From contig JAFKFH010000003.1 in the NCBI GenBank assembly GCA_017307375.1, positions 124,001 to 188,000 on the forward strand: 64,000 bases of DNA, in the 5' to 3' direction. Below the pieces are notes generated by a model. That model worked only from the letters and a program-made list of their open reading frames with translations. It was not told where the DNA came from and made no database searches. Of this stretch, positions 1-64,000 are shown one piece after another (the stretch's first letter is position 1; every line of letters begins with the position of its first letter). Made by a program: the position numbers and the translations under genes. The DNA is from Alphaproteobacteria bacterium. GTDB taxonomy: Bacteria > Pseudomonadota > Alphaproteobacteria > Ferrovibrionales > Ferrovibrionaceae.

Positions 1-235
1 CCCGCGACTTGCCGATCGCCGCGCCCTTGAGGATGAACAGCGGAATCGACAGCAGGGTGATCGACGCCATTTCCTCGTAGACGTTCTGGGTGACCATGTC
101 GAGCGAAGCGGCCGGCATGAAGCCCATCATGAAGACCAGGGCGACGGCGCCGAGCGCGAAGGCGATCGGCATGCCCGAGAACATCACCGCCAGCGTCGCG
201 CCGCCATAGAGCAGGCCGACATAGAGCGTGCTCAT
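1..235 (-). CDS. TRAP transporter large permease (DctM-like), N-terminal part
   Basis: This is the first 78 or so residues of the large integral membrane subunit of a TRAP (tripartite ATP-independent periplasmic) transporter; the rest lies beyond the window edge. It starts MSTLYVGLLYGGATLAVMF and continues with hydrophobic stretches and the segment ITLLSIPLFILKGAAIG, typical of DctM, the subunit that carries the solute across the inner membrane in exchange for Na+ or H+. The start codon overlaps the stop of the upstream small permease by four bases (ATGA), so the two are translationally coupled. The substrate cannot be read from this subunit. Confidence 0.85.
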   Translation of the reverse strand, partial: MSTLYVGLLYGGATLAVMFSGMPIAFALGAVALVFMMGFMPAASLDMVTQNVYEEMASITLLSIPLFILKGAAIGKSR

Positions 236-789
236 CGCGCGGCCCTCCGCGCCAGCCCGGCGGCGATCTGGGCGAAGAGCTGCAGGGTCAGCAGCCCCAT
301 GCCGATCGTCATCACCGCATAGGGGATCCACAGCGGCGGCGCCCAGGTCGAGGACGACACCTGGCCATCGACCCAGGCCTCGTGCAGCAGCGCCCAGGAT
401 TTCCAGGTGAAGAAGGCACAGAACAGGAAGGAAGCGAGGTCGACCAGGATCAGCCGCATCCGGTTGACCCCGGCGGGCAGCAGGCCGGTGATCGCCTCGA
501 TCGCCACATGGCCGCGGCGCGACTGGACATGGGCCGACGACAGGAAGGTGGCGCCGACCAGCAGGAACACCGAGGCTTCGTCCTGCCAGTAGGTCGGCAT
601 GTGGAACAGGTAGCGGGTGACGACCGAGTAGGAAAGAATGACGCTGGCCGCGATCAGCGCGACCGACGCGGCCAGCATGATCAGCCGGTTGAGACGGGCG
701 AGCAGCAGGTCGAGAGGCGCAAGCAGCGGATGGGCCGGAGCCGGCCCATCCGCCGCCGCCGCGGCGCCGAGATCGACGCCGTGGCTCAT
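232..789 (-). CDS. TRAP transporter small permease (DctQ-like)
   Basis: 185-residue inner-membrane protein with about four hydrophobic helices. It is the small DctQ subunit that pairs with DctM in a TRAP transporter. The stretch VVTRYLFHMPTYWQDE after the first helix is the usual DctQ signature (R-Y-x-F ... W-x-x-E), and the GHVAIEAI segment is also family-typical. An earlier in-frame start exists, but the ATG at 789 is preferred because it overlaps the dctP stop codon by four bases. The order binding protein, small permease, large permease is the standard TRAP operon. Confidence 0.88.
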   Translation of the reverse strand: MSHGVDLGAAAAADGPAPAHPLLAPLDLLLARLNRLIMLAASVALIAASVILSYSVVTRYLFHMPTYWQDEASVFLLVGATFLSSAHVQSRRGHVAIEAITGLLPAGVNRMRLILVDLASFLFCAFFTWKSWALLHEAWVDGQVSSSTWAPPLWIPYAVMTIGMGLLTLQLFAQIAAGLARRAAR

Positions 790-1817
790 GCCGAGACCTC
801 CAGCGCCTGCTTGATCAGCTTGGCCGAGGTCGCGGTCTTGCCCTCGTAATCCTTCCAGGCGGTGGCGCGCGCGATCGCCTGCCACTTTTCGATGGTGGCG
901 ACGTCGAGGTCATGGGTGGTCGCACCCGCCTTCCGGTAGACGGTCGCCACCGCCTCGTCGTCGGCCATCGCCGCATTGAGGCCGAACGCCTCCATCTCGG
1001 CACCGACGGCGAGGATCACGTCCTGCTGGGCCTTGGGCAGGCCATCGAGGATCTTCTTCGACATCAGCAGCGGTTCGAACATGAACCAGTAGCTGCGGCC
1101 GCGCCCGGTGGTCAGATGCTTCGACAACTCCTCCAGCCGGAACGAGATCAGGCTGGTCGACGAGGTGATGCCGGCATCGCAGGCGCCGGTCTGCATCGCG
1201 GCGTAGAGCTCGTTCGACGGCAGCGACAGCACGGCCGCGCCCGCCGCCTGCAGCACCAGGTCCATCTCGCGGCTGCCGCCGCGGACCTTCATGCCCTTGG
1301 CATCCTCGGGCGCCACCAGCGGCTTGGCGCGGCTGGCGACACCGCCGGCCTGCCACACCCAGGTGACGATCGAGACGCCCTTGTCGGCCAGGAAGCCGGT
1401 GAGGTCGCGGCCGACCGCGGCCGACTTCCAGGCCAGCCCCTGCTTGTAGGTCGAGACCAGGCAGGGCATCAGCCCGATATTGCATTCCGGCAGTTCGCCG
1501 CCGGCATAGGACAGCGGATAGAGCGACAGGTCGAGGGCGCCCTTGCGCAGCGCCGAGAACTGCGCGTTGGTCTTCATCAGCGACGAGCCCGGATGGATCT
1601 CGAAGCGCAGTTCGCCGTTGGTCCGTTTCTCGACCTCGGCGGCGAACTTGCGCACCAGCCGGTCGCGGAAATCGCCGTCGTCGATCGTGCCGCCGGGGAA
1701 TTGGTGCGAGATCTTGAGCGTGGTGGCGGCGCGGGCCCGGCCGATGCCGAAACCGAGCGTGCCGGCCGTCGCGGCGGCCGAACCGAGCAGCGTGCGGCGC
1801 GTCAGAATGATACCCAT
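786..1817 (-). CDS. TRAP transporter periplasmic solute-binding protein (DctP-like)
   Basis: 343-residue secreted binding protein of the TRAP system. The N-terminus has a twin-arginine-like signal (LTRRTLLGSAAATAGTLGFG) ending near ARA-ATT, so export may be by the Tat route. The mature protein shows the DctP fold signature: LKISHQFPGG near the start, a central segment with MKVRGGSREMDLVLQAAGA, and the region that normally holds the substrate-pairing arginine. It binds a small organic anion (carboxylate, keto acid or sugar acid) and delivers it to DctQM. A GntR/FCD regulator is transcribed divergently and probably controls it. The substrate is unknown. Confidence 0.88.
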   Translation of the reverse strand: MGIILTRRTLLGSAAATAGTLGFGIGRARAATTLKISHQFPGGTIDDGDFRDRLVRKFAAEVEKRTNGELRFEIHPGSSLMKTNAQFSALRKGALDLSLYPLSYAGGELPECNIGLMPCLVSTYKQGLAWKSAAVGRDLTGFLADKGVSIVTWVWQAGGVASRAKPLVAPEDAKGMKVRGGSREMDLVLQAAGAAVLSLPSNELYAAMQTGACDAGITSSTSLISFRLEELSKHLTTGRGRSYWFMFEPLLMSKKILDGLPKAQQDVILAVGAEMEAFGLNAAMADDEAVATVYRKAGATTHDLDVATIEKWQAIARATAWKDYEGKTATSAKLIKQALEVSA

Positions 1818-1903
1818 GGTGTCTCCTCCTTAACTTTCGCTTGTATGGCTTTGCGCGAATTCGGGCGACATGGTATGGCTATCTGCCGACACGGACAAGA
1901 GTT

Positions 1904-1913
1904 ATGTATACAA
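1904..1913. promoter_or_regulatory. Putative GntR/FCD operator over the regulator's own start codon
   Basis: The sequence ATGTATACAA contains the perfect 8-bp palindrome TGTATACA (1905-1912) and resembles the TTGTATACAA-type sites used by FCD-subfamily GntR regulators. It covers the ATG of the GntR gene and lies about 90 bp upstream of the divergent dctP start. Binding there could repress both directions and autoregulate. This is inferred from sequence only. Confidence 0.45.
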
Positions 1914-2602
1914 GATCGGATCCAAAGGAAACACAGGCTGGATCGAGCGCCGGATCGCGGCTGCGCGACGAGATCGAGAACGAGATCCTGACCGGGCGGC
2001 TGGCCCCCGGCACGCGGCTCGACGAAGTGCCGCTGGCGGCCCGCTTCGGCGTGTCGCGCACCCCGATCCGCGAGGCGCTGATGCAGCTTTCCGCTGCCGG
2101 CCTGATCGACATCCGGCCGCGCCGCGGCGCCGTGGTGGCCGAGATCGGGCCGGAGCGATTGGTCGAGATGTTTGCGGTGATGGCCGAGCTGGAGGCGATG
2201 GCCGGCCGGCTGGCCGCCCGCCGCCATGCCGAGGCGGACAGGGCCGCCCTGCTGGCGGCGCTCGATGCCTGCCGGGCCGCGGCGGCCTCGGGCGACACCG
2301 ACGCCTATTACTACGAGAACGAGAAGTTTCACCACGCGATCTACGCCGCCAGCTACAACGGCTTCCTGATCGAGCAGTGCAATGCCCTGCACCGCCGGCT
2401 GAAGCCCTATCGCCGGCTGCAGCTGCGCGTCGGCAATCGGCTCGCGACCTCGCTGGCCGAGCACGAGGCGGTGGTCGAGGCGATCCTGGCCCATGACGGC
2501 GGCGCGGCGGCCGAGGCGCTGCGCGGCCATATCGCGATCCAGGGTGAACGTTTCGGCGACCTCGTCGCCTCGCTCGCCGGCGCGCGGGCCGGGGCGGCCT
2601 GA
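1904..2602 (+). CDS. GntR family regulator, FCD subfamily
   Basis: 232-residue transcription factor. Residues about 15-80 form the GntR winged helix (LRDEIENEILTGRLAPGTRL ... FGVSRTPIREAL), and the rest is an all-helical FCD ligand-binding domain with the expected metal/ligand residues (ENEKFHHAIYAAS, later H-x-A-I-x-A-I-like segments). FCD regulators sense organic acids. The gene is divergent from the TRAP transporter at 1-1817 and is therefore its likely local regulator. An in-frame start at 1841 would leave only 23 bases to dctP, so the ATG at 1904 is preferred; no strong Shine-Dalgarno sequence precedes it. Confidence 0.85.
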   Translation: MYTRSDPKETQAGSSAGSRLRDEIENEILTGRLAPGTRLDEVPLAARFGVSRTPIREALMQLSAAGLIDIRPRRGAVVAEIGPERLVEMFAVMAELEAMAGRLAARRHAEADRAALLAALDACRAAAASGDTDAYYYENEKFHHAIYAASYNGFLIEQCNALHRRLKPYRRLQLRVGNRLATSLAEHEAVVEAILAHDGGAAAEALRGHIAIQGERFGDLVASLAGARAGAA

Positions 2603-2654
2603 TCGGCCGCAGGGCTGTTGACCGCCCACCATTCCGTCGCCGACACTGCCGACG

Positions 2655-3284
2655 ATGAAAGCCGATACCGCGATCCACGTCCTGATCGCCGATGACCATG
2701 CCATCTTCCGCCAGGGCCTGCGCCTGGTGCTCGACGGCCTCGGCCCCTCGACAAGGGTGATCGAGGCCGGCGATTTCGCCGAGGCACAGGCCGCGGCCCT
2801 CGCCCTGCCCGCGCCCGACCTGATGCTGGTCGATCTGCGCATGCCCGGCATGGACGGCTTTGCCGGCATCGGCGCCCTGAAACGCACCCGGCCGGCCGCG
2901 CCGCTGATGGTGCTGTCGGCGTCGGAGGACGGCGAGGACGTATTCCGGTCGCTGGCGGCCGGCGCATCTGGCTATCTGCCCAAGTCGGCGACGGCGGCGA
3001 CGATCCTGGAAGCGCTGCGGCTGGTGCTGGCCGGCGGCGTGCATGTGCCCCGCGACCTCGTGGCCGGCGGGAATGCACTGGGCGCGCCCGTCCCGCGGCT
3101 GACCGCGCGGCAGGCCGAGGTGCTGACCCTGATCGCCGGCGGCCATGCCAACAAGGAAATCGCCCATCGCCTGGGCACGTCGGAAGGCACGATCAAGGCG
3201 CATGTCGCCGCGATCATGCGTCAGTTCGGGGTGCGCAACCGGGTCCAGCTGCTGCTGGCGGCCGACCGGGCGGGGCTGCGCTAG
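2655..3284 (+). CDS. LuxR/NarL-type response regulator
   Basis: 209 residues. An N-terminal receiver domain (IHVLIADDHAIFRQG, phosphoacceptor D60 in LMLVDLRMPG, conserved K in GYLPKS) is followed by a C-terminal LuxR helix-turn-helix (LTARQAEVLTLIAGGHANKE ... GTIKAHVAAIMRQFGVRNR). It should be a DNA-binding output activated by phosphorylation. The gene is convergent with the hybrid kinase at 3281-4864, sharing the palindromic CTAG so that each stop codon reads off opposite strands. That arrangement suggests the two form one pathway, although they are not in one transcript. Confidence 0.92.
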   Translation: MKADTAIHVLIADDHAIFRQGLRLVLDGLGPSTRVIEAGDFAEAQAAALALPAPDLMLVDLRMPGMDGFAGIGALKRTRPAAPLMVLSASEDGEDVFRSLAAGASGYLPKSATAATILEALRLVLAGGVHVPRDLVAGGNALGAPVPRLTARQAEVLTLIAGGHANKEIAHRLGTSEGTIKAHVAAIMRQFGVRNRVQLLLAADRAGLR

Positions 3285-4864
3285 GCGGCGGCCTCGCCCA
3301 GTTCGTGCCGCAGCACGGCTTCGAGCACGGCGGGCCAGACCGGCTTGTGCAGCACCCGGCGGCGGGCACGGTTGCGGCGCTTCAGCGTGCCGACGTCGTA
3401 GTCGCCGGTCAGCACCACCGCCGGCAAGCGGCAGCCATGCAGCGCGTCGAGCCCGTCGAGCACGGCGAAGCCATCCTGGTCATCGCCCAGCTGGCAGTCG
3501 GCGATCACGGCGTCCGGGCGGGCGCCGGCGAGACTGGCGGCAAGCTCGGCACCGGTGGTGCCGGCCGCCACCCGCGCGCCCCAGCCGGCCAACAGCCGCG
3601 CCAGCGCCTCGGCGACCGCGACATCGTCTTCCAGCACCGCGACCAGCCGGCCGGCGAGCCAGGCGAAACCCGGGGCGACGGCCGGCACCGGGACGACCGG
3701 ACCGGCCGGTTCGTCGAGCGTCATCTCGACCGCGAAGACCGAGCCGCGACCGGGCAGCGAGCGCACGGCGATGCGATGGCCGAGCAGCCGGGCCAGCCGC
3801 TCGACGATCGCCAGACCCAGCCCCAGCCCGCCGCCGCGCCGGGCGCCCGGGCCCTGGAAGAATTCCCAGAATACCTGCCGCTGCTGGTCGGCGGGAATGC
3901 CGCAGCCGGTATCCCAGATCTCGAGCCGCAGGCGATCGCCCCGCCGGCGGCAGCCGACCAGGATGCCGCCGCGATCGGTATACTTGATCGCGTTGGACAG
4001 CAGATTGCGCAGGATGCGGGCCAGCAGCTGCGCATCGCTGCGCACCGTTGCCCGCGGTGCCCGCAGGGTCAGCCGCAGCCCCTTGCGCGCCGCCTCGGCC
4101 ATGTAGGGTTCGACGACGATGTCGAGCAGGTCGTCGAGCGCCACGCCGGTCACATGCGGGCGCAGCGCCCCGGCATCGAGCCGGCTGAATTCCAGCAGGG
4201 CGTCGAGCAGTTCCATCGAGGCGCCCAGCGAGCGTTCGACGGCGCGCAGGGTGCGTAGCCCCGCGGGCGTGGTCACCTCCGGCGCCAGCCCGCCGAGCAG
4301 CAGGGCCATCGCCTGCAGTGGCTGCCGGATATCATGGCTGGCCGTCGCCAGGAACTTGGTCTTGGCGGCGGCGGCCAGTTCGGCGCGGTCGCGGGCGGCG
4401 CGCAGTTCGGCGGTACGCTCGGCCACCTCGCTTTCCAGCCGTTCGGCCGCCCGCACCCGCTCGGTGATGTCGGTATGGGTACCGGCGAGGCGGAACGGCC
4501 GGCCGTCGGGGCCGGCGAGGGCGATGCCGCGCGACATGATCCAGCGCCAGCCGCCATCCTTGTGGCGCAGGCGGAATTCCATGCGGTATTCGCCCGCCCT
4601 GCCGCCGAGATAGGCATCGATGCCGGCCCGCACGATGGCGCGGTCGTCATCGTGCAGCCGATCGATGAAGGTATCGATATGACCCGGCAGCTCGCCGGGC
4701 AGGTGGCCGACCAGCTCGAGCCAGCGGGGCGAGTAGTAGACCCGCCCCGTCCCCAGATCCCAGTCCCAGATGCCGTCGTTGGTGCTCTGCGCGATCAGGC
4801 CGAGCAGGCTGCGGCTGGCGGCATCGTCCTTGTCCCAGGGCGCGCCCGTCATCTGCGGTGTCAT
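3281..4864 (-). CDS. PAS-containing hybrid sensor histidine kinase/receiver
   Basis: 527-residue cytoplasmic sensor without membrane segments. A PAS fold occupies about residues 20-140 (LIAQSTNDGIWDWDLGTGR ... THTDITER). A coiled linker leads to a HisKA domain with phosphoacceptor H177 in TASHDIRQPLQAM, the form typical of NahK/FexA-like kinases. An HATPase_c domain follows (NLLSNAIKYTD, DTGCGI, GLGLAIVERLA). The C-terminal receiver has its phosphoacceptor near D456 (VIADCQLG) and K in HKPVWP. The ATG at 4864 is chosen over an upstream in-frame codon because the PAS begins soon after. It is convergent and overlapping with the LuxR-type regulator, its probable partner. Confidence 0.9.
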   Translation of the reverse strand: MTPQMTGAPWDKDDAASRSLLGLIAQSTNDGIWDWDLGTGRVYYSPRWLELVGHLPGELPGHIDTFIDRLHDDDRAIVRAGIDAYLGGRAGEYRMEFRLRHKDGGWRWIMSRGIALAGPDGRPFRLAGTHTDITERVRAAERLESEVAERTAELRAARDRAELAAAAKTKFLATASHDIRQPLQAMALLLGGLAPEVTTPAGLRTLRAVERSLGASMELLDALLEFSRLDAGALRPHVTGVALDDLLDIVVEPYMAEAARKGLRLTLRAPRATVRSDAQLLARILRNLLSNAIKYTDRGGILVGCRRRGDRLRLEIWDTGCGIPADQQRQVFWEFFQGPGARRGGGLGLGLAIVERLARLLGHRIAVRSLPGRGSVFAVEMTLDEPAGPVVPVPAVAPGFAWLAGRLVAVLEDDVAVAEALARLLAGWGARVAAGTTGAELAASLAGARPDAVIADCQLGDDQDGFAVLDGLDALHGCRLPAVVLTGDYDVGTLKRRNRARRRVLHKPVWPAVLEAVLRHELGEAAA

Positions 4865-4896
4865 CGCGCCAGTCTGCCCGGGACCGGCGCCATCCG

Positions 4897-5211
4897 TCAA
4901 AGCCCGGGCGAGAACGGCACCGCGCGCCACAGGCAGTTCCGGCGCGAAACCAGCAGATGCCCGTGGGTCGAGGTGAAGGCTTTCCAGCCGGGATCGGCCT
5001 GCAGCCGGGCGTGGCGCACCTCGCGGTCGGCTGCGTCGGCGAAGGCCCAGAGGTGGCTGACCTCGTCCATCCCGCCGACCTCTGACGTCAGGAATGCGAC
5101 GAGGCGGCCCAGGTTGCGGCCGATGACGGCAAGCCCCTCGTCCTCGTAGGCGGCGACCAGGGCGGGGGCGCGGCCGGGCAGCAGCACGTAGGTGATCTGC
5201 TCGATCAGCAT
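4897..5211 (-). CDS. NIPSNAP family protein
   Basis: 104-residue small protein of the dimeric alpha/beta-barrel (ferredoxin-like) NIPSNAP family. It begins MLIEQITYVLLPGRAPALV and contains EVGGMDEVSHLWAFADAADR, the characteristic G-x-x-x-x-V-x-H-x-W-x-Y/F core, followed by the R-x-x-x-x-x-D-P-x-W segment. Bacterial members are often linked to oxygenases or degradative pathways, and their chemistry is mostly unknown. Its start lies one base after the stop of the oxygenase gene, so the two are in one operon. Function beyond family is not readable. Confidence 0.8.
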   Translation of the reverse strand: MLIEQITYVLLPGRAPALVAAYEDEGLAVIGRNLGRLVAFLTSEVGGMDEVSHLWAFADAADREVRHARLQADPGWKAFTSTHGHLLVSRRNCLWRAVPFSPGL

Positions 5212-5212
5212 G

Positions 5213-6214
5213 TCAGCCGGCCTTCGCCAGCTCGGGCTGACGATGCTTGTTGATCTTCATCCAGACATGCTCGCCCGAAGTGGTGCGGCCATAGGCCGCG
5301 GGACGCTCGGCCGAACAGCAGGTGGGCAGGCACTCGATCACGGCATCGTAGTTCGGCTGATGGAAGAAGGTCATCGACAGGCGCCGGCTGCCCAGCGCCT
5401 TGTCGCGCGGCGGATTGACCACGCGATGCAGGGTCGAGACCCAGCGGTCGTTGGTCCATTCGGCCATCAGGTCGCCGATATTCACGACGAAGGTGCCGGG
5501 CAGGGTCGGCACGTCGGCCCAGGATCCGTCCTTGGCCAGCACCTGCAGGCCGCCCGGGGCGTTGTCCGGCTTGACGATCGTCAGGCTGCCGTAGTCGGTA
5601 TGGGCGCCGGCGCGCAATTGGCCGGGCAGCGGCTCGGCCGCCTGGTCGGGATAGTGGATCACCGAGAAATTGGTGATGTGACGGTCGATCTTGTCGTCGA
5701 AGAAGCGTTCATCCATGCCGAGTCCCATGGCGAAGATGCGCATCAGCGTCGCCGACAGGGTTTCCATCTCGCGGTAATAGCGCTCCCAGGTCTGGCGAAA
5801 CCCGAAAGGCTCGGCCGGCCACAGGTTGGGCGCGAAGAAATTGCCGGGCCGCGCGGCGCGGTGGTAGGCGTCGTCCGGCGTATCGATCGGCCCGATCGAG
5901 AACGACTCCTTCAGGTCGGGCGGCGAGGCTTCGTCCATCGAATTGGCCAGGGCCTCGTTGCCGAGCGCGATATAGCCGCGATAGCGGTCCGGTGGCATGC
6001 GCAGGGCCAGCTTCTCCTCCACCGGCAGGTCGAAGAAGCCGCGCGAGATCGCACGCATCTCGTCGACCAGGGCGTCGGGCACGCCATGGCCGGACACGAT
6101 CAGGAAACCGAGATCGGTACAGGCGGCATCGACGGCGGCGGCAACCGCGGCGCGGGCGGCGGCATCGCCATGCCGGAACGGCGCGATGTCGATGACGGGA
6201 ACGGGACTGGACAT
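5213..6214 (-). CDS. 2-oxoglutarate/Fe(II)-dependent oxygenase, isopenicillin N synthase-like
   Basis: 333 residues, cytoplasmic. The N-terminal DIOX_N part starts VPVIDIAPFRHG, and the C-terminal jelly roll carries the iron triad H-x-D (GAHTDYGSLTIV) and the distal H (STLHRVVNPP), with the R-x-S cosubstrate motif in SRRLSMTFFH. The family includes thymine-7-hydroxylase-type and other small-molecule hydroxylases, using 2-oxoglutarate and O2. The ATG at 6214 is chosen because GGGGAAG precedes it at the right spacing. It sits directly downstream of an NMT1/ThiY-like binding protein and near a CodA-like deaminase, so a pyrimidine-like substrate is plausible, but this is inference. Confidence 0.85.
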   Translation of the reverse strand: MSSPVPVIDIAPFRHGDAAARAAVAAAVDAACTDLGFLIVSGHGVPDALVDEMRAISRGFFDLPVEEKLALRMPPDRYRGYIALGNEALANSMDEASPPDLKESFSIGPIDTPDDAYHRAARPGNFFAPNLWPAEPFGFRQTWERYYREMETLSATLMRIFAMGLGMDERFFDDKIDRHITNFSVIHYPDQAAEPLPGQLRAGAHTDYGSLTIVKPDNAPGGLQVLAKDGSWADVPTLPGTFVVNIGDLMAEWTNDRWVSTLHRVVNPPRDKALGSRRLSMTFFHQPNYDAVIECLPTCCSAERPAAYGRTTSGEHVWMKINKHRQPELAKAG

Positions 6215-6233
6215 GGGCCGGCTTCCCCCTGGC

Positions 6234-7232
6234 TCAGAGTTTCTTGGCGGCATCGTAGATCTGATGGGTCCAGGCGCCGGTCGGCGGGCGCGAGATCACC
6301 GGGTCGGAACCGCCGGTCAGCAGCACGTCGACGGTGCGCTGATAGTCGGCGGGATCGAGCCAGCCCAGGCCCTTCGGCGCCGGCACGACCAGCTTGGCCA
6401 CCTCGCGCATCATGTGGACCTGGTAGTCGCGCGTCAGGTTGCCGGAGGCATCGTTCTCCAGGATGATGTCGACGGCTTCCTTCTGATGCTCGACGGCATA
6501 GGTCCAACCCTTGATCGACGCGGCGAGGAAACGTGCCAGCCGGGATGCGCCGGCCGGGTCGTTGACCGTCGATTCCAGCGCATAGAGGCCGTCTTCCAGC
6601 GTCGCCACCCCGGCATCTTGGTAGGAGAACCAGATGACGTCCTTGTCGGTCAGCCCGGCCTTCGGCACCTGGTAGGTCTCGTTGTAGGACATGCCGGCGA
6701 TGCAGGCGGCCTGGCGCTGCAGCAACGGATCGATGTTGAAGCCCTGCTTCATCACCCGGATGTCCGGGCTGGCCCCCGTCGTCCGATAACCCAGGCGCTG
6801 CATCCAGGCGAGGAACGGGTATTCGTTGCCGAAGAACCATGTCGCCATGGTCTTGCCCTTGAAGTCGGCCGGGGTCGCGATGCCGGCGTCGCGGCGGCAT
6901 ACGGTTTCAAGGCCGGAGCGCTGGAAGATCTGGGCGATGTTGACCGCGGGCACGCCCTTTTCGCGCACCGCCAGCGCCGACGGCATCCAGTCGACCATCA
7001 CGTCGGCGCCGCGCGCGGCCAGGACCTGCGGCGGGCTGTTGTCCGGCCCGCCCGGCTTGATCTCGACCGCCAGCCCGACATCCTTGTAGAAGCCCTTTTC
7101 GAGCGCGACGTAGTACCCGGCGAACTGCGCCTGGGTGAACCATTTCAACTGGATGGTGAACTTGTCGGCCGCGCCGGCCGGGGCGGCCAGCGCAAGGGTG
7201 GCGAGGGCCGCGGCCCAGGCGTAAGTCTTCAT
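6234..7232 (-). CDS. ABC transporter substrate-binding protein, NMT1/ThiY-like
   Basis: 332-residue periplasmic binding protein with a cleavable signal peptide (MKTYAWAAALATLALAAP ... AGA-ADK). The opening FTIQLKWFTQAQFAGYYVA and the GFYKDVGLAVEIKPGG segment are the NMT1/THI5 signature of proteins that bind thiamine-precursor pyrimidines (ThiY) or related aromatic ligands; MSYNE in the second half matches the conserved ligand-binding N-E pair. The ATG at 7232 has GGAGAGG in front. No dedicated permease or ATPase gene is adjacent, so it is an orphan binding protein. It is followed by the Fe(II) oxygenase gene after 19 bases. Confidence 0.82.
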   Translation of the reverse strand: MKTYAWAAALATLALAAPAGAADKFTIQLKWFTQAQFAGYYVALEKGFYKDVGLAVEIKPGGPDNSPPQVLAARGADVMVDWMPSALAVREKGVPAVNIAQIFQRSGLETVCRRDAGIATPADFKGKTMATWFFGNEYPFLAWMQRLGYRTTGASPDIRVMKQGFNIDPLLQRQAACIAGMSYNETYQVPKAGLTDKDVIWFSYQDAGVATLEDGLYALESTVNDPAGASRLARFLAASIKGWTYAVEHQKEAVDIILENDASGNLTRDYQVHMMREVAKLVVPAPKGLGWLDPADYQRTVDVLLTGGSDPVISRPPTGAWTHQIYDAAKKL

Positions 7233-7302
7233 CGCAACCTCTCCTGTCGGCTTGTGTGCTTTCAGGAAAGGGTCGGCCAAAGCCCGCGTCGCGGCCAGAC
7301 GG

Positions 7303-7325
7303 ACTTTGGTCCTATAACTTTGGAC
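7303..7325. promoter_or_regulatory. Direct repeat ACTTTGGwC upstream of the NMT1-like gene
   Basis: ACTTTGGTC (7303-7311) and ACTTTGGAC (7317-7325) occur 14 bp apart, 70-95 bp upstream of the start at 7232. The first copy also forms the inverted repeat GGAC-TTTG-GTCC. This could be a transcription-factor site. It lacks the conserved features of a TPP riboswitch, which I looked for because of the ThiY-like product. Confidence 0.3.
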
Positions 7326-7329
7326 TAGG

Positions 7330-7352
7330 CCCCGGGGCGTAAAGCCCCGGGG
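7330..7352 (-). terminator. Strong GC hairpin after the secreted hypothetical gene
   Basis: CCCCGGGGC (7330-7338), loop GTAAA, GCCCCGGGG (7344-7352) make a perfect 9-bp stem 19 bases after the stop of the gene at 7371-7913. There is no clear T-tract, so termination strength is uncertain, but position and stability fit a terminator. Confidence 0.5.
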
Positions 7353-7370
7353 TACGACGCGTAACCGCTA

Positions 7371-7913
7371 TCAGCCCTGCGGCGGGGCGACGTTGATCGA
7401 CAGCACGACGCCGCCGATATTGGCCTCGGCGACCGTCGGCCCCAGCAGGTTGATCGACGTCGAGCGCTCGATCGTGGTGGCCGAGGCCTGGCCGCGCACC
7501 ACCGCCATCACCTTGATCTGCGGCGGGGTCTGGTCGACCATGAACGGCGCCAGCGTCACCTCGGTGCCGGTGCGCACCTTGCCGTATTCCTTGGTGGTCA
7601 GCGTGCCGGTGGCCGTCTGCTCCTGCTTCTCCGAGATCATCACCTCGCGCTCGACCAGGTTGTCGTCGCGGAACGTCTCGTTCAGGCGCATCGAGCGGGA
7701 ATTGTTGTAGATGATCGTGCCGTCGCGGTCGCGGATCGTGATCGTGACCAGCCGCGGGGTGTTGAAGTCGGCATAGGTCGCCTGAGGCGGGGCGATCGGC
7801 AGGCCGCCGGCCGATTCGGCCTGGATGCGGGCGTCGCTGGCAAGGGCGGGGCCGCCGATCGCGAGGGCTGCGGCCAGGGCGGCGATGGTGGTGAGGGACG
7901 ACAGGCTGCGCAT
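7371..7913 (-). CDS. Secreted hypothetical protein
   Basis: 180 residues with a clear Sec signal peptide (MRSLSSLTTIAALAAALAIG, cleavage near ALA-SDA). The mature part is rich in beta-type sequence, with NTPRLVTITIRDRDGTIIYN and a run of short strands; no cysteine and no catalytic motif is evident. I do not recognise the family. The ATG at 7913 is preferred because CGGAG precedes it and the signal peptide starts there. It lies between the CodA-like gene and the NMT1-like gene on the same strand, with gaps of 126 and 138 bases, so it is probably its own transcription unit. Confidence 0.72.
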   Translation of the reverse strand: MRSLSSLTTIAALAAALAIGGPALASDARIQAESAGGLPIAPPQATYADFNTPRLVTITIRDRDGTIIYNNSRSMRLNETFRDDNLVEREVMISEKQEQTATGTLTTKEYGKVRTGTEVTLAPFMVDQTPPQIKVMAVVRGQASATTIERSTSINLLGPTVAEANIGGVVLSINVAPPQG

Positions 7914-8039
7914 GGTCTTTTTCTCCGTTGAGCCGATACGAGGTGGTCGCGAACCGGTGCTGCCCCGAGGATCTTGCGCCCTTCGGAACGGCCGCCGGCC
8001 TGTTTCAAATGTGGAGAACGCCCGAAGGCGCGGCAAGGT

Positions 8040-9326
8040 TCACCCGTGTGACAAGAATCGGCGATAGTCAACGGTCGCGGGGCGGGCGGGAAGGCTCAAT
8101 TGCGTCACCGCCGGCGGGGTCCGGGCGATCACGCGGCCCCGCCGCATCACCATCAGCCGGGTCGCGCGCAGCCGGATCGCCTCGACCGGATCGCCGGCCT
8201 GCAGCACGACGAGATCGGCGTGGCAGCCCGGGACGATGCCATAGCCGTCGAGGCCGAGAATGGCGGCCGGCGCCGCGGTCACCGCGTTGAAACAGGCGGC
8301 CATCTGGTCCAGCCCGGTCATCTGGGCGACATGCAGGCCCATCGAGGCGACCTCGAGCATGTCGCCCGATCCCATCGGGTACCAGGGATCCATCGCGCAG
8401 TCCTGGCCGAAGGCGACGGTCAGGCCGCGCTCCATCTGCTCCTTCACCCGGGTCATCCCGCGGCGCTTGGGGTAGGTGTCGTGCCGGCCCTGCAGGGTGA
8501 TGTTGATCAGCGGATTGGCGATCACGTTCAGCCTGGCCTCGGCCATCAGGTCGAGCAGCTTGGACACGTAATAATTGTCCATCGAGTGCATCGAGGTCAG
8601 ATGCGAACCGGTGACCCGGCCCTGCAGGCCGAGCCGGACGGTCTCGGCCGCCAGGGTCTCGACATGGCGCGACAGCGGATCGTCGCTTTCGTCGCAATGC
8701 ATGTCGACCATCAGCCCGCGGCGCGCCGCGATCTCGCACAACGCCCGTACCGAGGCGGCGCCGTCGGCCATCGTGCGCTCGAAATGCGGAATGCCGCCGA
8801 CGACGTCGACGCCCATGTCGAGCGCGCGTTCGAGCTGGGCCACCGCCGTCGGGCTGCGGTAATAGCCGTCCTGGGGAAAGGCGACGAGCTGCAGGTCGAT
8901 ATAGGGCGAGACCCGGGCCTTGACCTCCAGCAGCGCCTCGACCGCCAGCAGGCGCGGATCGCAGATGTCGACATGGGTGCGGATATGCAGCAGGCCGCGC
9001 CCGACGGCCCAGTCGCAATAGGCCATCGCCCGTTCGATCAGCGCCTCGACCGTCAGATGGGGCTTCAATTCGCCCCACAGTGCGATGCCTTCGAGCAGCG
9101 TACCCGACCGGTTGAGCCGGGGCAGGCCGAGCGACAGGGTCGCATCCATGTGGAAATGGGCATCGACGAACGGCGGCGAGACCAGGCAGCCCGAGACGTC
9201 GACGACCTCGGCGCCGGCATCGAGCCGCGGCTCGACCGCCGCGATGCGGCCACCGGCAATGCCGATATCGACGCCGCGGCGGCCATCGGCAAGATTGGCG
9301 CCGCGCAGGATCAGGTCGAACATCAT
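8040..9326 (-). CDS. Amidohydrolase, cytosine deaminase (CodA)-like
   Basis: 428-residue metal-dependent hydrolase. The family residues line up with E. coli CodA at a constant offset of four: metal ligands H57 and H59 (AHFHMD), H210 (MHCDESDD), catalytic E213, H242 (GSHLTSMHS), D309, substrate Q152 (AFPQDG) and W315 (DPWYPMG). The position of CodA D314 is a cysteine here (QDCAMDPW), which points to a different or broader substrate than cytosine. The start overlaps the stop of the upstream permease by four bases (ATGA), so the enzyme is the last gene of the BMP-type importer operon and probably acts on the imported compound. Confidence 0.87.
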   Translation of the reverse strand: MMFDLILRGANLADGRRGVDIGIAGGRIAAVEPRLDAGAEVVDVSGCLVSPPFVDAHFHMDATLSLGLPRLNRSGTLLEGIALWGELKPHLTVEALIERAMAYCDWAVGRGLLHIRTHVDICDPRLLAVEALLEVKARVSPYIDLQLVAFPQDGYYRSPTAVAQLERALDMGVDVVGGIPHFERTMADGAASVRALCEIAARRGLMVDMHCDESDDPLSRHVETLAAETVRLGLQGRVTGSHLTSMHSMDNYYVSKLLDLMAEARLNVIANPLINITLQGRHDTYPKRRGMTRVKEQMERGLTVAFGQDCAMDPWYPMGSGDMLEVASMGLHVAQMTGLDQMAACFNAVTAAPAAILGLDGYGIVPGCHADLVVLQAGDPVEAIRLRATRLMVMRRGRVIARTPPAVTQLSLPARPATVDYRRFLSHG

Positions 9327-10234
9327 CGCTCTCCCTTGCGATAGGGGATCATCAGCGCGCGGGGCACGCCGGCCCGGCGCGACATCACGATCAGCGCCAG
9401 GATGCTGAGCACATAGGGCGCCATCAGGAAGATCTGGTAGGGCACGGCCCCCCCGATCAACTGCTGCAGCCGCAGCTGGAAGGCATCGAAGGCGGCAAAC
9501 AGCACCGCGCCCAGCAGCGCCTTGCCCGGCCGCCAGGAGGCGAACACCACGAGCGCGATGCAGATCCAGCCGCGGCCATTGATCATGTTGAAATAGAAGG
9601 CGTTGAAGGCCGAAAGCGTCAGGAACGCCCCGCCCAGCGCCATCAGGCTGGACCCGACCATGACCGCGCCGATGCGCAGCCGCGTGACGTCGATGCCCTG
9701 CGCCTCGACCGCCGCCGGATTCTCGCCGACCATGCGCACGGCCAGGCCGAGCGGCGTGCGATAGAGCACGTAGGCGGTCAGCGCGACCAGCAGGAAGGCC
9801 AGATAGGTCATCGGCGTCTGGGCGAACAGGCCCGGCAGGTCCAGCGGCTGGAACGGCTGGATACGCGGCGGCTCGGTCACCGTCGGGAAGACCATGCGGT
9901 AGAAATAGTAGGACAGCGAGGTGGCCAGCAGGGTTATGCCGATACCGGCGACATGCTGCGACAGGCCGAGCGGCACGGTCAGGATGCCGTGCAGCAGGCC
10001 GAGGGCGGCACCGACCGCCATCGCGACCAGGATGCCCGCCCCGAGCGGCGCGCCGAGATAGACGGCGAGCCAGCCGGAGAAGGCGCCGGCGACCATGATC
10101 CCCTCGATGCCGAGGTTCAGCACCCCGGCGCGCTCGCAGATCAGTTCGCCCAGCGTGCCGAAGATCAGCGGTGTGCCGATGCGCAGCACGGCCACCCAGA
10201 AGCTGGCGGTGACCAGCATGTCGAGCCAGGCCAT
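9323..10234 (-). CDS. BMP-type ABC transporter permease 2 (NupQ/YufQ-like)
   Basis: 303-residue inner-membrane protein of the branched-chain-type permease family (BPD_transp_2). It starts MAWLDMLVTASFWVAVLRIG and carries the family segment ICERAGVLNLGIEGIMVAGA, then multiple helices and the EAA-like cytoplasmic loop (AVRMVGENPAAVEAQGIDV). It forms the translocation pore with the preceding permease and is powered by the double ATPase at 11276-12820. The open frame continues upstream without a stop, but the ATG at 10234, right after the permease 1 stop codon, is where permease similarity begins. Confidence 0.9.
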   Translation of the reverse strand: MAWLDMLVTASFWVAVLRIGTPLIFGTLGELICERAGVLNLGIEGIMVAGAFSGWLAVYLGAPLGAGILVAMAVGAALGLLHGILTVPLGLSQHVAGIGITLLATSLSYYFYRMVFPTVTEPPRIQPFQPLDLPGLFAQTPMTYLAFLLVALTAYVLYRTPLGLAVRMVGENPAAVEAQGIDVTRLRIGAVMVGSSLMALGGAFLTLSAFNAFYFNMINGRGWICIALVVFASWRPGKALLGAVLFAAFDAFQLRLQQLIGGAVPYQIFLMAPYVLSILALIVMSRRAGVPRALMIPYRKGER

Positions 10235-10236
10235 GG

Positions 10237-11275
10237 TCAGCGCCTCAACCGGTAGCGGGTCAGCAACAGCGCCACCAGCATGCACAGCAGCGAGGAGGCG
10301 ACGATGACGTCGGCGATGTAGGTCGGCACCCCGGCCGAGCGGCTCATCGCGTCGGCCCCGACAAAAATGCCGGCGACGAACAGGGCGGCGGCAACCACGC
10401 CGAGCGGATGGAGCTGGGCCAGCATCGCCACCACGATGCCGGAATAGCCGAAGCCCGGGGACAGATCGAGCGTCAGGTTGCCCTTGAGCCCGGCCACTTC
10501 CGAGACGCCCGCCAGCCCGGCCAGCCCGCCCGAGATCAGCGCGACGCGAAACATCACCCCGCGCACGCCGATGCCGGCATAGGCGGCGGCCTGCGGATTG
10601 AGCCCGACCGCGCGCGCGGCATAGCCGAAGGTGGTACGCCGGTCGACGAACCAGAGAACGACGGCCAGCCCGACGGCGATGACGAAGCCGAGATGGAGAC
10701 GCATCCCGCCGAACAGCTTGGGCAACTCGCCCTCGGCCACGATCGGCTCGGCCTGCGGCCAGCCCAGACCCATCGGGTCCTTCAGCGGGCCTTCCAGCAG
10801 CAGCCCGACGAACAGGATGACGATGAAGTTGAGCAGAAGCGTCGTCACCACCTCGTCGACTCCGAGCCGCAGCTTCAGCAGGGTCGGACCCATCAGCAGC
10901 AGCGCGCCGGCCAGCGCCCCGCCGATCATCAGCAGCGGGATCATCAGCCATGGCGACAGCCCGCCGATCGCCCCGGTGCCGAGCACGGTCGCGGCAACCG
11001 CGCCGAGATAGAGCTGGCCTTCCGCCCCGATGTTCCAGAAGCGGGCGCGGAAGGCGATGGCGGCGGCAAGGCCGGTGAAGATCAGCGGGGTCGCGCGGGC
11101 CAGCGTCTCGGTCAGCGCAAACAGGCTGCCGGCCGCGCCCTGGAACATCTGGGCATAGGCGCGCAGCACCGGCGCCCCGGCCCAGGCGACCAGGAACCCG
11201 CACAGCGCCAGGCTGACGACGACCGCGCCGGCCGGCGCGGCAAGGCTCAAGGTCCAGGGAACGGCGGCGCGCGGT

Positions 11276-11286
<11 letters not shown>
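10237..11286 (-). CDS. BMP-type ABC transporter permease 1 (NupP/YufP-like)
   Basis: 349-residue integral membrane protein with about eight to ten helices. It has the permease signature ATPLIFTGLAAAIAFRARFW followed by NIGAEGQLYLGA, and ARAVGLNPQAAAYAGIG as the coupling loop. This is the longer member of the two-permease nucleoside-type importer (NupNOPQ / PnrA systems). Its start overlaps the ATPase gene by 11 bases and its stop is two bases from the next permease, so the importer genes are one tightly coupled unit. Confidence 0.9.
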
Positions 11287-12820
<1,534 letters not shown>

Positions 12821-12833
12821 GGCGCGCGCCGCC

Positions 12834-13859
12834 TTACAGCGTCGGCTTGGGCTCGGCGTCGTTGACGTTGACGCGGAACAGGCCGTCGCGGATCTCGGCC
12901 TCGCGGGCCTTGACCTTGCCGACGATCTCGGCCGGCACCTTGCCCTCGAAAGTGCCGAGCGGGGCGAGCGAGGCGCCATCGAACTTCATCGTCGAATACT
13001 GGGCGTAATCCTCGGCGGTGAACGACCCGTTCTTCACCTTGGCCAGCGCCGCGTTGATCGTCGGCTCCATGTGCCACAGCGCGGAGGCGACGATGGTGTC
13101 GGGGTACTGGGCCTGCGTGTCGATGACGTTGCCGATGGCGAGCTTGCCCTTTTCCTTGGCCGCGTCGGTGACGCCGAAGCGCTCGGCATAGAGGACGTCG
13201 GCCCCGCGGTCGATCTGGGCGAACGCCGCTTCCTTGGCCTTCGGCGGATCGAACCACGAGCCGATGAAGGAAACCAGGAACTTCACGTTCGGATTGGTTT
13301 CGCGCGCCCCGTCCATGAAGGCCTGCATCAGGCGGTTGACCTCCGGGATCGGATAGCCGCCGACCATGCCGATGACGTTCGACTTGGTCATCGTCCCCGC
13401 GATCATCCCGGTCAGGAACGACGGCTCCTGGATCCAGTTGTCGAACACCGAGAAGTTCTTCCCGGCCGGGCCGAAGGACGAGCCCATCAGGAAGGCGGTA
13501 CCGGGAAAGTCGCCGGCGACCTTGCGCGCCGCGCGTTCGACGCCGAAGACTTCACCGACGATCAGATTGTTGCCCTTCTGGGCATATTCGCGCATCACGC
13601 GCTCATAGTCGGTGTTGGTGACGTTCTCGGAATAGACGTACTCGACCTCGCCGCGATCCTTGGCGGCGTTCAGCGCCTTGTGGATCCGGCTGACCCATTG
13701 CTGCTCGACCGGCACGGTGTAGATGGCCGCGACCTTGATCTTGCCTTCGACCGGCTTGATCTGGGCAATGGCCCCCGGGGCCAGGACGGCCGAGCTGAGG
13801 CAGGCGGCACCCAGCATGGCGACGCCGGCCAGCATGGCGCGACGGGTGAATTTCAGCAT
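12834..13859 (-). CDS. BMP family substrate-binding protein (PnrA-like)
   Basis: 341-residue periplasmic binding protein of the basic membrane protein family, which includes the purine-nucleoside receptor PnrA. A signal peptide with twin arginines (KFTRRAMLAGVAML) ends near AIA-QIK. Mature-protein signatures are KVAAIYTVPVEQQWVSRI near the start, IGMVGGYPIPEVNRLMQAF in the hinge region, and GSWFDPPKAKEAAFAQIDRG. The ATG at 13859 follows GAGGGGAG. It is the first gene of the importer operon that ends with the CodA-like deaminase, so a nucleoside or nucleobase ligand is likely. Confidence 0.9.
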   Translation of the reverse strand: MLKFTRRAMLAGVAMLGAACLSSAVLAPGAIAQIKPVEGKIKVAAIYTVPVEQQWVSRIHKALNAAKDRGEVEYVYSENVTNTDYERVMREYAQKGNNLIVGEVFGVERAARKVAGDFPGTAFLMGSSFGPAGKNFSVFDNWIQEPSFLTGMIAGTMTKSNVIGMVGGYPIPEVNRLMQAFMDGARETNPNVKFLVSFIGSWFDPPKAKEAAFAQIDRGADVLYAERFGVTDAAKEKGKLAIGNVIDTQAQYPDTIVASALWHMEPTINAALAKVKNGSFTAEDYAQYSTMKFDGASLAPLGTFEGKVPAEIVGKVKAREAEIRDGLFRVNVNDAEPKPTL

Positions 13860-14049
13860 TCGTCTCCCCTCCATTGGATAGTGCACGACATCTTCTTGCG
13901 GAGGTGGCGGCCTTCTTGCCGGCAACCCGTTCACCTCGCGCTCCCTGTGGTATTGCCGCGAGCCTACGGGCGGCCTGACCATCTGGTCAATGGGGGTCGC
14001 GCGCAACGCGCGAAGGCGGCCGGACTTGCGCGAAAATTACACTAAAGTC

Positions 14050-14067
14050 GATCACGTTTTCGTGATC
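14050..14067. promoter_or_regulatory. Perfect palindrome in the divergent BMP / di-heme intergenic region
   Basis: GATCACGTTTTCGTGATC is a perfect 7-bp inverted repeat with a TTTT centre, 81 bases upstream of the di-heme protein start and about 190 bases upstream of the BMP gene. The 289-base intergenic region is otherwise without coding signs. It is likely a repressor or activator site for one or both directions; the regulator is unknown. Confidence 0.5.
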
Positions 14068-14086
14068 TACTGGATTGCGAATTGCG

Positions 14087-14101
14087 TGGGAAAAATTCCC
14101 A
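14087..14101. promoter_or_regulatory. Second inverted repeat upstream of the di-heme gene
   Basis: TGGGAAAAATTCCCA is a perfect 6-bp inverted repeat with AAA at the centre, 47 bases before the start codon at 14149. It is AT-rich against a GC-rich background and lies where a promoter or operator would be expected. Confidence 0.35.
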
Positions 14102-14148
14102 TTCAAACTGGATGCCGGGCAAGGGCAGAAGCCAACCGGAGACAGAAA

Positions 14149-15513
14149 ATGACCCCAAGCAAACACGGGCGGCCGCGAAACCGCCTTCTATCCTGGCTCG
14201 TCATCGCCGGGACACTGAGCGCCGCCACCACGGCATTCGCCCAGACCGATCCTGGTCCCCGCGGCGGCGGGCCAGGCGCCGGCGGGGCACTGGCCGGCCT
14301 CAATTTCGACGAGATGCAGTTCTTCCGGGCATCGCGGGATGCCTTCAACGAAGTGGTCTCGGTCTCGGGCACGATCGCCGGCGAAGCCGGCATCGGGCTG
14401 GGGCCGCGGTTCAATCACAACAGTTGCGCCGCCTGTCACGCCCAGCCTGCGGTCGGCGGGTCGAGCCCGGCGGTCAATCCCCAGGTGGCGGTGGCGACGT
14501 TGCGCGGTGCCGCCAATACCCTGCCGAGCTTCATCACCCCGCAGGGGCCGGCCCGCGTCGCCCGCTTCGTGCGCAACGCGGACGGCACCCCCGACGGCTC
14601 GGTGCACGACCTGTTCGTCATCACCGGGCGGTCGGACGCGCCGGGCTGCACTCTGGCGCAGCCCGACTTCGCCGGCGAACTGGCGCGCAACAATGTCGCC
14701 TTGCGCATCCCCACGCCATTGTTCGGGCTGGGGCTGATCGAGGCCGTGCCGGACGCAAATCTCGTCGCGGCGGTCGCCGCGATGTCATCGCTGCGCGCGT
14801 CGCTCGGCATAACCGGGCAGTTCAACCGGTCGGCCAACGACAACGGCATCAGCCGATTCGGCTGGAAAGCACAGGACAAGTCGCTGGTGATCTTTTCCGG
14901 CGAAGCCTATCTGGTCGAACAGGGGGTCACCAACGAGGTATTCCCCAACGAGCGCGACACCGATCCCGGCTGCGTGTTCAATGCCGGCCCGGAGGATGCC
15001 ACCCGGCTGGCCCTGACGCGGGATGTCTCGCGCGGCTCGGCGGCGGCCGAGCTGTCGTCGGACACGGTGAAGTTCGCCATGTTCATGCGCCTGCTGGCCC
15101 CGCCGGCGCCGGCCCAGCCGACCCAGGGCAGCCGCAACGGTCGCCAGGTCTTCGACACGGTGGGCTGCCAGGCCTGCCACATCCCGGCCCAGGTCACCGG
15201 CCCCTCGCGCTTTGCCGCGCTCGACAAGGTGTCGTTCCAGCCGTTCAGCGATTTTGCGCTGCACGACATGGGATCCGGGCTGGGCGACGGGGTCGTCCAG
15301 GGCAAGGCCACCGGCAGCCAGTTCCGCACCGCGCCGCTCTGGGGCCTGGGCCAGCGACTGTTCTTCCTGCATGACGGGCGGACGACGGATCTTGCCGCCG
15401 CGATCCAGGCCCATGCGAGCCCGGGGTCGGAAGCCAACCAGGTGATCGCCAACTACAACAGCCTGGCGCCCCAGCAGAAACAGGACCTGCTGGTCTTCCT
15501 CAGGTCGCTCTGA
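14149..15513 (+). CDS. Secreted di-heme c-type oxidoreductase (DUF1111 / putative peroxidase-like)
   Basis: 454 residues with a signal peptide (LLSWLVIAGTLSAATTAFA-Q). Two haem-attachment motifs, CAACH in the first third and CQACH in the last third, identify a periplasmic di-haem cytochrome. The C-terminal LRTAPLWGLGQR-like segment (FRTAPLWGLGQRLFFLHDGR) is the signature of the di-haem oxidoreductase family formerly called putative thiol oxidoreductase. It probably moves electrons to or from a small substrate in the periplasm; the substrate is unknown. The ATG at 14149 has GGAGA before it and begins the signal peptide. A strong terminator follows. Confidence 0.85.
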   Translation: MTPSKHGRPRNRLLSWLVIAGTLSAATTAFAQTDPGPRGGGPGAGGALAGLNFDEMQFFRASRDAFNEVVSVSGTIAGEAGIGLGPRFNHNSCAACHAQPAVGGSSPAVNPQVAVATLRGAANTLPSFITPQGPARVARFVRNADGTPDGSVHDLFVITGRSDAPGCTLAQPDFAGELARNNVALRIPTPLFGLGLIEAVPDANLVAAVAAMSSLRASLGITGQFNRSANDNGISRFGWKAQDKSLVIFSGEAYLVEQGVTNEVFPNERDTDPGCVFNAGPEDATRLALTRDVSRGSAAAELSSDTVKFAMFMRLLAPPAPAQPTQGSRNGRQVFDTVGCQACHIPAQVTGPSRFAALDKVSFQPFSDFALHDMGSGLGDGVVQGKATGSQFRTAPLWGLGQRLFFLHDGRTTDLAAAIQAHASPGSEANQVIANYNSLAPQQKQDLLVFLRSL

Positions 15514-15522
15514 CGACGGATC

Positions 15523-15546
15523 GGGGGCCGGTCGGGACCGGCCCCC
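15523..15546 (+). terminator. Terminator hairpin after the di-heme gene
   Basis: GGGGGCCGGTC (15523-15533) and GACCGGCCCCC (15536-15546) form a perfect 11-bp stem, 10 bases after the stop codon. There is no T-tract, but it is the most stable hairpin near this gene end. Confidence 0.6.
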
Positions 15547-15558
15547 GCCTCGTCCGTC

Positions 15559-16689
15559 ATGGCGAGTTCACCGGTTGCACGGCATGGCACGCGTCATTAC
15601 GGTGCGCCGCTGGCGGCATTGGGGGCGAAAACGGTGGGGCAGGCTGCGGTACAGGCGCCGGAACTGCGGTATCTCATCGATCTGCTGGCTGCCGCGCTGC
15701 GGGAAGCGCCGCCGCCGGCCGCCCCGGATCTCGATCCCGGCCTGCTGCACCGGCTGATCAGGCATCATCGGCTGGAACCCTGGACCCATCCCCTGCTTGC
15801 CGCTGCCGGCCTGTCGCCGGTGCAGGCGGCGCTGCGCGAGGATCTCCACGGTTCGGCCCAGCGTCGGATGGCCATGGCGCAGGAAATGCGCGTATTGTGC
15901 GCGGCCTTCGCCGAAGCCGCCGTGCCGGCGCTGGCCCTGAAAGGACCGGCGCTGTCGCTGCAGCTGTTCGGCGACCCGCTGCGCCGGGCCAGTCGCGACC
16001 TGGATTTCCTGGTCCCCCCCGGCAGCGAGGCCAGGGCCAGGCGCGTGCTGGCCGAACACGGCTACGGGCAGACGGCGGCCGACGTCACCTTCGACGCCAA
16101 TGCCATCAGGCTGGGCCATCGCGACGGCAAACCGCCGGTCGAGCTGCACAGCCGGTTCGGCGAAGCCGATATCCTGTTCCCCGCAGCGCCGCTGCGACTG
16201 TTCGACCGCCCGGCGCTGCTGACGCTGCTCGGCACCGAGATCGCGACGCTGCCGGTGGAGGTGGCGGTCGCCTATGCCGCCTTTCACGGCGGGACCCATT
16301 TCTGGTCCCGGCTTTACTGGCTGGTCGACATCGCCAGGGCCTGCCGGCTGCCTGGCCTCGACTGGTCGGGCGTCGCCGCGGTCGCGCGGCAGACCGGCAC
16401 CGATCGCCATCTCGCCGTGGCCGTCGGCCTGGCCCGCGACTGGCTGGACAGCCCGCCGGTCCTGCCGGCAGGCAATGCCGGCGAACAGCGCGCGGTTCGC
16501 CGGTTCCGCAATCTGGTCCCGCTGATCATCGCCCCGCCGCCGAGCAGCGACGAGGAGGCGCTCCGGCGCATCAGCCGCTGGCGCCGGCTCGCCGCGGAAA
16601 TCGGACTGGCTCGCGGCGGAGCGAAAGCCGCGATCGTGCTTCGCCGACTGCCCTATTTCAACGCCAGCGGCGGGTTGGCCACCAGATAG
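15559..16689 (+). CDS. Nucleotidyltransferase-fold family protein (PF14907-like)
   Basis: 376 residues. The core LALKGPALSLQLFGDPLRRA followed by SRDLDFLVPP matches the uncharacterised nucleotidyltransferase family often found beside polysaccharide or peptide-modification genes; the D-x-D (DLD) would be the metal-binding pair. No such cluster is visible here. The second half is helical (VEVAVAYAAFHGGTHFWSRL, a family-typical segment). The reaction is unknown. The gene is convergent with the one at 16653-17702 and their 3' ends overlap by 37 bases, each reading through the other's last codons. Confidence 0.72.
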   Translation: MASSPVARHGTRHYGAPLAALGAKTVGQAAVQAPELRYLIDLLAAALREAPPPAAPDLDPGLLHRLIRHHRLEPWTHPLLAAAGLSPVQAALREDLHGSAQRRMAMAQEMRVLCAAFAEAAVPALALKGPALSLQLFGDPLRRASRDLDFLVPPGSEARARRVLAEHGYGQTAADVTFDANAIRLGHRDGKPPVELHSRFGEADILFPAAPLRLFDRPALLTLLGTEIATLPVEVAVAYAAFHGGTHFWSRLYWLVDIARACRLPGLDWSGVAAVARQTGTDRHLAVAVGLARDWLDSPPVLPAGNAGEQRAVRRFRNLVPLIIAPPPSSDEEALRRISRWRRLAAEIGLARGGAKAAIVLRRLPYFNASGGLATR

Positions 16690-17702
16690 GGTTTCAGCAC
16701 CGACCAGGGCAGCTCGATCACCGGCATGCCGATCGCGTAGGGGCCGACCTCGTACTGGCCGAACTGGACGCCGAAGCTTTCCGGCTTGATGATCCAGTTG
16801 ACCGGATCGTCGGTGGTCTTGCGCAATTCGTCGGGCCCCTTGATCACGAAGGGGTCGTCCTTGCCCAGGTCCTGCTTGTGCAGGGCATCGAGGACGAGCT
16901 TGGCCAGCGCCGGCTGCCAGTTCGAACCGGCCTTGAACAGGTCGTCGGCCTTCATTTCGCGCTTTTCGCGCCACAGCCAGTTGCTCGAGGAGGCGCCGGT
17001 CATGCCGTGCGCGGCACCCAGTCCGTACATGTAGTTCATCGTCTGCAGCGAGATGAACGTCGGCCCGGCATAGTTGAAGGTGACCGTGCCGTTCTGCTCG
17101 GTATCGAGGTAATAGTCGTCGGGGGCCTGCTTCTTCGGATCGGGTGGCGCGAAATAGCTGTCGGACCACTTCTTCAGATCGGCATTGAAGGCGTCGGCCT
17201 CCGGGCCGGCCGGCGCGATGACGACGGGCGTTGCCGTCGTGATCGAGTAGACCGGAAAGCGGGCGCGGCTGTCCTCGTCCTGGGTCTTGTCGACGCGAAA
17301 CCGCTCGAGCGTGACGATGGTGTAGGGACCGACGGTCGACTGTGCCTCGTTCAGCGCCTTCTCGCGCAACTCATAGAGGCTGGACAGGCATTCGGCCGGC
17401 TGGATGGCCAGATCGGGCGAGGGCTTGGCCGGGATCGGACAGGCGGCCTGGCGGTACTTGACCCAGTCGCGCTGGCTGTCGCGCATCGCCGTACGCATGG
17501 TTTCGGGCAGCTTCGCAAGGATCTTGCCGTAAGCGGCGGCGACCGCCTCGTCCAGCTTGGACAGCGCCGGCGTCGCGCAGATCAGCTTCTCCTGGGGCGT
17601 GCCTGCCTTGGCGCAATCGAACGAGGCGGCCTCGACCGGTGCGGCGGCCACGACGGTCAGGACGCCGGCGGCAAGGGCGGCGAAACGGAAGGTCGGCGTC
17701 AT
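16653..17702 (-). CDS. Secreted LprI-domain / DUF3298-type protein
   Basis: 349 residues with a signal peptide (FAALAAGVLTVVAAAPVEA-A). The N-terminal part has the cysteine-containing LprI (DUF1311) pattern: FDCAKAGTPQEKLICATPAL, then LDEAVAAAYGKIL and RDWVKYRQAAC. The second half has RsiV-like DUF3298 features (FISLQTMNYMYGLGAAHGM). LprI domains are linked to lysozyme inhibition, and DUF3298 occurs in lysozyme-sensing RsiV, so an envelope role in coping with lysozyme is an attractive inference but unproven. The ATG at 17702 follows GAGGAG. The 3' end overlaps the convergent nucleotidyltransferase-fold gene. Confidence 0.75.
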   Translation of the reverse strand: MTPTFRFAALAAGVLTVVAAAPVEAASFDCAKAGTPQEKLICATPALSKLDEAVAAAYGKILAKLPETMRTAMRDSQRDWVKYRQAACPIPAKPSPDLAIQPAECLSSLYELREKALNEAQSTVGPYTIVTLERFRVDKTQDEDSRARFPVYSITTATPVVIAPAGPEADAFNADLKKWSDSYFAPPDPKKQAPDDYYLDTEQNGTVTFNYAGPTFISLQTMNYMYGLGAAHGMTGASSSNWLWREKREMKADDLFKAGSNWQPALAKLVLDALHKQDLGKDDPFVIKGPDELRKTTDDPVNWIIKPESFGVQFGQYEVGPYAIGMPVIELPWSVLKPYLVANPPLALK

Positions 17703-17786
17703 CTGAAAGCTCCTCGGCCGAATCAGGCAAGCCCGATCATGCCGCAAGCCGCGCCCGCGGTCAGCCGCCAGATTCCGGCGCCGGAT

Positions 17787-18965
17787 TCAGCCCGGCGTGT
17801 TGTTGCCGGCACGGGCCTGGGCGGTCTCGACCACGGCGAGCAGGGCGTGGCCGGCGGTGACGATTTCGGCCAGCAGCGCGCGCTGGCGGGGGTCGAGCGG
17901 GGTCGATCCGGCATCCTCGAGCAGCGCGGCGCAACCCAATATGGCATTGAGCGGCGTGCGCAGCTCGTGGCTCATCGCGGCCAGGACCTGATCGGTCGCC
18001 TGGGTCCGGATCGGACGCCGCCAGACAAGCAGCAGGGCGACGCTAGCACCGGCGACGACAAGCGTGCCCGCCAGCGCCATCAGGCCGAGCCAGGTCGAGG
18101 TGTTGTCGGCCTGCGGGGCGGTCGCGCCGATGGTGACGCCGACCGAGGCGATCAGCGGCAGGTTGCCGGCCTGGGCATAGGCGATCATCCGCGACGGGCG
18201 ATCGGCCGCCGCGTCGACACGGACGATCCCCGAAGGCGCGACCTGGAAGGCCGGCAGCAATCCGCGGTCATGGGGCACGAGTTCGCCCGAGGTGACGCGG
18301 CCGTCGACCTGCTTGGCGCGCACGATACCGTCGGTACCCACGAGACTGTAGGTCGAGCCGGCGCCCAGCTCGGGCAGCGGCCAGTCCACCAGCCGTTCGG
18401 GCGCCATCGACGCCACGACGACACCACCGAAGCCGCCATCGGGCCGCGTCACCGGGCGGGCCAGCGGCACCAGGCGCTTGGGGTTGACCCGGCCGATGAT
18501 CGGGGCGCCGATATGCAGCGCCGGTTCGACCTGCTGCCTGACCGCCTGGAAATAGGCGCGATCGGCAAGGTTAAGCGGCGGATGGGACAAGGTCGAGACC
18601 CGTACCGCGCCGTCCGGGCCGATGATCGAGATTTGGCTGAGCGAAGGTTGGGCCGACAGGAGGCGCTGCAGGCCGGCGGCGTCGATGTCGTCGGCCATGG
18701 CGGCGGCGCTGCGCAGCAGCGCGTCGATTGCCGAGACCGTCGCATCGACCCGGCCGGCAAGCTGGGCGGCGCCCGCCGCCGCCTGGCGCAGCACGACATT
18801 CTCGGCGTCGCGCCGGCGATCCCGGGCGATATCGGCGGCCAGCGCCCAGACGACCCCGACCAGCACGACCCCGGCGACGGCCAGCGCGATGGCGACGACA
18901 CGCCGGCGCGGCCAGACGGCCGAGGTCATGGTGGCGGGAAAGTGAAAAGTGCTGAACGAGGTCAT
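17787..18965 (-). CDS. Membrane sensor ending in a HisKA segment without an ATPase domain
   Basis: 392 residues. TM helix about residues 24-43 (AIALAVAGVVLVGVVWAL), a large periplasmic sensor of the dCache type (LSQISIIGPDGAVRVSTLSH, DRAYFQAVRQ ... GAPIIGRV), a second TM helix near 295-312, then a HisKA dimerisation segment with H333 in MSHELRTPLNAILG. The reading frame stops about 60 residues after this histidine, with no N-, G1- or G2-box, so it cannot use ATP on its own. It may be phosphorylated by another kinase, act as a scaffold, or be a truncated kinase. The downstream gene is unrelated. A second in-frame ATG lies at 18929. Confidence 0.78.
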   Translation of the reverse strand: MTSFSTFHFPATMTSAVWPRRRVVAIALAVAGVVLVGVVWALAADIARDRRRDAENVVLRQAAAGAAQLAGRVDATVSAIDALLRSAAAMADDIDAAGLQRLLSAQPSLSQISIIGPDGAVRVSTLSHPPLNLADRAYFQAVRQQVEPALHIGAPIIGRVNPKRLVPLARPVTRPDGGFGGVVVASMAPERLVDWPLPELGAGSTYSLVGTDGIVRAKQVDGRVTSGELVPHDRGLLPAFQVAPSGIVRVDAAADRPSRMIAYAQAGNLPLIASVGVTIGATAPQADNTSTWLGLMALAGTLVVAGASVALLLVWRRPIRTQATDQVLAAMSHELRTPLNAILGCAALLEDAGSTPLDPRQRALLAEIVTAGHALLAVVETAQARAGNNTPG

Positions 18966-19003
18966 TTCCAGGCAGCCGTCAGAAAGGCGGCCGGATTATC
19001 GGC

Positions 19004-19018
19004 CCGGTCACGGACCGG
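19004..19018 (-). terminator. Possible hairpin after the first acyl-CoA synthetase-like gene
   Basis: CCGGTC-ACG-GACCGG forms a 6-bp stem 40 bases beyond the stop of the gene at 19058-20755, overlapping another possible stem (GGCCG...CGGCC just below it). There is no T-tract. It is only a weak terminator candidate. Confidence 0.3.
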
Positions 19019-19057
19019 CGATAGATCGTCAAAGGTATAGCGTGGGATACCAGCCTG

Positions 19058-20755
19058 CTAGGCCGGCGCAACCTCGCCCAGCCCGAGTTCGGCGATCATC
19101 GCCGCCTTCATTGCCGACTTCTTGACCTCGCCGGCCACCGTCATCGGGAAATCGTCGACGAAGCGAACGTAGTACGGGATCTTGAAGCGGGCGATGCGGC
19201 TTTCGCAGAAGGCGCGGACCTCCTCCTCGGTAAGCGTCTCCCCGACCCGGGTCTTGATCCAGGCGGCCAGCTGCTCGCCGTGCTTGGCGTCGGGGACACC
19301 GAACACCTGGACATCCTGAATCTTGGGATGGCGATAGAGGAATTCCTCGATCTCGCGCGGATAGATCGGCTCGCCGCCGCGCATGACCACATCCTTGATG
19401 CGGCCGACGAAATGGCAGTCGCCGTCGTCGTCGATCATCACCTGGTCGCCGGTATGCAGCCAGCCGCGCAGGTCGATCGCCTCCTTGGTCTTGGTCTCGT
19501 CGCCCCAATAGCCGCGCATGACGGCATGGCCGCGGATCAGCAGTTCGCCGGCGGTACCGCGAGGCACCACCCGGCCGCCCTGGTCCACCACCTTGGCCTC
19601 GACATGTGCCATGACATGGCCCAGCGTCGACAGCCGCTCGTCGGCCGGATCGGCATAGCGGCTGTGAAAGCAGATCGGACCGGTCTCGGCCATGCCGTAG
19701 GCGATGGTCAATTCGGGCAGATGCAGCCGTTCGACCGCCTCGCGCAGCACCCCTGCACCGCAAGGGGCGGCAGCGATCCCGGTACGCAGCGAGGCGACGG
19801 CCTGCGGGGTCAGGCCGGGCTGGTGCAGCAGCGCCGCGAGCGTCGCCGGCAGGACGTAGATCGCCGTGCAGCGTTCCGCCTCGATCGCCGACAGCACGGC
19901 CGCCGCATCGAACCCCTCGCTGGGATAGACGACGCAGGCACCGGACGAGAAACAGCCGAGATTGCCGGTCGCCAGGCCGAAGGCGTGGTAGAGCGCGGTC
20001 GGCAGGCACAGCCGGTCCTCGGGCCCCAGGTTCAGCGCCTCGGCGGTGAAGCGGCAGTTGTTGACCAGGGTGAAATGGCTGAGCGTCACGCCCTTGGGAA
20101 AACCGGTGGCTCCGGAGAGGAACACGACGGTCGCGGGATCGTCGGGCTCGGGCCGGGTTTCGGCAAGATCGAGACGCTCCTGCGCCTCCGGCGCGGCACC
20201 GGCGGCGAGCAGGTCGGCGAAGGCGAGCGTCCCGGCGGCCGCTTCCGGATCGAGGTCGATCACCAGCTTCAGATGCTTGAGACGCTTGGCGGCCAGATCG
20301 CCCGGGGCCGCGGCGGCCAGCTCCGGCGCCAGTTCGGCGAGCATGGCCCGGTAGTCGCTGTCGCGGAAGCGGGCGCCGACGATCAGCGCGCTGGCCGCGG
20401 ACTTGTTCAGCGCATATTCGACCTCGGACAGCCGGTAGGCCGGATTGAGGCTGACCAGGACGAGCCCGGCGCGGGCCAGGCCCAGCTGCACCACCGGCCA
20501 TTCCCAGCGGTTGGGCGCCCACAGCGCGACCCGGTCCCCCCGCTTCAGCCCGCGCGCCAGCAGGCCGGCGGCGAAAAGCCCGGCGCGCCGGTGCAGCTCG
20601 GCATAGGTCAGGGTGACGCCCTGATGCCGCGCGATGACGGCCGGCCGGTCCGCCCACCCGTTACCAGCCGCGCCGATCAGACCGGCGACGGTGTCGTAGA
20701 CGAGCGGTTCGGGCGACGAGCCGAACAGATAAGAAGGCTGGGTCGGATTGCCCAT
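19058..20755 (-). CDS. Acyl-CoA synthetase-like AMP-binding protein with altered catalytic motifs
   Basis: 565-residue member of the ANL superfamily, close to medium-chain acyl-CoA ligases (ACSF2/FadD-like). Most of the fold is intact: AYGMAETGPICFHSR, GWLHTGDQVMIDDDG, HFVGRIKDVVMRGG and YPREIEEFLYRHPK. Three positions deviate. The P-loop reads FLSGATGFPKG (L213, A216) instead of the usual T/S-S-G-T-T-G, the GEN loop reads GEP, and the A10 lysine motif T-G-K reads AGEVKK, placing E543 where the adenylation lysine belongs. The open frame is full length with no frameshift. It may be a non-catalytic or thioesterification-only paralogue; the intact paralogue is at 20897-22432. Confidence 0.82.
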   Translation of the reverse strand: MGNPTQPSYLFGSSPEPLVYDTVAGLIGAAGNGWADRPAVIARHQGVTLTYAELHRRAGLFAAGLLARGLKRGDRVALWAPNRWEWPVVQLGLARAGLVLVSLNPAYRLSEVEYALNKSAASALIVGARFRDSDYRAMLAELAPELAAAAPGDLAAKRLKHLKLVIDLDPEAAAGTLAFADLLAAGAAPEAQERLDLAETRPEPDDPATVVFLSGATGFPKGVTLSHFTLVNNCRFTAEALNLGPEDRLCLPTALYHAFGLATGNLGCFSSGACVVYPSEGFDAAAVLSAIEAERCTAIYVLPATLAALLHQPGLTPQAVASLRTGIAAAPCGAGVLREAVERLHLPELTIAYGMAETGPICFHSRYADPADERLSTLGHVMAHVEAKVVDQGGRVVPRGTAGELLIRGHAVMRGYWGDETKTKEAIDLRGWLHTGDQVMIDDDGDCHFVGRIKDVVMRGGEPIYPREIEEFLYRHPKIQDVQVFGVPDAKHGEQLAAWIKTRVGETLTEEEVRAFCESRIARFKIPYYVRFVDDFPMTVAGEVKKSAMKAAMIAELGLGEVAPA

Positions 20756-20839
20756 CTAGTATCGATGCGTCCGCAAACCTGGCTTGCCTGATATCGACCG
20801 GTCCGAACGCGGGTGCCCCCACGGCGCGCGTCGGTGGGG

Positions 20840-20852
20840 CGCCAGTCTGGCG
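20840..20852. promoter_or_regulatory. Palindrome upstream of the first acyl-CoA synthetase-like gene
   Basis: CGCCAG-T-CTGGCG is a perfect 13-bp palindrome 84 bases before the start at 20755, within the 141-base gap between the two synthetase genes. Next to it, CCCCAC (20817-20822) and GTGGGG (20834-20839) could pair as a hairpin after the upstream gene. Either an operator or part of a terminator; unresolved. Confidence 0.3.
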
Positions 20853-20896
20853 TCTTCGGTGGCGAATGCAAGCGCGGATTGCGTGGCTGTGGACAG

Positions 20897-22432
20897 TCAG
20901 TCGGCGCCGTTGAGTTGCCGACGCAATTCGGTCTTCAGTACCTTGCCGTAATTGTTCTTCGGCAGCGCGTCGACCACCAGATAATCCTTGGGCCGCTTGA
21001 AGCGGGCGATCCGCTCGAGGCAGAGCGCGTCCAGCGACCGGGGATCGAGGCGCGCCCCGGTCCGCGGCACGACCACCGCGACCACCTCCTCGCCCCAATC
21101 GGCATGGGGCCGGCCGATCACCGAGACTTCGGCGACGTCCGGATGGGTCAGCAGCACCTCCTCGACCTCGCGCGGGTAGATGTTGGAGCCGCCCGAGATG
21201 ATCAGATCCTTCGAGCGGTCGAGCAGCGTGAGGTATCCCTGGTCGTCGAACCGGCCGACATCGCCGGTGTGCAGCCAGCCGCCGCGCAGCGCGTCGGCCG
21301 TGGCCGCCTCGTTGCGCCAGTAGCCCGACATGACGATCGGCCCGCGCACCGCGACCTCGCCGGCCTCGCCGGGGGGCAGCGGCCGGTCGTCCGGCCCGAC
21401 GATCCGGACCTCGACATCGGTCCGCGCCAGCCCGACCGAGCCGAGGCGGGCATCGAAGCCGGTACGGCCGTCATCGACATGCAGCCATTTCGGCAGGCCG
21501 GTGATGGTCATCGGCGCCTCGCCCTGGCCATAGATCTGGGCAAAGCAGGGGCCGAGCCTGGCCAGCGCCGCCTTCATGTCGGCGACATACATCGGCCCGC
21601 CGCCATAGACGATGGTCTTGACGTGATCGATCCGCACCCTGCCGATGCCCTCATGGGCGACCAGGCGATTGACCATCGTCGGGGCGAAGAAGCAGCTGGC
21701 GCCTGGCCAGCGCCCGACAAGGTCGATCCATTCGCCGGGATCGAAGCCGCCCGAGGCCGGGACCACCTGGTTGGCCGCCTTGGCCACATGGGGCAGGCCG
21801 TAGAGACCCGATCCGTGGCTCATCGGCGCGCAGTGCAGGATGCAGTCGCCGGGGGAGACCGCGTCGACGTCGCCGAAATAGTTCATCACCATGTTCAGCA
21901 GCGTTGCATGGCTCAGCATCGCGCCCTTGGGTCGGCCGGTGGTGCCGGAGGTGTAGAACAGCCAGGCGAGATCGCCGCTTGCGACCGCCGCGGGCGCCGC
22001 CGCGCCGGCATGGCAGAACAGCGCGGCAATTTCCGGCGTTTCGGTGACCAGGACCCGATCGAGCGTCGCGATCGTCGCGGGCAGATCGATCAGTCCGTCG
22101 GCCAAGTCCGGCGTGACGACACAGACCCTGGCGCCGGCGTTGCCCAGGATCCAGGCGATTTCGCGGGGATGCAGCTTGGCGTTTACCGGCACCGCGGCGA
22201 ACCCGCCCCACCAGCATCCGAGCAGGCAAGGCATGAATTCCCAGGAATTCGACATCGCCAGCGCAACGCGGTCGCCCGGCCGCAGGCCGTAATCGTCGGC
22301 CAGGCCGGCGGCGAACCCGGCGGCGGCGCGGGCGAAGCCGGCATAGTCGAGCCGGACGTCAACCCCCTCCGAGACGGCCGGACGATCGCCGAAGCTTGCG
22401 GCGGCGCGCGCCAGCAACAGGGCCAGGTTCAT
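20897..22432 (-). CDS. AMP-dependent acyl-CoA synthetase/ligase
   Basis: 511 residues, cytoplasmic. All ANL motifs are present: the ATP loop FYTSGTTGRPKGAMLSH, the A5 region IYGQGEAPMTITG, the hinge region WLHTGDVGRFDDQGYLTLLD followed by RSKDLIISGGSNIYPREVEE, and the catalytic A10 lysine in PKNNYGKVLKTELR. It should activate a carboxylic acid to its acyl-CoA through an acyl-adenylate. The acyl substrate cannot be read. It lies 141 bases upstream of the altered paralogue on the same strand, so the two may be co-transcribed. Confidence 0.9.
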   Translation of the reverse strand: MNLALLLARAAASFGDRPAVSEGVDVRLDYAGFARAAAGFAAGLADDYGLRPGDRVALAMSNSWEFMPCLLGCWWGGFAAVPVNAKLHPREIAWILGNAGARVCVVTPDLADGLIDLPATIATLDRVLVTETPEIAALFCHAGAAAPAAVASGDLAWLFYTSGTTGRPKGAMLSHATLLNMVMNYFGDVDAVSPGDCILHCAPMSHGSGLYGLPHVAKAANQVVPASGGFDPGEWIDLVGRWPGASCFFAPTMVNRLVAHEGIGRVRIDHVKTIVYGGGPMYVADMKAALARLGPCFAQIYGQGEAPMTITGLPKWLHVDDGRTGFDARLGSVGLARTDVEVRIVGPDDRPLPPGEAGEVAVRGPIVMSGYWRNEAATADALRGGWLHTGDVGRFDDQGYLTLLDRSKDLIISGGSNIYPREVEEVLLTHPDVAEVSVIGRPHADWGEEVVAVVVPRTGARLDPRSLDALCLERIARFKRPKDYLVVDALPKNNYGKVLKTELRRQLNGAD

Positions 22433-22486
22433 GTCTCCCCCTTTGGAGCGATTTGCCCCGGAGGGTGCCGCAGACGCTCGCGGTTC

Positions 22487-24928
22487 TCAAGCCGCCGATC
22501 GCATGAACATCTCGGCCTGTTCGGCCGGTACCGGCCGCGACCACAGATAGCCCTGGCCATGATCGACCTTCAGCGCCGCAAGGATCGCCCGCTGGCCGGC
22601 ATCCTCGACCCCCTCGGCGATCGTGGCGATGCCGAGGGCACGGGCCATGGCAACGATCGCCTCGATGATCGACCGGCCCTCGCCGGTCGACGAGACATGC
22701 TGGACGAAGGCGCGATCGATCTTGAGCCGATTGACGGTGAGCCGGCTGAGATAGGCCAGCGACGAATATCCGGTACCGAAATCGTCGATCGCGAGCTTGA
22801 CGCCGAGTTCGCGAAGCGCCCGCAGCTGGTCGGCGACGTGCTCGGATTCGGCCATCAGCGACGATTCTGTCAACTCCACCTCGATCAGCCCGGCCGGCAG
22901 GCCATGACGGTCTAGCGCGGCGCGCAGATGCGCGGCCACGTCGACCCGGGCGATCTGCAGCCCGGAGACATTGACGCCGATGACCGGCGGCTGCAGGCCC
23001 GAGGCCCGCCAGCGGGCAAGCTGGGCACAGGCGGCGTCGATCACCCAGGCGCCAATCGGCAGGATCAGGCCAGATTCCTCGGCCAGCGGGATGAACTCGG
23101 CCGGCGAGATCAGTGTGCCGTCGACGCTGCGCCAGCGCAGCAAGGCCTCGAAGCCGCTGAGATGCCCGCAGGCCAGGTCGAATTGCGGCTGCCAGAACAG
23201 CTCGAAGGCCCCGGTATCGACAGCGACCCGCAGCGCGTTGGAAAGGGCCAGGCGCCGCGCCGCCTGCTCGGCCACGTCGGCGGTGAACCAGGCATGGGTA
23301 TCGCGGCCGGCCTGCTTGGCGCGGTGCAGCGCAACGTCGGCATTTCTCATCAACTCTGCGGCGCCCTCGCCGTCCTGGGGTGCCACGGCGATGCCGATCG
23401 AGCAGGTGATGCGGATGCTTTCGCCGTCGATCGCGATCGGCTGGGCGACCTCCTGACCGATCTTCTCGGCGACGCCCGCAGCCTGATCGGCAGCGTCGAG
23501 CCCGGCCAGGACGATGGCGAACTCGTCGCCGCCGAGGCGGGCGACGATATCGCCCTGGGCGAGGCCTGCACCCAGCCGCTGGCCGACGGCGATCAGCAGC
23601 GCATCGCCGAAACCATGGCCCCGGGCGTCGTTGATGGTCTTGAAGCGGTCGAGTCCGATGAACAGAACGGCAGTCGGCCGCCCGTCGCGCTGGCTGGCCG
23701 ACAGCGCCTGGCGCAGGTGCTCCTGGAACAGGAGGCGGTTGGGCAGGCCGGTGAGCACGTCGCGGAACGCCAGCTCCTCGATCCGCGATTCCGCCTTCTT
23801 GCGCTCGGTCAGATCCGAGAAGATCGCCAGATGGTTGACGACGCGGCCTTCGTCGTCGCGGATCACCGAGACCGACAGCCATTCCGGGTAGACCTCGCCG
23901 GACTTGCGCCGGTTCCAGATTTCCCCGGACCAGTGGTCGTGGGCCTGGAGATCGCGCCAGAGCTGGCGGTAGAAGCTCTGCGACTGGCGACCCGAGGAAA
24001 GCAGACGCGGGTTCGCCCCCATCACCTCGCCCAGCCGGTAGCCGGTGACCTCGGTGAACGCCCGGTTGGTCCGCAGGATCCGGTTGTCGGCGTCGGTGAT
24101 GAAGATTGCCTCGGTCGCGTTCTGGAAGACCTGCTCGGCCAGTGCCATGTCGTGCAGCCGCGCGCGTTCCTCGGTCAGGTCGAAGATGATACCGTCGAAC
24201 ACGAGCCCGCCGGCTTCGACGCGTGACGGCTCGGCCTGGGCGCGGATCCAGCGGATCATGCCCGACGGCAGCACGATGCGCCCTTCGAACGACCAGGACC
24301 GCTCGGTCGCGACCGCGACGTGGATTCCCTCGCGCCAGCGCTGGAAATCGTCGGGATGCACCTGGATCAGCGTCTGGTCGCGGAGGAGATCGTCGCTGGC
24401 GATCTCGAGCATTTCCCGGCAACGCGGGCTGACATAGGTGTAGCGCCCGATGCCGCCGCCCTCGACCGTCCACTGGAACACCAGCCCCGGCACCTTGGCC
24501 GCGATCTGGGTAAAGCGGACATTGGCTTCCCGGATCTGCTCGACACGGCGGGCGATGACGTCGAGCACGCTGTTCAGGCGATCGACGATCTGGTCGAGCT
24601 CGGCGATGCCGACAGCCGGAATTCGCGTCGTCAGGTCGCCGCGGCGCAGGCGGCTGATCGCGTCGGCCAGCCGGGCGATGGTCCGGGCCAGCCAGAAACC
24701 GAACAGCGAACTCAGGCCCATGGCGGCCAGGCAGGCGGCGGCGGCGAGCAGCAACTCCCCGGGCAGGTCGGCATTGGCCGAGGAGAAATCGCTGAGGTCG
24801 TCATGGAGCAGGGCGACCAGGAAGGGCAGGCCGACCACCAGCCCGAGCAAGGGGCCGAGCACCCGCAGCGACAGCGGGCGGGCATCCTTGGTCTTCTCCT
24901 CGGGTCGTGGCCGGGTCAGGGCATCCAT
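22487..24928 (-). CDS. Membrane GGDEF-EAL protein with HAMP and two PAS domains
   Basis: 813 residues. Two hydrophobic segments near the N-terminus, a HAMP-like stretch (RTIARLADAISRLRRGDLTT), then two PAS domains (the second with DADNRILRTNRAFTEVTGY), a GGDEF domain with intact active site (RLGGDEFAIVLAG) and an EAL domain with intact catalytic residues (FEALLRW, INVSG-like IGVNVSGLQ, ELTESSL, DDFGTGYSSLAYL, AEGVED). It can in principle both make and break cyclic di-GMP in response to a signal. The ATG at 24928 starts just before the first TM segment. It is divergent from the gene at 25149 across a 220-base gap. Confidence 0.9.
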   Translation of the reverse strand: MDALTRPRPEEKTKDARPLSLRVLGPLLGLVVGLPFLVALLHDDLSDFSSANADLPGELLLAAAACLAAMGLSSLFGFWLARTIARLADAISRLRRGDLTTRIPAVGIAELDQIVDRLNSVLDVIARRVEQIREANVRFTQIAAKVPGLVFQWTVEGGGIGRYTYVSPRCREMLEIASDDLLRDQTLIQVHPDDFQRWREGIHVAVATERSWSFEGRIVLPSGMIRWIRAQAEPSRVEAGGLVFDGIIFDLTEERARLHDMALAEQVFQNATEAIFITDADNRILRTNRAFTEVTGYRLGEVMGANPRLLSSGRQSQSFYRQLWRDLQAHDHWSGEIWNRRKSGEVYPEWLSVSVIRDDEGRVVNHLAIFSDLTERKKAESRIEELAFRDVLTGLPNRLLFQEHLRQALSASQRDGRPTAVLFIGLDRFKTINDARGHGFGDALLIAVGQRLGAGLAQGDIVARLGGDEFAIVLAGLDAADQAAGVAEKIGQEVAQPIAIDGESIRITCSIGIAVAPQDGEGAAELMRNADVALHRAKQAGRDTHAWFTADVAEQAARRLALSNALRVAVDTGAFELFWQPQFDLACGHLSGFEALLRWRSVDGTLISPAEFIPLAEESGLILPIGAWVIDAACAQLARWRASGLQPPVIGVNVSGLQIARVDVAAHLRAALDRHGLPAGLIEVELTESSLMAESEHVADQLRALRELGVKLAIDDFGTGYSSLAYLSRLTVNRLKIDRAFVQHVSSTGEGRSIIEAIVAMARALGIATIAEGVEDAGQRAILAALKVDHGQGYLWSRPVPAEQAEMFMRSAA

Positions 24929-25137
24929 GCGAAAGATCTCTCGGGGCGACACGCCGTGTCGGGTGCGACCGATGCTATCACGCCGGTCCGCGCGGATGGC
25001 GGCCGGCCCGGCCGATTTTGCCTTCCCATGCAGATCGTTGCAGAAAATTGCACAGTTCCGCCTTTGGTCGTTGCCGGGCCTGACGACCGGCCACGGAACG
25101 ATGATCGCCCGCCGGGCGTTGCAGCCGCCGCAGACGC

Positions 25138-25142
25138 GGAGG
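25138..25142 (+). promoter_or_regulatory. Shine-Dalgarno site that selects a TTG start
   Basis: GGAGG at 25138-25142 sits six bases before TTG at 25149. The nearby ATG codons at 25101 and 25173 lack a comparable site. This decides the start of the small membrane protein downstream. Confidence 0.6.
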
Positions 25143-25148
25143 ATCAGT

Positions 25149-25604
25149 TTGGCCCGACCGATACCCGAAGACATGCGTTTCCAGCGCCGCTACTGGCTGT
25201 TCGAACGCCTCGGCTGGGCCGTGCTGATCCTGGTCATCGCTGCCGCGGCGGCCGGGATATTTGCCGGCGGGCCGCTGTCGGCCGCCGCCGCCGGCGGTGC
25301 CGCCGTGTCGGCCGAGTACGAACGGTTCGCCCGCCGCGGCGTCGATACCCGGCTGACCGTGACGCTGTCCGCGCACGGCACCTTGCGGGTCCAGGGGGCG
25401 GACGGCTTCGACGTTGCCGCCGTCGAACCAAGACCGGCAGCGGTGCGCAGCGACCGCGGCGGCCTCGCCTATGATTTCGCCACCGGCGACGGCACCACCA
25501 CCGTGACCTTCCGCCTGACGCCGCGACGCTGGGGGATGCAGCATCTGCGCCTCGCCGCCGATGCCGGCGCGCCGGCCACGCTCGACATTCTCGTCTATCC
25601 CTGA
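25149..25604 (+). CDS. Small single-pass membrane protein upstream of DUF421 gene
   Basis: 151 residues. It starts with a cytoplasmic ARPIPEDMRFQRRYWLFERL segment, followed by one TM helix (GWAVLILVIAAAAAGIFAGG) and a mainly beta outer domain (GVDTRLTVTLSAHGTLRVQG ... TTTVTFRLTPRRWG). I do not recognise a named family. The TTG start is chosen from the GGAGG at the right distance; starting at the ATG at 25173 would remove the PIPED segment. The DUF421 gene follows after 12 bases, so the two are co-transcribed and the proteins may interact in the membrane. Confidence 0.7.
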   Translation: MARPIPEDMRFQRRYWLFERLGWAVLILVIAAAAAGIFAGGPLSAAAAGGAAVSAEYERFARRGVDTRLTVTLSAHGTLRVQGADGFDVAAVEPRPAAVRSDRGGLAYDFATGDGTTTVTFRLTPRRWGMQHLRLAADAGAPATLDILVYP

Positions 25605-25616
25605 CGGGCGCCGCCG

Positions 25617-26108
25617 ATGGACATGGTGCTCAACGCTGCCGCGGTCTACGTCATCCTGATGGTGATGCTGCGGCTTGCCGGGCGGCGGACCGTCGCGACG
25701 ATGACGGCCTTCGATTTCGTGCTGCTGCTGGTCATCGGCGAGGCGACGCAGCAGGCCCTGCTCGGCGACGACGTCTCGCTCACCGGCGCTATCGTGGTCA
25801 TCGCCACGCTGGTCATCCTCAATGTCGGCATGTCGCTGCTGAAACAGCGCCTGCCGCATCTGTCATGCTGGCTCGACGGCGCGCCGCTGATCGTCGTCGA
25901 GCATGGGCGCATGCTCGACGCCAGGATGCGGCAGGCACGCATCGACCGCGACGACGTGCTGTTCGCGGCCCGGGCCGCCCACGGACTGGAACGGCTCGAC
26001 CAGATCAAATACGCGATCCTCGAGGCCAGCGGGGGACTGACCATCATCCCGGTCGCCGGCGAAGGCCACGCCCGGGCGGCGGGGCGGCCGGACTCGCCGG
26101 CCGCCTGA
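25617..26108 (+). CDS. DUF421 (YetF-like) membrane protein
   Basis: 163 residues. Three hydrophobic helices (VLNAAAVYVILMVMLRLAG, FDFVLLLVIGEATQQALLG, IVVIATLVILNVGMSLL) lead into the cytoplasmic DUF421 domain with the signature LDGAPLIVVEHGRMLDARMR, then ARIDRDDVLFAARAAHGLER and IKYAILEASGGLTIIP. This is the YetF/YrbG-like architecture; in spore formers YetF relatives form germination-linked membrane complexes, but the role in Gram-negatives is unknown. It is downstream of the small single-pass protein and convergent with cobT. Confidence 0.85.
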   Translation: MDMVLNAAAVYVILMVMLRLAGRRTVATMTAFDFVLLLVIGEATQQALLGDDVSLTGAIVVIATLVILNVGMSLLKQRLPHLSCWLDGAPLIVVEHGRMLDARMRQARIDRDDVLFAARAAHGLERLDQIKYAILEASGGLTIIPVAGEGHARAAGRPDSPAA

Positions 26109-26129
26109 TCCTTCAGCCCGCCCTGGTCT

Positions 26130-28046
26130 TCAGCCAGCCTGACGCTTGCCGATCAGGGCGCTCATCGCGTCGGTCATCCGCCGGCCGCCGATTCGCGGGG
26201 CTGCCATCTCGCGCGGGGCCTCGTCGAACAGTTCGGCCAGCTTGTCCATCATCGCGCCGCCGAGCTGTTCGGCATCGACGATGGTGACGGCGCGCCGGTA
26301 GTAGCGCGTGACATCGTGGCCGATGCCGATGGCGACCAGTTCGACCGGCGAGCGGGTCTCGATCCACTCGATCACCTCGCGCAGATGGCGGTCGAGGTAA
26401 TTGCCCGGATTGATCGACAGGGTCGAATCGTCGACCGGCGCACCGTCGGAGATCACCATCAGGATCCGGCGCTGCTCGGGCCGGCCCATCAGCCGCTGAT
26501 GGGCCCAGACCAGCGCCTCGCCGTCGATATTCTCCTTCAGCAGGCCTTCGCGCAGCATCAGGCCCAGCGAACGGCGGGCGCGCCGCCAGGGCGCATCGGC
26601 CGTCTTGTAGACGATGTGGCGCAGGTCGTTCAGGCGGCCGGGATTCGCCGGCTTGCCGTCGGACAGCCATTTCTCGCGCGCCTGGCCACCCTTCCAGGCG
26701 CGGGTGGTGAAGCCGAGGATCTCGACCTTGACAGCGCAACGCTCCAGCGTGCGGGCGAGGATATCGGCGCACATCGCGGCCACGGTGATCGGCCGGCCGC
26801 GCATCGAGCCGGAATTGTCGATCAGCAGCGTCACGCAGGTGTCGCGGAAGTCGGTGTCCTTCTCGTGCTTGTAGGACAGCGGCAGCATCGGGTTGGCGAC
26901 GATGCGGGCAAGCCGCGAGGCATCGAGGATGCCTTCCTCCAGGTCGAATTCCCAGGCGCGGTTCTGCTTGGCCAGCAGGCGGCGCTGCAGCCGGTTGGCC
27001 AGCCGGCCGACCACGGTCTGCAGATGGCGCAGCTGCTGGTCGAGATGGTTGCGCAGCCGGTTCAGCTCGTCGGTGTCGCAGAGATCGTCGGCCTGCACGA
27101 CCTCGTCGAACCCGGTGGTATAGGGATGATAGGTCGGCTGCGGCGCATTGCGGAAGGCCGAGAAGTCGGGATAGTTCGGCCGGCTGCCGTCGGACGGCGC
27201 CTCCTCGCCGGCACCCCCCATCTGCTGCTCGGCCGAGACCATGCCTTCGGACGCCTCGGACCCCTGCGAGTCGCCCTCGTCGCCGCCGGCATCCTGCATG
27301 CCCATCTGCTCGGCGGCGCCCTGCTGGTCGCCCTCGCCTTCCGAGGCCGAATCGGGTTGCTCCTGCTGCTGGTCCTCGCCGTCGGACTGCTCGTCGTCGT
27401 CGGGATCGCCCAGGTCCTCGTCCGACAGGTCGAGATCCTTGATCAGCCGGCGGACGGTCCGGGCATAGGCCTGCTGGTCGTCCAGCCGGTCGAGCAGCGC
27501 GTTCAGGTCGGCGCCGCCCTGGTCCTCGACCCAGCCCCGCCACATCTCGACCATCTTGCGGGCGGCGAGCGGCACCGGCTGTCCGGTGAGCCGCTCGCGC
27601 AGCAACAGGCCGATGGCGTCGGCCAGCGGCGCCTCGGACTTGTCGCGCATCTTGGCATAGCCGCGGGCGCGGCAGCGTTCCTCCAGCGCGGCGGTCAGGT
27701 TCGACCGCACGCCGATCATGTGCCGGCTGCCGATCGCCTCGACGCGGGCCTGCTCGGCCGCCTCGAAGACGGCGCGGGCAGTCGCGCCTTCCGGCGCCAG
27801 CTTGTGGTGCAGCTTGTCGTCGTGATAGCGCAGCCTGAGGGCGAAGGCGTCGGCGGTGCCGCGCAGCTGCGCCACCTCCTCGGCCGGCGGATGGCGCGAC
27901 GGCAGCGGCAGGCGGACCCGCTTGCCCCGCAGGATCGGCTGCTCCGGCCCGTAGGTGACCTGCAGCTCGCGCTCGCCGGCCAGCGCGCGGGACGTCGCCG
28001 CCACCGCGCGCTTGAACGGCTCGACCGGACTTTCCTTCGCCGACAT
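26130..28046 (-). CDS. cobT: Cobaltochelatase subunit CobT
   Basis: 638 residues. CobT is the VWA-containing subunit that, with CobS and CobN, inserts cobalt into hydrogenobyrinate a,c-diamide in the aerobic B12 pathway. A long acidic, Q/E/D-rich region in the middle ([20 protein letters not shown] onward) is typical. The C-terminal VWA domain has the metal-ion site [12 protein letters not shown] and the downstream [11 protein letters not shown]. It lies 11 bases downstream of cobS. The large CobN subunit is not in the window, as is common when cobS-cobT form a separate locus. Confidence 0.93.
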
Positions 28047-28057
28047 GCCCTGACGGC

Positions 28058-29062
28058 TCAGGCCAGATCGATGCGGGCGGCCGATTCCGGCAGCTCTTCA
28101 CCGAAGCAGCGCTGATAGTATTCGGCCACGATCGGCCGCTCCATCTCGTCGCACTTGTTCAGGAAGGTGACGCGGAAGGCAAAGCCGACATCGCCGAAGA
28201 TGCGCGCATTCTCGGCCCAGGTGATGACGGTACGCGGGCTCATCACGGTCGAGACGTCGCCGTTGACGAAGCCCTGGCGGGTCATGTCGGCGACCGAGAC
28301 CATCGCCGCGATCTTCTTGCGGCCTTCGTCGGTGTCGAACGACTTCGACTTGGCCAGGACGATGCGGGTCTCGGCGTCATGCGGCAGGTAGTTCAGCGTG
28401 GTCACGATCGACCAGCGGTCCATCTGGCCCTGGTTGATCTGCTGGGTACCATGATAGAGGCCGGTGGTGTCGCCCAGGCCGATCGTGTTCGTCGTGGCGA
28501 AGAGGCGGAAGGCCGGGTTCGGGCGGATCACGCGGTTCTGGTCGAGCAGGGTCAGCTTGCCCTCGACCTCCAGCACGCGCTGGATCACGAACATCACGTC
28601 GGGGCGGCCGGCATCGTATTCGTCGAACACCAGCGCGACCGGGTTCTGCAGACACCAGGGCAGCAGGCCTTCACGGAACTCGGTGACCTGCTGGCCTTCG
28701 CGCAGGACGATCGCATCCTTGCCGACGAGGTCGATACGACTGACATGGCTGTCGAGGTTGATGCGGATGCAGGGCCAGTTCAGGCGGGCGGCGACCTGCT
28801 CGACATGGGTCGACTTGCCGGTGCCATGATACCCCTGGATCATCACGCGGCGGTTGTAGGCGAAGCCGGCCAGGATCGCGAGGGTCGTGTCGCGGTCGAA
28901 CTTGTAGTCGGGATCGAGATCCGGCACGTGCTCGGTGCGCTGGCTGAAGGAAGGAACCTGGAGGTCGCTCTCGAATCCGAAGACCTGGCGGACGGAAACC
29001 TTGGTATCGGGCTGGCCCTGGGGCATCACCGGCCGGCTGCCGGTATCGATAATCGCAGTCAT
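28058..29062 (-). CDS. cobS: Cobaltochelatase subunit CobS (AAA+ ATPase)
   Basis: 334 residues. AAA+ ATPase with Walker [10 protein letters not shown] (residues 77-85), Walker [11 protein letters not shown] (D147, E148) and sensor segment [15 protein letters not shown]. The N-terminal stretch [19 protein letters not shown] is characteristic of CobS. It assembles with CobT into the chaperone-like ring that drives cobalt insertion by CobN. The upstream J-domain gene on the same strand is a conserved alphaproteobacterial neighbour. Confidence 0.95.
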
Positions 29063-29115
29063 GGACGCTCGCTTGCTCTCCGTTCGGATTCTTCTGGGAC
29101 TTGGGGCCGGGTCGA

Positions 29116-29721
29116 CTAGACGGCGGGACGCGCCACCAGCACGGTATAGGCCTGGTTGATTTCCTTCAGCCGCTCTTCGGCCGCCTTGTCGCCGCCGTTG
29201 CGGTCGGGGTGATGGCGCTTGGCCAGTTCCTTGTAGCGCGCCTTGATTTCCTTCTCGGTCGCGCCGGGCTTCAGGTCGAGGATCGCCAGGGCGGCGATAT
29301 ATTTGCCTTCCGGGCTGTCCGGATTGACCCGCTGTTCCTCGGCCTTGCGCTTGCGCTGGGCGCGGGCTTCGGGACCCAGCCCGACCTCGGACAACAGGCC
29401 CAGGTCATCCTTGACGAAAGCCCCGAAAAAATCGTCGCCCGGCTTGGTCCCGATCTTCCAGGTCGGCCGCTGCCAGGTGGCATTGTTGCGGATATAGCGC
29501 TCGACATCGTCGGCGGACATCCCCCGGAAGAAATCCCAGTTCGCGTTGTATTCTCGCACATGGTCGAGGCAGAACCAGTAATGGCCGCTTTCCGGATCGC
29601 GCGAACGCGGGGCGCGGTAGCCGCCTTCGGCGGTGCAGTCGGGATGCTCGCAGACGCGCATGTCCGCCCGCGGCGGAGGCGGGTCGAGATAGATCTGACG
29701 GGCTGTGGCGCGCTTTGCCAT
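29116..29721 (-). CDS. J-domain (DnaJ-like) protein, CobS-linked
   Basis: 201 residues. The N-terminal part has a small Cys/His-rich segment ([18 protein letters not shown], then [14 protein letters not shown]), which may bind zinc, and the J-domain is at the C-terminus ([31 protein letters not shown] with the essential HPD). It would stimulate a DnaK-type Hsp70. The ATG at 29721 is preferred. Its place next to cobS recurs in alphaproteobacteria, so a link to the chelatase or to a co-regulated function is possible but not established. Confidence 0.88.
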
Positions 29722-29824
29722 GCTGCGGAGTATGGGGTGGCCCCCCTGGCCATGCAAGCCGGCGAATTGAGGTGATACAATTCGTCTTCTTGCCGATCAG
29801 CGCCGAGACGCGCAGCATGGCGCG

Positions 29825-30922
29825 ATGTCGTCGGTACGCTATGACCTTGCCGTGGTGGGGGCCGGGCTGGTCGGTCTCGGCCATGCCCTCGCCGCCGCCC
29901 GCCGGGGCCTCTCCACGATCGTGATCGAGCGCGAGCGCCAGCCGCTCGGCCGATCGCTCTGCGATGCCGGTGTCGTCTGCCCCGCCGGCCAGGCCGCGGG
30001 CACGAGCTGGCTGCGCGCCCGGCGCAGCACGGCCTTGTGGATGGAACTGGGGCGGCTGGCCGACTTCCCGGTGACGCCGATCGGCCTGCTGGCGCTGGCG
30101 CAATCGCCCGAGGCGGCGGCGGTGCTGGATGATTTCGCGGATTCACGCATGGGCGAGGGCTCGCTGCCGCTCGACCGGGCCGAGCTGGAAGGACGCCTGC
30201 CGTCCATAGCCGCGGCAATCGAGCGGGGGCTGGCGGCGCCCGGCGGTTGTCATTTCGAACCCAGGCAGGCCCTGCCGCGGCTGACCGACCTGCTGGACGG
30301 CATGGGCGTCGATATCGCGCTGGGTACGGCCGCCGTTTCGCTCGTCACCGGTCGGATCGAGACGACCGCCGGGATGATTCGGGCCGATCGGATCGTGGTT
30401 GCGCCCGGCGCCGACCTGCAGACGCTCTATCCCAGGGTCTTCGCCGGACACGGCGTGCACCTGGCCCGTCGCCACTACCTGCGGCTGGCCGCGCAGCCGG
30501 CAGGCTTCCGTCTCGACGCGGTCGTCATCGGCGATGCCGGCATCCTGGCCCAGGTTGGCTTCGCCAGACAGCGCTCGGCCCCCGGGCTGCGCGCCAGGCA
30601 GCAGGCGTCGCCGGCGGTGGAACTGGTGCAGGCTGCCGACGGCACGCTGGTCGTCACCGCCCCGGCAACGTCGCTCGAGCCGTTCATGACCGCCGCGGCC
30701 GAGGCAGCGATCCATGCCGCCTTGGCGGACCTGCTGACGATCCCCGACCCGACGGTAGTCGAGCGCTGGCAGGCCCTGGTCCCGGTCGCCGATGATCGCG
30801 ACGTCGTCATCGTTGCCCCGGAACCCGGCATTCGCCTGGTCTCGGTGACCGGCGGCAACGCCGCCGGCACCGCGCTGGCCCTGGCCGAGGAAGTGGTCGA
30901 AGATCTCCTGACCGGCGTCTGA
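29825..30922 (+). CDS. FAD-dependent oxidoreductase (DAO family, TIGR03364-like)
   Basis: 365 residues. N-terminal dinucleotide-binding motif YDLAVVGAGLVGLGHALAAA followed by ARRGLSTIVIERE and a cysteine-containing RSLCDAGVVCPAGQ where relatives have an N-F-G motif; the C-terminal VTGGNAAGTALALAEEV closes the FAD site. The family oxidises amines or amino acids, and the TIGR03364 branch is often linked to phosphonate use; no phosphonate genes are visible here. It faces the cupin gene convergently with only eight bases between. Confidence 0.8.
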   Translation: MSSVRYDLAVVGAGLVGLGHALAAARRGLSTIVIERERQPLGRSLCDAGVVCPAGQAAGTSWLRARRSTALWMELGRLADFPVTPIGLLALAQSPEAAAVLDDFADSRMGEGSLPLDRAELEGRLPSIAAAIERGLAAPGGCHFEPRQALPRLTDLLDGMGVDIALGTAAVSLVTGRIETTAGMIRADRIVVAPGADLQTLYPRVFAGHGVHLARRHYLRLAAQPAGFRLDAVVIGDAGILAQVGFARQRSAPGLRARQQASPAVELVQAADGTLVVTAPATSLEPFMTAAAEAAIHAALADLLTIPDPTVVERWQALVPVADDRDVVIVAPEPGIRLVSVTGGNAAGTALALAEEVVEDLLTGV

Positions 30923-30930
30923 GGCGGCGA

Positions 30931-31248
30931 TCAGGCCGCGCGCGCCGGCATCGTCACCAGGAGGACCGAGTCGAGCATGGCCTGACCATCGGGGCTGCCG
31001 CCAGGCGGGGTGACCAGGAAATCGCCGGCACGCAGGCGGCTCACCCCGACGCGCATGTCCCCCTTGACCACGAAGATCTCCTCGCCGCCCGGGCACAGAT
31101 CGGCCGGATAGCGCGCACCTTTGGCGAGCCGCAGCAGGCCGGTGGCGCCACGGATGCCGTCGCGATGCAACGAGGCCCATTCGATGCCGGGCTGGCCGGT
31201 CGGCCGCCACGTCACCTCGTCTGCCAGCTTGACGATCAGGTCGGTCAT
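30931..31248 (-). CDS. ChrR-like cupin domain protein
   Basis: 105-residue single-domain cupin. GIEWASLHRDGIRGATGLLR, then KGARYPADLCPGGEEIFVVK and RAGDFLVTPPGGSP give the two cupin motifs with the G-x-E-x-x-V pattern typical of the ChrR cupin-like group. It could bind a metal and a small ligand. The ATG at 31248 is preceded by a very good GGAGGT. It is divergent from the TetR regulator at 31319, with a double operator-like repeat between them, so it is the likely target of that regulator. Confidence 0.82.
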   Translation of the reverse strand: MTDLIVKLADEVTWRPTGQPGIEWASLHRDGIRGATGLLRLAKGARYPADLCPGGEEIFVVKGDMRVGVSRLRAGDFLVTPPGGSPDGQAMLDSVLLVTMPARAA

Positions 31249-31265
31249 GGTGACCTCCAATAAAA

Positions 31266-31306
31266 GCACGATCGTTCGTACCGTTGAAAATGGCACGACC
31301 GTTCGT
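31266..31306. promoter_or_regulatory. Duplicated TetR-type operator between cupin and regulator genes
   Basis: GCACGATCGTTCGT (31266-31279) and GCACGACCGTTCGT (31293-31306) differ at one base and are spaced 27 bp start to start. Each contains an imperfect inverted repeat of the CGAnCGTTCG kind that TetR-family proteins bind. Together they fill most of the 70-base divergent intergenic region, so one regulator can control both genes. Confidence 0.65.
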
Positions 31307-31318
31307 TAGTGTCAAGCG

Positions 31319-31900
31319 ATGGCAATCTCCAAGGGCAGCACCACGCGGGAGCGGATCGTCGAGGCGGCGCTGTCGCGTGCCAGCCTCGAGGGGTTGAACG
31401 CCCTGTCGATCGGTGAGCTGGCCCAGACGGTCGGCATGTCGAAAAGCGGCCTCTTCGCCCATTTCGGGTCGAAGGAGGCGCTGCAGCTGGCGGTACTCGA
31501 CGCGATGCTGAGGCGTTTCGGCGACACTGTCTGGCGGCCGGTCAAGGCCGCGCCACGCGGCGCGGCGCGGCTGAAGGCGCTGTTTCCCCGCTGGCTCGAC
31601 TGGATCGACGGCGAGGAATTGCCCGGCGGCTGCCCGATCCAGTCGGCGGTTGTCGAACTGGACGACCGGCCCGGCCCGCTGCGCGACGCACTGCATGCCT
31701 CGCAGACGCGCTGGGTCGAGACCATTGCCCGCGAGGTCGCGAACGCTCAGCCCGAGGGCGATGGCGACCAGTTCGCCTTCGAGCTCAACGGCCTGGTCAT
31801 GGCCTATGCCGCGTCGCGCAAGCTGCTGGGCGACCCGCGGGCGCGCGAACGGGCCGAGCGCGCCTTCGCCGGACTGCTGGCGCGGTTTGCGATCGGCTAG
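31319..31900 (+). CDS. TetR family transcriptional regulator
   Basis: 193 residues. N-terminal helix-turn-helix: TTRERIVEAALSRASLEG, then SIGELAQTVGMSKSGLFAHF and SKEALQLAVLDAM. The C-terminal half is a helical ligand-binding domain (TetR_C, with GGCPIQSAVVELDDRPGPLR, a YjdC/Tfx-like pattern). It should repress its own gene and the divergent cupin through the duplicated site at 31266-31306. The 3' end shares CTAG with the convergent REC-Hpt gene. Confidence 0.9.
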   Translation: MAISKGSTTRERIVEAALSRASLEGLNALSIGELAQTVGMSKSGLFAHFGSKEALQLAVLDAMLRRFGDTVWRPVKAAPRGAARLKALFPRWLDWIDGEELPGGCPIQSAVVELDDRPGPLRDALHASQTRWVETIAREVANAQPEGDGDQFAFELNGLVMAYAASRKLLGDPRARERAERAFAGLLARFAIG

Positions 31901-32766
31901 GCCTTGCCGGTGACCCGGGCGATCGAGCGGGAGAAGCCTTCGCGCAGGGCCCGTCCGGTCTCGCCGCCGTCGCCGGTGATGCGGGCCTGCGCCACCGCAC
32001 CGATCGCCTTGATATGCAGGGCGACGAGCTGGCCGAGCAGCGGGTCGTCGGCCCTGCCATCCATCAGCAGTTGGGTCAGCGAGCCGGCGAATTCGGTCAG
32101 CAGCGGATAGCCGAAGCTGGTGCCCTGGCCTTTCAGGTCATGGGCAAGCTTGCGGCAGCGCCCGATCGCCGCGGGATCGGCCTGGATGGTGCCGGCAGCT
32201 GCGGCAAGTTCGGCGACGTAGGCGGCAAGCGACGCTTCGAAGCGCCCGCGCAATTCGGCAAGCCTCGCTTCGGCCGCGATGACGTCGGCCCGGCTGGGCA
32301 TGGCCGCGGCCCCCGCACCATCGGCGATCATCATCTCGCCGTCGGCATCCGACAGCTCGGCGCCGTCCTGCACGTCGTCGGCGGCAGCATGCTGGCGACG
32401 GCGGATCGCGGCGATCCGCTGGGCCAGCGTCTTGGCCGAGAACGGCTTGACGATGAAGCCGTCGATGCCGGCGTCGCGCGCCGCCTTGACCAGCGTCAGG
32501 TCGGAATGGGCGGTCAGCATGATGATCGGCAGCTCGCCGACCGCGGCATTCTTCGACGCCCGCAGCATCCTGACGAATTCCAGGCCCGACATCGCGGGGC
32601 CGAGCTCCCAGTCGGTCAGGACGATCTGCGGCGGCTTGGCCTCGATCGCGGCCAGCGCCGATTCCGGCCGCAGGTAGCAGCGGACGTTCTCGACCCCGAG
32701 CGAGCGGAGCACCGACCGGACCAGGCTCAGCGTGTGCTGATTATCGTCGAGAACGACTATGCTCAT
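31897..32766 (-). CDS. Receiver-Hpt phosphotransfer protein
   Basis: 289 residues. Receiver domain at about 1-125 (MSIVVLDDNQHTLSLVRS, phosphoacceptor D52 in VLTDWELGP, K in FIVKPFS), a linker, then an Hpt domain with the phosphoacceptor histidine in LAHDLKGQGTSFGYPLL. It has no DNA-binding or enzymatic output. It sits 18 bases downstream of a hybrid kinase that has HisKA, HATPase and REC but no Hpt, so the pair makes a His-Asp-His relay split over two proteins. The final output regulator is not adjacent. Confidence 0.87.
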   Translation of the reverse strand: MSIVVLDDNQHTLSLVRSVLRSLGVENVRCYLRPESALAAIEAKPPQIVLTDWELGPAMSGLEFVRMLRASKNAAVGELPIIMLTAHSDLTLVKAARDAGIDGFIVKPFSAKTLAQRIAAIRRRQHAAADDVQDGAELSDADGEMMIADGAGAAAMPSRADVIAAEARLAELRGRFEASLAAYVAELAAAAGTIQADPAAIGRCRKLAHDLKGQGTSFGYPLLTEFAGSLTQLLMDGRADDPLLGQLVALHIKAIGAVAQARITGDGGETGRALREGFSRSIARVTGKA

Positions 32767-32784
32767 CTTGGCCTACCTTCCCGC

Positions 32785-35121
32785 CTAAGATACCAGGCGG
32801 CGATCGAATTCGTTGAGATCGGCCAGCAGCTGGGCCAGCACCGCATCCGCCTCGGGACCGGGCGCGGGGCCGGCTGCCCCCGCCTGGCCGGGCGGGCCGG
32901 CCAGCCAGCCATCGGCCGGCGCCTCGGCCGGCGCGCTGCCGCCGAATTCAGCCAGCACGGCATAGAGCCGCGCGGGATCGATCGGCTTGCTGACATGGCC
33001 GTTCATGCCCGCCGCGGTACAGCGCTCGACCTGTTCGGCAAAGGCATTGGCGGTCAGGGCCACGACCGGGACCGACGCCGCCGGCCCGGCCAGGGCACGG
33101 ATCTCGCGCGTGGCGGCAATGCCGTCCAGTTCGGGCATCTGCACATCCATCAGCACCACGTCATAGCGCGCCGCCTGGACGGCCTCGACCGCCTCGCGGC
33201 CGTTTTCGGCCATGGCAAAACGATGGCCGGCCCGGCGCAGCAGACCGGCAATGACCTCGCGGTTGATCGGGTTGTCCTCGGCCACCAGGATCGACAGTGA
33301 CCGTCCCCGCGCCAGCGACGCCTGATCGACGGGGCCGGGTGCCTCGGCCGGCGCGAAGGGAATGCGGAACCAGAAGCGCGATCCCTTGCCCGGACTGCTC
33401 TCGACGCCGATCGCTCCGCCCTGCAGCTCGACCAAGCGCTTGCAGATCGCCAGGCCGAGGCCGGTGCCGCCGAACCGCCGGGTGGTCGAGGCATCGCCCT
33501 GGGTGAATTTCTCGAACAGCCGCGCCTGCACTTCCGGCGCGATGCCGATGCCGTCGTCGGTCACCGAGACCTCGAGCATGATGGCGCCGCCACGGGTGGT
33601 GGCCGAGGCCGCGACGACGATCCGGCCGTTGCTCGTGAACTTCGCGGCGTTGCCGAGCAGGTTGAGCAGGACCTGGCGGAAGCGCGTGCGGTCGCCGGCC
33701 AGCCAGGCCGGCAGGTTTTCGGCACCGACCGTCACGATGGTGTTGCCGCCCTCGGTCGCGCGCGGCGTCACCACGGAAACGACCTGGGCGATGGTCTCGG
33801 CCGGCGCGAACGGCGCGGCCTCGAGATCAAGGCGGTCGGCTTCGAGCTTGGTAAGGTCGAGGATGTCGTTGACGATGTCGAGCAGATGTTCGCCGGCGGC
33901 CTGGGCGCCCGCAATGTAGCGCCGGTCGTCCTCCGACAGGGCCGAGCTGTCGACCAGCGCCAGCATGCCCATCACGCCGTTCAGCGGCGTCCGGATCTCG
34001 TGGCTCATCACCGCGAGGAATTCGGCCTTGGCCCGCTCGCCGGCCTCGGCCCGCTCCTTGGCCTGCTTCAGCGCGGTGATGTCGGTGCGGATACCGACGG
34101 TGCCGCCGTCGCCGGTCTCGCGCTCCGAGATGCGGATCCAGCGGCCATCCGGCAGCAGGCGCTCCATCGGGGGGCTGTTCGACTTGTGCCAGGCCTGGGT
34201 CTGGCGCACGAAGGCCTCGATGTCGTCACCGGCCTGCGGATATTGGCCGCGCCTGGCGCCTTCGCGCAGGATGTCGCTGAAATTGGCTCCGGGATGGATG
34301 AACGGCGCGCTGGGCGCATAGATCTCCTTGTAGCGCTCGTTGCAGATCACCAGCCGGTCGTCGGCATCGAAGATGACGAAGCCGTCCGGAATGGTCTCGA
34401 TCGCGTTGATGAAGCGCTCGCGCTCGACGGCCAGTCGATTGTTGGCGGTGCGAAGTTCGCGCGCGACCCGCATCTTGCGCAGCAGCGACCAGGCGATGAC
34501 CGCGCCGAAGGCCGCGACCAGCAGGCCCTGTACCACGACGCCGTCGCGCAGCCGCAGCCGCAGCGCCTTCAGCGCCTCGCGGTCGGCGCCGAGTTCTTCC
34601 TGGTTGACGCGGTTGACCCCCAGCGCCAGTTCGCGCAGCAACGGCTGCAGCGGCCTGGCATCGGCCACCAGCGCGGCGGCCATCTCGGGCGTCGGCTCCT
34701 CGTCGCCCGACATCGCCGCGTCATAACGCGTGACGAAGGCCCGCAGCGCCGAGGTGGCCACGGCGTAGAAGTCATGGCCGAGCAGGCTGCGACGAAACGT
34801 GCCGTTCTCGATGGTGGTCAACCGGGAGACGAAGATATCGAAGCGCAGCTGCATCTCGCCATGGGGCGCCTGGCCGGCTGCGCCCTCGCGGGCGGCGTCG
34901 ACCAGACGGCCCAGCTCGGCATCGAGCTGATAGGCGGCCCAGGCGAGATTCTCGCGCCCGCCCGCGGCGATGTTGTCGAGGCGGGCCGCCACATTCTGTT
35001 CGAAGCGCAGGGTCAGCGTGATCGAGACGCCGATGAGCAGCGCGATCACCGTGGGGATCACCCACAGCGAATTCCACCAGGCGCGCCGCATGGGTCCCGA
35101 AGCCCCGGTCTCGCGCGTCAT
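32785..35121 (-). CDS. Hybrid sensor histidine kinase (TM sensor, PAS, HisKA, HATPase, REC)
   Basis: 778 residues. First TM helix near the N-terminus (LWVIPTVIALLIGVSITLTL), a periplasmic helical sensor of about 170 residues, second TM (VVQGLLVAAFGAVIAWSLL), a PAS_7-type domain (INAIETIPDGFVIFDADDRL), HisKA (VMSHEIRTPLNGVMGML), HATPase_c (LLNLLGNAAKFT, DDGIGI, GGTGLGLAICKRLVELQGG) and a receiver with D in VLMDVQMPELDG. The tail after the receiver is low in complexity and has no Hpt. The ATG at 35121 has GGAGGG upstream. The REC-Hpt gene follows directly. Confidence 0.92.
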   Translation of the reverse strand: MTRETGASGPMRRAWWNSLWVIPTVIALLIGVSITLTLRFEQNVAARLDNIAAGGRENLAWAAYQLDAELGRLVDAAREGAAGQAPHGEMQLRFDIFVSRLTTIENGTFRRSLLGHDFYAVATSALRAFVTRYDAAMSGDEEPTPEMAAALVADARPLQPLLRELALGVNRVNQEELGADREALKALRLRLRDGVVVQGLLVAAFGAVIAWSLLRKMRVARELRTANNRLAVERERFINAIETIPDGFVIFDADDRLVICNERYKEIYAPSAPFIHPGANFSDILREGARRGQYPQAGDDIEAFVRQTQAWHKSNSPPMERLLPDGRWIRISERETGDGGTVGIRTDITALKQAKERAEAGERAKAEFLAVMSHEIRTPLNGVMGMLALVDSSALSEDDRRYIAGAQAAGEHLLDIVNDILDLTKLEADRLDLEAAPFAPAETIAQVVSVVTPRATEGGNTIVTVGAENLPAWLAGDRTRFRQVLLNLLGNAAKFTSNGRIVVAASATTRGGAIMLEVSVTDDGIGIAPEVQARLFEKFTQGDASTTRRFGGTGLGLAICKRLVELQGGAIGVESSPGKGSRFWFRIPFAPAEAPGPVDQASLARGRSLSILVAEDNPINREVIAGLLRRAGHRFAMAENGREAVEAVQAARYDVVLMDVQMPELDGIAATREIRALAGPAASVPVVALTANAFAEQVERCTAAGMNGHVSKPIDPARLYAVLAEFGGSAPAEAPADGWLAGPPGQAGAAGPAPGPEADAVLAQLLADLNEFDRRLVS

Positions 35122-35306
35122 TGCCCACCCTCCGCTAGCGGCCTTTGCGGGGCCGTGTCCGGCCACGACCCTAGACCCGTGCCGGTTGCGGGTGTTTCAG
35201 TTTTGGTAAAATCCTGTGAAGTCGGACGAGATTACGGCAAATGAAAATTGGGTTCGGGGCAAGAAACGAGGGAGTCGAGCGGACCGCGGCTGCGCCCGAA
35301 ACGAAG

Positions 35307-35331
35307 AAGGCCGGGCTTTGCGCCCGGCCTT
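35307..35331 (-). terminator. groESL terminator
   Basis: On the minus strand AAGGCCGGGC, loop GCAAA, GCCCGGCCTT form a perfect 10-bp stem, followed by the T-rich CTTCGTTTC. It lies 29 bases after the groEL stop codon and is the best intrinsic terminator in the window. Confidence 0.82.
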
Positions 35332-35360
35332 CCCCGCGTAGTCGATGCGGATAGCGCTTC

Positions 35361-37004
<1,644 letters not shown>

Positions 37005-37051
37005 CTAGAGATTGTTGTCTGGCCGAAATCGGATCGGGTAGAAGCGGGGCG

Positions 37052-37387
37052 TCAGGCCGCCGACTTCTTGCTCGGGGCCTTGGCGGCCGGCGTGGCCTTG
37101 CCTTCGAGCACGCCCATGATGTCCGACTCCTTCATGATGAGGAGGTCTTCGCCGTCGACCTTGACCTCGGTGCCCGACCACTTGCCGAACAGCACGATGT
37201 CGCCGGCCTTGACGTCGAGCGGGGTGACCTTGCCGTCCTCGGACTTGGCGCCCGGGCCCACGGCCACGACTTCGCCCTGCTGCGGCTTCTCCTTGGCGGT
37301 GTCGGGGATAATGATCCCGCCCTTGGTCTTCTCCTCCTCCGCAACGCGGCGGACGACAACGCGATCGTGGAGCGGCCTGAACTTCAT
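37052..37387 (-). CDS. groES: Co-chaperonin GroES (10 kDa)
   Basis: 111 residues. [19 protein letters not shown] is the normal beginning, with the mobile loop [20 protein letters not shown] and [19 protein letters not shown]. The protein is about 15 residues longer than usual because of a C-terminal tail rich in Ala, Pro and Lys ([17 protein letters not shown]) after MGVL, where most GroES proteins end. The ATG at 37387 follows AGGAGGG. It is the first gene of the groESL operon. Confidence 0.97.
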
Positions 37388-37451
37388 GTGGTTCCCTCCT
37401 GAGGAATACCGATATGGCAAACTGCCGGTTGGAGCACCGCGGCGCGCCCCT

Positions 37452-37478
37452 CTGGCACTCGCGGCGAAAGAGTGCCAA
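37452..37478. promoter_or_regulatory. CIRCE element 1 (HrcA operator) upstream of groES
   Basis: CTGGCACTC, nine-base spacer, GAGTGCCAA. This matches the CIRCE consensus TTAGCACTC-N9-GAGTGCTAA apart from T to C at the first base and the A/T pair at the third position changed to G/C on both arms. It starts 65 bases upstream of the groES ATG, where HrcA would block transcription until heat shock. hrcA itself is not in the window. Confidence 0.88.
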
Positions 37479-37516
37479 GCACATAAGCCACGGCGGATAG
37501 CTTTTCAAGGGGTTTG

Positions 37517-37543
37517 GCAGCACTCTTCGCGCGAGAGTGCTAA
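37517..37543. promoter_or_regulatory. CIRCE element 2 between groES and usg
   Basis: GCAGCACTC, nine-base spacer, GAGTGCTAA. The right arm is a perfect consensus half and the left differs at two positions. It lies 38 bp beyond element 1 and 92 bases before the divergent usg start, so HrcA could act on both groESL and usg or bind cooperatively at two sites. Confidence 0.85.
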
Positions 37544-37634
37544 CACATTGATCTCAAAGGATTTTTACTGAACTTTCAGGACTGCTGTAGCATTATTGCA
37601 ATGCGGAATATGTGCTGCTTGCGAGGAGAACCAG

Positions 37635-37898
37635 ATGACGGATCTTGCGCGTCAGTTGAATGATTACCGCCTTACAACAGCTGAAATCCTTTATCGCCTG
37701 CCCGATCACCCGAGCTTCCTGCAGTCCTACATCTGGCAGGATCTCGACCTTGCCCCGAAATTCCCGGTGCTGCGCCGCTTCCTCGACTGGTGGGAAGGCA
37801 ACCTCGAGGGACGTCTCTATCACGTGCGGGTCGGCGCGGTGACGTTGCTGTCACCCGGCGAGATGCGCCACGCCGCCATCGAAATGCGGGTGCATTAG
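37635..37898 (+). CDS. usg: Usg family protein
   Basis: 87 residues. The sequence MTDLARQLNDYRLTTAEILY, then RLPDHPSFLQSYIWQDLDLA and PKFPVLRRFLDWW, is the conserved core of the Usg family found across alphaproteobacteria (named from its place upstream of trpF in Caulobacter). The molecular function is unknown. The ATG at 37635 has GAGGAG in front. It is divergent from groESL and close to a CIRCE element, which raises the possibility of heat-shock control. Confidence 0.88.
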   Translation: MTDLARQLNDYRLTTAEILYRLPDHPSFLQSYIWQDLDLAPKFPVLRRFLDWWEGNLEGRLYHVRVGAVTLLSPGEMRHAAIEMRVH

Positions 37899-37931
37899 GA
37901 CAGACCGACGACACGCTGCCACGGCCAGGAC

Positions 37932-37956
37932 GCGATCGGCGGATCAGGCCGATCGC
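37932..37956. terminator. Hairpin enclosing the gshB stop codon, between convergent genes
   Basis: GCGATCGGC (37932-37940), seven-base loop, GCCGATCGC (37948-37956) make a perfect 9-bp stem. The gshB stop codon (37944-37946) is in the loop and the distal arm encodes its last residues. Lying 34 bases after usg, it can act as a shared bidirectional terminator. Confidence 0.6.
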
Positions 37957-38891
37957 CGCGCCTCGATCGCGTCCCAGACCAGCCCCTCCAGCTTGACGCC
38001 GTCGAAGCGGTTGATCTGCTGGATGCCGGTCGGCGAGGTGACGTTGATCTCGGTCAGGTAGTCGCCGATCACGTCGATGCCGACGAAGATCATGCCCTGG
38101 TTCTTCAGGGTCGGGCCGATGATCGCGCAGATTTCCTTTTCGCGCGCGGTCAGCCCGGACTTCACCGGCTTGCCGCCGACATGCATGTTCGAGCGGCTTT
38201 CGCCGGCTGCAGGCACACGGTTGACCGCGCCGACCGGCTCGCCGTCGACCAGGATGATGCGCTTGTCGCCCTGGCGGACTTCCGGCAAGTAGCGCTGGAC
38301 GATCACCGGCTCGCGCGAGCGGGCGGTGAACATCTCCATCAGCGAGGCGAGGTTCTCGTCGCCCGGCTTCAGGTGGAACACCCCGGCCCCGCCATTGCCG
38401 TAAAGCGGCTTGACGATGATGTCCTCATGCTCGGCCCGGAAGGCGACGATGTCCTCCATCCGCGCGGTGATCAGGGTCGGCGGCATCACCCCGTCGAAAT
38501 GGGTGACGAACAGCTTTTCCGGCGCGTTGCGCACGCTGACCGGATCGTTGACCACCAGCGTCTTCGGATGGATATGCTCCAGCAGATGGGTCGCGGTGAT
38601 GTAGGCCATGTCGAACGGCGGGTCCTGGCGCATCAGCACCACGTCGACATCCCGGCCGAGATCGAGCAGCGTGGGCTCGCCCAGCGTGAAATGCGCACCT
38701 TTTTCCCGCTTCAGTGTCAGCGGCCGGGCCCAGGCCACCACCTTGCGGTCGCGCAGGCTGAGGTCCCTGGGCAGGTAATGCCACAGCGCATGGCCGCGGG
38801 CCTGCGCCTCCAGCCCCAGCACGAAGGTCGAATCGCCGTCGATATCGATCGATTCGATCGGATCCATCTGGATGGCGACCTTGAGGGACAT
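37944..38891 (-). CDS. gshB: Glutathione synthase GshB
   Basis: 315 residues, normal for the family. It starts [20 protein letters not shown], the well-conserved GshB N-terminus, and has the ATP-grasp segments [38 protein letters not shown] and [12 protein letters not shown]. It joins gamma-glutamylcysteine and glycine using ATP to make glutathione. The ATG at 38891 has CAGGAG before it. In many alphaproteobacteria gshB neighbours yraN and rsmI; here a block of six unrelated genes and SirB1/BON lie between. Confidence 0.96.
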
Positions 38892-38996
38892 GGACGACGC
38901 TCCTGACTGGCGATGACGGATCGGGCGGGCTTGGCGGGCGCCACCGAACCACAACCGGAACAGAAGGTCAACGCTGCGCCCGCCTCCGCCGCCGCC

Positions 38997-39317
38997 CTAT
39001 CCCTCCTTGCGCCTGAGCACGCCGCCGAAGCGTACCGCCAGGGCCATGTCGCCCCTGATCTTCAGCCGCCCGGTCATGAAGGCGGCCGTGCCGTTCAGCC
39101 GCCCCTGCGCCATGTCGACGAAATCGGCAATGGCGATCTGCAGCGTGCAGTCGGCATCGCCAGGCTCGTTGGTGATCCGGTTCGGCACGCCGCGCGCATC
39201 GATCAGCACCGACCCGTCGGCGCCGAAATCGAGCCGGACGCGCGCGCCCAGCCCGCAATCGCTGCCGATCGCGTCGGCCAGTCCCGTCGTCACCTTGGCC
39301 AGCAGGTCCTGGTTCAT
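38997..39317 (-). CDS. SCP2 sterol-carrier domain protein
   Basis: 106 residues forming one SCP2 (sterol carrier protein 2) domain: VRLDFGADGSVLIDARG, DADCTLQIAIADFVDMAQGR and NGTAAFMTGRLKIRGDMALA are the family-typical segments, the last lining the lipid tunnel. It would bind a fatty acyl or steroid-like ligand in the cytoplasm. Its start overlaps the stop of the Cys-rich gene by four bases (ATGA), so it is the last gene of the ADC-family/SDR operon. Confidence 0.87.
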   Translation of the reverse strand: MNQDLLAKVTTGLADAIGSDCGLGARVRLDFGADGSVLIDARGVPNRITNEPGDADCTLQIAIADFVDMAQGRLNGTAAFMTGRLKIRGDMALAVRFGGVLRRKEG

Positions 39318-39553
39318 CGGCTGGCCCCCCTCAACGCGTCGCGGCACCCGGTCGAGAGCTCCGCCTCCCTGCCCTTCAGGCAGGTCAGCAGGCGCCCGCC
39401 GCCGGGCTCGATGCCCTGGCAGAATTTCTGCGCATCGGCCCGGCAGGCACGGGCGACGGCGCGCGCCCGCTCCTTCTGTTCGGGCGTCACCTGGGCTGCG
39501 GCCTGCCCTGCCACCAGCAGCAGCATGGCCATGACAACGATACGGCCCGGCAT
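39314..39553 (-). CDS. Small secreted Cys-rich repeat protein
   Basis: 79 residues with a signal peptide (RIVVMAMLLLVAGQAAA-Q). The mature part is one helical cysteine-rich repeat of the GLG1 type: ARACRADAQKFCQGIEPGGG followed by RLLTCLKGREAELSTGC, with the C...C-x-x-I-x-P-G-x-G-R-L-x-x-C-L spacing. Such small proteins are common in proteobacteria and have no known activity. It begins one base after the ADC-family stop and is coupled to the SCP2 gene. Confidence 0.83.
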   Translation of the reverse strand: MPGRIVVMAMLLLVAGQAAAQVTPEQKERARAVARACRADAQKFCQGIEPGGGRLLTCLKGREAELSTGCRDALRGASR

Positions 39554-39554
39554 G

Positions 39555-40358
39555 TCAGTGCGGCACGCGCGCGAGGTCGGCGCGCAACAGGGTTTCGGAT
39601 CGCGTCATCACTGCACCGACGAAGCCCAGGTTGGGCAGGGCGGCCAGCCCGGCGATGACATGGGCCTGGGTCGGATTGTGCCGCGGGTCGGGCGGCAGCC
39701 ATTCGAGCACGGCCTGGCCGAACCAGGCCTCGCGCACCGTGAAATCCTGCGGGCAGACGACGGGTTCGCTGACCGCGGCACCGGGCGCGCCCACCTTCGG
39801 CAAATAGCGCCAGCCGAACCAGTTGACCCGCTCCAGCCCGGCCTGCAGCAGGGCGATCTCGTCGCCGTCGGCGGCACGGGCCGCGGTCAGCCCGATGTCG
39901 AGAAAGCGCCGGCCTTCGTAGTGCGACCAGGAATGCGTCTCGCCGGCAGGGAATTCCCGCAGCGGCTCGATCTCGGCAAACACCTTGGGCACGCCGAGCA
40001 TCTCGCGCCCCGCGATGATCGGCGTCGTCTTGTTCTCCCACACCGCCAGGCCGAAGACGCCGTCCAGCCGGTCGACACTGCCTTCGAAGCGCACCGGCAC
40101 GTTGACCGCGACGAGGTTGTAGGGGCTGCCCGCCATCCACTCGACGCCGCGGTTGTTGATGCAGGAAACGAGGATCTCCGGCCGCAGCAGGCTGAAGCCG
40201 GGCGGCAGCAGCCGGGTCAGCGCCGCCGCCTCGGTGGCGTAGGCGATGGTCAGGCTGAGCGTATCGGCATAGCGCAGCGCCGGCGGCGGATAGGGCGTGC
40301 CGCCAAAGAAGGGCGGCATCGAATAGAGGGTATGGTCGTCATCGAACGGTCGCAGCAT
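39555..40358 (-). CDS. Acetoacetate decarboxylase family protein
   Basis: 267 residues. The family core GREMLGVPKVFAEIEP holds the Schiff-base lysine (K115 of the clostridial enzyme), but the next residue, normally the pKa-tuning K116, is valine here. Other conserved parts are ENKTTPIIAGRE before it and PNLGFVGAVMT near the end. Members with this change need not decarboxylate acetoacetate; the superfamily includes aldolase- and dehydratase-like enzymes. The ATG at 40358 has AGGAG at the right spacing. It is nine bases downstream of the SDR gene. Confidence 0.82.
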   Translation of the reverse strand: MLRPFDDDHTLYSMPPFFGGTPYPPPALRYADTLSLTIAYATEAAALTRLLPPGFSLLRPEILVSCINNRGVEWMAGSPYNLVAVNVPVRFEGSVDRLDGVFGLAVWENKTTPIIAGREMLGVPKVFAEIEPLREFPAGETHSWSHYEGRRFLDIGLTAARAADGDEIALLQAGLERVNWFGWRYLPKVGAPGAAVSEPVVCPQDFTVREAWFGQAVLEWLPPDPRHNPTQAHVIAGLAALPNLGFVGAVMTRSETLLRADLARVPH

Positions 40359-40367
40359 CGGCAACTC

Positions 40368-41183
40368 CTAGAGGGCGAAACGGGGATCTCGGGCGCAGGC
40401 GTCGTAGTCGGCCTGGATCATCTGGTGGCGCAGGTCGAGCAGGCTGCGCATATGCGGATCGGTGAAGATGTAGCCGCGGCCGGCCGCGATGCAGTCGGCG
40501 GTCCAGTCGCCGACCACCTGCGGATCGATGCCGCCTTCGACCAGGGCGCCGATCGTCTCGGCCACCGCCGGCACTTCATGGTCGGCCGCGCCGGCGCGGC
40601 GGGCATGGGACTGGTGGATCCGGGTGCGCACCCAGCCGGGCGCCAGCACCGAGACCCCGATATGGTGATCGGCAAGTTCGGCGCGGATCGCCTCGGCATA
40701 GCCGACCACGGCGAATTTCGTCGCCGCATAGGGGCTGAGGCCCGGCAGCCCGGCCCAGAAGCCGGTCATCGAGGCGGTGTTGACGATATGGCCGCCCTGT
40801 CCGTGGGCCTTGATCAGCGGCACGAAGGTCTCGACGCCATGGACGACGCCCATCAGGTTGACGTCGACGATCCAGCGCCAGTCGGCAAGCGCGGTGGCCC
40901 CGACCTCGGCACCGAACGAGACTCCGGCATTGTTGACCAGGATGTCGACCCGGCCGAACCGGTCGAGTGTCGCGCGCGCCGCGGCGCGAACCGCCGCGAT
41001 GTCGGCGACGTCGCAGACGGTGGCGGCGGCGCCGTCGAGCCCGGCGGCCGCAGCCTCGACGCCGGGGCCGTCGAGATCGGCCAGCATCACCCGGACCCCG
41101 CGGGCGGCCAGCGCCCGGGCGATGCCGAGGCCGATGCCGGAGGCCGCCCCGGTCACGAACGCCACTTTGTCCTGCAGTTTCAT
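40368..41183 (-). CDS. Short-chain dehydrogenase/reductase
   Basis: 271 residues. Classical SDR: cofactor motif TGAASGIGLGIARAL, D in MLADLDG (NAD preference), NNAGVSFGAE, catalytic S in NTASMTGFWAG and Y-x-x-x-K in SPYAATKFAVVGYAE. The C-terminal HMRSLLDLRHQMIQADYD is seen in SDRs linked to lipid or steroid alcohols. The ATG at 41183 follows GGAGG. It is the first gene after the operator-like motif at 41237-41264 and heads the SDR, ADC-family, Cys-rich, SCP2 operon. Confidence 0.92.
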   Translation of the reverse strand: MKLQDKVAFVTGAASGIGLGIARALAARGVRVMLADLDGPGVEAAAAGLDGAAATVCDVADIAAVRAAARATLDRFGRVDILVNNAGVSFGAEVGATALADWRWIVDVNLMGVVHGVETFVPLIKAHGQGGHIVNTASMTGFWAGLPGLSPYAATKFAVVGYAEAIRAELADHHIGVSVLAPGWVRTRIHQSHARRAGAADHEVPAVAETIGALVEGGIDPQVVGDWTADCIAAGRGYIFTDPHMRSLLDLRHQMIQADYDACARDPRFAL

Positions 41184-41236
41184 CGGGCACCTCCCTGTCC
41201 GGTGCCCGTCACCTTGCCCGGCCCGGCGGCGGGCGA

Positions 41237-41264
41237 CCATGATCCGGCAGGTAAGGATCAGTAG
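41237..41264 (-). promoter_or_regulatory. Operator-like motif, copy A (upstream of SDR)
   Basis: The core GATCCGGCAGGTAA, flanked by CCAT on one side and GGATCAGTAG on the other, is shared with copy B at 43575-43602 (22 of the first 25 positions identical). It begins 53 bases upstream of the SDR start and overlaps the stop codon of the MmyB-type regulator gene. Two copies, each before a transcription unit of the block, suggest the regulator's own binding site. Confidence 0.6.
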
Positions 41265-42106
41265 GGGCAGAGCGGATGGGCGTGATCGTCCTGGCGGTCG
41301 AGCCAGGCCCGGTCGATCACCGGGCTGCCGGCCTCGGGGTAGACGGTCTGGATGATCAGCCGCTCCTCGCCGCCATAGGGGGTTCCGCCGACCGTATGGT
41401 GGACGACCCGGAAGCCGTGTACCTGCCCGTCGCGCCCGGCGAGGTCGAGGCGGTAGTCGCCCTGCGCGGTCGACCAGCCGGCACCGCGCCGCGCCCAGTC
41501 TGCCGGCACGCCGGGCAGGGCCAGGATGCGCGCCATCAGCTGCGAGGCCCGCGCATCCTCGCGAATGATCACCTCCTGCTGCAACAGCATCAGGAAGACG
41601 CAGGCGATGCGTTCCCAGTCGGGGGCGAAGCGCCGCCAGCCGCGTTCGTCCAGGAACAAGAGCATCGCGTTGAGCCGCACGCCATCGGCGATGTCGCCGA
41701 GATAGTGACGATGGGCGAAGACCCAGGCGCGGTTGACCAGCCTTATCTCGCCGCAGGAATCCATCACCACCGAGGGATAGGGATCGGTATGGCGCAGCAT
41801 CAGCACCAGCGTGTCGCGCAGATCGGCATGCGCGGGATCGGCCAGATCGAGCGCGGGCGCTTCGGGGAAGAACCCGGCCGACAGCAGCAGCACGGCGGTC
41901 TCGCGGGCGCCGAGGCCGAGGCCCGCGGCCAGGGCAAGGATGCTGGCGCGGCTGGCCGCGGTGCGCCCGTTCTCGAGAAAGCTGACATGGCGGGCCGAAA
42001 GCCCGGCGCGGCCGGCCAGTTCCTCCTGCGACAGGCCGAAGGCGGTCCGCCAGAACCGCAGCAGGCGGCCGAAGACGGCAAGACGGTCGCGCGGGCCGGC
42101 CGCCAT
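41258..42106 (-). CDS. XRE-type regulator with MmyB-like ligand-binding domain
   Basis: 282 residues. N-terminal helix-turn-helix: FGRLLRFWRTAFGLSQEELA, then GRAGLSARHVSFLENGRTAA. The C-terminal MmyB-like domain has PSVVMDSCGEIRLVNRAWVF, LLFLDERGWRRFAPDWERIA and, near the end, TVGGTPYGGEERLIIQTVYP, all characteristic. MmyB-like regulators are often genomically linked to short-chain dehydrogenases and may bind fatty-acid-like ligands. Here the SDR gene is next downstream, with an operator-like motif between, and the DUF1254 gene is 10 bases upstream, so it probably controls both units. Confidence 0.88.
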   Translation of the reverse strand: MAAGPRDRLAVFGRLLRFWRTAFGLSQEELAGRAGLSARHVSFLENGRTAASRASILALAAGLGLGARETAVLLLSAGFFPEAPALDLADPAHADLRDTLVLMLRHTDPYPSVVMDSCGEIRLVNRAWVFAHRHYLGDIADGVRLNAMLLFLDERGWRRFAPDWERIACVFLMLLQQEVIIREDARASQLMARILALPGVPADWARRGAGWSTAQGDYRLDLAGRDGQVHGFRVVHHTVGGTPYGGEERLIIQTVYPEAGSPVIDRAWLDRQDDHAHPLCPY

Positions 42107-42116
42107 GCCCGGCGGT

Positions 42117-43508
42117 TCAGCGCGCCGCCGGGGTCACGGCGGGCGGCTGCCACCGGCCTTCCAGCATGCGGGCCTCGGGCCAGTAGATCCGCATCGACAG
42201 CTCGAATGCGCCGGATGCCGGCGTCGGCAGCCAGTTCGCCCCAGCCCGCCCGCCGGGATCGGTCGGCTGCAGGCGCAGGACCAGCGCGCCATCGGCCTCG
42301 TAGACCAGGTCGTCGCCGCCCTTGATCGCATGCCGGCCGCCGGGAGCATCGAGCAGATAGCCGTCGCGGTCGTAGAGCGTCACCGACCAGAAGGCGCGGG
42401 CCGGCGGCGTCGCGCCGGGCGCAAAGGTCAGGGTGTAGGCCTTGCCGCCCTCCAGGCTGGCACCGGCGCCGTCGATGGCCGCATTGAGATAGACCGCGTC
42501 GGCCGGCAGGTTGGCGCCGAGGCCGAGCAGCGCCACCGCCGCCCGCGCCGGATAGTCGGTACCGTAGTCGCCGATGGTGAAGCCGGCCCCGCCGAGACCG
42601 GTCCAGCCGTTGACCGGCTGGGCCCCGCGGCCGGCGGCACGCAAGCCCGCCAGCGCCTTCGCCGCCCCCTGCTCCAGCGCCGCACGCCGTTCGGCCGGCA
42701 ACGCGTCCCAGTCGAGCCGGCCGGGGGCGAGGCCGAGGGGGCCGAGCACCCCGGCCACGACCGGCGCATCGGCGGCGGCGGGCGGGTTGTCGGCAAGCAG
42801 GGCGGCGAAGCGGACGAAGAAGTCGCGCGCGGCCATGGCGGCGACCTGGTCCTTCGGCGTCGTGCGCGCCGGCAGCGGCGTCAGCCGCAGGGTCGGGCGC
42901 GCGGCGGTGAAGGCGGCGTCGCCCACCCGGCTCAGCGGCCGCAGGTCCAGCTTCTGTTGATAGGCCTGGGCGGCGGGCAGCGATCCCTTCCGGTTGGCAT
43001 CGATGCGGCCGATGATCCAGACCATCGCCGTCGGTGCATCGAGCCGCTCGACGCCTTCGGGCAGGCGACCCTGCCAGCCCGGACCGACGATCGCGTAGGT
43101 CCGCGCGGCATTGCCCTGGGTGCGGATGCCCGGAGCGGCAAAAACGTTGGTCCAGGCGTCCATGCACTGGATCATGTAGTAGAGGCCGTCCGACGGCGGC
43201 ACGCTCATCAGGACGGGTTCGTCCTTCACGTCGACCCAGGCGGTCGAATAGATCGTGTCGACGTTCGGCCGCACCACCGTACGAAAGCTGGCATTGGCCA
43301 GGACCGGAATGTGCAGGAAGCGGTTCGGCGCGATGTTGGCGGCCACCGGGCTCGACAGGCTCGCGACCCGCGTCATGTCGGTCAGCACCAACGGATAGGC
43401 GTAGACATAGGCCTGCACGGCGAGCTCGGCCTCGGTGGCGGCCCGCGCGCCGGCGGCCGGCAGCATGGCCGCGATCACCAGCATGGCGGCAATCAACCGC
43501 ATGATCAT
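42117..43508 (-). CDS. Secreted DUF1254/DUF1214 protein
   Basis: 463 residues with a signal peptide (LIAAMLVIAAMLPAAGARA-A). DUF1254 half: AVQAYVYAYPLVLTDMTR, RPNVDTIYSTAWVDVKDEPV and DGLYYMIQCMDAWTNVFAAP. DUF1214 half: PPARAFWSVTLYDRDGYLLD ending NWLPTPASGAFELSMRIYWP. The family is widespread, secreted, and functionally undescribed. The ATG at 43508 follows GGAGG. It is the first gene of the regulated block, with the second copy of the operator-like motif 66 bases upstream, and runs into the MmyB-type regulator gene. Confidence 0.9.
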   Translation of the reverse strand: MIMRLIAAMLVIAAMLPAAGARAATEAELAVQAYVYAYPLVLTDMTRVASLSSPVAANIAPNRFLHIPVLANASFRTVVRPNVDTIYSTAWVDVKDEPVLMSVPPSDGLYYMIQCMDAWTNVFAAPGIRTQGNAARTYAIVGPGWQGRLPEGVERLDAPTAMVWIIGRIDANRKGSLPAAQAYQQKLDLRPLSRVGDAAFTAARPTLRLTPLPARTTPKDQVAAMAARDFFVRFAALLADNPPAAADAPVVAGVLGPLGLAPGRLDWDALPAERRAALEQGAAKALAGLRAAGRGAQPVNGWTGLGGAGFTIGDYGTDYPARAAVALLGLGANLPADAVYLNAAIDGAGASLEGGKAYTLTFAPGATPPARAFWSVTLYDRDGYLLDAPGGRHAIKGGDDLVYEADGALVLRLQPTDPGGRAGANWLPTPASGAFELSMRIYWPEARMLEGRWQPPAVTPAAR

Positions 43509-43574
43509 GTCGTTTCCTCCCTGGACGCATCTTGGCTTGGCCGGGACAGCCTGCGCAGCCCCCGGCGGACCGCG

Positions 43575-43602
43575 CCATGATCTGGCAGGTAATGACTAGT
43601 TC
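43575..43602 (-). promoter_or_regulatory. Operator-like motif, copy B (upstream of DUF1254)
   Basis: GATCTGGCAGGTAA inside a longer stretch matching copy A. The 17 bases at 43577-43593 form an imperfect palindrome (AT-n-A-n-CTG-G-CAG-n-T-n-AT, six of eight pairs). It overlaps the stop codon of the SirB1-like gene and lies 66 bases upstream of the DUF1254 start. Confidence 0.6.
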
Positions 43603-44432
43603 AGACGGGTCCGGATCTCGGCCAGCAGGGATTCGGCCTCGCGCCGCTCCTCGGCGGTCTTCGCCAGCTCGACGAGGCGGCCGAGCGCGGCGATCGCGTC
43701 GTTCAGCTTGCCCTCATGGGCGCGGACCAGCGCCAGTTCCCGCCAGCTCGGCTGGTGGCGGGGGGCGACCGTGACCATGCGCGACAGCATCTCGGCGGCA
43801 CGATCGGCGTCGCCGGCCTGCAGCGCCCGGCTTTTCAGGTTGTTGAGGAGGCGCAGCAGGATTTCCCGCGCCGAGACGGCGCGGTGATGCTCGGGCTTCA
43901 GCGCTTCCTCGCCGGCGATGCGGCTCAGCATCGCCCGCATGTCGGCGGTCGCCACGATCCGGCCGCCGTTGAACGGGTCGACGACGACGGCATCGTGCCG
44001 GTGGCGAAGGCGCAGCAGGAAATGCCCGGGAAAGCTGAGGCCCTCGATGGCGAAGCCGGCGGCACGCCCGGCATGCAGCCAGAGGATGCCGAGCGCCACG
44101 GGCAGGCCGCGGCGGCGATCGATGACGCGGATCAGGTTGGCATTGGCCGGATCGTCGTAGGAGGCGCTGTCGCCGCGATAGCCGTGCAGGCCGGCCAGCA
44201 CCTCGCTCAGCGTCGCTGCCGCGGCGGCGGCATCGGCCGCCTCGCCGGCCCGGCTGGCCGCATCGGCGCCGATGGTATCGAGATGACGATGATAGAAGTC
44301 GAGCTTCTGGTCCGGGTTGTCCAGCGCAGCCAGCAGCAACCCGGCATCGGCCAGGCCGATGTCGTCGTCCGCCTGCTCGCCGATCGCCAGCAGGGCCTCG
44401 ACCAGTTTCTGACGCTCGCGATTGGTCGCCAT
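43596..44432 (-). CDS. SirB1 family protein (transglutaminase-like plus TPR)
   Basis: 278 residues. A SirB1/Transglut_core2 domain with NLIRVIDRRRGLPVALGILW and EGLSFPGHFLLRLRHRHDAV, then VVDPFNGGRIV, followed by a TPR-like helical tail (LLRLLNNLKSRALQAGDADR, then APRHQPSWRELALVRAHEGK). The usual catalytic Cys of transglutaminases is not conserved in this family, and its biochemical role is unknown. It follows the BON-domain gene on the same strand in reverse order and is a common alphaproteobacterial housekeeping gene. Confidence 0.87.
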   Translation of the reverse strand: MATNRERQKLVEALLAIGEQADDDIGLADAGLLLAALDNPDQKLDFYHRHLDTIGADAASRAGEAADAAAAAATLSEVLAGLHGYRGDSASYDDPANANLIRVIDRRRGLPVALGILWLHAGRAAGFAIEGLSFPGHFLLRLRHRHDAVVVDPFNGGRIVATADMRAMLSRIAGEEALKPEHHRAVSAREILLRLLNNLKSRALQAGDADRAAEMLSRMVTVAPRHQPSWRELALVRAHEGKLNDAIAALGRLVELAKTAEERREAESLLAEIRTRLN

Positions 44433-44465
44433 CGCCTTCGTGAAGTTGCCGAACGGTCCCCTGCG

Positions 44466-45065
44466 CTACTTGTAACGGTCGGGATCGGATTTGACCATCA
44501 CATGGTTGACCACCGCGCGCACCCCCGAAATATCGCGGACATGGGCGACCACCCGGTCGATCTCGGCCCCGCTCTGGGCGATGCCGAGCAGGTAGACGGT
44601 GCCGTTTACCGTGGTGATGTCGTAGTTGACGTCGGCGATCGCCTTGTCGCCGAACAGCCGGGTGCGCAGCTTGGTCGAGATCAGCATGTCGCGGGTCGTG
44701 TCGCGGAAGTTCGAGCCGGACGTGACCTGCAGCTCGTCGTAGAGCGCGCGCACCTCCGGCAGGGCGCGGACCATGGCGACCACCTCGGTCCGCGCGTCGG
44801 TCGTCGGGACCGTGCCGGTCAGCATCACCCGGTTTTCCGAAACCGCGACATTGACGTCGGTCAGATAGCTGAAGCGCCGCTGGCCCAGCAGGTCGTGGAT
44901 GCGCAGCTTCAGCATGGTGTCGCCGGCAAAGCCGCCCACCCCGCGTTCCTCGACCGCGGCGGCGCCGACCCAGGCCCCGGCACTGATCGCCATGTTGGCC
45001 GGCGTGCAGCCGGCCGCCACAAGCAGCGCGAGCGATACCAGGGCTAGTTCACGGTCGCCATGCAT
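44466..45065 (-). CDS. BON-domain lipoprotein (OsmY/DolP-like)
   Basis: 199 residues. A lipoprotein signal ends in the lipobox LLVAAGC. Two BON domains follow: LKLRIHDLLGQRRFSYLTDV with VAVSENRVMLTGTVPT, and ISTKLRTRLFGDKAIADVNY with ITTVNGTVYLLGIAQS. DolP-type proteins bind anionic phospholipids and help maintain the outer membrane. The start is uncertain: ATG at 45065 or 45074, both inside the end of the yraN gene. The overlap suggests translational coupling to yraN. Confidence 0.87.
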   Translation of the reverse strand: MHGDRELALVSLALLVAAGCTPANMAISAGAWVGAAAVEERGVGGFAGDTMLKLRIHDLLGQRRFSYLTDVNVAVSENRVMLTGTVPTTDARTEVVAMVRALPEVRALYDELQVTSGSNFRDTTRDMLISTKLRTRLFGDKAIADVNYDITTVNGTVYLLGIAQSGAEIDRVVAHVRDISGVRAVVNHVMVKSDPDRYK

Positions 45066-45408
45066 CGACAACATGATGCGGCAAGCGGCGCGGGACCACC
45101 AGCACCACATCGAACCGCAGGGACAGCGTCGCCGCATCCGGCTGGCGGGCGCGGAAGGCTTCGGCCGCCGCCTCGATCCGCCGGCGCTGGCGCGGCGTGA
45201 TCGCCTCGACCGCACTCGCCGCGGTGCCGCGCCGCTTGACCTCGACGGCGACCAGCAGCCGTCCCTTGCGCGCGATCAGATCGATCTCGCCCAGCGGTCC
45301 GCGGCTGCGCCGCGCCACGATGCGGTAGAGCTTGGCGGCCAGCCACAGCGCGGCCAGGGTTTCGGCCAGCCGGCCGGATCGTTCCGCCCCGTGCCGATCA
45401 CGCTTCAT
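45049..45408 (-). CDS. YraN family (UPF0102) protein
   Basis: 119 residues. UPF0102 has a restriction-endonuclease-like fold: GPLGEIDLIARKGRLLVAVE, followed by VKRRG, contains the conserved G-E-I-D and E-V-K catalytic-type residues. Activity in cells is not established. The start overlaps the rsmI stop by four bases (ATGA), the conserved rsmI-yraN arrangement in proteobacteria. Confidence 0.92.
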   Translation of the reverse strand: MKRDRHGAERSGRLAETLAALWLAAKLYRIVARRSRGPLGEIDLIARKGRLLVAVEVKRRGTAASAVEAITPRQRRRIEAAAEAFRARQPDAATLSLRFDVVLVVPRRLPHHVVDAWRP

Positions 45409-46328
45409 CCGATTTCGCCCGCCTTCAGCGCCAGGGCGCGGGCATAGACCTGGCGGCGCGGCAGGCCGGTCGCCGCCGCCACCGCCGCCGCGGCCTCGCG
45501 CAGCGAGGAATGGGCCAGCGCGGCAGTCAGGGCGGCGTCGAGGTCGCCCTCGCCCATCGCCTCCTCGGCCGGCGGGCCGACGACGACGACGACCTCGCCC
45601 TTCGGCGGACCTTCGCGGCCGTAAAGCGCCGCCAGTTCGGCCAGCGTGCCGCGGCGCACCGTCTCGAACAGCTTGGTCAGCTCGCGCGCCACCGCCGCGC
45701 CGCGGGTTCCGCCCAGCGTCTCGGCCATGTCGGCCAGCGCCTCGGGCAGGCGCGAGACGCCTTCGAGGAAGACGAGCGTCGCCGGCACCGCCTTCAGCTC
45801 GGCCAGGGCCTTGCGGCGCGCTTCCGAGCGCGGCGGCAGGAAACCGCCGAACAGGAAGCGGTCGGTCGGCAGCCCGGCCAGCGACAGCGCCGCCAGCACC
45901 GCGGACGGCCCGGGCAGCGCGGTGACGTGATGCCCGGCCTCGACCACCGCACGGACCAGCTTGTAGCCGGGGTCGGAGATCAGCGGCGTGCCGGCGTCCG
46001 ATACCAGCGCGACCACCTGGCCCGCCTCCAGCCGGCGCAGGATATCGGGCCGCGCCTCGGCGCCGTTATGGTCGTGATAGGCGATCAGCCGCGCCTTGAT
46101 GCCGTAGCGCTGCAGCAGCTTGAGGGTGACCCGGCTGTCCTCGCAGGCGATCGCGTCGGCGGCGCGGAGCAGATCGAGGGCGCGCAGCGTTATGTCGGCC
46201 ATGTTGCCGATCGGCGTCGCGACCAGATAGAGGCCGGCCGGCGGTTTACTTGGCCCCTGGCTCGCCGTACTGTCGGCGCCGCCCAGGATTTCGTCGTCGA
46301 CGGGAGAAAAATCGCGTGTTTCGTCCAT
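45405..46328 (-). CDS. rsmI: 16S rRNA (cytidine-1402-2'-O)-methyltransferase RsmI
   Basis: 307 residues. GLYLVATPIGNMADITLRAL is the family signature, followed by ACEDSRVTLKLLQRYGI, VALVSDAGTPLISDPGYKLV and ALPGPSAVLAALSLAGLPTD. It transfers a methyl group from S-adenosylmethionine to the ribose of C1402 in the 30S decoding centre. It has about 33 residues before the signature, roughly twice the E. coli protein. The ATG at 46328 makes its 5' end overlap that of the divergent lppC by 13 bases. Confidence 0.95.
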   Translation of the reverse strand: MDETRDFSPVDDEILGGADSTASQGPSKPPAGLYLVATPIGNMADITLRALDLLRAADAIACEDSRVTLKLLQRYGIKARLIAYHDHNGAEARPDILRRLEAGQVVALVSDAGTPLISDPGYKLVRAVVEAGHHVTALPGPSAVLAALSLAGLPTDRFLFGGFLPPRSEARRKALAELKAVPATLVFLEGVSRLPEALADMAETLGGTRGAAVARELTKLFETVRRGTLAELAALYGREGPPKGEVVVVVGPPAEEAMGEGDLDAALTAALAHSSLREAAAAVAAATGLPRRQVYARALALKAGEIG

Positions 46329-47656
46329 TGGCCCTGCCCGCTCGTACTGCCGCCATCCTGATCATGACATTGGGCCTGGGTCTAGCGGCCTGCACGAATC
46401 AGCCCCAACAGGGCGGCAATCTGGTCGAGGTGCGGCCGCCCGGCCAGTCCGGCCAGCCGGCGGCGGCCGAACCCGCCGCCCCGGCGGTGACCGCCGCGCC
46501 CCAGGGCAACGTCATGCCCGGCACGCTGGAACCGCCCGTCGTCACCAGCGATGCCGGGCTGCCCCCGGTTACCGCCCCCGGGACCACCGCCACCCCGGGG
46601 CTGAGCCTGAAGCCGTCGCGGCCCGACGCGATCCGCATCGGCCTCCTGCTGCCGCTGTCCGGCCCGAGCGCCGAGGCCGGGCGCGCCCTGCTCGACGCCG
46701 CCCAGCTCGCCCTGTTCGACATGCCCGACGACCGCGTCGTGCTGATGCCGCGCAATACCGAATCGGAAGCCGATGGCGGCCCGCGCGGCGCGGCCGAGGC
46801 GCTGGTCAACGACGGGGCGGAAATCATCCTGGGCCCGTTGTTCTCGACCCAGGTGGCCGCGGTGGCCGAGGTGGCGCGGCCGCGCAACGTGCCGGTCGTC
46901 TCATTCTCGTCGGACCGTTCGGTCGCCGGCAACGGCGTCTATGTGATGGGTTTCACCCCGGAGGAGCAGGTCGAGCGCATCGTCGCCTATGCCGCCGCCC
47001 AGGGCCTGTCGAAATTCGCCATCCTGACCCCGGAAAACGCCTATGGCCGCGTGGTGTCGAACGCCTTCGACGCCGCGGTGCAGAAGGCGAATGCGACGGT
47101 GGTCAAGCAGGGCACCTATCCCGACCAGGGCGACGCCACCCGGTCGGCCCAGCGGTTCATGAGCGGCGGTTCGACCTATGACGCGCTGCTGCTCGCCGCC
47201 GGCAATGTGCCGCGGCTGCGCGCGGTGGCGCCGAGCCTTGGCTATTACAACCTCGACCCGACCAAGGTCCGGGTGCTGGGCACCGGCGTGTGGGACGATC
47301 CCGGCGTGCTCGGCGAACCGACGCTGGTCGGCGCCTGGTTCTCGGCGCCCGGCGCCGACGCCAAGACCAACTTTGCCGACCGCTTTTCCAAGTCCTACGG
47401 CCGCCGCCCGCCGGTCATCGCCTCGCTCGGCTATGACGCGGTCTCGCTGGCCGCGGCGCTCGGCCGCGACCGGCCGGGCCAGGCCTTCACCCCGCAGGCG
47501 CTGACCGACCCGAACGGCTTCGCCGGTTATGGCGGCATCTTCCGCTTCCGTCCCGACGGCATCGGCGAGCACGGGCTTTCGGTCATGGAAATCGAAAGCC
47601 GCGGCTTCAAGACCGTCGACCCCGCCCCCACCAGCTTCCAGGTTCCGTCCAATTGA
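46316..47656 (+). CDS. Penicillin-binding protein activator, LppC/LpoA-like lipoprotein
   Basis: 446 residues starting at GTG 46316, preceded by GGGAG. A lipoprotein signal ends LGLGLAAC. A Pro/Gly-rich linker leads to a periplasmic-binding-protein-like domain: IRIGLLLPLSGPSAEAGRAL, GAEIILGPLFSTQVAAVAEV and VPVVSFSSDRSVAGNGVYVM. LpoA-type lipoproteins activate cell-wall synthases. Its first codons overlap the 5' end of the divergent rsmI gene. The GNAT gene follows, coupled through a TTGA overlap. Confidence 0.9.
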   Translation: MFRPLALPARTAAILIMTLGLGLAACTNQPQQGGNLVEVRPPGQSGQPAAAEPAAPAVTAAPQGNVMPGTLEPPVVTSDAGLPPVTAPGTTATPGLSLKPSRPDAIRIGLLLPLSGPSAEAGRALLDAAQLALFDMPDDRVVLMPRNTESEADGGPRGAAEALVNDGAEIILGPLFSTQVAAVAEVARPRNVPVVSFSSDRSVAGNGVYVMGFTPEEQVERIVAYAAAQGLSKFAILTPENAYGRVVSNAFDAAVQKANATVVKQGTYPDQGDATRSAQRFMSGGSTYDALLLAAGNVPRLRAVAPSLGYYNLDPTKVRVLGTGVWDDPGVLGEPTLVGAWFSAPGADAKTNFADRFSKSYGRRPPVIASLGYDAVSLAAALGRDRPGQAFTPQALTDPNGFAGYGGIFRFRPDGIGEHGLSVMEIESRGFKTVDPAPTSFQVPSN

Positions 47657-48126
47657 CGTCCGTCACGATCCGCCCTGCCGTCGAGGGTGATGCCGAAGCC
47701 ATCGTCGCGCTGATCCAGGCCGCCTTCACCCCGCTGATCGCCCGGGTCGATCCGCCGCCTGGCGCCTTGCGCGAGACGGCCGCGACGATCGGGGCCGAAC
47801 TGGCCGCCCATCGCGGCCTGGTCGCCGAAATCGGCGGCGAGGTCATCGGCTCGGCCCTGCTCAAGCACCAGGACGACGGCCTCTACCTCGGGCGCCTCGC
47901 CGTGGCGCCGGCCGCCCAGGGCCGCGGCGTGGCCAAGGCCCTGCTGGCCGAGGGCGAGCGGCTGGCCCGCGCCGCCGGCTATCCGGCGATGATCCTGCGG
48001 GTGCGGCTGGCGATGACCGAGAACCGCCGGCTGTTCGCCGGCGCCGGCTTCGTCGAGACCGCGCTGATGCACCATGACGGCTATGCCGAGCCGACCTTCG
48101 CGGAGATGCGTAAAGGTCTGAGCTGA
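47653..48126 (+). CDS. GNAT family N-acetyltransferase
   Basis: 157 residues, starting at TTG within the TTGA overlap with the lppC-like stop codon; no better start is present before VTIRPAVEGDAEAIVALIQ. The acetyl-CoA motif is LYLGRLAVAPAAQGRGVAKA followed by LLAEGERLARAAG, and the C-terminal part has NRRLFAGAGFVET. The acceptor is unknown. Downstream is a palindromic repeat and the convergent chorismate mutase. Confidence 0.88.
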   Translation: MTSVTIRPAVEGDAEAIVALIQAAFTPLIARVDPPPGALRETAATIGAELAAHRGLVAEIGGEVIGSALLKHQDDGLYLGRLAVAPAAQGRGVAKALLAEGERLARAAGYPAMILRVRLAMTENRRLFAGAGFVETALMHHDGYAEPTFAEMRKGLS

Positions 48127-48132
48127 AGCGTC

Positions 48133-48166
48133 AATCGTCACGCCGGCCTGCGCCGGGATGACGATT
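48133..48166. repeat. Alphaproteobacterial-type palindromic intergenic repeat, also a bidirectional terminator candidate
   Basis: AATCGTCA (48133-48140) pairs with TGACGATT (48159-48166), with an inner CCGGC...GCCGG stem. Read on the minus strand the centre contains CGTCATCCCGGCGCAGGCCG, the kind of short palindromic repeat scattered between genes in many alphaproteobacterial genomes. It fills the 48-base gap between two convergent genes. Confidence 0.65.
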
Positions 48167-48174
48167 CGGGCAGA

Positions 48175-48486
48175 TCAGACCTGGCGGGCCTTGATCGCCT
48201 CGTGGTGGCGGATGACTTCCTTGACGATGAAGTTCAGGAACTTCTCGGCAAAATCCGGGTCGAGCTTGGCATTGCGGGCCAGGGTGCGCAACCGGGCGAT
48301 CTGGGTCGCCTCGCGCGCCGGGTCGGCGGCCGGCAGGTTGTGGGTCGCCTTCAGGGCGCCGACCTGCTCGGTGCACTTGAACCGCTCGGCCAGCAGGTGG
48401 ATCAGGGCGGCGTCGATGTTGTCGATGCTGTCGCGCAGGCGCAGCAGTTCCGGCGGAATCGACGGCGTCTGGGTTTCGGTGGTCAA
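48175..48486 (-). CDS. Chorismate mutase (AroQ class)
   Basis: 103 residues in an all-helical AroQ fold: LLRLRDSIDNIDAALIHLLA, ERFKCTEQVGALKATHNLPA, then DPAREATQIARLRTLA and FAEKFLNFIVKEVIRHHEAI. The arginine, lysine and glutamine positions expected in the active site are present. It converts chorismate to prephenate for Phe/Tyr synthesis. A TTG at 48486 with GGAGGAG eight bases upstream is preferred over a TTG at 48513 that has no such site. It is 23 bases downstream of hemW on the same strand. Confidence 0.9.
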   Translation of the reverse strand: MTTETQTPSIPPELLRLRDSIDNIDAALIHLLAERFKCTEQVGALKATHNLPAADPAREATQIARLRTLARNAKLDPDFAEKFLNFIVKEVIRHHEAIKARQV

Positions 48487-48509
48487 CGCTTGAACTCCTC
48501 CCGCAAGCT

Positions 48510-49724
48510 TCAATCCTGGGCCACGATCTCGCGCAGCACGCCGTCCAGCACCAGCCGGCCGGCGGCGCTGGCCGTCAGGCCCCGTTCGTCATAAACGACG
48601 AGGCCGGCCCGCGCCAGCCGCGCGACGGCCTGATGGTCCAGCGCATCCTTCAGGTCCGATCCGGTCTCGGCCCGGAACCGGGCGGCATCGACCCCTTCGG
48701 CCAGGCGCAACCCCATGATCAGCGCCTCGGCGACGCGGCCGCCGCGGTCGACCAGCTCGGTCTCCTCGACGCCGTGCCCGGCCTGTTCGACCCGGTCGAG
48801 CCAGCTTTCCGGCTTGCGCCAGTTGCGCGTGGCGCGCTTGACGCCCTGGTCATCCTTCAGCCGGCCATGGGCGCCGGCGCCGATGCCGACATAATCGCCA
48901 TAGCGCCAGTAGACCAGGTTGTGGCGGCTGGCCGCGCCGGGCCGGGCGTGGTTCGAGATCTCATAGGCTTCGAGGCCGGCGGCCAGCGTGCGTTCCTGCG
49001 TCAGCTCGTAGAGCGCGGCGGCCGCGTCGGGGTCGAGCGGCGCGAACTCGCCGCGCCGCACGGCCTGCGCGAACGGCGTGCCGGCCTCGATCGTCAGGGT
49101 GTAGAGCGACAGATGCTCGCCGGCCAGGCCGATCGCCTGGTCGAGCTCGGCGGCCCAGTCGGCCTCGCTCTGGCCGGGGCGGGCATAGATCAGGTCGAAC
49201 GAGATCCGGCCGACGGCGCGGCGCGCCAGTTCCACCGCCGCCAGCGCCTCGGCCACCGAATGGCGCCGGCCGAGGAATTTCAGGTCGCGGTCGTTCAGCG
49301 CCTGGACACCGAGCGAGATGCGATTGACCCCGGCGGCGGCGAAGCCGGCAAAGCGCTCGGCCTCGGCCGAATTGGGGTTGGCTTCCAGCGTGATCTCGAC
49401 ATCGGGCTTGAGCCGCCAGTGGCGGGCGATCCGGCCGATCACGGCCTCGGCCGTGACCGGCGGCATCAGCGACGGCGTGCCGCCGCCGAAGAAGATCGAG
49501 CCGACCTCGCGCCCGGGGGTCAGCGCGGCGTAATGGTCGATCTCGGCCAACAGGCCGCGGGTGAAGCGGTCGTCGTCGACCGCGTCACGCACATGGCTGT
49601 TGAAGTCGCAATAGGGGCATTTCGACCGGCAGAACGGCCAGTGGACATAGATGCCGAAGCCGCCGTCAGCGGAAGCAGCGGTCGATGAGTTGCCGGAAGG
49701 CATCGGCGCGATGGCTGATATCAT
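48510..49724 (-). CDS. hemW: Radical SAM haem chaperone HemW (HemN-like)
   Basis: 404 residues. The radical SAM cluster motif is HWPFCRSKCPYCDFNSH (C-x3-C-x2-C), followed by GGGTPSLMPP, EANPNSAEAERFAGFAAAGV and NRISLGVQALNDRDLKFLGR, all typical. The protein lacks the N-terminal extension of true coproporphyrinogen III dehydrogenase HemN, so the HemW role in haem trafficking is the better call. The start is at 49724 or at an internal ATG at 49703; both lie inside the end of rdgB. Confidence 0.92.
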   Translation of the reverse strand: MISAIAPMPSGNSSTAASADGGFGIYVHWPFCRSKCPYCDFNSHVRDAVDDDRFTRGLLAEIDHYAALTPGREVGSIFFGGGTPSLMPPVTAEAVIGRIARHWRLKPDVEITLEANPNSAEAERFAGFAAAGVNRISLGVQALNDRDLKFLGRRHSVAEALAAVELARRAVGRISFDLIYARPGQSEADWAAELDQAIGLAGEHLSLYTLTIEAGTPFAQAVRRGEFAPLDPDAAAALYELTQERTLAAGLEAYEISNHARPGAASRHNLVYWRYGDYVGIGAGAHGRLKDDQGVKRATRNWRKPESWLDRVEQAGHGVEETELVDRGGRVAEALIMGLRLAEGVDAARFRAETGSDLKDALDHQAVARLARAGLVVYDERGLTASAAGRLVLDGVLREIVAQD

Positions 49725-50271
49725 GCTTGCGGGCCGGCGCCATCTCGCCGAAGGTCAACCCCTCGGACGCGACGAACACCATCGGGTCGTAGCCGAAGCC
49801 GTTGGTGCCGCGCGGCGGCCAGACCAGCGTGCCATGGGCATAACCCTCGACGCTTTCGCAATGGCCGTCCGGCCAGGCGAGCGTCAGGGCCGAGACGAAA
49901 TGGCATTTCAGATCGGTGCCGCCCGCCTGTTGCACTTCCCGCCACACCCGCTCCATCGCCTTGGAGAAATCGCCGTCTTCGGCCCAGCGGGCGGAATAAA
50001 TGCCGGGCGCGCCACCCAGCGCATCGACGCTGAGGCCGGAATCGTCCGCCAGCGCGATCGCGCCGGTGGCCCGCGCCGCGGCCAGCGCCTTGATCTCGGC
50101 ATTGGCGATGTAGCTGTCGCCATCCTCCTCCGGCACCGGCAGGCCAAGATCGGCGACCGAGCGGGTACGCACGCCGAACGGCGACAGCAGTTCGTCGATC
50201 TCGCGCAGCTTGCCCCGGTTGTGCGAGGCCAGCACGAGGTCGGTGCCGGTGAACTTGCGCGGGGCCGCCAT
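49666..50271 (-). CDS. rdgB: Non-canonical purine NTP pyrophosphatase RdgB (HAM1)
   Basis: 201 residues. LVLASHNRGKLREIDELLSP is the N-terminal signature, then LADDSGLSVDALGGAPGIYS followed by ARWAE, and the substrate-specificity segment GTNGFGYDPMVF. It hydrolyses ITP, dITP and XTP to monophosphates and so keeps deaminated purines out of nucleic acids. The ATG at 50271 follows the rph stop after one base. The 3' end overlaps hemW. Confidence 0.95.
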   Translation of the reverse strand: MAAPRKFTGTDLVLASHNRGKLREIDELLSPFGVRTRSVADLGLPVPEEDGDSYIANAEIKALAAARATGAIALADDSGLSVDALGGAPGIYSARWAEDGDFSKAMERVWREVQQAGGTDLKCHFVSALTLAWPDGHCESVEGYAHGTLVWPPRGTNGFGYDPMVFVASEGLTFGEMAPARKHDISHRADAFRQLIDRCFR

Positions 50272-50272
50272 G

Positions 50273-50992
50273 TCAGAGACCCGCCACCGCGGCACGCTGC
50301 AGCACGGCCAGTTCGCCGATGCCCTTCTTGGCCAGGGCCAGCAGCGCCATGAACTCGGCCTCGCTGAACGGATGCTGCTCGGCGGTGCCCTGGATCTCGA
50401 TGATGCCGCCCTGGTCGGTCAGCACGAAATTCGCGTCGGCGATCGCCGAGGAATCCTCGGGGTAATCGAGATCGAGCACTGGCGTACCCTGGTAGATGCC
50501 GCAGGAGATCGCCGCGACCTGGGCGGTCAGCGGAATCTTCGGCAGATCGCCGCGCGCGACCAGGCGCGAGAACGCCTGGTGCAGCGCGACCCAGGCCCCG
50601 GTGATCGAGGCGGTGCGGGTGCCGCCATCGGCCTGCAGCACGTCGCAATCGACCTTGACCTGGCGCTCGCCGAAACCTTCGAGGTCGCAGACCGCGCGCA
50701 GCGAGCGGCCGATCAGCCGCTGGATTTCCTGGGTGCGGCCGGACTGCTTGCCCTTCGCCGCCTCGCGATCGGTGCGGGTATGGGTCGAGCGCGGCAGCAT
50801 GCCGTATTCGGCGGTGACCCAGCCGCGGCCGGTATTGCGCAGGAACGGCGGCACCCGCTCCTCGACCGTGGCGGTGCACAGCACATGGGTATCGCCGAAA
50901 CGGACGAGGCAGGACCCCTCGGCATACTTGGCGAAGCCCGGTTCGAGCGATACCGCGCGGAGCGCGTCGGGCTGGCGGCCGGAGGGGCGCAT
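50273..50992 (-). CDS. rph: Ribonuclease PH
   Basis: 239 residues, full length. [20 protein letters not shown] then [40 protein letters not shown] followed by [20 protein letters not shown], and [20 protein letters not shown] are all typical. It trims tRNA 3' ends by phosphorolysis. In many alphaproteobacteria rph lies beside hrcA; here the upstream neighbour is a GST gene. Confidence 0.97.
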
Positions 50993-51051
50993 CTGGTCGT
51001 TCTCCTGGAGTTGAGGGCCGCCTTGTACGCCGACCGCGGCCGGCCGTCAAA

Positions 51052-51660
51052 TCAGCGGGGAAAGGTCGCCTGGAACGCCGGCAGCGCCTCGACCCGCTCG
51101 ACCAGCCCCTGCAGCCGCGGATACCGGCCGGGCGCGATCAGGCCGGGCGCGAAGAAGCCCGCGAAACTGACCATGATGGCAACAGTCGCGTCGGCTTGCG
51201 TCAGCCCGCCGCCGACGAACCAGTCGCCCCCGAGGCGCCGCTCGAGTTCGGCGAAACCGACCTGGGCCTGCGCCTCGATCCGGCCGACCAGGTCGTGCTG
51301 GATCAGCTCGGGCGGGCGGTTGCCCTTCTCCTGGGCGGCGGCGATCATCTTGTCGACGCAGGCCAGCGCCCAGGCGACGACCTGGGTGACTGCGCGCCGG
51401 TCCGGCCCGGTCGCCGGCAGGCCGATCGCCCCCGGACCGTGGACGTCGGCGAGGTAGTCGAGGATGGCGCCACTGTCGACCAGCACCGCGCCGTCGTCCA
51501 GCACCAGCGCCGGCACCCGCCGCATCGGGCTGACCGTGCGGATCAGATCGGCATCCGAGAACAGCCCCCAGAATTCCTGGTCGTAAGGCACGCCCGCCAG
51601 TTGCAGGGCGACGGCGACACGACGGACGTAGGGCGAATGGTTGCGGCCGATCAGCTTCAT
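51052..51660 (-). CDS. Glutathione S-transferase family protein
   Basis: 202 residues. The thioredoxin-like N-terminal half begins MKLIGRNHSPYVRRVAVALQ, where the serine of N-H-S-P-Y is the likely glutathione-activating residue, followed by RRVPALVLDDGAVLVDSGAI. The C-terminal helical half has GGDWFVGGGLTQADATVAIM. The electrophilic substrate is unknown. The start overlaps the stop of the TAXI-type gene by four bases (ATGA). Confidence 0.92.
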   Translation of the reverse strand: MKLIGRNHSPYVRRVAVALQLAGVPYDQEFWGLFSDADLIRTVSPMRRVPALVLDDGAVLVDSGAILDYLADVHGPGAIGLPATGPDRRAVTQVVAWALACVDKMIAAAQEKGNRPPELIQHDLVGRIEAQAQVGFAELERRLGGDWFVGGGLTQADATVAIMVSFAGFFAPGLIAPGRYPRLQGLVERVEALPAFQATFPR

Positions 51661-52616
51661 GGGGTTCCTGGGGGCAGCAGGCCGGCCTCGCGGTAGAAGC
51701 GGGCCGCGCCGGGATGCAGCGGCAGGCCGAGGCCCGCCACCGCGGTGGCAAGGCGGATGACCTTGCCCTGGGCGTGGCCGGAATCAAGGATTTTCCGCGC
51801 CTCGTCGCTCCACAGCGCCCGGACCACGCGGTAAGCCGTCGCGTCGGGCAGGCTGGCCAGGGTGACGAGCTGGGCGCCGACCGACAGGGTCGGGGTTTCG
51901 GGCACGCCGCGATAGGTGCCGGCGGGAATGACACCGGGCTGGAAGAACGGCTGGCGCCGGATCAGCGCAGCGATCTCCGGCCCCGCCAGCGGCAGCAGCG
52001 CCACGTCGGTTTCGGCGGCCAGCGCCGCGATCGACGCCGCCGGATAGCCGCCGACGAAGAACAGCCCGTCGAGCTGGCGGTCGCGCAGCCGCACACCCGC
52101 CTGGTCGGGCTTCAGATAGACCGCGCGGACGTCGCGGTCGCCGAGGCCGAAGGCGGCGAGCACGGCGCGGGCATCGGCCAGCGTGCCCGAACCCGGCTCG
52201 TCGAGCGAGACGGCCCGGCCGCGCAGATCGGCAACGCCGGCGATGCCGCGATCGGCACCGACCAGCAGATGCAGGCTTTCCGGATAGAGATTGGCCAGCA
52301 CCCGCAAGCCCTCGACCCGCGGGCGCTGTTCGTAGATCCCGGTGCCGGCATGGGCCCAATGGCTGACGTCGGCCTGGGCCAAGCCCGCCTCGTAGGCGCC
52401 CGCCACGATGCCGTTGATATTGGCGACCGACCCGTTCGACGGCACCGCCTGGGCCGACAGGCCGGGCCCCGAGATCGCGCGGGCGATCAGCTGGCCGACC
52501 GGGTAGTAGGTGCCGGCCTGGCCGCCGGTGCCGATGCGGAACGGCGCCTCCGCCTGGGCCTGAGCCTGGGTGGCCAGTGCCAGAAGACAGCAAAGCAGGC
52601 AGGCGAACCGCATCAT
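51657..52616 (-). CDS. TAXI family TRAP solute-binding protein
   Basis: 319 residues with a signal peptide (RFACLLCCLLALATQAQA-Q). RIGTGGQAGTYYPVGQLIAR is the TAXI signature, followed by PSNGSVANINGIVAGAYEAG, AGLAQADVSHWA and VSLDEPGSGTLADARAVL. TAXI proteins deliver solutes to fused 4TM-12TM TRAP permeases; no such permease is nearby, so it is an orphan binding protein in this window. Two adjacent ATG codons are at 52616 and 52613. It is divergent from the EAL-CBS-GGDDF gene. Confidence 0.88.
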   Translation of the reverse strand: MMRFACLLCCLLALATQAQAQAEAPFRIGTGGQAGTYYPVGQLIARAISGPGLSAQAVPSNGSVANINGIVAGAYEAGLAQADVSHWAHAGTGIYEQRPRVEGLRVLANLYPESLHLLVGADRGIAGVADLRGRAVSLDEPGSGTLADARAVLAAFGLGDRDVRAVYLKPDQAGVRLRDRQLDGLFFVGGYPAASIAALAAETDVALLPLAGPEIAALIRRQPFFQPGVIPAGTYRGVPETPTLSVGAQLVTLASLPDATAYRVVRALWSDEARKILDSGHAQGKVIRLATAVAGLGLPLHPGAARFYREAGLLPPGTP

Positions 52617-52752
52617 CCCCGTCCCCGGTACGATATTTGCGCACCAGAATACCAGCGGCGCGACGATTGCGGGCGCCAATCTTTCACCAGACTGTCATCG
52701 AGCGCCATTAAGGTGCACGGCCGTGCCAGACTCACCGGGATCAGGAACTACA

Positions 52753-54570
52753 GTGCCACGCGTAAACATTGTCGCCCGCGACCGTGTCCGGGCCGACGAC
52801 AGGCTCACTTTGCCCCGCCTGCTCGCCGATATCGACCGTCATGTCCGCTTCGCCTACCAGCCGATCGTCGCCATCGCCACCGGCGAGGTCCAGGGCTTCG
52901 AGGCGCTGCTGCGGGGCCAGGAGGCGCTGGGGTTCAGCCGCATCCCCGACCTGTTCGACGCCGCGGCCGAGGCCGGCCACCTGCTGGCGGTCGAGGAACG
53001 GCTGCGGGCCCGTGCGATCGAGGGCTTCGCGGCTTTCGGCCCGGCCCTGGGCGCCCGTCTTTTCCTCAACCTCGACAACCGCGCGCTGACGCTCGGCGAT
53101 GGTGGCCTGGGCGCGCTGGAAGCCGCACTCGCCCGCCACGGCCTGGGGCCGCAATCGGTCTGCCTGGAAATCGCCGAGGCCCAGCCGCTGGGCGGGCGCG
53201 AGCTGGAGCGGCTGACGCCGTTCCGGGCGCGGTCGTTCGCGCTGGCGATCGACGATTTCGGCACCGGCCATTCCGGGCTGCGCATGCTCTACGAAACCCA
53301 GCCCGAGCAGATCAAGATCGACCGCTTCTTCATCGCCGGCATCGCGCAGGACAACAAGCGCAAGCTGTTCCTGTCGACCATCGTCGACCTCGCCCATGTC
53401 CTCGGCATCTCGGTGGTGGCCGAGGGGGTGGAGAGCGAGCAGGAATTCCTGACCTGCAAGGAGATCGGCTGCGATCTGGTCCAGGGCTATTTCATCGGCC
53501 ATCCGACGCAGGACGTCGGCGGCTTCACCCGCGCCTCGGACATCGTCGCCACCGTCAACCGGCGCGACCGCCGCCGCCAGCCGTCGTCCGACCGCTATGT
53601 CCGCGATACCGTGCAGCCGATCGATCCGATCCGCCTCGGCGCCTCGATGGCCGAGGTGCTGCATTATTTCCAGGACCATCCCGACCGCGCCTTCGTGCCC
53701 GTCGTCGACGGCGAGAACCGCCCCCGCGGCGTGGTCCGCGAAGCCTTGCTGAAGCCGCATATCTACGCCCCCTACGGCAAGGACCTGATCGCCCATCGCC
53801 GCCAGGGACCCAAGCTGGCCGACTTTCTCGACACCTGCCCGATCTGCGACGTCGATACCGACCTGGACCGGATCCTGGAGACCTTCGCCATCGACGGCAA
53901 TCAGGTCGGCGTGGTCATCGCCGAGCGCGGGCGCTATCTCGGCGTGCTCGACGCCGCGGCCCTGCTGCAGGCGCTGAACGAACGCAACCTGGCCTTCGCC
54001 CGCGACCAGAACCCGCTGACCCGGCTGCCCGGCAACAATTCGATCGGCCGCTATCTCGGCCACGCGGTCGAGGCCGAGACCGCCTCCTACCTGCTGGCCT
54101 ATTTCGACCTCGATCATTTCAAGCCGTTCAACGACCAGTTCGGCTTCCGCGTCGGCGACCGGGCGATCCAGATGCTGGCCGACCTGCTGCGCACCCGTGC
54201 CGCCCCGCTGGGCGGATTCGTCGGCCATGTCGGCGGCGACGATTTCTTCCTGGGCCTGCGCGCGCCCGACCGCGATCAGGCGCTGGCGACGATCGCGCTG
54301 ATGCTGCAGGATTTCGCCGCCGACATGCGCAATTTCTACGACGACACCACCCGCTCGGCCGGTTTCACCATCGGGCTCGACCGCGAGGGCCGCATCACCC
54401 GCTTTCCGCTGCTGGCCTGTTCGGCCGCGATCGGCTGGCTGCCCGAGGGTCGGCGCGAGATCGACCTGGAAACCCTGTCCAGGCGTCTGGCCGGCATGAA
54501 GAAGGATGCCAAGGAATCGCCGGACCGGATGGCGATCCGGGATTTCGCCGCCGGCCGGAGCGACGACTAG
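52753..54570 (+). CDS. EAL-CBS-GGDEF protein with altered GGDDF site
   Basis: 605 residues from GTG 52753 (AGGA upstream). The EAL domain comes first: FEALLRG (E50), DDFGTGHSGLRML, EQIKIDRFFIAGI and VVAEGVESEQEF, so phosphodiesterase residues look intact. Two CBS-like repeats follow (about residues 285-410: FVPVVDGENRPRGVVREALL, VGVVIAERGRYLGVLDAAAL). The C-terminal GGDEF domain reads VGGDDFFLGL (494-498), with Asp in place of the fourth-position Glu. The reversed order suggests a phosphodiesterase regulated by nucleotides at the CBS or GGDEF parts. No TM segment. Confidence 0.87.
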   Translation: MPRVNIVARDRVRADDRLTLPRLLADIDRHVRFAYQPIVAIATGEVQGFEALLRGQEALGFSRIPDLFDAAAEAGHLLAVEERLRARAIEGFAAFGPALGARLFLNLDNRALTLGDGGLGALEAALARHGLGPQSVCLEIAEAQPLGGRELERLTPFRARSFALAIDDFGTGHSGLRMLYETQPEQIKIDRFFIAGIAQDNKRKLFLSTIVDLAHVLGISVVAEGVESEQEFLTCKEIGCDLVQGYFIGHPTQDVGGFTRASDIVATVNRRDRRRQPSSDRYVRDTVQPIDPIRLGASMAEVLHYFQDHPDRAFVPVVDGENRPRGVVREALLKPHIYAPYGKDLIAHRRQGPKLADFLDTCPICDVDTDLDRILETFAIDGNQVGVVIAERGRYLGVLDAAALLQALNERNLAFARDQNPLTRLPGNNSIGRYLGHAVEAETASYLLAYFDLDHFKPFNDQFGFRVGDRAIQMLADLLRTRAAPLGGFVGHVGGDDFFLGLRAPDRDQALATIALMLQDFAADMRNFYDDTTRSAGFTIGLDREGRITRFPLLACSAAIGWLPEGRREIDLETLSRRLAGMKKDAKESPDRMAIRDFAAGRSDD

Positions 54571-54580
54571 GCCGGGCCGA

Positions 54581-56173
54581 TCAGTCGCGGCCGCCCGCGA
54601 TCGTCACCGCGTCGTCGACCGAATAGCTCGAGCGGGCCACCAGCGCGTCGGCCCCGGCGCGCAGCAGCAGGTCGCGCACATGGTCATGCACCCGGGCCAG
54701 CCACAGCTGGCCGCCGGCGGCCTCGACCTGGGCGGCGAATTCGAGCAGCGCGTCGAGCGCCGTGGTGTCGAGGTCGGCGGTTTCCTCCAGGCTGAGGATC
54801 ATCCGCCGGCCGAGGCCCTGGGCGGCGATGCTGCCCAGCACCCGTTCGGCGTTGGCAAAGAACAGCGGCGCAGCCGGCCGCCAGATCGTCACGCCGTCGG
54901 GCGCCGTCGCCTCGGGGTGTCGGGCGAGGTCGACATAGTCGCGGCTGTCGCGGAGCCGGCCCAGCCGCGGCACCCGCGGGCCGGCGAAACGGCGCAGCAG
55001 CACGACGAGCGACAGGGCGATGGCAAACAGCATGCCGTTCAACGTGCCGAGGACGATCACCCCCAGCGCGGCGGCCAGCGCGACATACTGGTCGCGCCCC
55101 AGCCGGAACAGCCGCATGAGCGGCCCCGGCGCCAGCGCATGGGTCAGGGCTGCGACCACGACCGCGGCCAGGACCGGATGGGGCAGCCGGGCGATCAGCG
55201 GGCCGCCGGCCGCGACCAGCAGCGCCAGGCCGAGCGCCGCGACGACCCCCGCCCGGCGGCTGCCGGCACCGGCCGCCGCATTGGCGGTGCCGGCCGAGAA
55301 GCCGGCGCCGACCGGCATGCCGTTCACCGCCGCCGCGGCAAGATTGGACCAGCCCAGCGCCCGCAATTCGCGATCGGGCCGGACGATGTCGCCGCGGGCC
55401 AGGGCCAGGCCACGCATCGTGCCCCAGCTCTCCGCGAACAGCATCAGGCAGAGCGGCGGGACCAGCTGGCCCAGCGTCGACCATGCCTCGCGGTCGAGCG
55501 GCGGCAGGCTCGACCAGGCCGGCGCGAAATCGATCGGCCCGACCAGGGCGACGCCCTGTGCGGGCAGGTCGACGGCGAACGACAGCGCGATGCCGGCCAG
55601 CAGGGTCAGGAAGGCGCCGGGCAGCCGCGGCAAGCGCCGCAAGCCGAGCAGCAGCGCGAGCGCCGCGATGCCGGTGGCGATCGAGGGCAGGTGCCAGTGC
55701 GGTGCCGCGGCGGCGAGACCCGCAAGCGTCTCGAACAGCGGGCGGCCGGAAATCCCGACCCCGGCCAGCGCGGGCAACTGCTTGACGATGATGGTCAGCG
55801 CCAGGCCGAAGGCGAAACCGCGCAGCACCGGCCGCGACACGAAGCTGGCCAGCGTGCCCAGCCGGAAGAAACCGGCGGCAAGGAAGGCGAGGCCGACCAG
55901 CGCAACGACGACGGTGGCGAAGGCGGCCTTGTAACCGTCGTCGGGCAGCGCCGCCAGCGAGGCGGCGAGGATGGCGGCCGACGACGAGGTCGGGGCGACG
56001 ATGGCAAAGCGGCTGCGCCCGGCCAGCGCGTAGACCAGCGCGCCGACGATCGCGGCCAGGACGGCGCGGTTCGCCGGCAGGCCGGCGATGCCGGCATAGG
56101 CGACCGCCTCGGGCAGCAGGATGCCCGCCACCGCCAGTCCCGCCAGCAGGTCGGCGCGCCAGCGGAGGTTCAA
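54581..56173 (-). CDS. SulP family anion transporter with STAS domain
   Basis: 530 residues, starting at TTG 56173 inside the TTGA overlap with the LytTR stop. About 10-12 TM helices, with the SulP opening LLAGLAVAGILLPEAVAYAG followed by IAGLPANRA, and the later GLSAGTANAAAG-like VGAGFSAGTANAAAG. The C-terminal cytoplasmic STAS domain is at about 430-525 (LSLEETADLDTTALDALLEF). SulP members carry sulfate, bicarbonate or dicarboxylates. The upstream membrane LytTR regulator is translationally coupled to it. Confidence 0.88.
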   Translation of the reverse strand: MNLRWRADLLAGLAVAGILLPEAVAYAGIAGLPANRAVLAAIVGALVYALAGRSRFAIVAPTSSSAAILAASLAALPDDGYKAAFATVVVALVGLAFLAAGFFRLGTLASFVSRPVLRGFAFGLALTIIVKQLPALAGVGISGRPLFETLAGLAAAAPHWHLPSIATGIAALALLLGLRRLPRLPGAFLTLLAGIALSFAVDLPAQGVALVGPIDFAPAWSSLPPLDREAWSTLGQLVPPLCLMLFAESWGTMRGLALARGDIVRPDRELRALGWSNLAAAAVNGMPVGAGFSAGTANAAAGAGSRRAGVVAALGLALLVAAGGPLIARLPHPVLAAVVVAALTHALAPGPLMRLFRLGRDQYVALAAALGVIVLGTLNGMLFAIALSLVVLLRRFAGPRVPRLGRLRDSRDYVDLARHPEATAPDGVTIWRPAAPLFFANAERVLGSIAAQGLGRRMILSLEETADLDTTALDALLEFAAQVEAAGGQLWLARVHDHVRDLLLRAGADALVARSSYSVDDAVTIAGGRD

Positions 56174-57003
56174 GCGGCCTCGGTCAGCCAGCCGGCGTCG
56201 CGCACGACCGGCAGGTAGGTGCGGCTGACCGGCACTTCGAGGCCGTTGGTCAGGGTCAGGGTGACGCGACCGTTGCGGCGCTGGTGACCGGCGATGGCGC
56301 GGCGCGCGACCCAGAACGAGCGATGGACCTGGAGGCCGTCGCACCCCTCGAGCTCGGCCAGCGCATCGCCGAGGCGGCAAAGCACGAGGTCGGAGCCGAG
56401 CGCCGTGTGGATGCGCAGGTAATGATCCTCCATTTCGAGGGCGAGGAGGCATTGGCCGAGGCGGGCGGGCACCCGCCGCAGGAACGGGATCGCCGGCCCG
56501 GATGGGGGTGCCGCGGCAACGGGCGCGGGAAGCGCCGGCGGCGGGGCCGAAGCCTGTTCCTTCGCGTGGTGTCGGGCGAAGACGAAACAGAAGACCAGCG
56601 AGATGCCGACGGTGAGCGGCAGGTTGTAGAGTGCCAGCAGCCAGACCGGCGGCAGATGGCCGGCATTCCACGGCCGGAACCAGGCTTCCAGCAGCGGGAT
56701 CTCGTAGGAGATGATCACCGTGCCGATCGCCGCGGAGATGACCGAGCGCAGCCACAGCGGCCGCGATGCCGGCAGGATCCGGCCTTCGAGCAGGGTGCCG
56801 ATCAGGACGATCTGGGCCCAGCCGCCGATCGTGGCGATCAGCCAATAGCCGTAGCGGACCGGCGGGGCGAGATCGTAGAACGTGCCGAACGGCCCGATCG
56901 AGCCGAAGACGACGCCGAGCAGCACCGCCGCGCCGAACTGGTAGGCAGGGCGATGCAGGAAGCTGGAGCGCCTGGCAGGGGCGGTATCGCGGGTCGCGGT
57001 CAT
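56170..57003 (-). CDS. Membrane-anchored LytTR transcription regulator
   Basis: 277 residues. Four or so TM helices in the first 145 residues (FGAAVLLGVVFGSIGPFGTF, YGYWLIATIGGWAQIVLIG, SVISAAIGTVIISYEI, LPLTVGISLVFCFVFA), then a Pro/Ala linker and a C-terminal LytTR DNA-binding domain (LGQCLLALEMEDHYLRIHTA, LQVHRSFWVARRAIAGHQRR followed by NGRVTLTLTNG). There is no receiver domain, so it senses at or in the membrane and acts directly on DNA. It overlaps the SulP gene by four bases, which it probably controls. Confidence 0.9.
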   Translation of the reverse strand: MTATRDTAPARRSSFLHRPAYQFGAAVLLGVVFGSIGPFGTFYDLAPPVRYGYWLIATIGGWAQIVLIGTLLEGRILPASRPLWLRSVISAAIGTVIISYEIPLLEAWFRPWNAGHLPPVWLLALYNLPLTVGISLVFCFVFARHHAKEQASAPPPALPAPVAAAPPSGPAIPFLRRVPARLGQCLLALEMEDHYLRIHTALGSDLVLCRLGDALAELEGCDGLQVHRSFWVARRAIAGHQRRNGRVTLTLTNGLEVPVSRTYLPVVRDAGWLTEAA

Positions 57004-57005
57004 CT

Positions 57006-57073
57006 ATCTTACGGGTAGCATTTCGCGGAACCACGGCAAAGCCGTCGATGTTGGCACTTTACCCGCTGGCGGC
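57006..57073. repeat. 68-bp direct repeat, left copy
   Basis: 65 of 68 positions are identical to 58061-58128, in the same orientation, 1055 bp away. It contains the small hairpin ACGGC-AAA-GCCGT (57033-57045). It begins three bases upstream of the LytTR start codon and ends before the toxin-antitoxin promoter region. Confidence 0.9.
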
Positions 57074-57118
57074 GCGCCGCGACAGGCGATGATACCGGCC
57101 TTGGGCAGAGCCTCCTTG

Positions 57119-57145
57119 ATATGTGCACCCATTCGACGTACATAT
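57119..57145. promoter_or_regulatory. Inverted repeat upstream of tacA-like gene (autoregulatory operator candidate)
   Basis: ATATGT (57119-57124) and ACATAT (57140-57145) form an inverted repeat with centres 21 bp apart, two helical turns, 19 bases before the antitoxin ATG. This spacing suits a ribbon-helix-helix antitoxin binding as two dimers. The GGAGG at 57155-57159 is the antitoxin ribosome site. Confidence 0.5.
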
Positions 57146-57164
57146 TCCGACGATGGAGGACGCG

Positions 57165-57467
57165 ATGACCAGCAAGGCCCGCCCTGCCAAAGACCGCATC
57201 ACCCGCGACGACCGCCTCGGCTTCCGGCTCGACGAGCAGACCAAGGGACTGATCGAGCGCGCTGCACTGCTCGAACGACGCAAGGTCAGCGACTATTGCC
57301 TGGCCGCCATCACCGACGCCGCGCGCCGCACCATCGCCGAGCACGAGACGCTGAACCTGTCCGAGCGGGACCGGGCGACCTTCTTCGAAGCCCTGATCAA
57401 TCCGCCCACCCCGACCGAGCGGCTGGCGCGCGCCTTTGCGGAGCACGGCCGTCGCATCGGCGCGTGA
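57165..57467 (+). CDS. tacA: TacA-type antitoxin (DUF1778, ribbon-helix-helix)
   Basis: 100 residues. RDDRLGFRLDEQTKGLIERA followed by LLERRKVSDYCLAAITDAAR is the DUF1778 ribbon-helix-helix DNA-binding part; LSERDRATFFEALINPPTPT with ERLARAF is the C-terminal toxin-neutralising tail. Start at ATG 57165 because of the GGAGG five bases upstream. It neutralises the acetyltransferase toxin encoded next, which overlaps it by four bases (GTGA), and should repress the operon. Confidence 0.9.
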   Translation: MTSKARPAKDRITRDDRLGFRLDEQTKGLIERAALLERRKVSDYCLAAITDAARRTIAEHETLNLSERDRATFFEALINPPTPTERLARAFAEHGRRIGA

Positions 57468-57991
57468 CGGTGCGGTCCGCGCCTGACCTTTCCATCGTCC
57501 CGCTTGACGACGCCCATGACCGCGCCGGGTTCACCTGCGGGGTCTACAGCCTCGACCGCTATTTCCAGACCCAGGCCGGACAGGACATGCGCCGCCGCGC
57601 CAGCGGCGTGTTCGTTCTGGCCGACAAGGTCCAGCCCCGCCAGGTTCTGGGCTACTACACGCTCTGCGCCACCGCACTGGCGCCCGGCGACGTGCCGGGA
57701 TCGGCGCGCAAGCACATCCCGCGCTATCCGCTGGTCAGCGCCACGCTCATCGGCAGACTGGCGGTGGCGAAGGACAGACAGGGTCGGCGGCTCGGCGCGG
57801 TCCTTCTGGCCGATGCGCTGCGCCGGGCGCTGGCGAGCGCCGAGACGGTAGGCTCGTCGATGATCGTCGTCGATGCCCTGGATGAAGGCGCAGCAGGCTT
57901 CTACGCCGCCCACGGTTTTGTCCGGCTGCCGGAGTCCCTGCGGCTGATCCTGCCGATGCGAACGGTCGAGCGGCTGGCAGCCGGATCATAA
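57464..57991 (+). CDS. tacT: TacT-type GNAT toxin
   Basis: 175 residues from GTG 57464. GNAT fold with the TacT pattern: FTCGVYSLDRYFQTQAGQDM near the start, VLGYYTLCATALAPGDVP, acetyl-CoA loop RLAVAKDRQGRRLGAVLLAD and the C-terminal YAAHGFVRLPESL with the conserved tyrosine. TacT toxins acetylate the amino group of charged aminoacyl-tRNAs and stop translation. The gene is coupled to its antitoxin, and the pair sits between two 68-bp direct repeats. Confidence 0.9.
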   Translation: MTVRSAPDLSIVPLDDAHDRAGFTCGVYSLDRYFQTQAGQDMRRRASGVFVLADKVQPRQVLGYYTLCATALAPGDVPGSARKHIPRYPLVSATLIGRLAVAKDRQGRRLGAVLLADALRRALASAETVGSSMIVVDALDEGAAGFYAAHGFVRLPESLRLILPMRTVERLAAGS

Positions 57992-58060
57992 CGACAATTG
58001 CGCACAGCGTGCTCCGGCGTAGCGCCCAGGCAGGGCGGTACGCGGGTCCCGGATACCTAC

Positions 58061-58128
58061 ATCTTACGGCGAGCATTTCGCGGAACCACGGCAAAGCCGT
58101 CGATGTTGGCACTTTACCTGCTGGCGGC
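58061..58128. repeat. 68-bp direct repeat, right copy
   Basis: Same orientation as 57006-57073 with three mismatches. It lies between the TacT stop and the MBL-fold gene, ending 19 bases before the latter's start. Together the two copies bracket the toxin-antitoxin module exactly. Confidence 0.9.
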
Positions 58129-58147
58129 CAGGGGCAACATAGGCGAG

Positions 58148-59146
58148 ATGATGCAGCCGAAACCCTATCACCACACCCGTCGCGGCTTTCGCAACCCCGC
58201 CGGCAGCCCGATCCGCCAGGTGGACCGCCTCGACTACGTCCGCTTCCTGTGGCGGCTGGTGCGCGCCGGCAACCGCCGGGTCATCGTGCCCGACGACCAT
58301 GCCCTGGATGCGGCGGCGACGATGGCCGGCATCGACGCGCATGGCAGCCAGGACAGCCTGACCTGGCTCGGCCATGCCGCGTTCCTGATCCGGCTGGGCG
58401 GGCGCACCATCCTGGTCGACCCGTTCCTGGGCGAGACCGCGGGGCCGCGGCCCGGGCTGGGCCGGCGGCGCTACGTGCCGACGGCGATCCTGCCGGAGAA
58501 GCTGCCGCGGGTCGACGTCATGCTGATTTCGCACAACCATTACGATCACCTGTGCGCCGACACGCTGCGCCGCCTGCCCCAGCGCGAGCAGACGACGGCG
58601 ATCGTGCCGCTCGGCCTCGGCCGGTTCCTGCGCAAGCGCGGCTTCGTCCATACCCGCGAGCTCGACTGGGGCGAAAGCCATGATGCCGAGGGCATCACCG
58701 TCACCTGCCTGCCGGCGGTCCACTGGTCGAAGCGCGGCGCCTTCGACCGCAACCGCACCTTATGGGCTTCCTTCGCGATCCAGGCCGGCGGGCTGAAGAT
58801 CTGGTTTGCCGGCGATACCGGCTACGGCCCGGTCTTCCGCGACATCGGCCGCGAGCACGGGCCGTTCGACTACGCGCTGGTGCCGATCGGGGCCTATGCG
58901 CCGCGCGCGCTGATGAAGGCCCATCACGCCGACCCGGACGAGGCGGTGGCGATCGGCCGCGACATCGGCGCCAAGCGGCTGGTGGCGATGCACTGGGGGA
59001 CGATGATCCTGACCGACGAACCGCCGTTCGAACCGCCCGAGAAATTCCGCGCCGCCGCCGACGCGGCCGGCTATCCGCCGGAAGACGCCTGGGTGATGAA
59101 GGTCGGCGAAACCCGTCCGCTGGGCCGCTGGCCGTCGAACGAATAG
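58148..59146 (+). CDS. MBL-fold metal-dependent hydrolase (NAPE-PLD / UlaG-like)
   Basis: 332 residues. Metallo-beta-lactamase fold of the Lactamase_B_2 kind: LTWLGHAAFLIRLGGRTILV, VDPFLGETAGPRPGLGRRRY, metal motif ISHNHYDHLCADTL (H-x-H-x-D-H variant N-H-Y-D-H), LPAVHWSKRGAFDRNRTLWA, WFAGDTGYGPVF and MHWGTM. This is the NAPE-phospholipase-D-like group, which hydrolyses phosphodiester or lactone bonds; the substrate here is unknown. The ATG at 58148 follows AGGCGAG; the next codon is also ATG. Confidence 0.87.
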   Translation: MMQPKPYHHTRRGFRNPAGSPIRQVDRLDYVRFLWRLVRAGNRRVIVPDDHALDAAATMAGIDAHGSQDSLTWLGHAAFLIRLGGRTILVDPFLGETAGPRPGLGRRRYVPTAILPEKLPRVDVMLISHNHYDHLCADTLRRLPQREQTTAIVPLGLGRFLRKRGFVHTRELDWGESHDAEGITVTCLPAVHWSKRGAFDRNRTLWASFAIQAGGLKIWFAGDTGYGPVFRDIGREHGPFDYALVPIGAYAPRALMKAHHADPDEAVAIGRDIGAKRLVAMHWGTMILTDEPPFEPPEKFRAAADAAGYPPEDAWVMKVGETRPLGRWPSNE

Positions 59147-59153
59147 CGCCGGC

Positions 59154-59954
59154 TTATTCGCCCTGCTGCAGGATAAGTCCGCGCCGGCGCGCCAGCTCGA
59201 AACAGCGGACGAAGGCGAGGAAACCCAGCGCCAGGTAGAGCGCGTCGAGCGCCAGGCCGCGGACCATCAGCCCGGCGTCGACATGGTGGCCGATCAGCAC
59301 CGCCCGCATGCCCTCGAAGGCATAGGCGGGCGGCATTGCCCAGGCGATCGGCTGCAGCCAGCCGGGCAGCACCGCGACCGGGTAGTAGACGGCGGCGAGC
59401 GGCATGATCGCGAACATCACGCCCCAGGCCAGGTTCTCGGCCCCCGCCCCCCAGCGCAGGATCAGCCCGGCGACGGCCAGGCCGATCGCCCAGCCGAACA
59501 TGATCAGCGTGAAGAAGAACCCGACCAGCGCCAGGCCCAGCGAATAGACCGAGAAGCCGAAGAACCAGATCGCCAGCACCGAGGCCGGCACCACGCCGAT
59601 CAGCGTGCGCACCAGGCTCATCCCGATCATCGCCAGCCCCATTTCCGCGGGCCGCAGCGGGCTGACGAAGAGATTGGCGAGGTTGCGCGACCAGACATCC
59701 TCGAGAAAGCAGAGCGCAAGGCCGAGCTGGCCGCGGAACAGCACGTCCCACAGCAGCACCGCGGCAAGCAGGATGCCGAAGGCCCCGGAGATCAGCCCGG
59801 ACTGTTCGCGCAGGTAGACGCTCATGAAACCCCAGACCACCATCTGCACGGTCGGCCAGTAGGCGATGTCGAGCAGGCGGGGGATCGAGCCCTTCAGCAC
59901 GTACCAGTAGCGCGCCATCAGCGCCACGACGCGGCCCAGGCTGAGGCCGATCAC
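59154..59954 (-). CDS. ABC-2 type transporter permease
   Basis: 266 residues, starting at GTG 59954 within the GTGA overlap with the ATPase stop. Six hydrophobic helices (for example GAFGILLAAVLLWDVLF, TLIGVVPASVLAIWFFGF, LALVGFFFTLIMFGWAIGLA) with the ABC2_membrane pattern of exporters that flip lipids or extrude drugs. The LEDVWSRNLANLFVSPLRPA segment is typical. It works with the ATPase at 59951-60718. The exported compound is unknown. Confidence 0.87.
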   Translation of the reverse strand: MIGLSLGRVVALMARYWYVLKGSIPRLLDIAYWPTVQMVVWGFMSVYLREQSGLISGAFGILLAAVLLWDVLFRGQLGLALCFLEDVWSRNLANLFVSPLRPAEMGLAMIGMSLVRTLIGVVPASVLAIWFFGFSVYSLGLALVGFFFTLIMFGWAIGLAVAGLILRWGAGAENLAWGVMFAIMPLAAVYYPVAVLPGWLQPIAWAMPPAYAFEGMRAVLIGHHVDAGLMVRGLALDALYLALGFLAFVRCFELARRRGLILQQGE

Positions 59955-60718
59955 GACGCGGCCTCCACCGTGGCGGCGGCATAGCCGCGGTTGCGGGCGA
60001 TGTCGAGGAAGACTTCCTCGAGGCTGGTGCGGCCATAGGCGGCGATCAGCGCGGCCGGCGGGCCCCGGTCGACGATGCGGCCCTGCTTCATCATCAGCGC
60101 CTGGTCGGCCAGCCGCTCGACCTCGGCCATGTTGTGCGAAGCCAGCAGGATCGTCGCGCCCCGGCCCTTGCGATAGCCTTCGAGCAGGCTGCGCACCCAG
60201 TCGCCGGTATCGGGATCCAGGCTGGCCGTCGGCTCGTCCAGCAGCAGCACCTCCGGTTCGTTGATCAGCGCCTTGGCCAGCGCCACGCGTGTCTTCTGGC
60301 CGGCGGAAAGCTTGCCGGCGGGCCGGTCGAGCACCGCGTCGAGTTCCAGGGTGTCGGCCAGGGCCTGGATCCGCCGCCCGAGGTCGCGCACGCCGTAGAG
60401 GCGGCCGAAGACCTTCAGGTTCTCGCGCACGGTAAGGCGGTGCGGCAGGTCGACATAGGGCGAGGAGAAGTTCATCCGGCCAAGGACGCGGGCGCGTTGG
60501 CGGGCCATGTCATGGCCCAGCACCCGGACGCTGCCCGAGGTCGGCACGAGCAGCCCCAGCATCATTGCGATCGTCGTGGTCTTGCCCGCGCCGTTGCCGC
60601 CGAGCAACGCGGTGACCGAGCCGCTCGGCACGGTGAAGGAAATGCCGTCGACGGCATTGACCTGATCATAGCGCTTGACGAGATCGGCGACGACGATGGC
60701 GGGGGACTGCAGCGACAT
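59951..60718 (-). CDS. ABC transporter ATP-binding protein (exporter type)
   Basis: 255 residues. Walker A LLGGNGAGKTTTIAMMLGLL, signature GKLSAGQKTRVALAKALI, Walker B EVLLLDEPTASLDPDTG and H-loop LASHNMAEVERLAD are intact. This is the CcmA/DrrA-like branch that partners ABC-2 permeases. The permease gene follows, coupled by a four-base overlap. Confidence 0.93.
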   Translation of the reverse strand: MSLQSPAIVVADLVKRYDQVNAVDGISFTVPSGSVTALLGGNGAGKTTTIAMMLGLLVPTSGSVRVLGHDMARQRARVLGRMNFSSPYVDLPHRLTVRENLKVFGRLYGVRDLGRRIQALADTLELDAVLDRPAGKLSAGQKTRVALAKALINEPEVLLLDEPTASLDPDTGDWVRSLLEGYRKGRGATILLASHNMAEVERLADQALMMKQGRIVDRGPPAALIAAYGRTSLEEVFLDIARNRGYAAATVEAAS

Positions 60719-60782
60719 GCCGCCAATCTAGGGCGCCGACGAGAGGGTGGCCAGATGGTCGTCTCGCCGGCGGTCCGAGGGC

Positions 60783-61196
60783 CTATTTCGCGAAGATCAT
60801 CGACTTGTCGGCGAACGCCTTGAATTCCAGCGCGTTGCCGCAGGGATCGAGGAAGAACATCGTGCACTGCTCGCCCACCTCGCCCTTGAAGCGGACATAG
60901 GGCTCGATGATGAACTTGATCCCGGCCGCGCGCAGCTTGTCGGCCAGGGCATGCCACTGGTCCACCTCGAGGATCACGCCGAAATGCCGCACCGGCACCT
61001 GCTCGCCGTCGACGCCGGACGTCGACTTGTGGCCGACCTCGTCCGGGGCGAGATGGGCGACGATCTGGTGGCCGTAGAAGTCGAAATCGACCCATTCCGC
61101 CGACGAGCGGCCTTCCGGGCAGCCGAGCAGGTCGCCGTAGAACGAGCGGGCGACGGCGATGTCGTTGACGGGGAAGGCGAGGTGGAACGGCTGCAT
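60783..61196 (-). CDS. VOC (glyoxalase/bleomycin resistance) family protein
   Basis: 137 residues in the vicinal oxygen chelate fold: [20 protein letters not shown] then [40 protein letters not shown] and [20 protein letters not shown]. Metal-binding H/E positions are in place. It may be a dioxygenase, isomerase or resistance protein. It is divergent from the LysR gene, with two palindromes in the 105-base gap, so that regulator probably controls it. Confidence 0.88.
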
Positions 61197-61258
61197 GGCT
61201 TGGATCCCGACTGGAGAAAATCACTTTGCTGCGCCGCAATGTACTGGCGGTCTGCTGG

Positions 61259-61278
61259 GCGACAAGCGATATTGTCGC
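61259..61278. promoter_or_regulatory. Palindrome in the VOC / LysR intergenic region
   Basis: GCGACAAGCGATATTGTCGC has perfect 7-bp arms (GCGACAA/TTGTCGC) around a six-base centre. It lies 62 bases before the VOC start and 23 bases before the LysR start, a likely activator or operator site. Confidence 0.55.
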
Positions 61279-61286
61279 GCGCTAAA

Positions 61287-61301
61287 TTGAGAAAAACTCA
61301 A
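61287..61301. promoter_or_regulatory. LysR-type box abutting the lysR-like start codon
   Basis: TTGAGAAAAACTCAA has perfect 5-bp arms and contains the T-N11-A core expected for LysR-family binding. It ends directly at the ATG of the regulator gene, so binding there would block the regulator's own translation-start region or transcription. Confidence 0.6.
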
Positions 61302-62189
61302 ATGTCGGACTCCCGCCTGCCCTCGCTGAACGGCCTGCGCGCCTTTGCCGTCGCCGCCCGCAGCGGCAGCCTGGTCCGCGCCGCCGAGACACTGGGCGTG
61401 ACCCCCGGCGCGGTCAGCCGGCTGATCCGCCAGCTGGAAGCCGATCTCGGCACCGGCCTCTACCGCCGCACCGCCCGCGGCATCGAGCTCACCGAGGCGG
61501 GCGCAGCCTATGCCGTGCCGCTGGCCGACGCCTTCGACCGGATCGGGGCGGCGACCCGGCTGGTCCGCCGGCGGCACGAGCATCGGCTGGCCCTCAGCCT
61601 GATGCCGACCTTCGCGATGCGATGGCTGATGCCGCGGCTGCACCGGTTCCAGGCCGCCCATCCCGGCATTACCGCCGAGGTGACGGTGTCCGAGCGGCCG
61701 GTCGATTTCGCCGCCGAGCCGATCGACCTGGCAGTGCGCCTGGGCCTGGGCAACTGGCCGGGCGCCGCCGCCGAACGGCTGATGGGCGAGACCGTCGCGC
61801 TGGTCGCCAGCCCGGCCTTGCTGGCCGGCCGCCCGGTGACGGTGCCGGCCGACATCCTGGGCCACACGCTGCTGGTGCATTCGACGCGGCCGCAGGCCTG
61901 GACCGAATGGTTCGGCGCCGCCGGCCTCGATCCGGCGCTGATCCGGCCCGGCCCGGCCTTCGAGCACTTCTTTCTGTCGATCGCCGCCGCCGAATCGGGC
62001 ATGGGCCTCGCCCTGGTGCCGCGCCTGTTCATCGCCGACGAACTGGCGCGCGGCCGGCTGGTCGAACCGCTGGCCATTGCTGTCGAAAGGGCGGAGAGTT
62101 ACTGGATCGGCCACGCCCCGGGACGCGAGCGCGATCCTGTCATCGCAACCTTCAAGACATGGCTGCGGGCCGAGGCGTCGTCTGGCTGA
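61302..62189 (+). CDS. LysR family transcriptional regulator (GcvA-like)
   Basis: 295 residues. N-terminal winged helix LPSLNGLRAFAVAARSGSLV, then RAAETLGVTPGAVSRLIRQL, the GcvA-like pattern; the C-terminal effector domain has LALSLMPTFAMRWLMPRLHR and SIAAAESGMGLALVPRLFI. It should control the divergent VOC gene and itself through the two palindromes between them. No strong Shine-Dalgarno is visible because the LysR box occupies that place. Confidence 0.92.
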   Translation: MSDSRLPSLNGLRAFAVAARSGSLVRAAETLGVTPGAVSRLIRQLEADLGTGLYRRTARGIELTEAGAAYAVPLADAFDRIGAATRLVRRRHEHRLALSLMPTFAMRWLMPRLHRFQAAHPGITAEVTVSERPVDFAAEPIDLAVRLGLGNWPGAAAERLMGETVALVASPALLAGRPVTVPADILGHTLLVHSTRPQAWTEWFGAAGLDPALIRPGPAFEHFFLSIAAAESGMGLALVPRLFIADELARGRLVEPLAIAVERAESYWIGHAPGRERDPVIATFKTWLRAEASSG

Positions 62190-62253
62190 CTGGCGCATCG
62201 GATTGGGTTAGGGTCCGCGCCGGAATGGACTCGAGTCGAAGGAAGTGGGGACC

Positions 62254-63117
62254 GTGAGCATCGACGAAACCCTGGCCGGGCCGATGGCCGATGAACTGGA
62301 CCAGCGCCGCCGCTGGCAGCCGCGTACCGCCTTTGCCGAGCGGACCTCGCCCGAATCGGTGGTGCGCCGCTGCGACCCGGAAGAGCCGGTTTTCGTGCTG
62401 CGCGCCCATGACGGCACCGCGGTGCGCGCGATCGGCTGGTACGTCCAGTTGCTGCGCGTCTCCGGCCAGCCCGAGGCCAAGGTGCAGGGTGTCATCGCCG
62501 TCGCCCGTGCCTTCAAGGCCTGGCCGGACAAGGAATGGCCGTCGATCGACTTCGTCTCGGACGAAACGGCCTGGCGCCAGCGCCATCGCATCCGCACCGC
62601 GGCGGAGGAACTGGCCGAGAGCGAATCGGTCCTGAACCGGGCGGCCGACGACGAGCCGGTCTTCGTGTTGCGCGCCCGCGACCCGCTGGCGGTGATGACC
62701 GTGCTGTGGTGGGCGCACAACGCCGTGGGCGCCGGCGGGGGCGAGCGCAAGTACAATGCCGCGCTGGAGATCGCCATGGCGATCGAGCGCTGGCGGGGCG
62801 CCAAGGGCCTCGTCGCCACCGCCGCCGCGGTGACCGAACCGCTGCCCTCGCCGGTGGTGGCCGAAACCCCGGCCGAGGAGGAGACCGCGGTGCCGGCCGA
62901 CACCCGGCTGCGCTATCGCATCGAGGCGATCGCCCCGGTCGCGACCGAGGTCAGGCTGGCCGGCCTCGACGGCGTGGGCAACCGCACCCTGCGCTGGTCG
63001 CCGGTCTTCATCGAGCGCTTTGCCCTGGCCCCCGGCGACATCGTGGTCGTCGACCCGGCGAGCCCGCGGGCCTTCGTCGCCGTCGAGAAGCCGGACGGTC
63101 AGGTCCTGGCCTGGTAG
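62254..63117 (+). CDS. Hypothetical protein with an internally duplicated segment
   Basis: 287 residues, no signal peptide or TM helix. Two copies of one unit are seen: EEPVFVLRAHDGTAVRAIGW with a following VQGVIAVARAFKAWPD, and DEPVFVLRARDPLAVMTVLW with AALEIAMAIERWRG. A separate C-terminal part (LRYRIEAIAPVATEVRLAG ... FALAPGDIVVVDPASP) looks beta-rich. I do not recognise a named family. The GTG at 62254 is preferred because AAGGAA lies nine bases upstream. Same strand as the LysR gene, 64 bases after it; convergent with the NrsF-like gene. Confidence 0.75.
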   Translation: MSIDETLAGPMADELDQRRRWQPRTAFAERTSPESVVRRCDPEEPVFVLRAHDGTAVRAIGWYVQLLRVSGQPEAKVQGVIAVARAFKAWPDKEWPSIDFVSDETAWRQRHRIRTAAEELAESESVLNRAADDEPVFVLRARDPLAVMTVLWWAHNAVGAGGGERKYNAALEIAMAIERWRGAKGLVATAAAVTEPLPSPVVAETPAEEETAVPADTRLRYRIEAIAPVATEVRLAGLDGVGNRTLRWSPVFIERFALAPGDIVVVDPASPRAFVAVEKPDGQVLAW

Positions 63118-63120
63118 ACG

Positions 63121-63765
63121 CTACCAGCGCAGCAGCCGGCCGCCGGCCCAGGCCCCGAGGCTGGCGACCAGCAGGATCGCCGGGATATGCCAGGCGGCGA
63201 TGAACATCAGCGAGCCTTCCGGGCAGTGCAGCGTGTACATCGCCGCGGCGAATCCGCCCGCGGCCAGGCCGGCCATCGCGCCGGTCGCCCGGGGCCGCGC
63301 CGGCGCGCCGCGCCGCAGCGCCAGCAGCATGCCGCCCAGCATCGGCAGCGACAGCAGGAAGACACAGGCGAGACAGGCCAGCGGCTGATCGCCCACCAGC
63401 CGCTGCCACCAGCCGCCGGTGCCGGCACGCGCCAGCTCGACCACGATGCCGCCGGCCATCAGCAGCGCGGGGATCACCGCCCAGCCGGTCCGCAGCCGCG
63501 CCTCGGGCCGGGCGGCCGCCGCCACGGCCGCGAGCGCGCCGGCACCGAGCAGACCGGCCGCCGCCACCGTGGTGCCCAGCGTCAGGCCCAGGCCATGGGC
63601 CAGATGCGGGCTGCGCGCCAGGCCGAACCAGATCACGGCGAAGGACGGAACGGCCATCACCGCGGTCGCCAGGACCAGGTCGGCCCAAAGCGGCCGCAGC
63701 GCGTTACGGGGCGACATGCCATCCAGATCGGCGGCGAGCGCCCGGATCAGATCGTCGGTCTTCAT
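63121..63765 (-). CDS. NrsF-like (DUF1109) anti-sigma factor
   Basis: 214 residues with about six TM helices (LVLATAVMAVPSFAVIWFGL, TLGTTVAAAGLLGAGALAAV, ACLACVFLLSLPMLGGMLLA and others). MKTDDLIRALAADLDG at the start and PLACLACVFLLSLPML in the middle, with cysteines in the membrane part, are the NrsF/DUF1109 pattern. NrsF-type proteins hold an ECF sigma factor at the membrane. It overlaps the sigma gene by four bases (ATGA), the normal order. Confidence 0.87.
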   Translation of the reverse strand: MKTDDLIRALAADLDGMSPRNALRPLWADLVLATAVMAVPSFAVIWFGLARSPHLAHGLGLTLGTTVAAAGLLGAGALAAVAAAARPEARLRTGWAVIPALLMAGGIVVELARAGTGGWWQRLVGDQPLACLACVFLLSLPMLGGMLLALRRGAPARPRATGAMAGLAAGGFAAAMYTLHCPEGSLMFIAAWHIPAILLVASLGAWAGGRLLRW

Positions 63766-64000
63766 TTGAACTTGTCCCAGTCCCCGAACATCACGGTCAG
63801 CGCCGCCAGCCCCCGGTGCAGCGCCACATAGACCGCGCCGCGCGACAGGTTGAACCGGTGCGCGGTCTCGGCCACGCTGGCCCCGTCGACGGCGAGGGCC
63901 GTGACCACCTCGCGCTGCCGCGACGGCAGGGCGGCCAGAAAGCGCTCGACCGGCGCGGCCATCTCGGGCGCAGCCACCGACAGGGTGTCGGCCACATCGT
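63762..64000 (-). CDS. ECF sigma-70 family RNA polymerase sigma factor, C-terminal part
   Basis: Last 78 or so residues of a sigma factor; the 5' part is beyond the window edge. FLAALPSRQREVVTALAVDG followed by ASVAETAHRFNLSRGAVYVA and LHRGLAAL is region 4.2, the helix-turn-helix that reads the -35 box. The ATG near 63995 is internal. The NrsF-like anti-sigma gene is coupled downstream. Confidence 0.88.
   Translation of the reverse strand, partial: DVADTLSVAAPEMAAPVERFLAALPSRQREVVTALAVDGASVAETAHRFNLSRGAVYVALHRGLAALTVMFGDWDKFK

What the first reader, a model, noticed from the sequence alone, without database searches (positions are those of the whole stretch)
38997..43602. Six-gene MmyB-type regulator block with a duplicated operator-like motif
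DUF1254, MmyB-type regulator, SDR, acetoacetate-decarboxylase family protein, Cys-rich repeat and SCP2 run in one direction with gaps of 1-74 bases. The same unusual motif (core GATCnGGCAGGTAA) stands 66 and 53 bases upstream of the DUF1254 and SDR starts and nowhere else that I saw. A ligand-sensing regulator, an alcohol dehydrogenase, a Schiff-base enzyme and a lipid carrier suggest an undescribed pathway for a lipid or steroid-like compound.
Basis: partly seen in the sequence, partly recalled or inferred. Interest (0 to 1): 0.6.

Follow-up and report, generated by a model that had tools for sequence, protein, structure and literature searches.

The report
MmyB-type repressor operon and its operator
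Two copies of a rare DNA word in front of a six-gene block are very probably the docking sites of the block's own fatty-acid-receptor-like regulator, and they belong to a palindrome that marks the genes of a whole branch of such regulators, whose DNA targets I found no published description of.

Summary
CCATGATCyGGCAGGTAA occurs at 41237-41254 and 43575-43592, 53 and 66 nt before the SDR and DUF1254 genes. These are the only exact copies in the 7.54-Mb genome, and no other genome in a 385-genome Alphaproteobacteria scan had an exact copy. In a Sphingopyxis MAG with the orthologous set (ADC 51%, MmyB 51%, DUF1254 49%, SCP2 48% identity), the word occurs once in the genome, 65 nt upstream of the ADC gene. 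The word is one intact half (CAGGTAA) and one diverged half (TGATCyG) of a palindrome, TTACCT-N3-AGGTAA. That palindrome lies upstream of 49 of 75 alphaproteobacterial MmyB/MltR-family genes (0.2 expected), usually 49-90 nt before the start codon. It goes with the 'SQ..LA...RHxSFxE' DNA-binding domain and not with the actinobacterial 'RRTPGLRREEVA' type. Regulators with Cys instead of Phe in the recognition helix have TGACCT...AGGTCA instead. A matrix trained on these sites ranks the two window sites first and second in 64 kb. So this is an autoregulated MmyB-family regulon of two operons. Repression, the ligand and the pathway remain unproven; a steroid link is a guess.

The parts
43575..43592 (-). 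operator-like site B (TTACCTGCCAGATCATGG on the minus strand; palindromic core 43578-43592), upstream of the DUF1254-mmyB operon
   Evidence: top-scoring site of the window with a matrix from other genomes
42117..43508 (-). DUF1254/DUF1214 protein, 463 aa, apparent N-terminal signal sequence
   Evidence: PF06863 and PF06742; closest solved relative 3u07, E 1.4e-28; ortholog 49% in L094
41258..42106 (-). MmyB/MltR-type regulator: XRE helix-turn-helix plus MLTR_LBD ligand-binding domain
   Evidence: PF17765 46 bits (cut-off 26.3), HTH_31, HTH_3; ortholog 51% in L094
41237..41254 (-). operator-like site A (TTACCTGCCGGATCATGG on the minus strand; palindromic core 41240-41254), upstream of the SDR-ADC-Cys-SCP2 operon
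   Evidence: second-best site of the window
40368..41183 (-). classical short-chain dehydrogenase/reductase, 271 aa, with TGAASGIG, NNAG and YAATK
   Evidence: PF00106 160 bits; motifs; nearest solved chains 3ioy and C-alpha-dehydrogenases 4ya6/4yae
39555..40364 (-). acetoacetate-decarboxylase-family protein; Schiff-base lysine position kept (K127 in GVPKV), the second lysine of the canonical PKK pair is Val
   Evidence: PF06314 112.6 bits; 40% identical to solved 3cmb, E 1.4e-56; 51% ortholog in Sphingopyxis
39314..39553 (-). small exported-looking protein with 4 Cys (Cys_rich_FGFR repeat)
   Evidence: PF00839 29.9 bits; signal-like N-terminus and Cys 37, 45, 58, 70
38997..39317 (-). stand-alone SCP2 sterol-carrier-type domain protein
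   Evidence: PF02036 58.3 bits; 48% ortholog next to ADC in L094

Best explanation
The two sites are operators of the block's own MmyB/MltR-type regulator. Site B controls the DUF1254-mmyB operon, so the regulator controls its own gene. Site A controls the SDR-ADC-Cys-SCP2 operon. The regulator would bind as a dimer to an imperfect 15-bp palindrome, TTACCTG-n-CrGATCA. This is a diverged form of the operator TTACCT-N3-AGGTAA that marks a large proteobacterial branch of the family. Inferred: binding represses both operons, and a small hydrophobic ligand in the PAS-like domain releases it. The products then act on that compound or a precursor: the SDR oxidises an alcohol or reduces a carbonyl, the ADC-family enzyme does Schiff-base chemistry on a beta-keto or aldehyde intermediate, SCP2 carries the hydrophobic compound, and DUF1254 and the Cys-rich protein work outside the cytoplasm. 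Shown: gene set, sites, uniqueness, conservation, family-wide palindrome and its link to the recognition helix. Inferred: repression, ligand, substrate.
For: Only two exact copies in 7.54 Mb, both at the start of the two transcription units. The one orthologous locus found, a Sphingopyxis MAG, has exactly one TTACCTGnCnGATCATGG in the genome; the next best sites have 3 mismatches. It lies 65 nt upstream of the ADC gene. 49 of 75 alphaproteobacterial MLTR_LBD genes have TTACCTnnnAGGTAA (at most 2 mismatches) upstream, against 0.20 in simulations. An unseeded search for gapped palindromes returns the same one. It is absent upstream of the RRTPGLRREEVA type and present in other classes of the phylum. 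5 of 5 RHxSC regulators have TGACCT..AGGTCA against 0 of 63 RHxSF regulators (Fisher p 1e-7), in three places on the tree. A matrix trained on these sites puts the two window sites 1st and 2nd in 64 kb and the Sphingopyxis site 1st in 16.8 kb, 16.5 bits against 3.8 for the next.
Against: The second half-site deviates (GATCA instead of GGTAA), and the window and Sphingopyxis regulators lie on a long branch of their own, so the family operator is applied by extrapolation. In Sphingopyxis the mmyB operon itself (TonB receptor to MmyB) shows no clear site upstream, so autoregulation is not seen there. A TetR gene stands next to the ADC there and is a rival binder. No binding data exist. The ligand domain matches Pfam only over its first 120 of 168 positions, and the structure prediction was too poor to use (pLDDT 55).
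Confidence: 0.82

Rival explanations
1. The sites are bound by another regulator of the genome (for example a TetR-type protein), and the MmyB gene is only a passenger controlled by it.
For: In Sphingopyxis a two-domain TetR-family gene stands directly before the site and the ADC gene, and the mmyB operon there has no clear site.
Against: No TetR gene lies in the window block. The word matches a palindrome tied to MmyB-family genes across many families, and it covaries with the MmyB recognition helix. In a further Sphingomonadaceae genome the same 15-mer stands at the stop codon of another MmyB-type gene.
Confidence: 0.1
2. The sites are a conserved promoter or transcript element (for example a special -35/-10 region or a leader RNA signal) rather than a regulator site.
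For: Both copies begin 3 nt after a stop codon and stand at similar distances from the next start; they have a fixed orientation in the window and in Sphingopyxis.
Against: No sigma-70-like element was found in the region. The word occurs twice in the genome, too rare for a promoter class. In L207 the same word has the reverse orientation relative to the downstream gene, as fits a dyad site.
Confidence: 0.05
3. Pathway: the block degrades an imported terpenoid, fatty-acid-derived or steroid-like compound.
For: SCP2 and an MmyB/MltR ligand domain (myristate bound in MltR, PMC3406030); in Sphingopyxis a TonB receptor and a serine hydrolase lie in the regulator operon. The gene behind the same operator in L207 is of the limonene-epoxide-hydrolase family, 136 bits.
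Against: No ring-cleavage, CoA-ligase or P450 gene is in the block. ADC next to SDR is common in methanogens and syntrophic anaerobes (36 of 69 ADC loci), which argues for small beta-keto chemistry. No substrate was tested.
Confidence: 0.35
4. The repeated word is a chance or a local duplication without function.
For: GC-rich flanks look loosely alike.
Against: Similarity stops at about 18 nt; two exact copies of a 17-base word in 7.5 Mb both fall in the two short gaps before operon starts; the word is kept in Sphingopyxis at about 50% protein identity.
Confidence: 0.03

Closest known systems
MmyB/MltR family of XRE-type regulators (PF17765; MltR of Chloroflexus aurantiacus, PDB 3pxp, PMC3406030)
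   Same: XRE helix-turn-helix plus PAS-like ligand domain; gene adjacent to an SDR gene, the association that Xu et al. describe for actinomycetes; predicted by them to bind a two-fold symmetric site
   Different: Belongs to the proteobacterial SQ-type DNA-binding branch. The published account gives no operator beyond 'B-boxes' for MmyB; here an operator is proposed and tested on many genomes. Whether it represses or activates is unknown (MmyB itself activates).
Acetoacetate-decarboxylase superfamily (PF06314), nearest solved member 3cmb
   Same: Full-length homology and the Schiff-base lysine position
   Different: The neighbouring second lysine of the classical enzyme is Val; operon partners differ; activity unknown
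Palindromic XRE operators predicted from upstream regions (Wang et al. 2025, PMC12565409)
   Same: Same logic: autoregulated XRE genes carry palindromes upstream; that paper reports TTAC-containing segments for two XRE proteins
   Different: Main text does not name MmyB-type regulators with this palindrome; its supplementary motif list could not be read here

Membership tests
MmyB/MltR-type regulators | MLTR_LBD ligand-binding domain over the curated cut-off | tested here: met
   PF17765 46.1 bits, cut-off 26.3, profile 2-120 of 168
MmyB/MltR-type regulators | N-terminal XRE helix-turn-helix | tested here: met
   HTH_31 and HTH_3 over cut-off
MmyB/MltR-type regulators | PAS-like fold that binds a fatty-acid-type ligand | tested here: inconclusive
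   AlphaFold model pLDDT 55, only the HTH is reliable; no ligand test possible
MmyB/MltR-type regulators | adjacent SDR/MDR or antibiotic gene | tested here: met
   SDR starts 74 nt after mmyB
Proteobacterial SQ-type branch with operator TTACCT-N3-AGGTAA | recognition helix of the type RHxSFxE | tested here: met
   SARHVSFLE in the window, SPRHVSFLE in Sphingopyxis
Proteobacterial SQ-type branch with operator TTACCT-N3-AGGTAA | operator with both half-sites intact | tested here: inconclusive
   one half intact, the other diverged; 2 and 3 mismatches, still the best two sites of the window
Acetoacetate decarboxylase | catalytic Schiff-base lysine | tested here: met
   K127 aligned with the PK of solved members
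Acetoacetate decarboxylase | decarboxylase activity | not testable with these tools
   second lysine replaced by Val; from general knowledge, the superfamily contains enzymes of other function
Classical SDR | TGxxxGIG cofactor motif and YxxxK | tested here: met

The most novel reading that the evidence does not exclude
A whole proteobacterial branch of MmyB/MltR-type ligand-sensing regulators uses one previously unreported operator, ATTACCT-N3-AGGTAAT, usually 49-90 nt before its own gene. One recognition-helix residue sets the second base of each half-site (Phe: TTACCT; Cys: TGACCT; Tyr: mixed). The window system is a derived case with an asymmetric operator that couples the regulator to an SDR/ADC/SCP2/DUF1254 pathway.
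Probability: 0.6. Interest if true: 0.6.

Novelty: new variant of a known kind. Interest (0 to 1): 0.5.

Why it matters
MmyB/MltR-type regulators are numerous and sit next to uncharacterised oxidoreductases, but their DNA targets and ligands are mostly unknown. A readable operator with a specificity residue makes regulons, and therefore the pathways and ligands, predictable from sequence and directly testable by gel-shift in many proteobacteria. For this locus it defines exactly which six genes belong together.

Tried and rejected
A single-protein scan of genome contigs with the regulator found no relative. Relatives of the genome held no closer regulator than about 40% identity, and none of those is next to ADC or SDR. 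The 18-mer with one mismatch in 385 Alphaproteobacteria and 347 Sphingomonadaceae gave mostly scattered hits away from the gene set; the exceptions were the Sphingopyxis ortholog and the MmyB-linked site in G538. Candidate sites in G472, G433, G461, G572, G530 and G565 were fetched and had no gene of the set. Plasmid records with the ADC family have other neighbours. The viral scan found nothing. A second orthologous locus was looked for in 337 Sphingomonadaceae and not found. The structure model of the regulator was too poor for a fold search. Automatic picking of the genes divergent from the operators gave mostly spurious frames, so no partner statistics are claimed. Literature searches for the palindrome gave no hit.

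Full report
Observation. The six genes and both motif copies are present as described. The shared word is CCATGATCyGGCAGGTAA (plus strand), that is TTACCTGCCrGATCATGG on the coding strand, at 41237-41254 and 43575-43592. Each copy begins 3 nt after the stop codon of the gene before it and stands 53 or 66 nt before the next start codon. The exact core occurs twice in the 7.54-Mb genome. With three mismatches allowed to the 18-mer there are many sites, but only three have one mismatch or fewer: the two copies themselves and one inside a coding sequence. No other genome in the 385-genome scan of the class holds an exact 18-mer.

Orthologous locus. The closest solved relative of the ADC-family protein is 3cmb. 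An alignment of the two found 70 loci in named genomes. The best, a Sphingopyxis MAG (L094), holds the set: ADC 51%, regulator 51%, DUF1254 49%, SCP2 48%, plus a more distant SDR (about 34%), a TonB receptor, a serine beta-lactamase-type hydrolase and a TetR-family gene. Gene order differs, so the locus has been rearranged. In this genome TTACCTGnCnGATCATGG occurs once without mismatch, the next sites having three, and it stands 65 nt before the ADC start codon.

From word to operator. The word is an imperfect palindrome: TTACCTG is one half, and GATCA with its flank is a diverged other half. I tested the perfect palindrome TTACCTGnCAGGTAA around MmyB-type genes of relatives and found it immediately upstream of many. 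On 75 alphaproteobacterial genes with the MLTR_LBD domain, 49 have TTACCTnnnAGGTAA with at most two mismatches within -300 to +40 of the start. Simulated sequences gave 0.20 on average (largest 2). Relaxed to three mismatches, 51 real regions match against about 3.4 control windows from the same loci. Distances cluster at 49-53 nt, most within 48-90 nt. The seed came from the window's own half-site, so I repeated the search without a seed: the most frequent gapped palindromes are ATTACC-N5-GGTAAT and TTACCT-N3-AGGTAA (16 and 14 regulators, shuffles at most 3).

Which regulators. The palindrome goes with the DNA-binding domain of type SQ..LA...RHxSFxE. It is not found with the RRTPGLRREEVA type, which makes up the other part of the family, and it is also present in other classes of the phylum. 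Where the residue after RHxS is Cys, all five operators read TGACCT..AGGTCA. Where it is Phe, none of 63 do (Fisher p about 1e-7, not corrected for relatedness), and the three Tyr cases are mixed. On a tree of 73 regulators, the Cys/Tyr changes fall in at least three separate places. Such covariation is what direct contact of protein and site would give.

Back to the window. A matrix built from 51 sites at other regulators ranks 43578 first (16.5 bits) and 41240 second (12.5 bits) in the 64 kb. It puts the Sphingopyxis site first in its 16.8 kb (16.5 bits against 3.8 for the next). In a Sphingomonadaceae genome (G538, L207) the 15-mer TGATCCGGCAGGTAA, identical to window site A, overlaps the stop codon of another MmyB-type gene. 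It precedes a gene of the limonene-epoxide-hydrolase family, and that regulator has a second site before itself. This is the same logic as in the window: one operator for the regulator's unit, one for the next unit.

Model. The regulator, as a dimer, holds site B (DUF1254-mmyB) and site A (SDR-ADC-Cys-SCP2). A ligand in its PAS-like domain changes binding. Repression with release is my inference from distance and autoregulation; MmyB itself is an activator (PMC3406030). MltR bound a fatty acid in the crystal (PMC3406030), so a hydrophobic ligand is plausible but not shown. The SDR has all catalytic motifs, and the ADC-family protein keeps the Schiff-base lysine but not its second lysine. SDR directly next to the ADC-family gene on the same strand recurs in 36 of 69 loci, mainly methanogens and syntrophic bacteria, so these two enzymes probably act in sequence. 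DUF1254 and the Cys-rich protein look exported. The Sphingopyxis TonB receptor suggests uptake of an outside compound there. A steroid or lipid substrate is possible, not demonstrated.

Limits. There is one orthologous locus only; no second was found in 337 Sphingomonadaceae. The window and Sphingopyxis regulators lie on a long branch and their second half-site differs from the family form. The matrix and the first palindrome search were seeded from the window's half-site, so the ranking of the window sites is not fully independent of them; the unseeded search, the Sphingopyxis site and the covariation are. The structure model of the regulator is not usable beyond the HTH. The supplementary motif list of a 2025 survey of XRE palindromes (PMC12565409) could not be read, so the palindrome may already be listed there.

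Noticed in passing
L242, L023, L319, L324, L348 against the RHxSF set: MmyB-type regulators with Cys (or Tyr) instead of Phe after RHxS carry TGACCT (or mixed) half-sites instead of TTACCT; a possible specificity code.
   Followed up: partly
L095-L152: The ADC-family gene is directly followed by an SDR gene on the same strand in 35 of 69 loci (36 counting one with the SDR upstream), mostly Methanomicrobiales, syntrophic bacteria and Clostridia; an uncharacterised enzyme pair.
   Followed up: partly
G000:C16 about 41.1-42.1 kb (L015, L276): The genome has a second MmyB-type regulator with its own operator TTACCCGCGAGGTAA 71 nt upstream.
   Followed up: partly
L207 633-1966 (G538): MmyB-type gene with a site before it and a window-like site over its stop codon, followed by a limonene-epoxide-hydrolase-family gene.
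   Followed up: yes
G507:C1:366632-369448: Six near-copies of the 18-mer at spacings of 312 nt or multiples (one about 3 nt short); probably a tandem repeat, unrelated to the regulator.
   Followed up: no
G000:C16:530355-531125 and C20:190427-191002: Two further ADC-family homologs in the genome (36% and 29% identical), outside the block.
   Followed up: no
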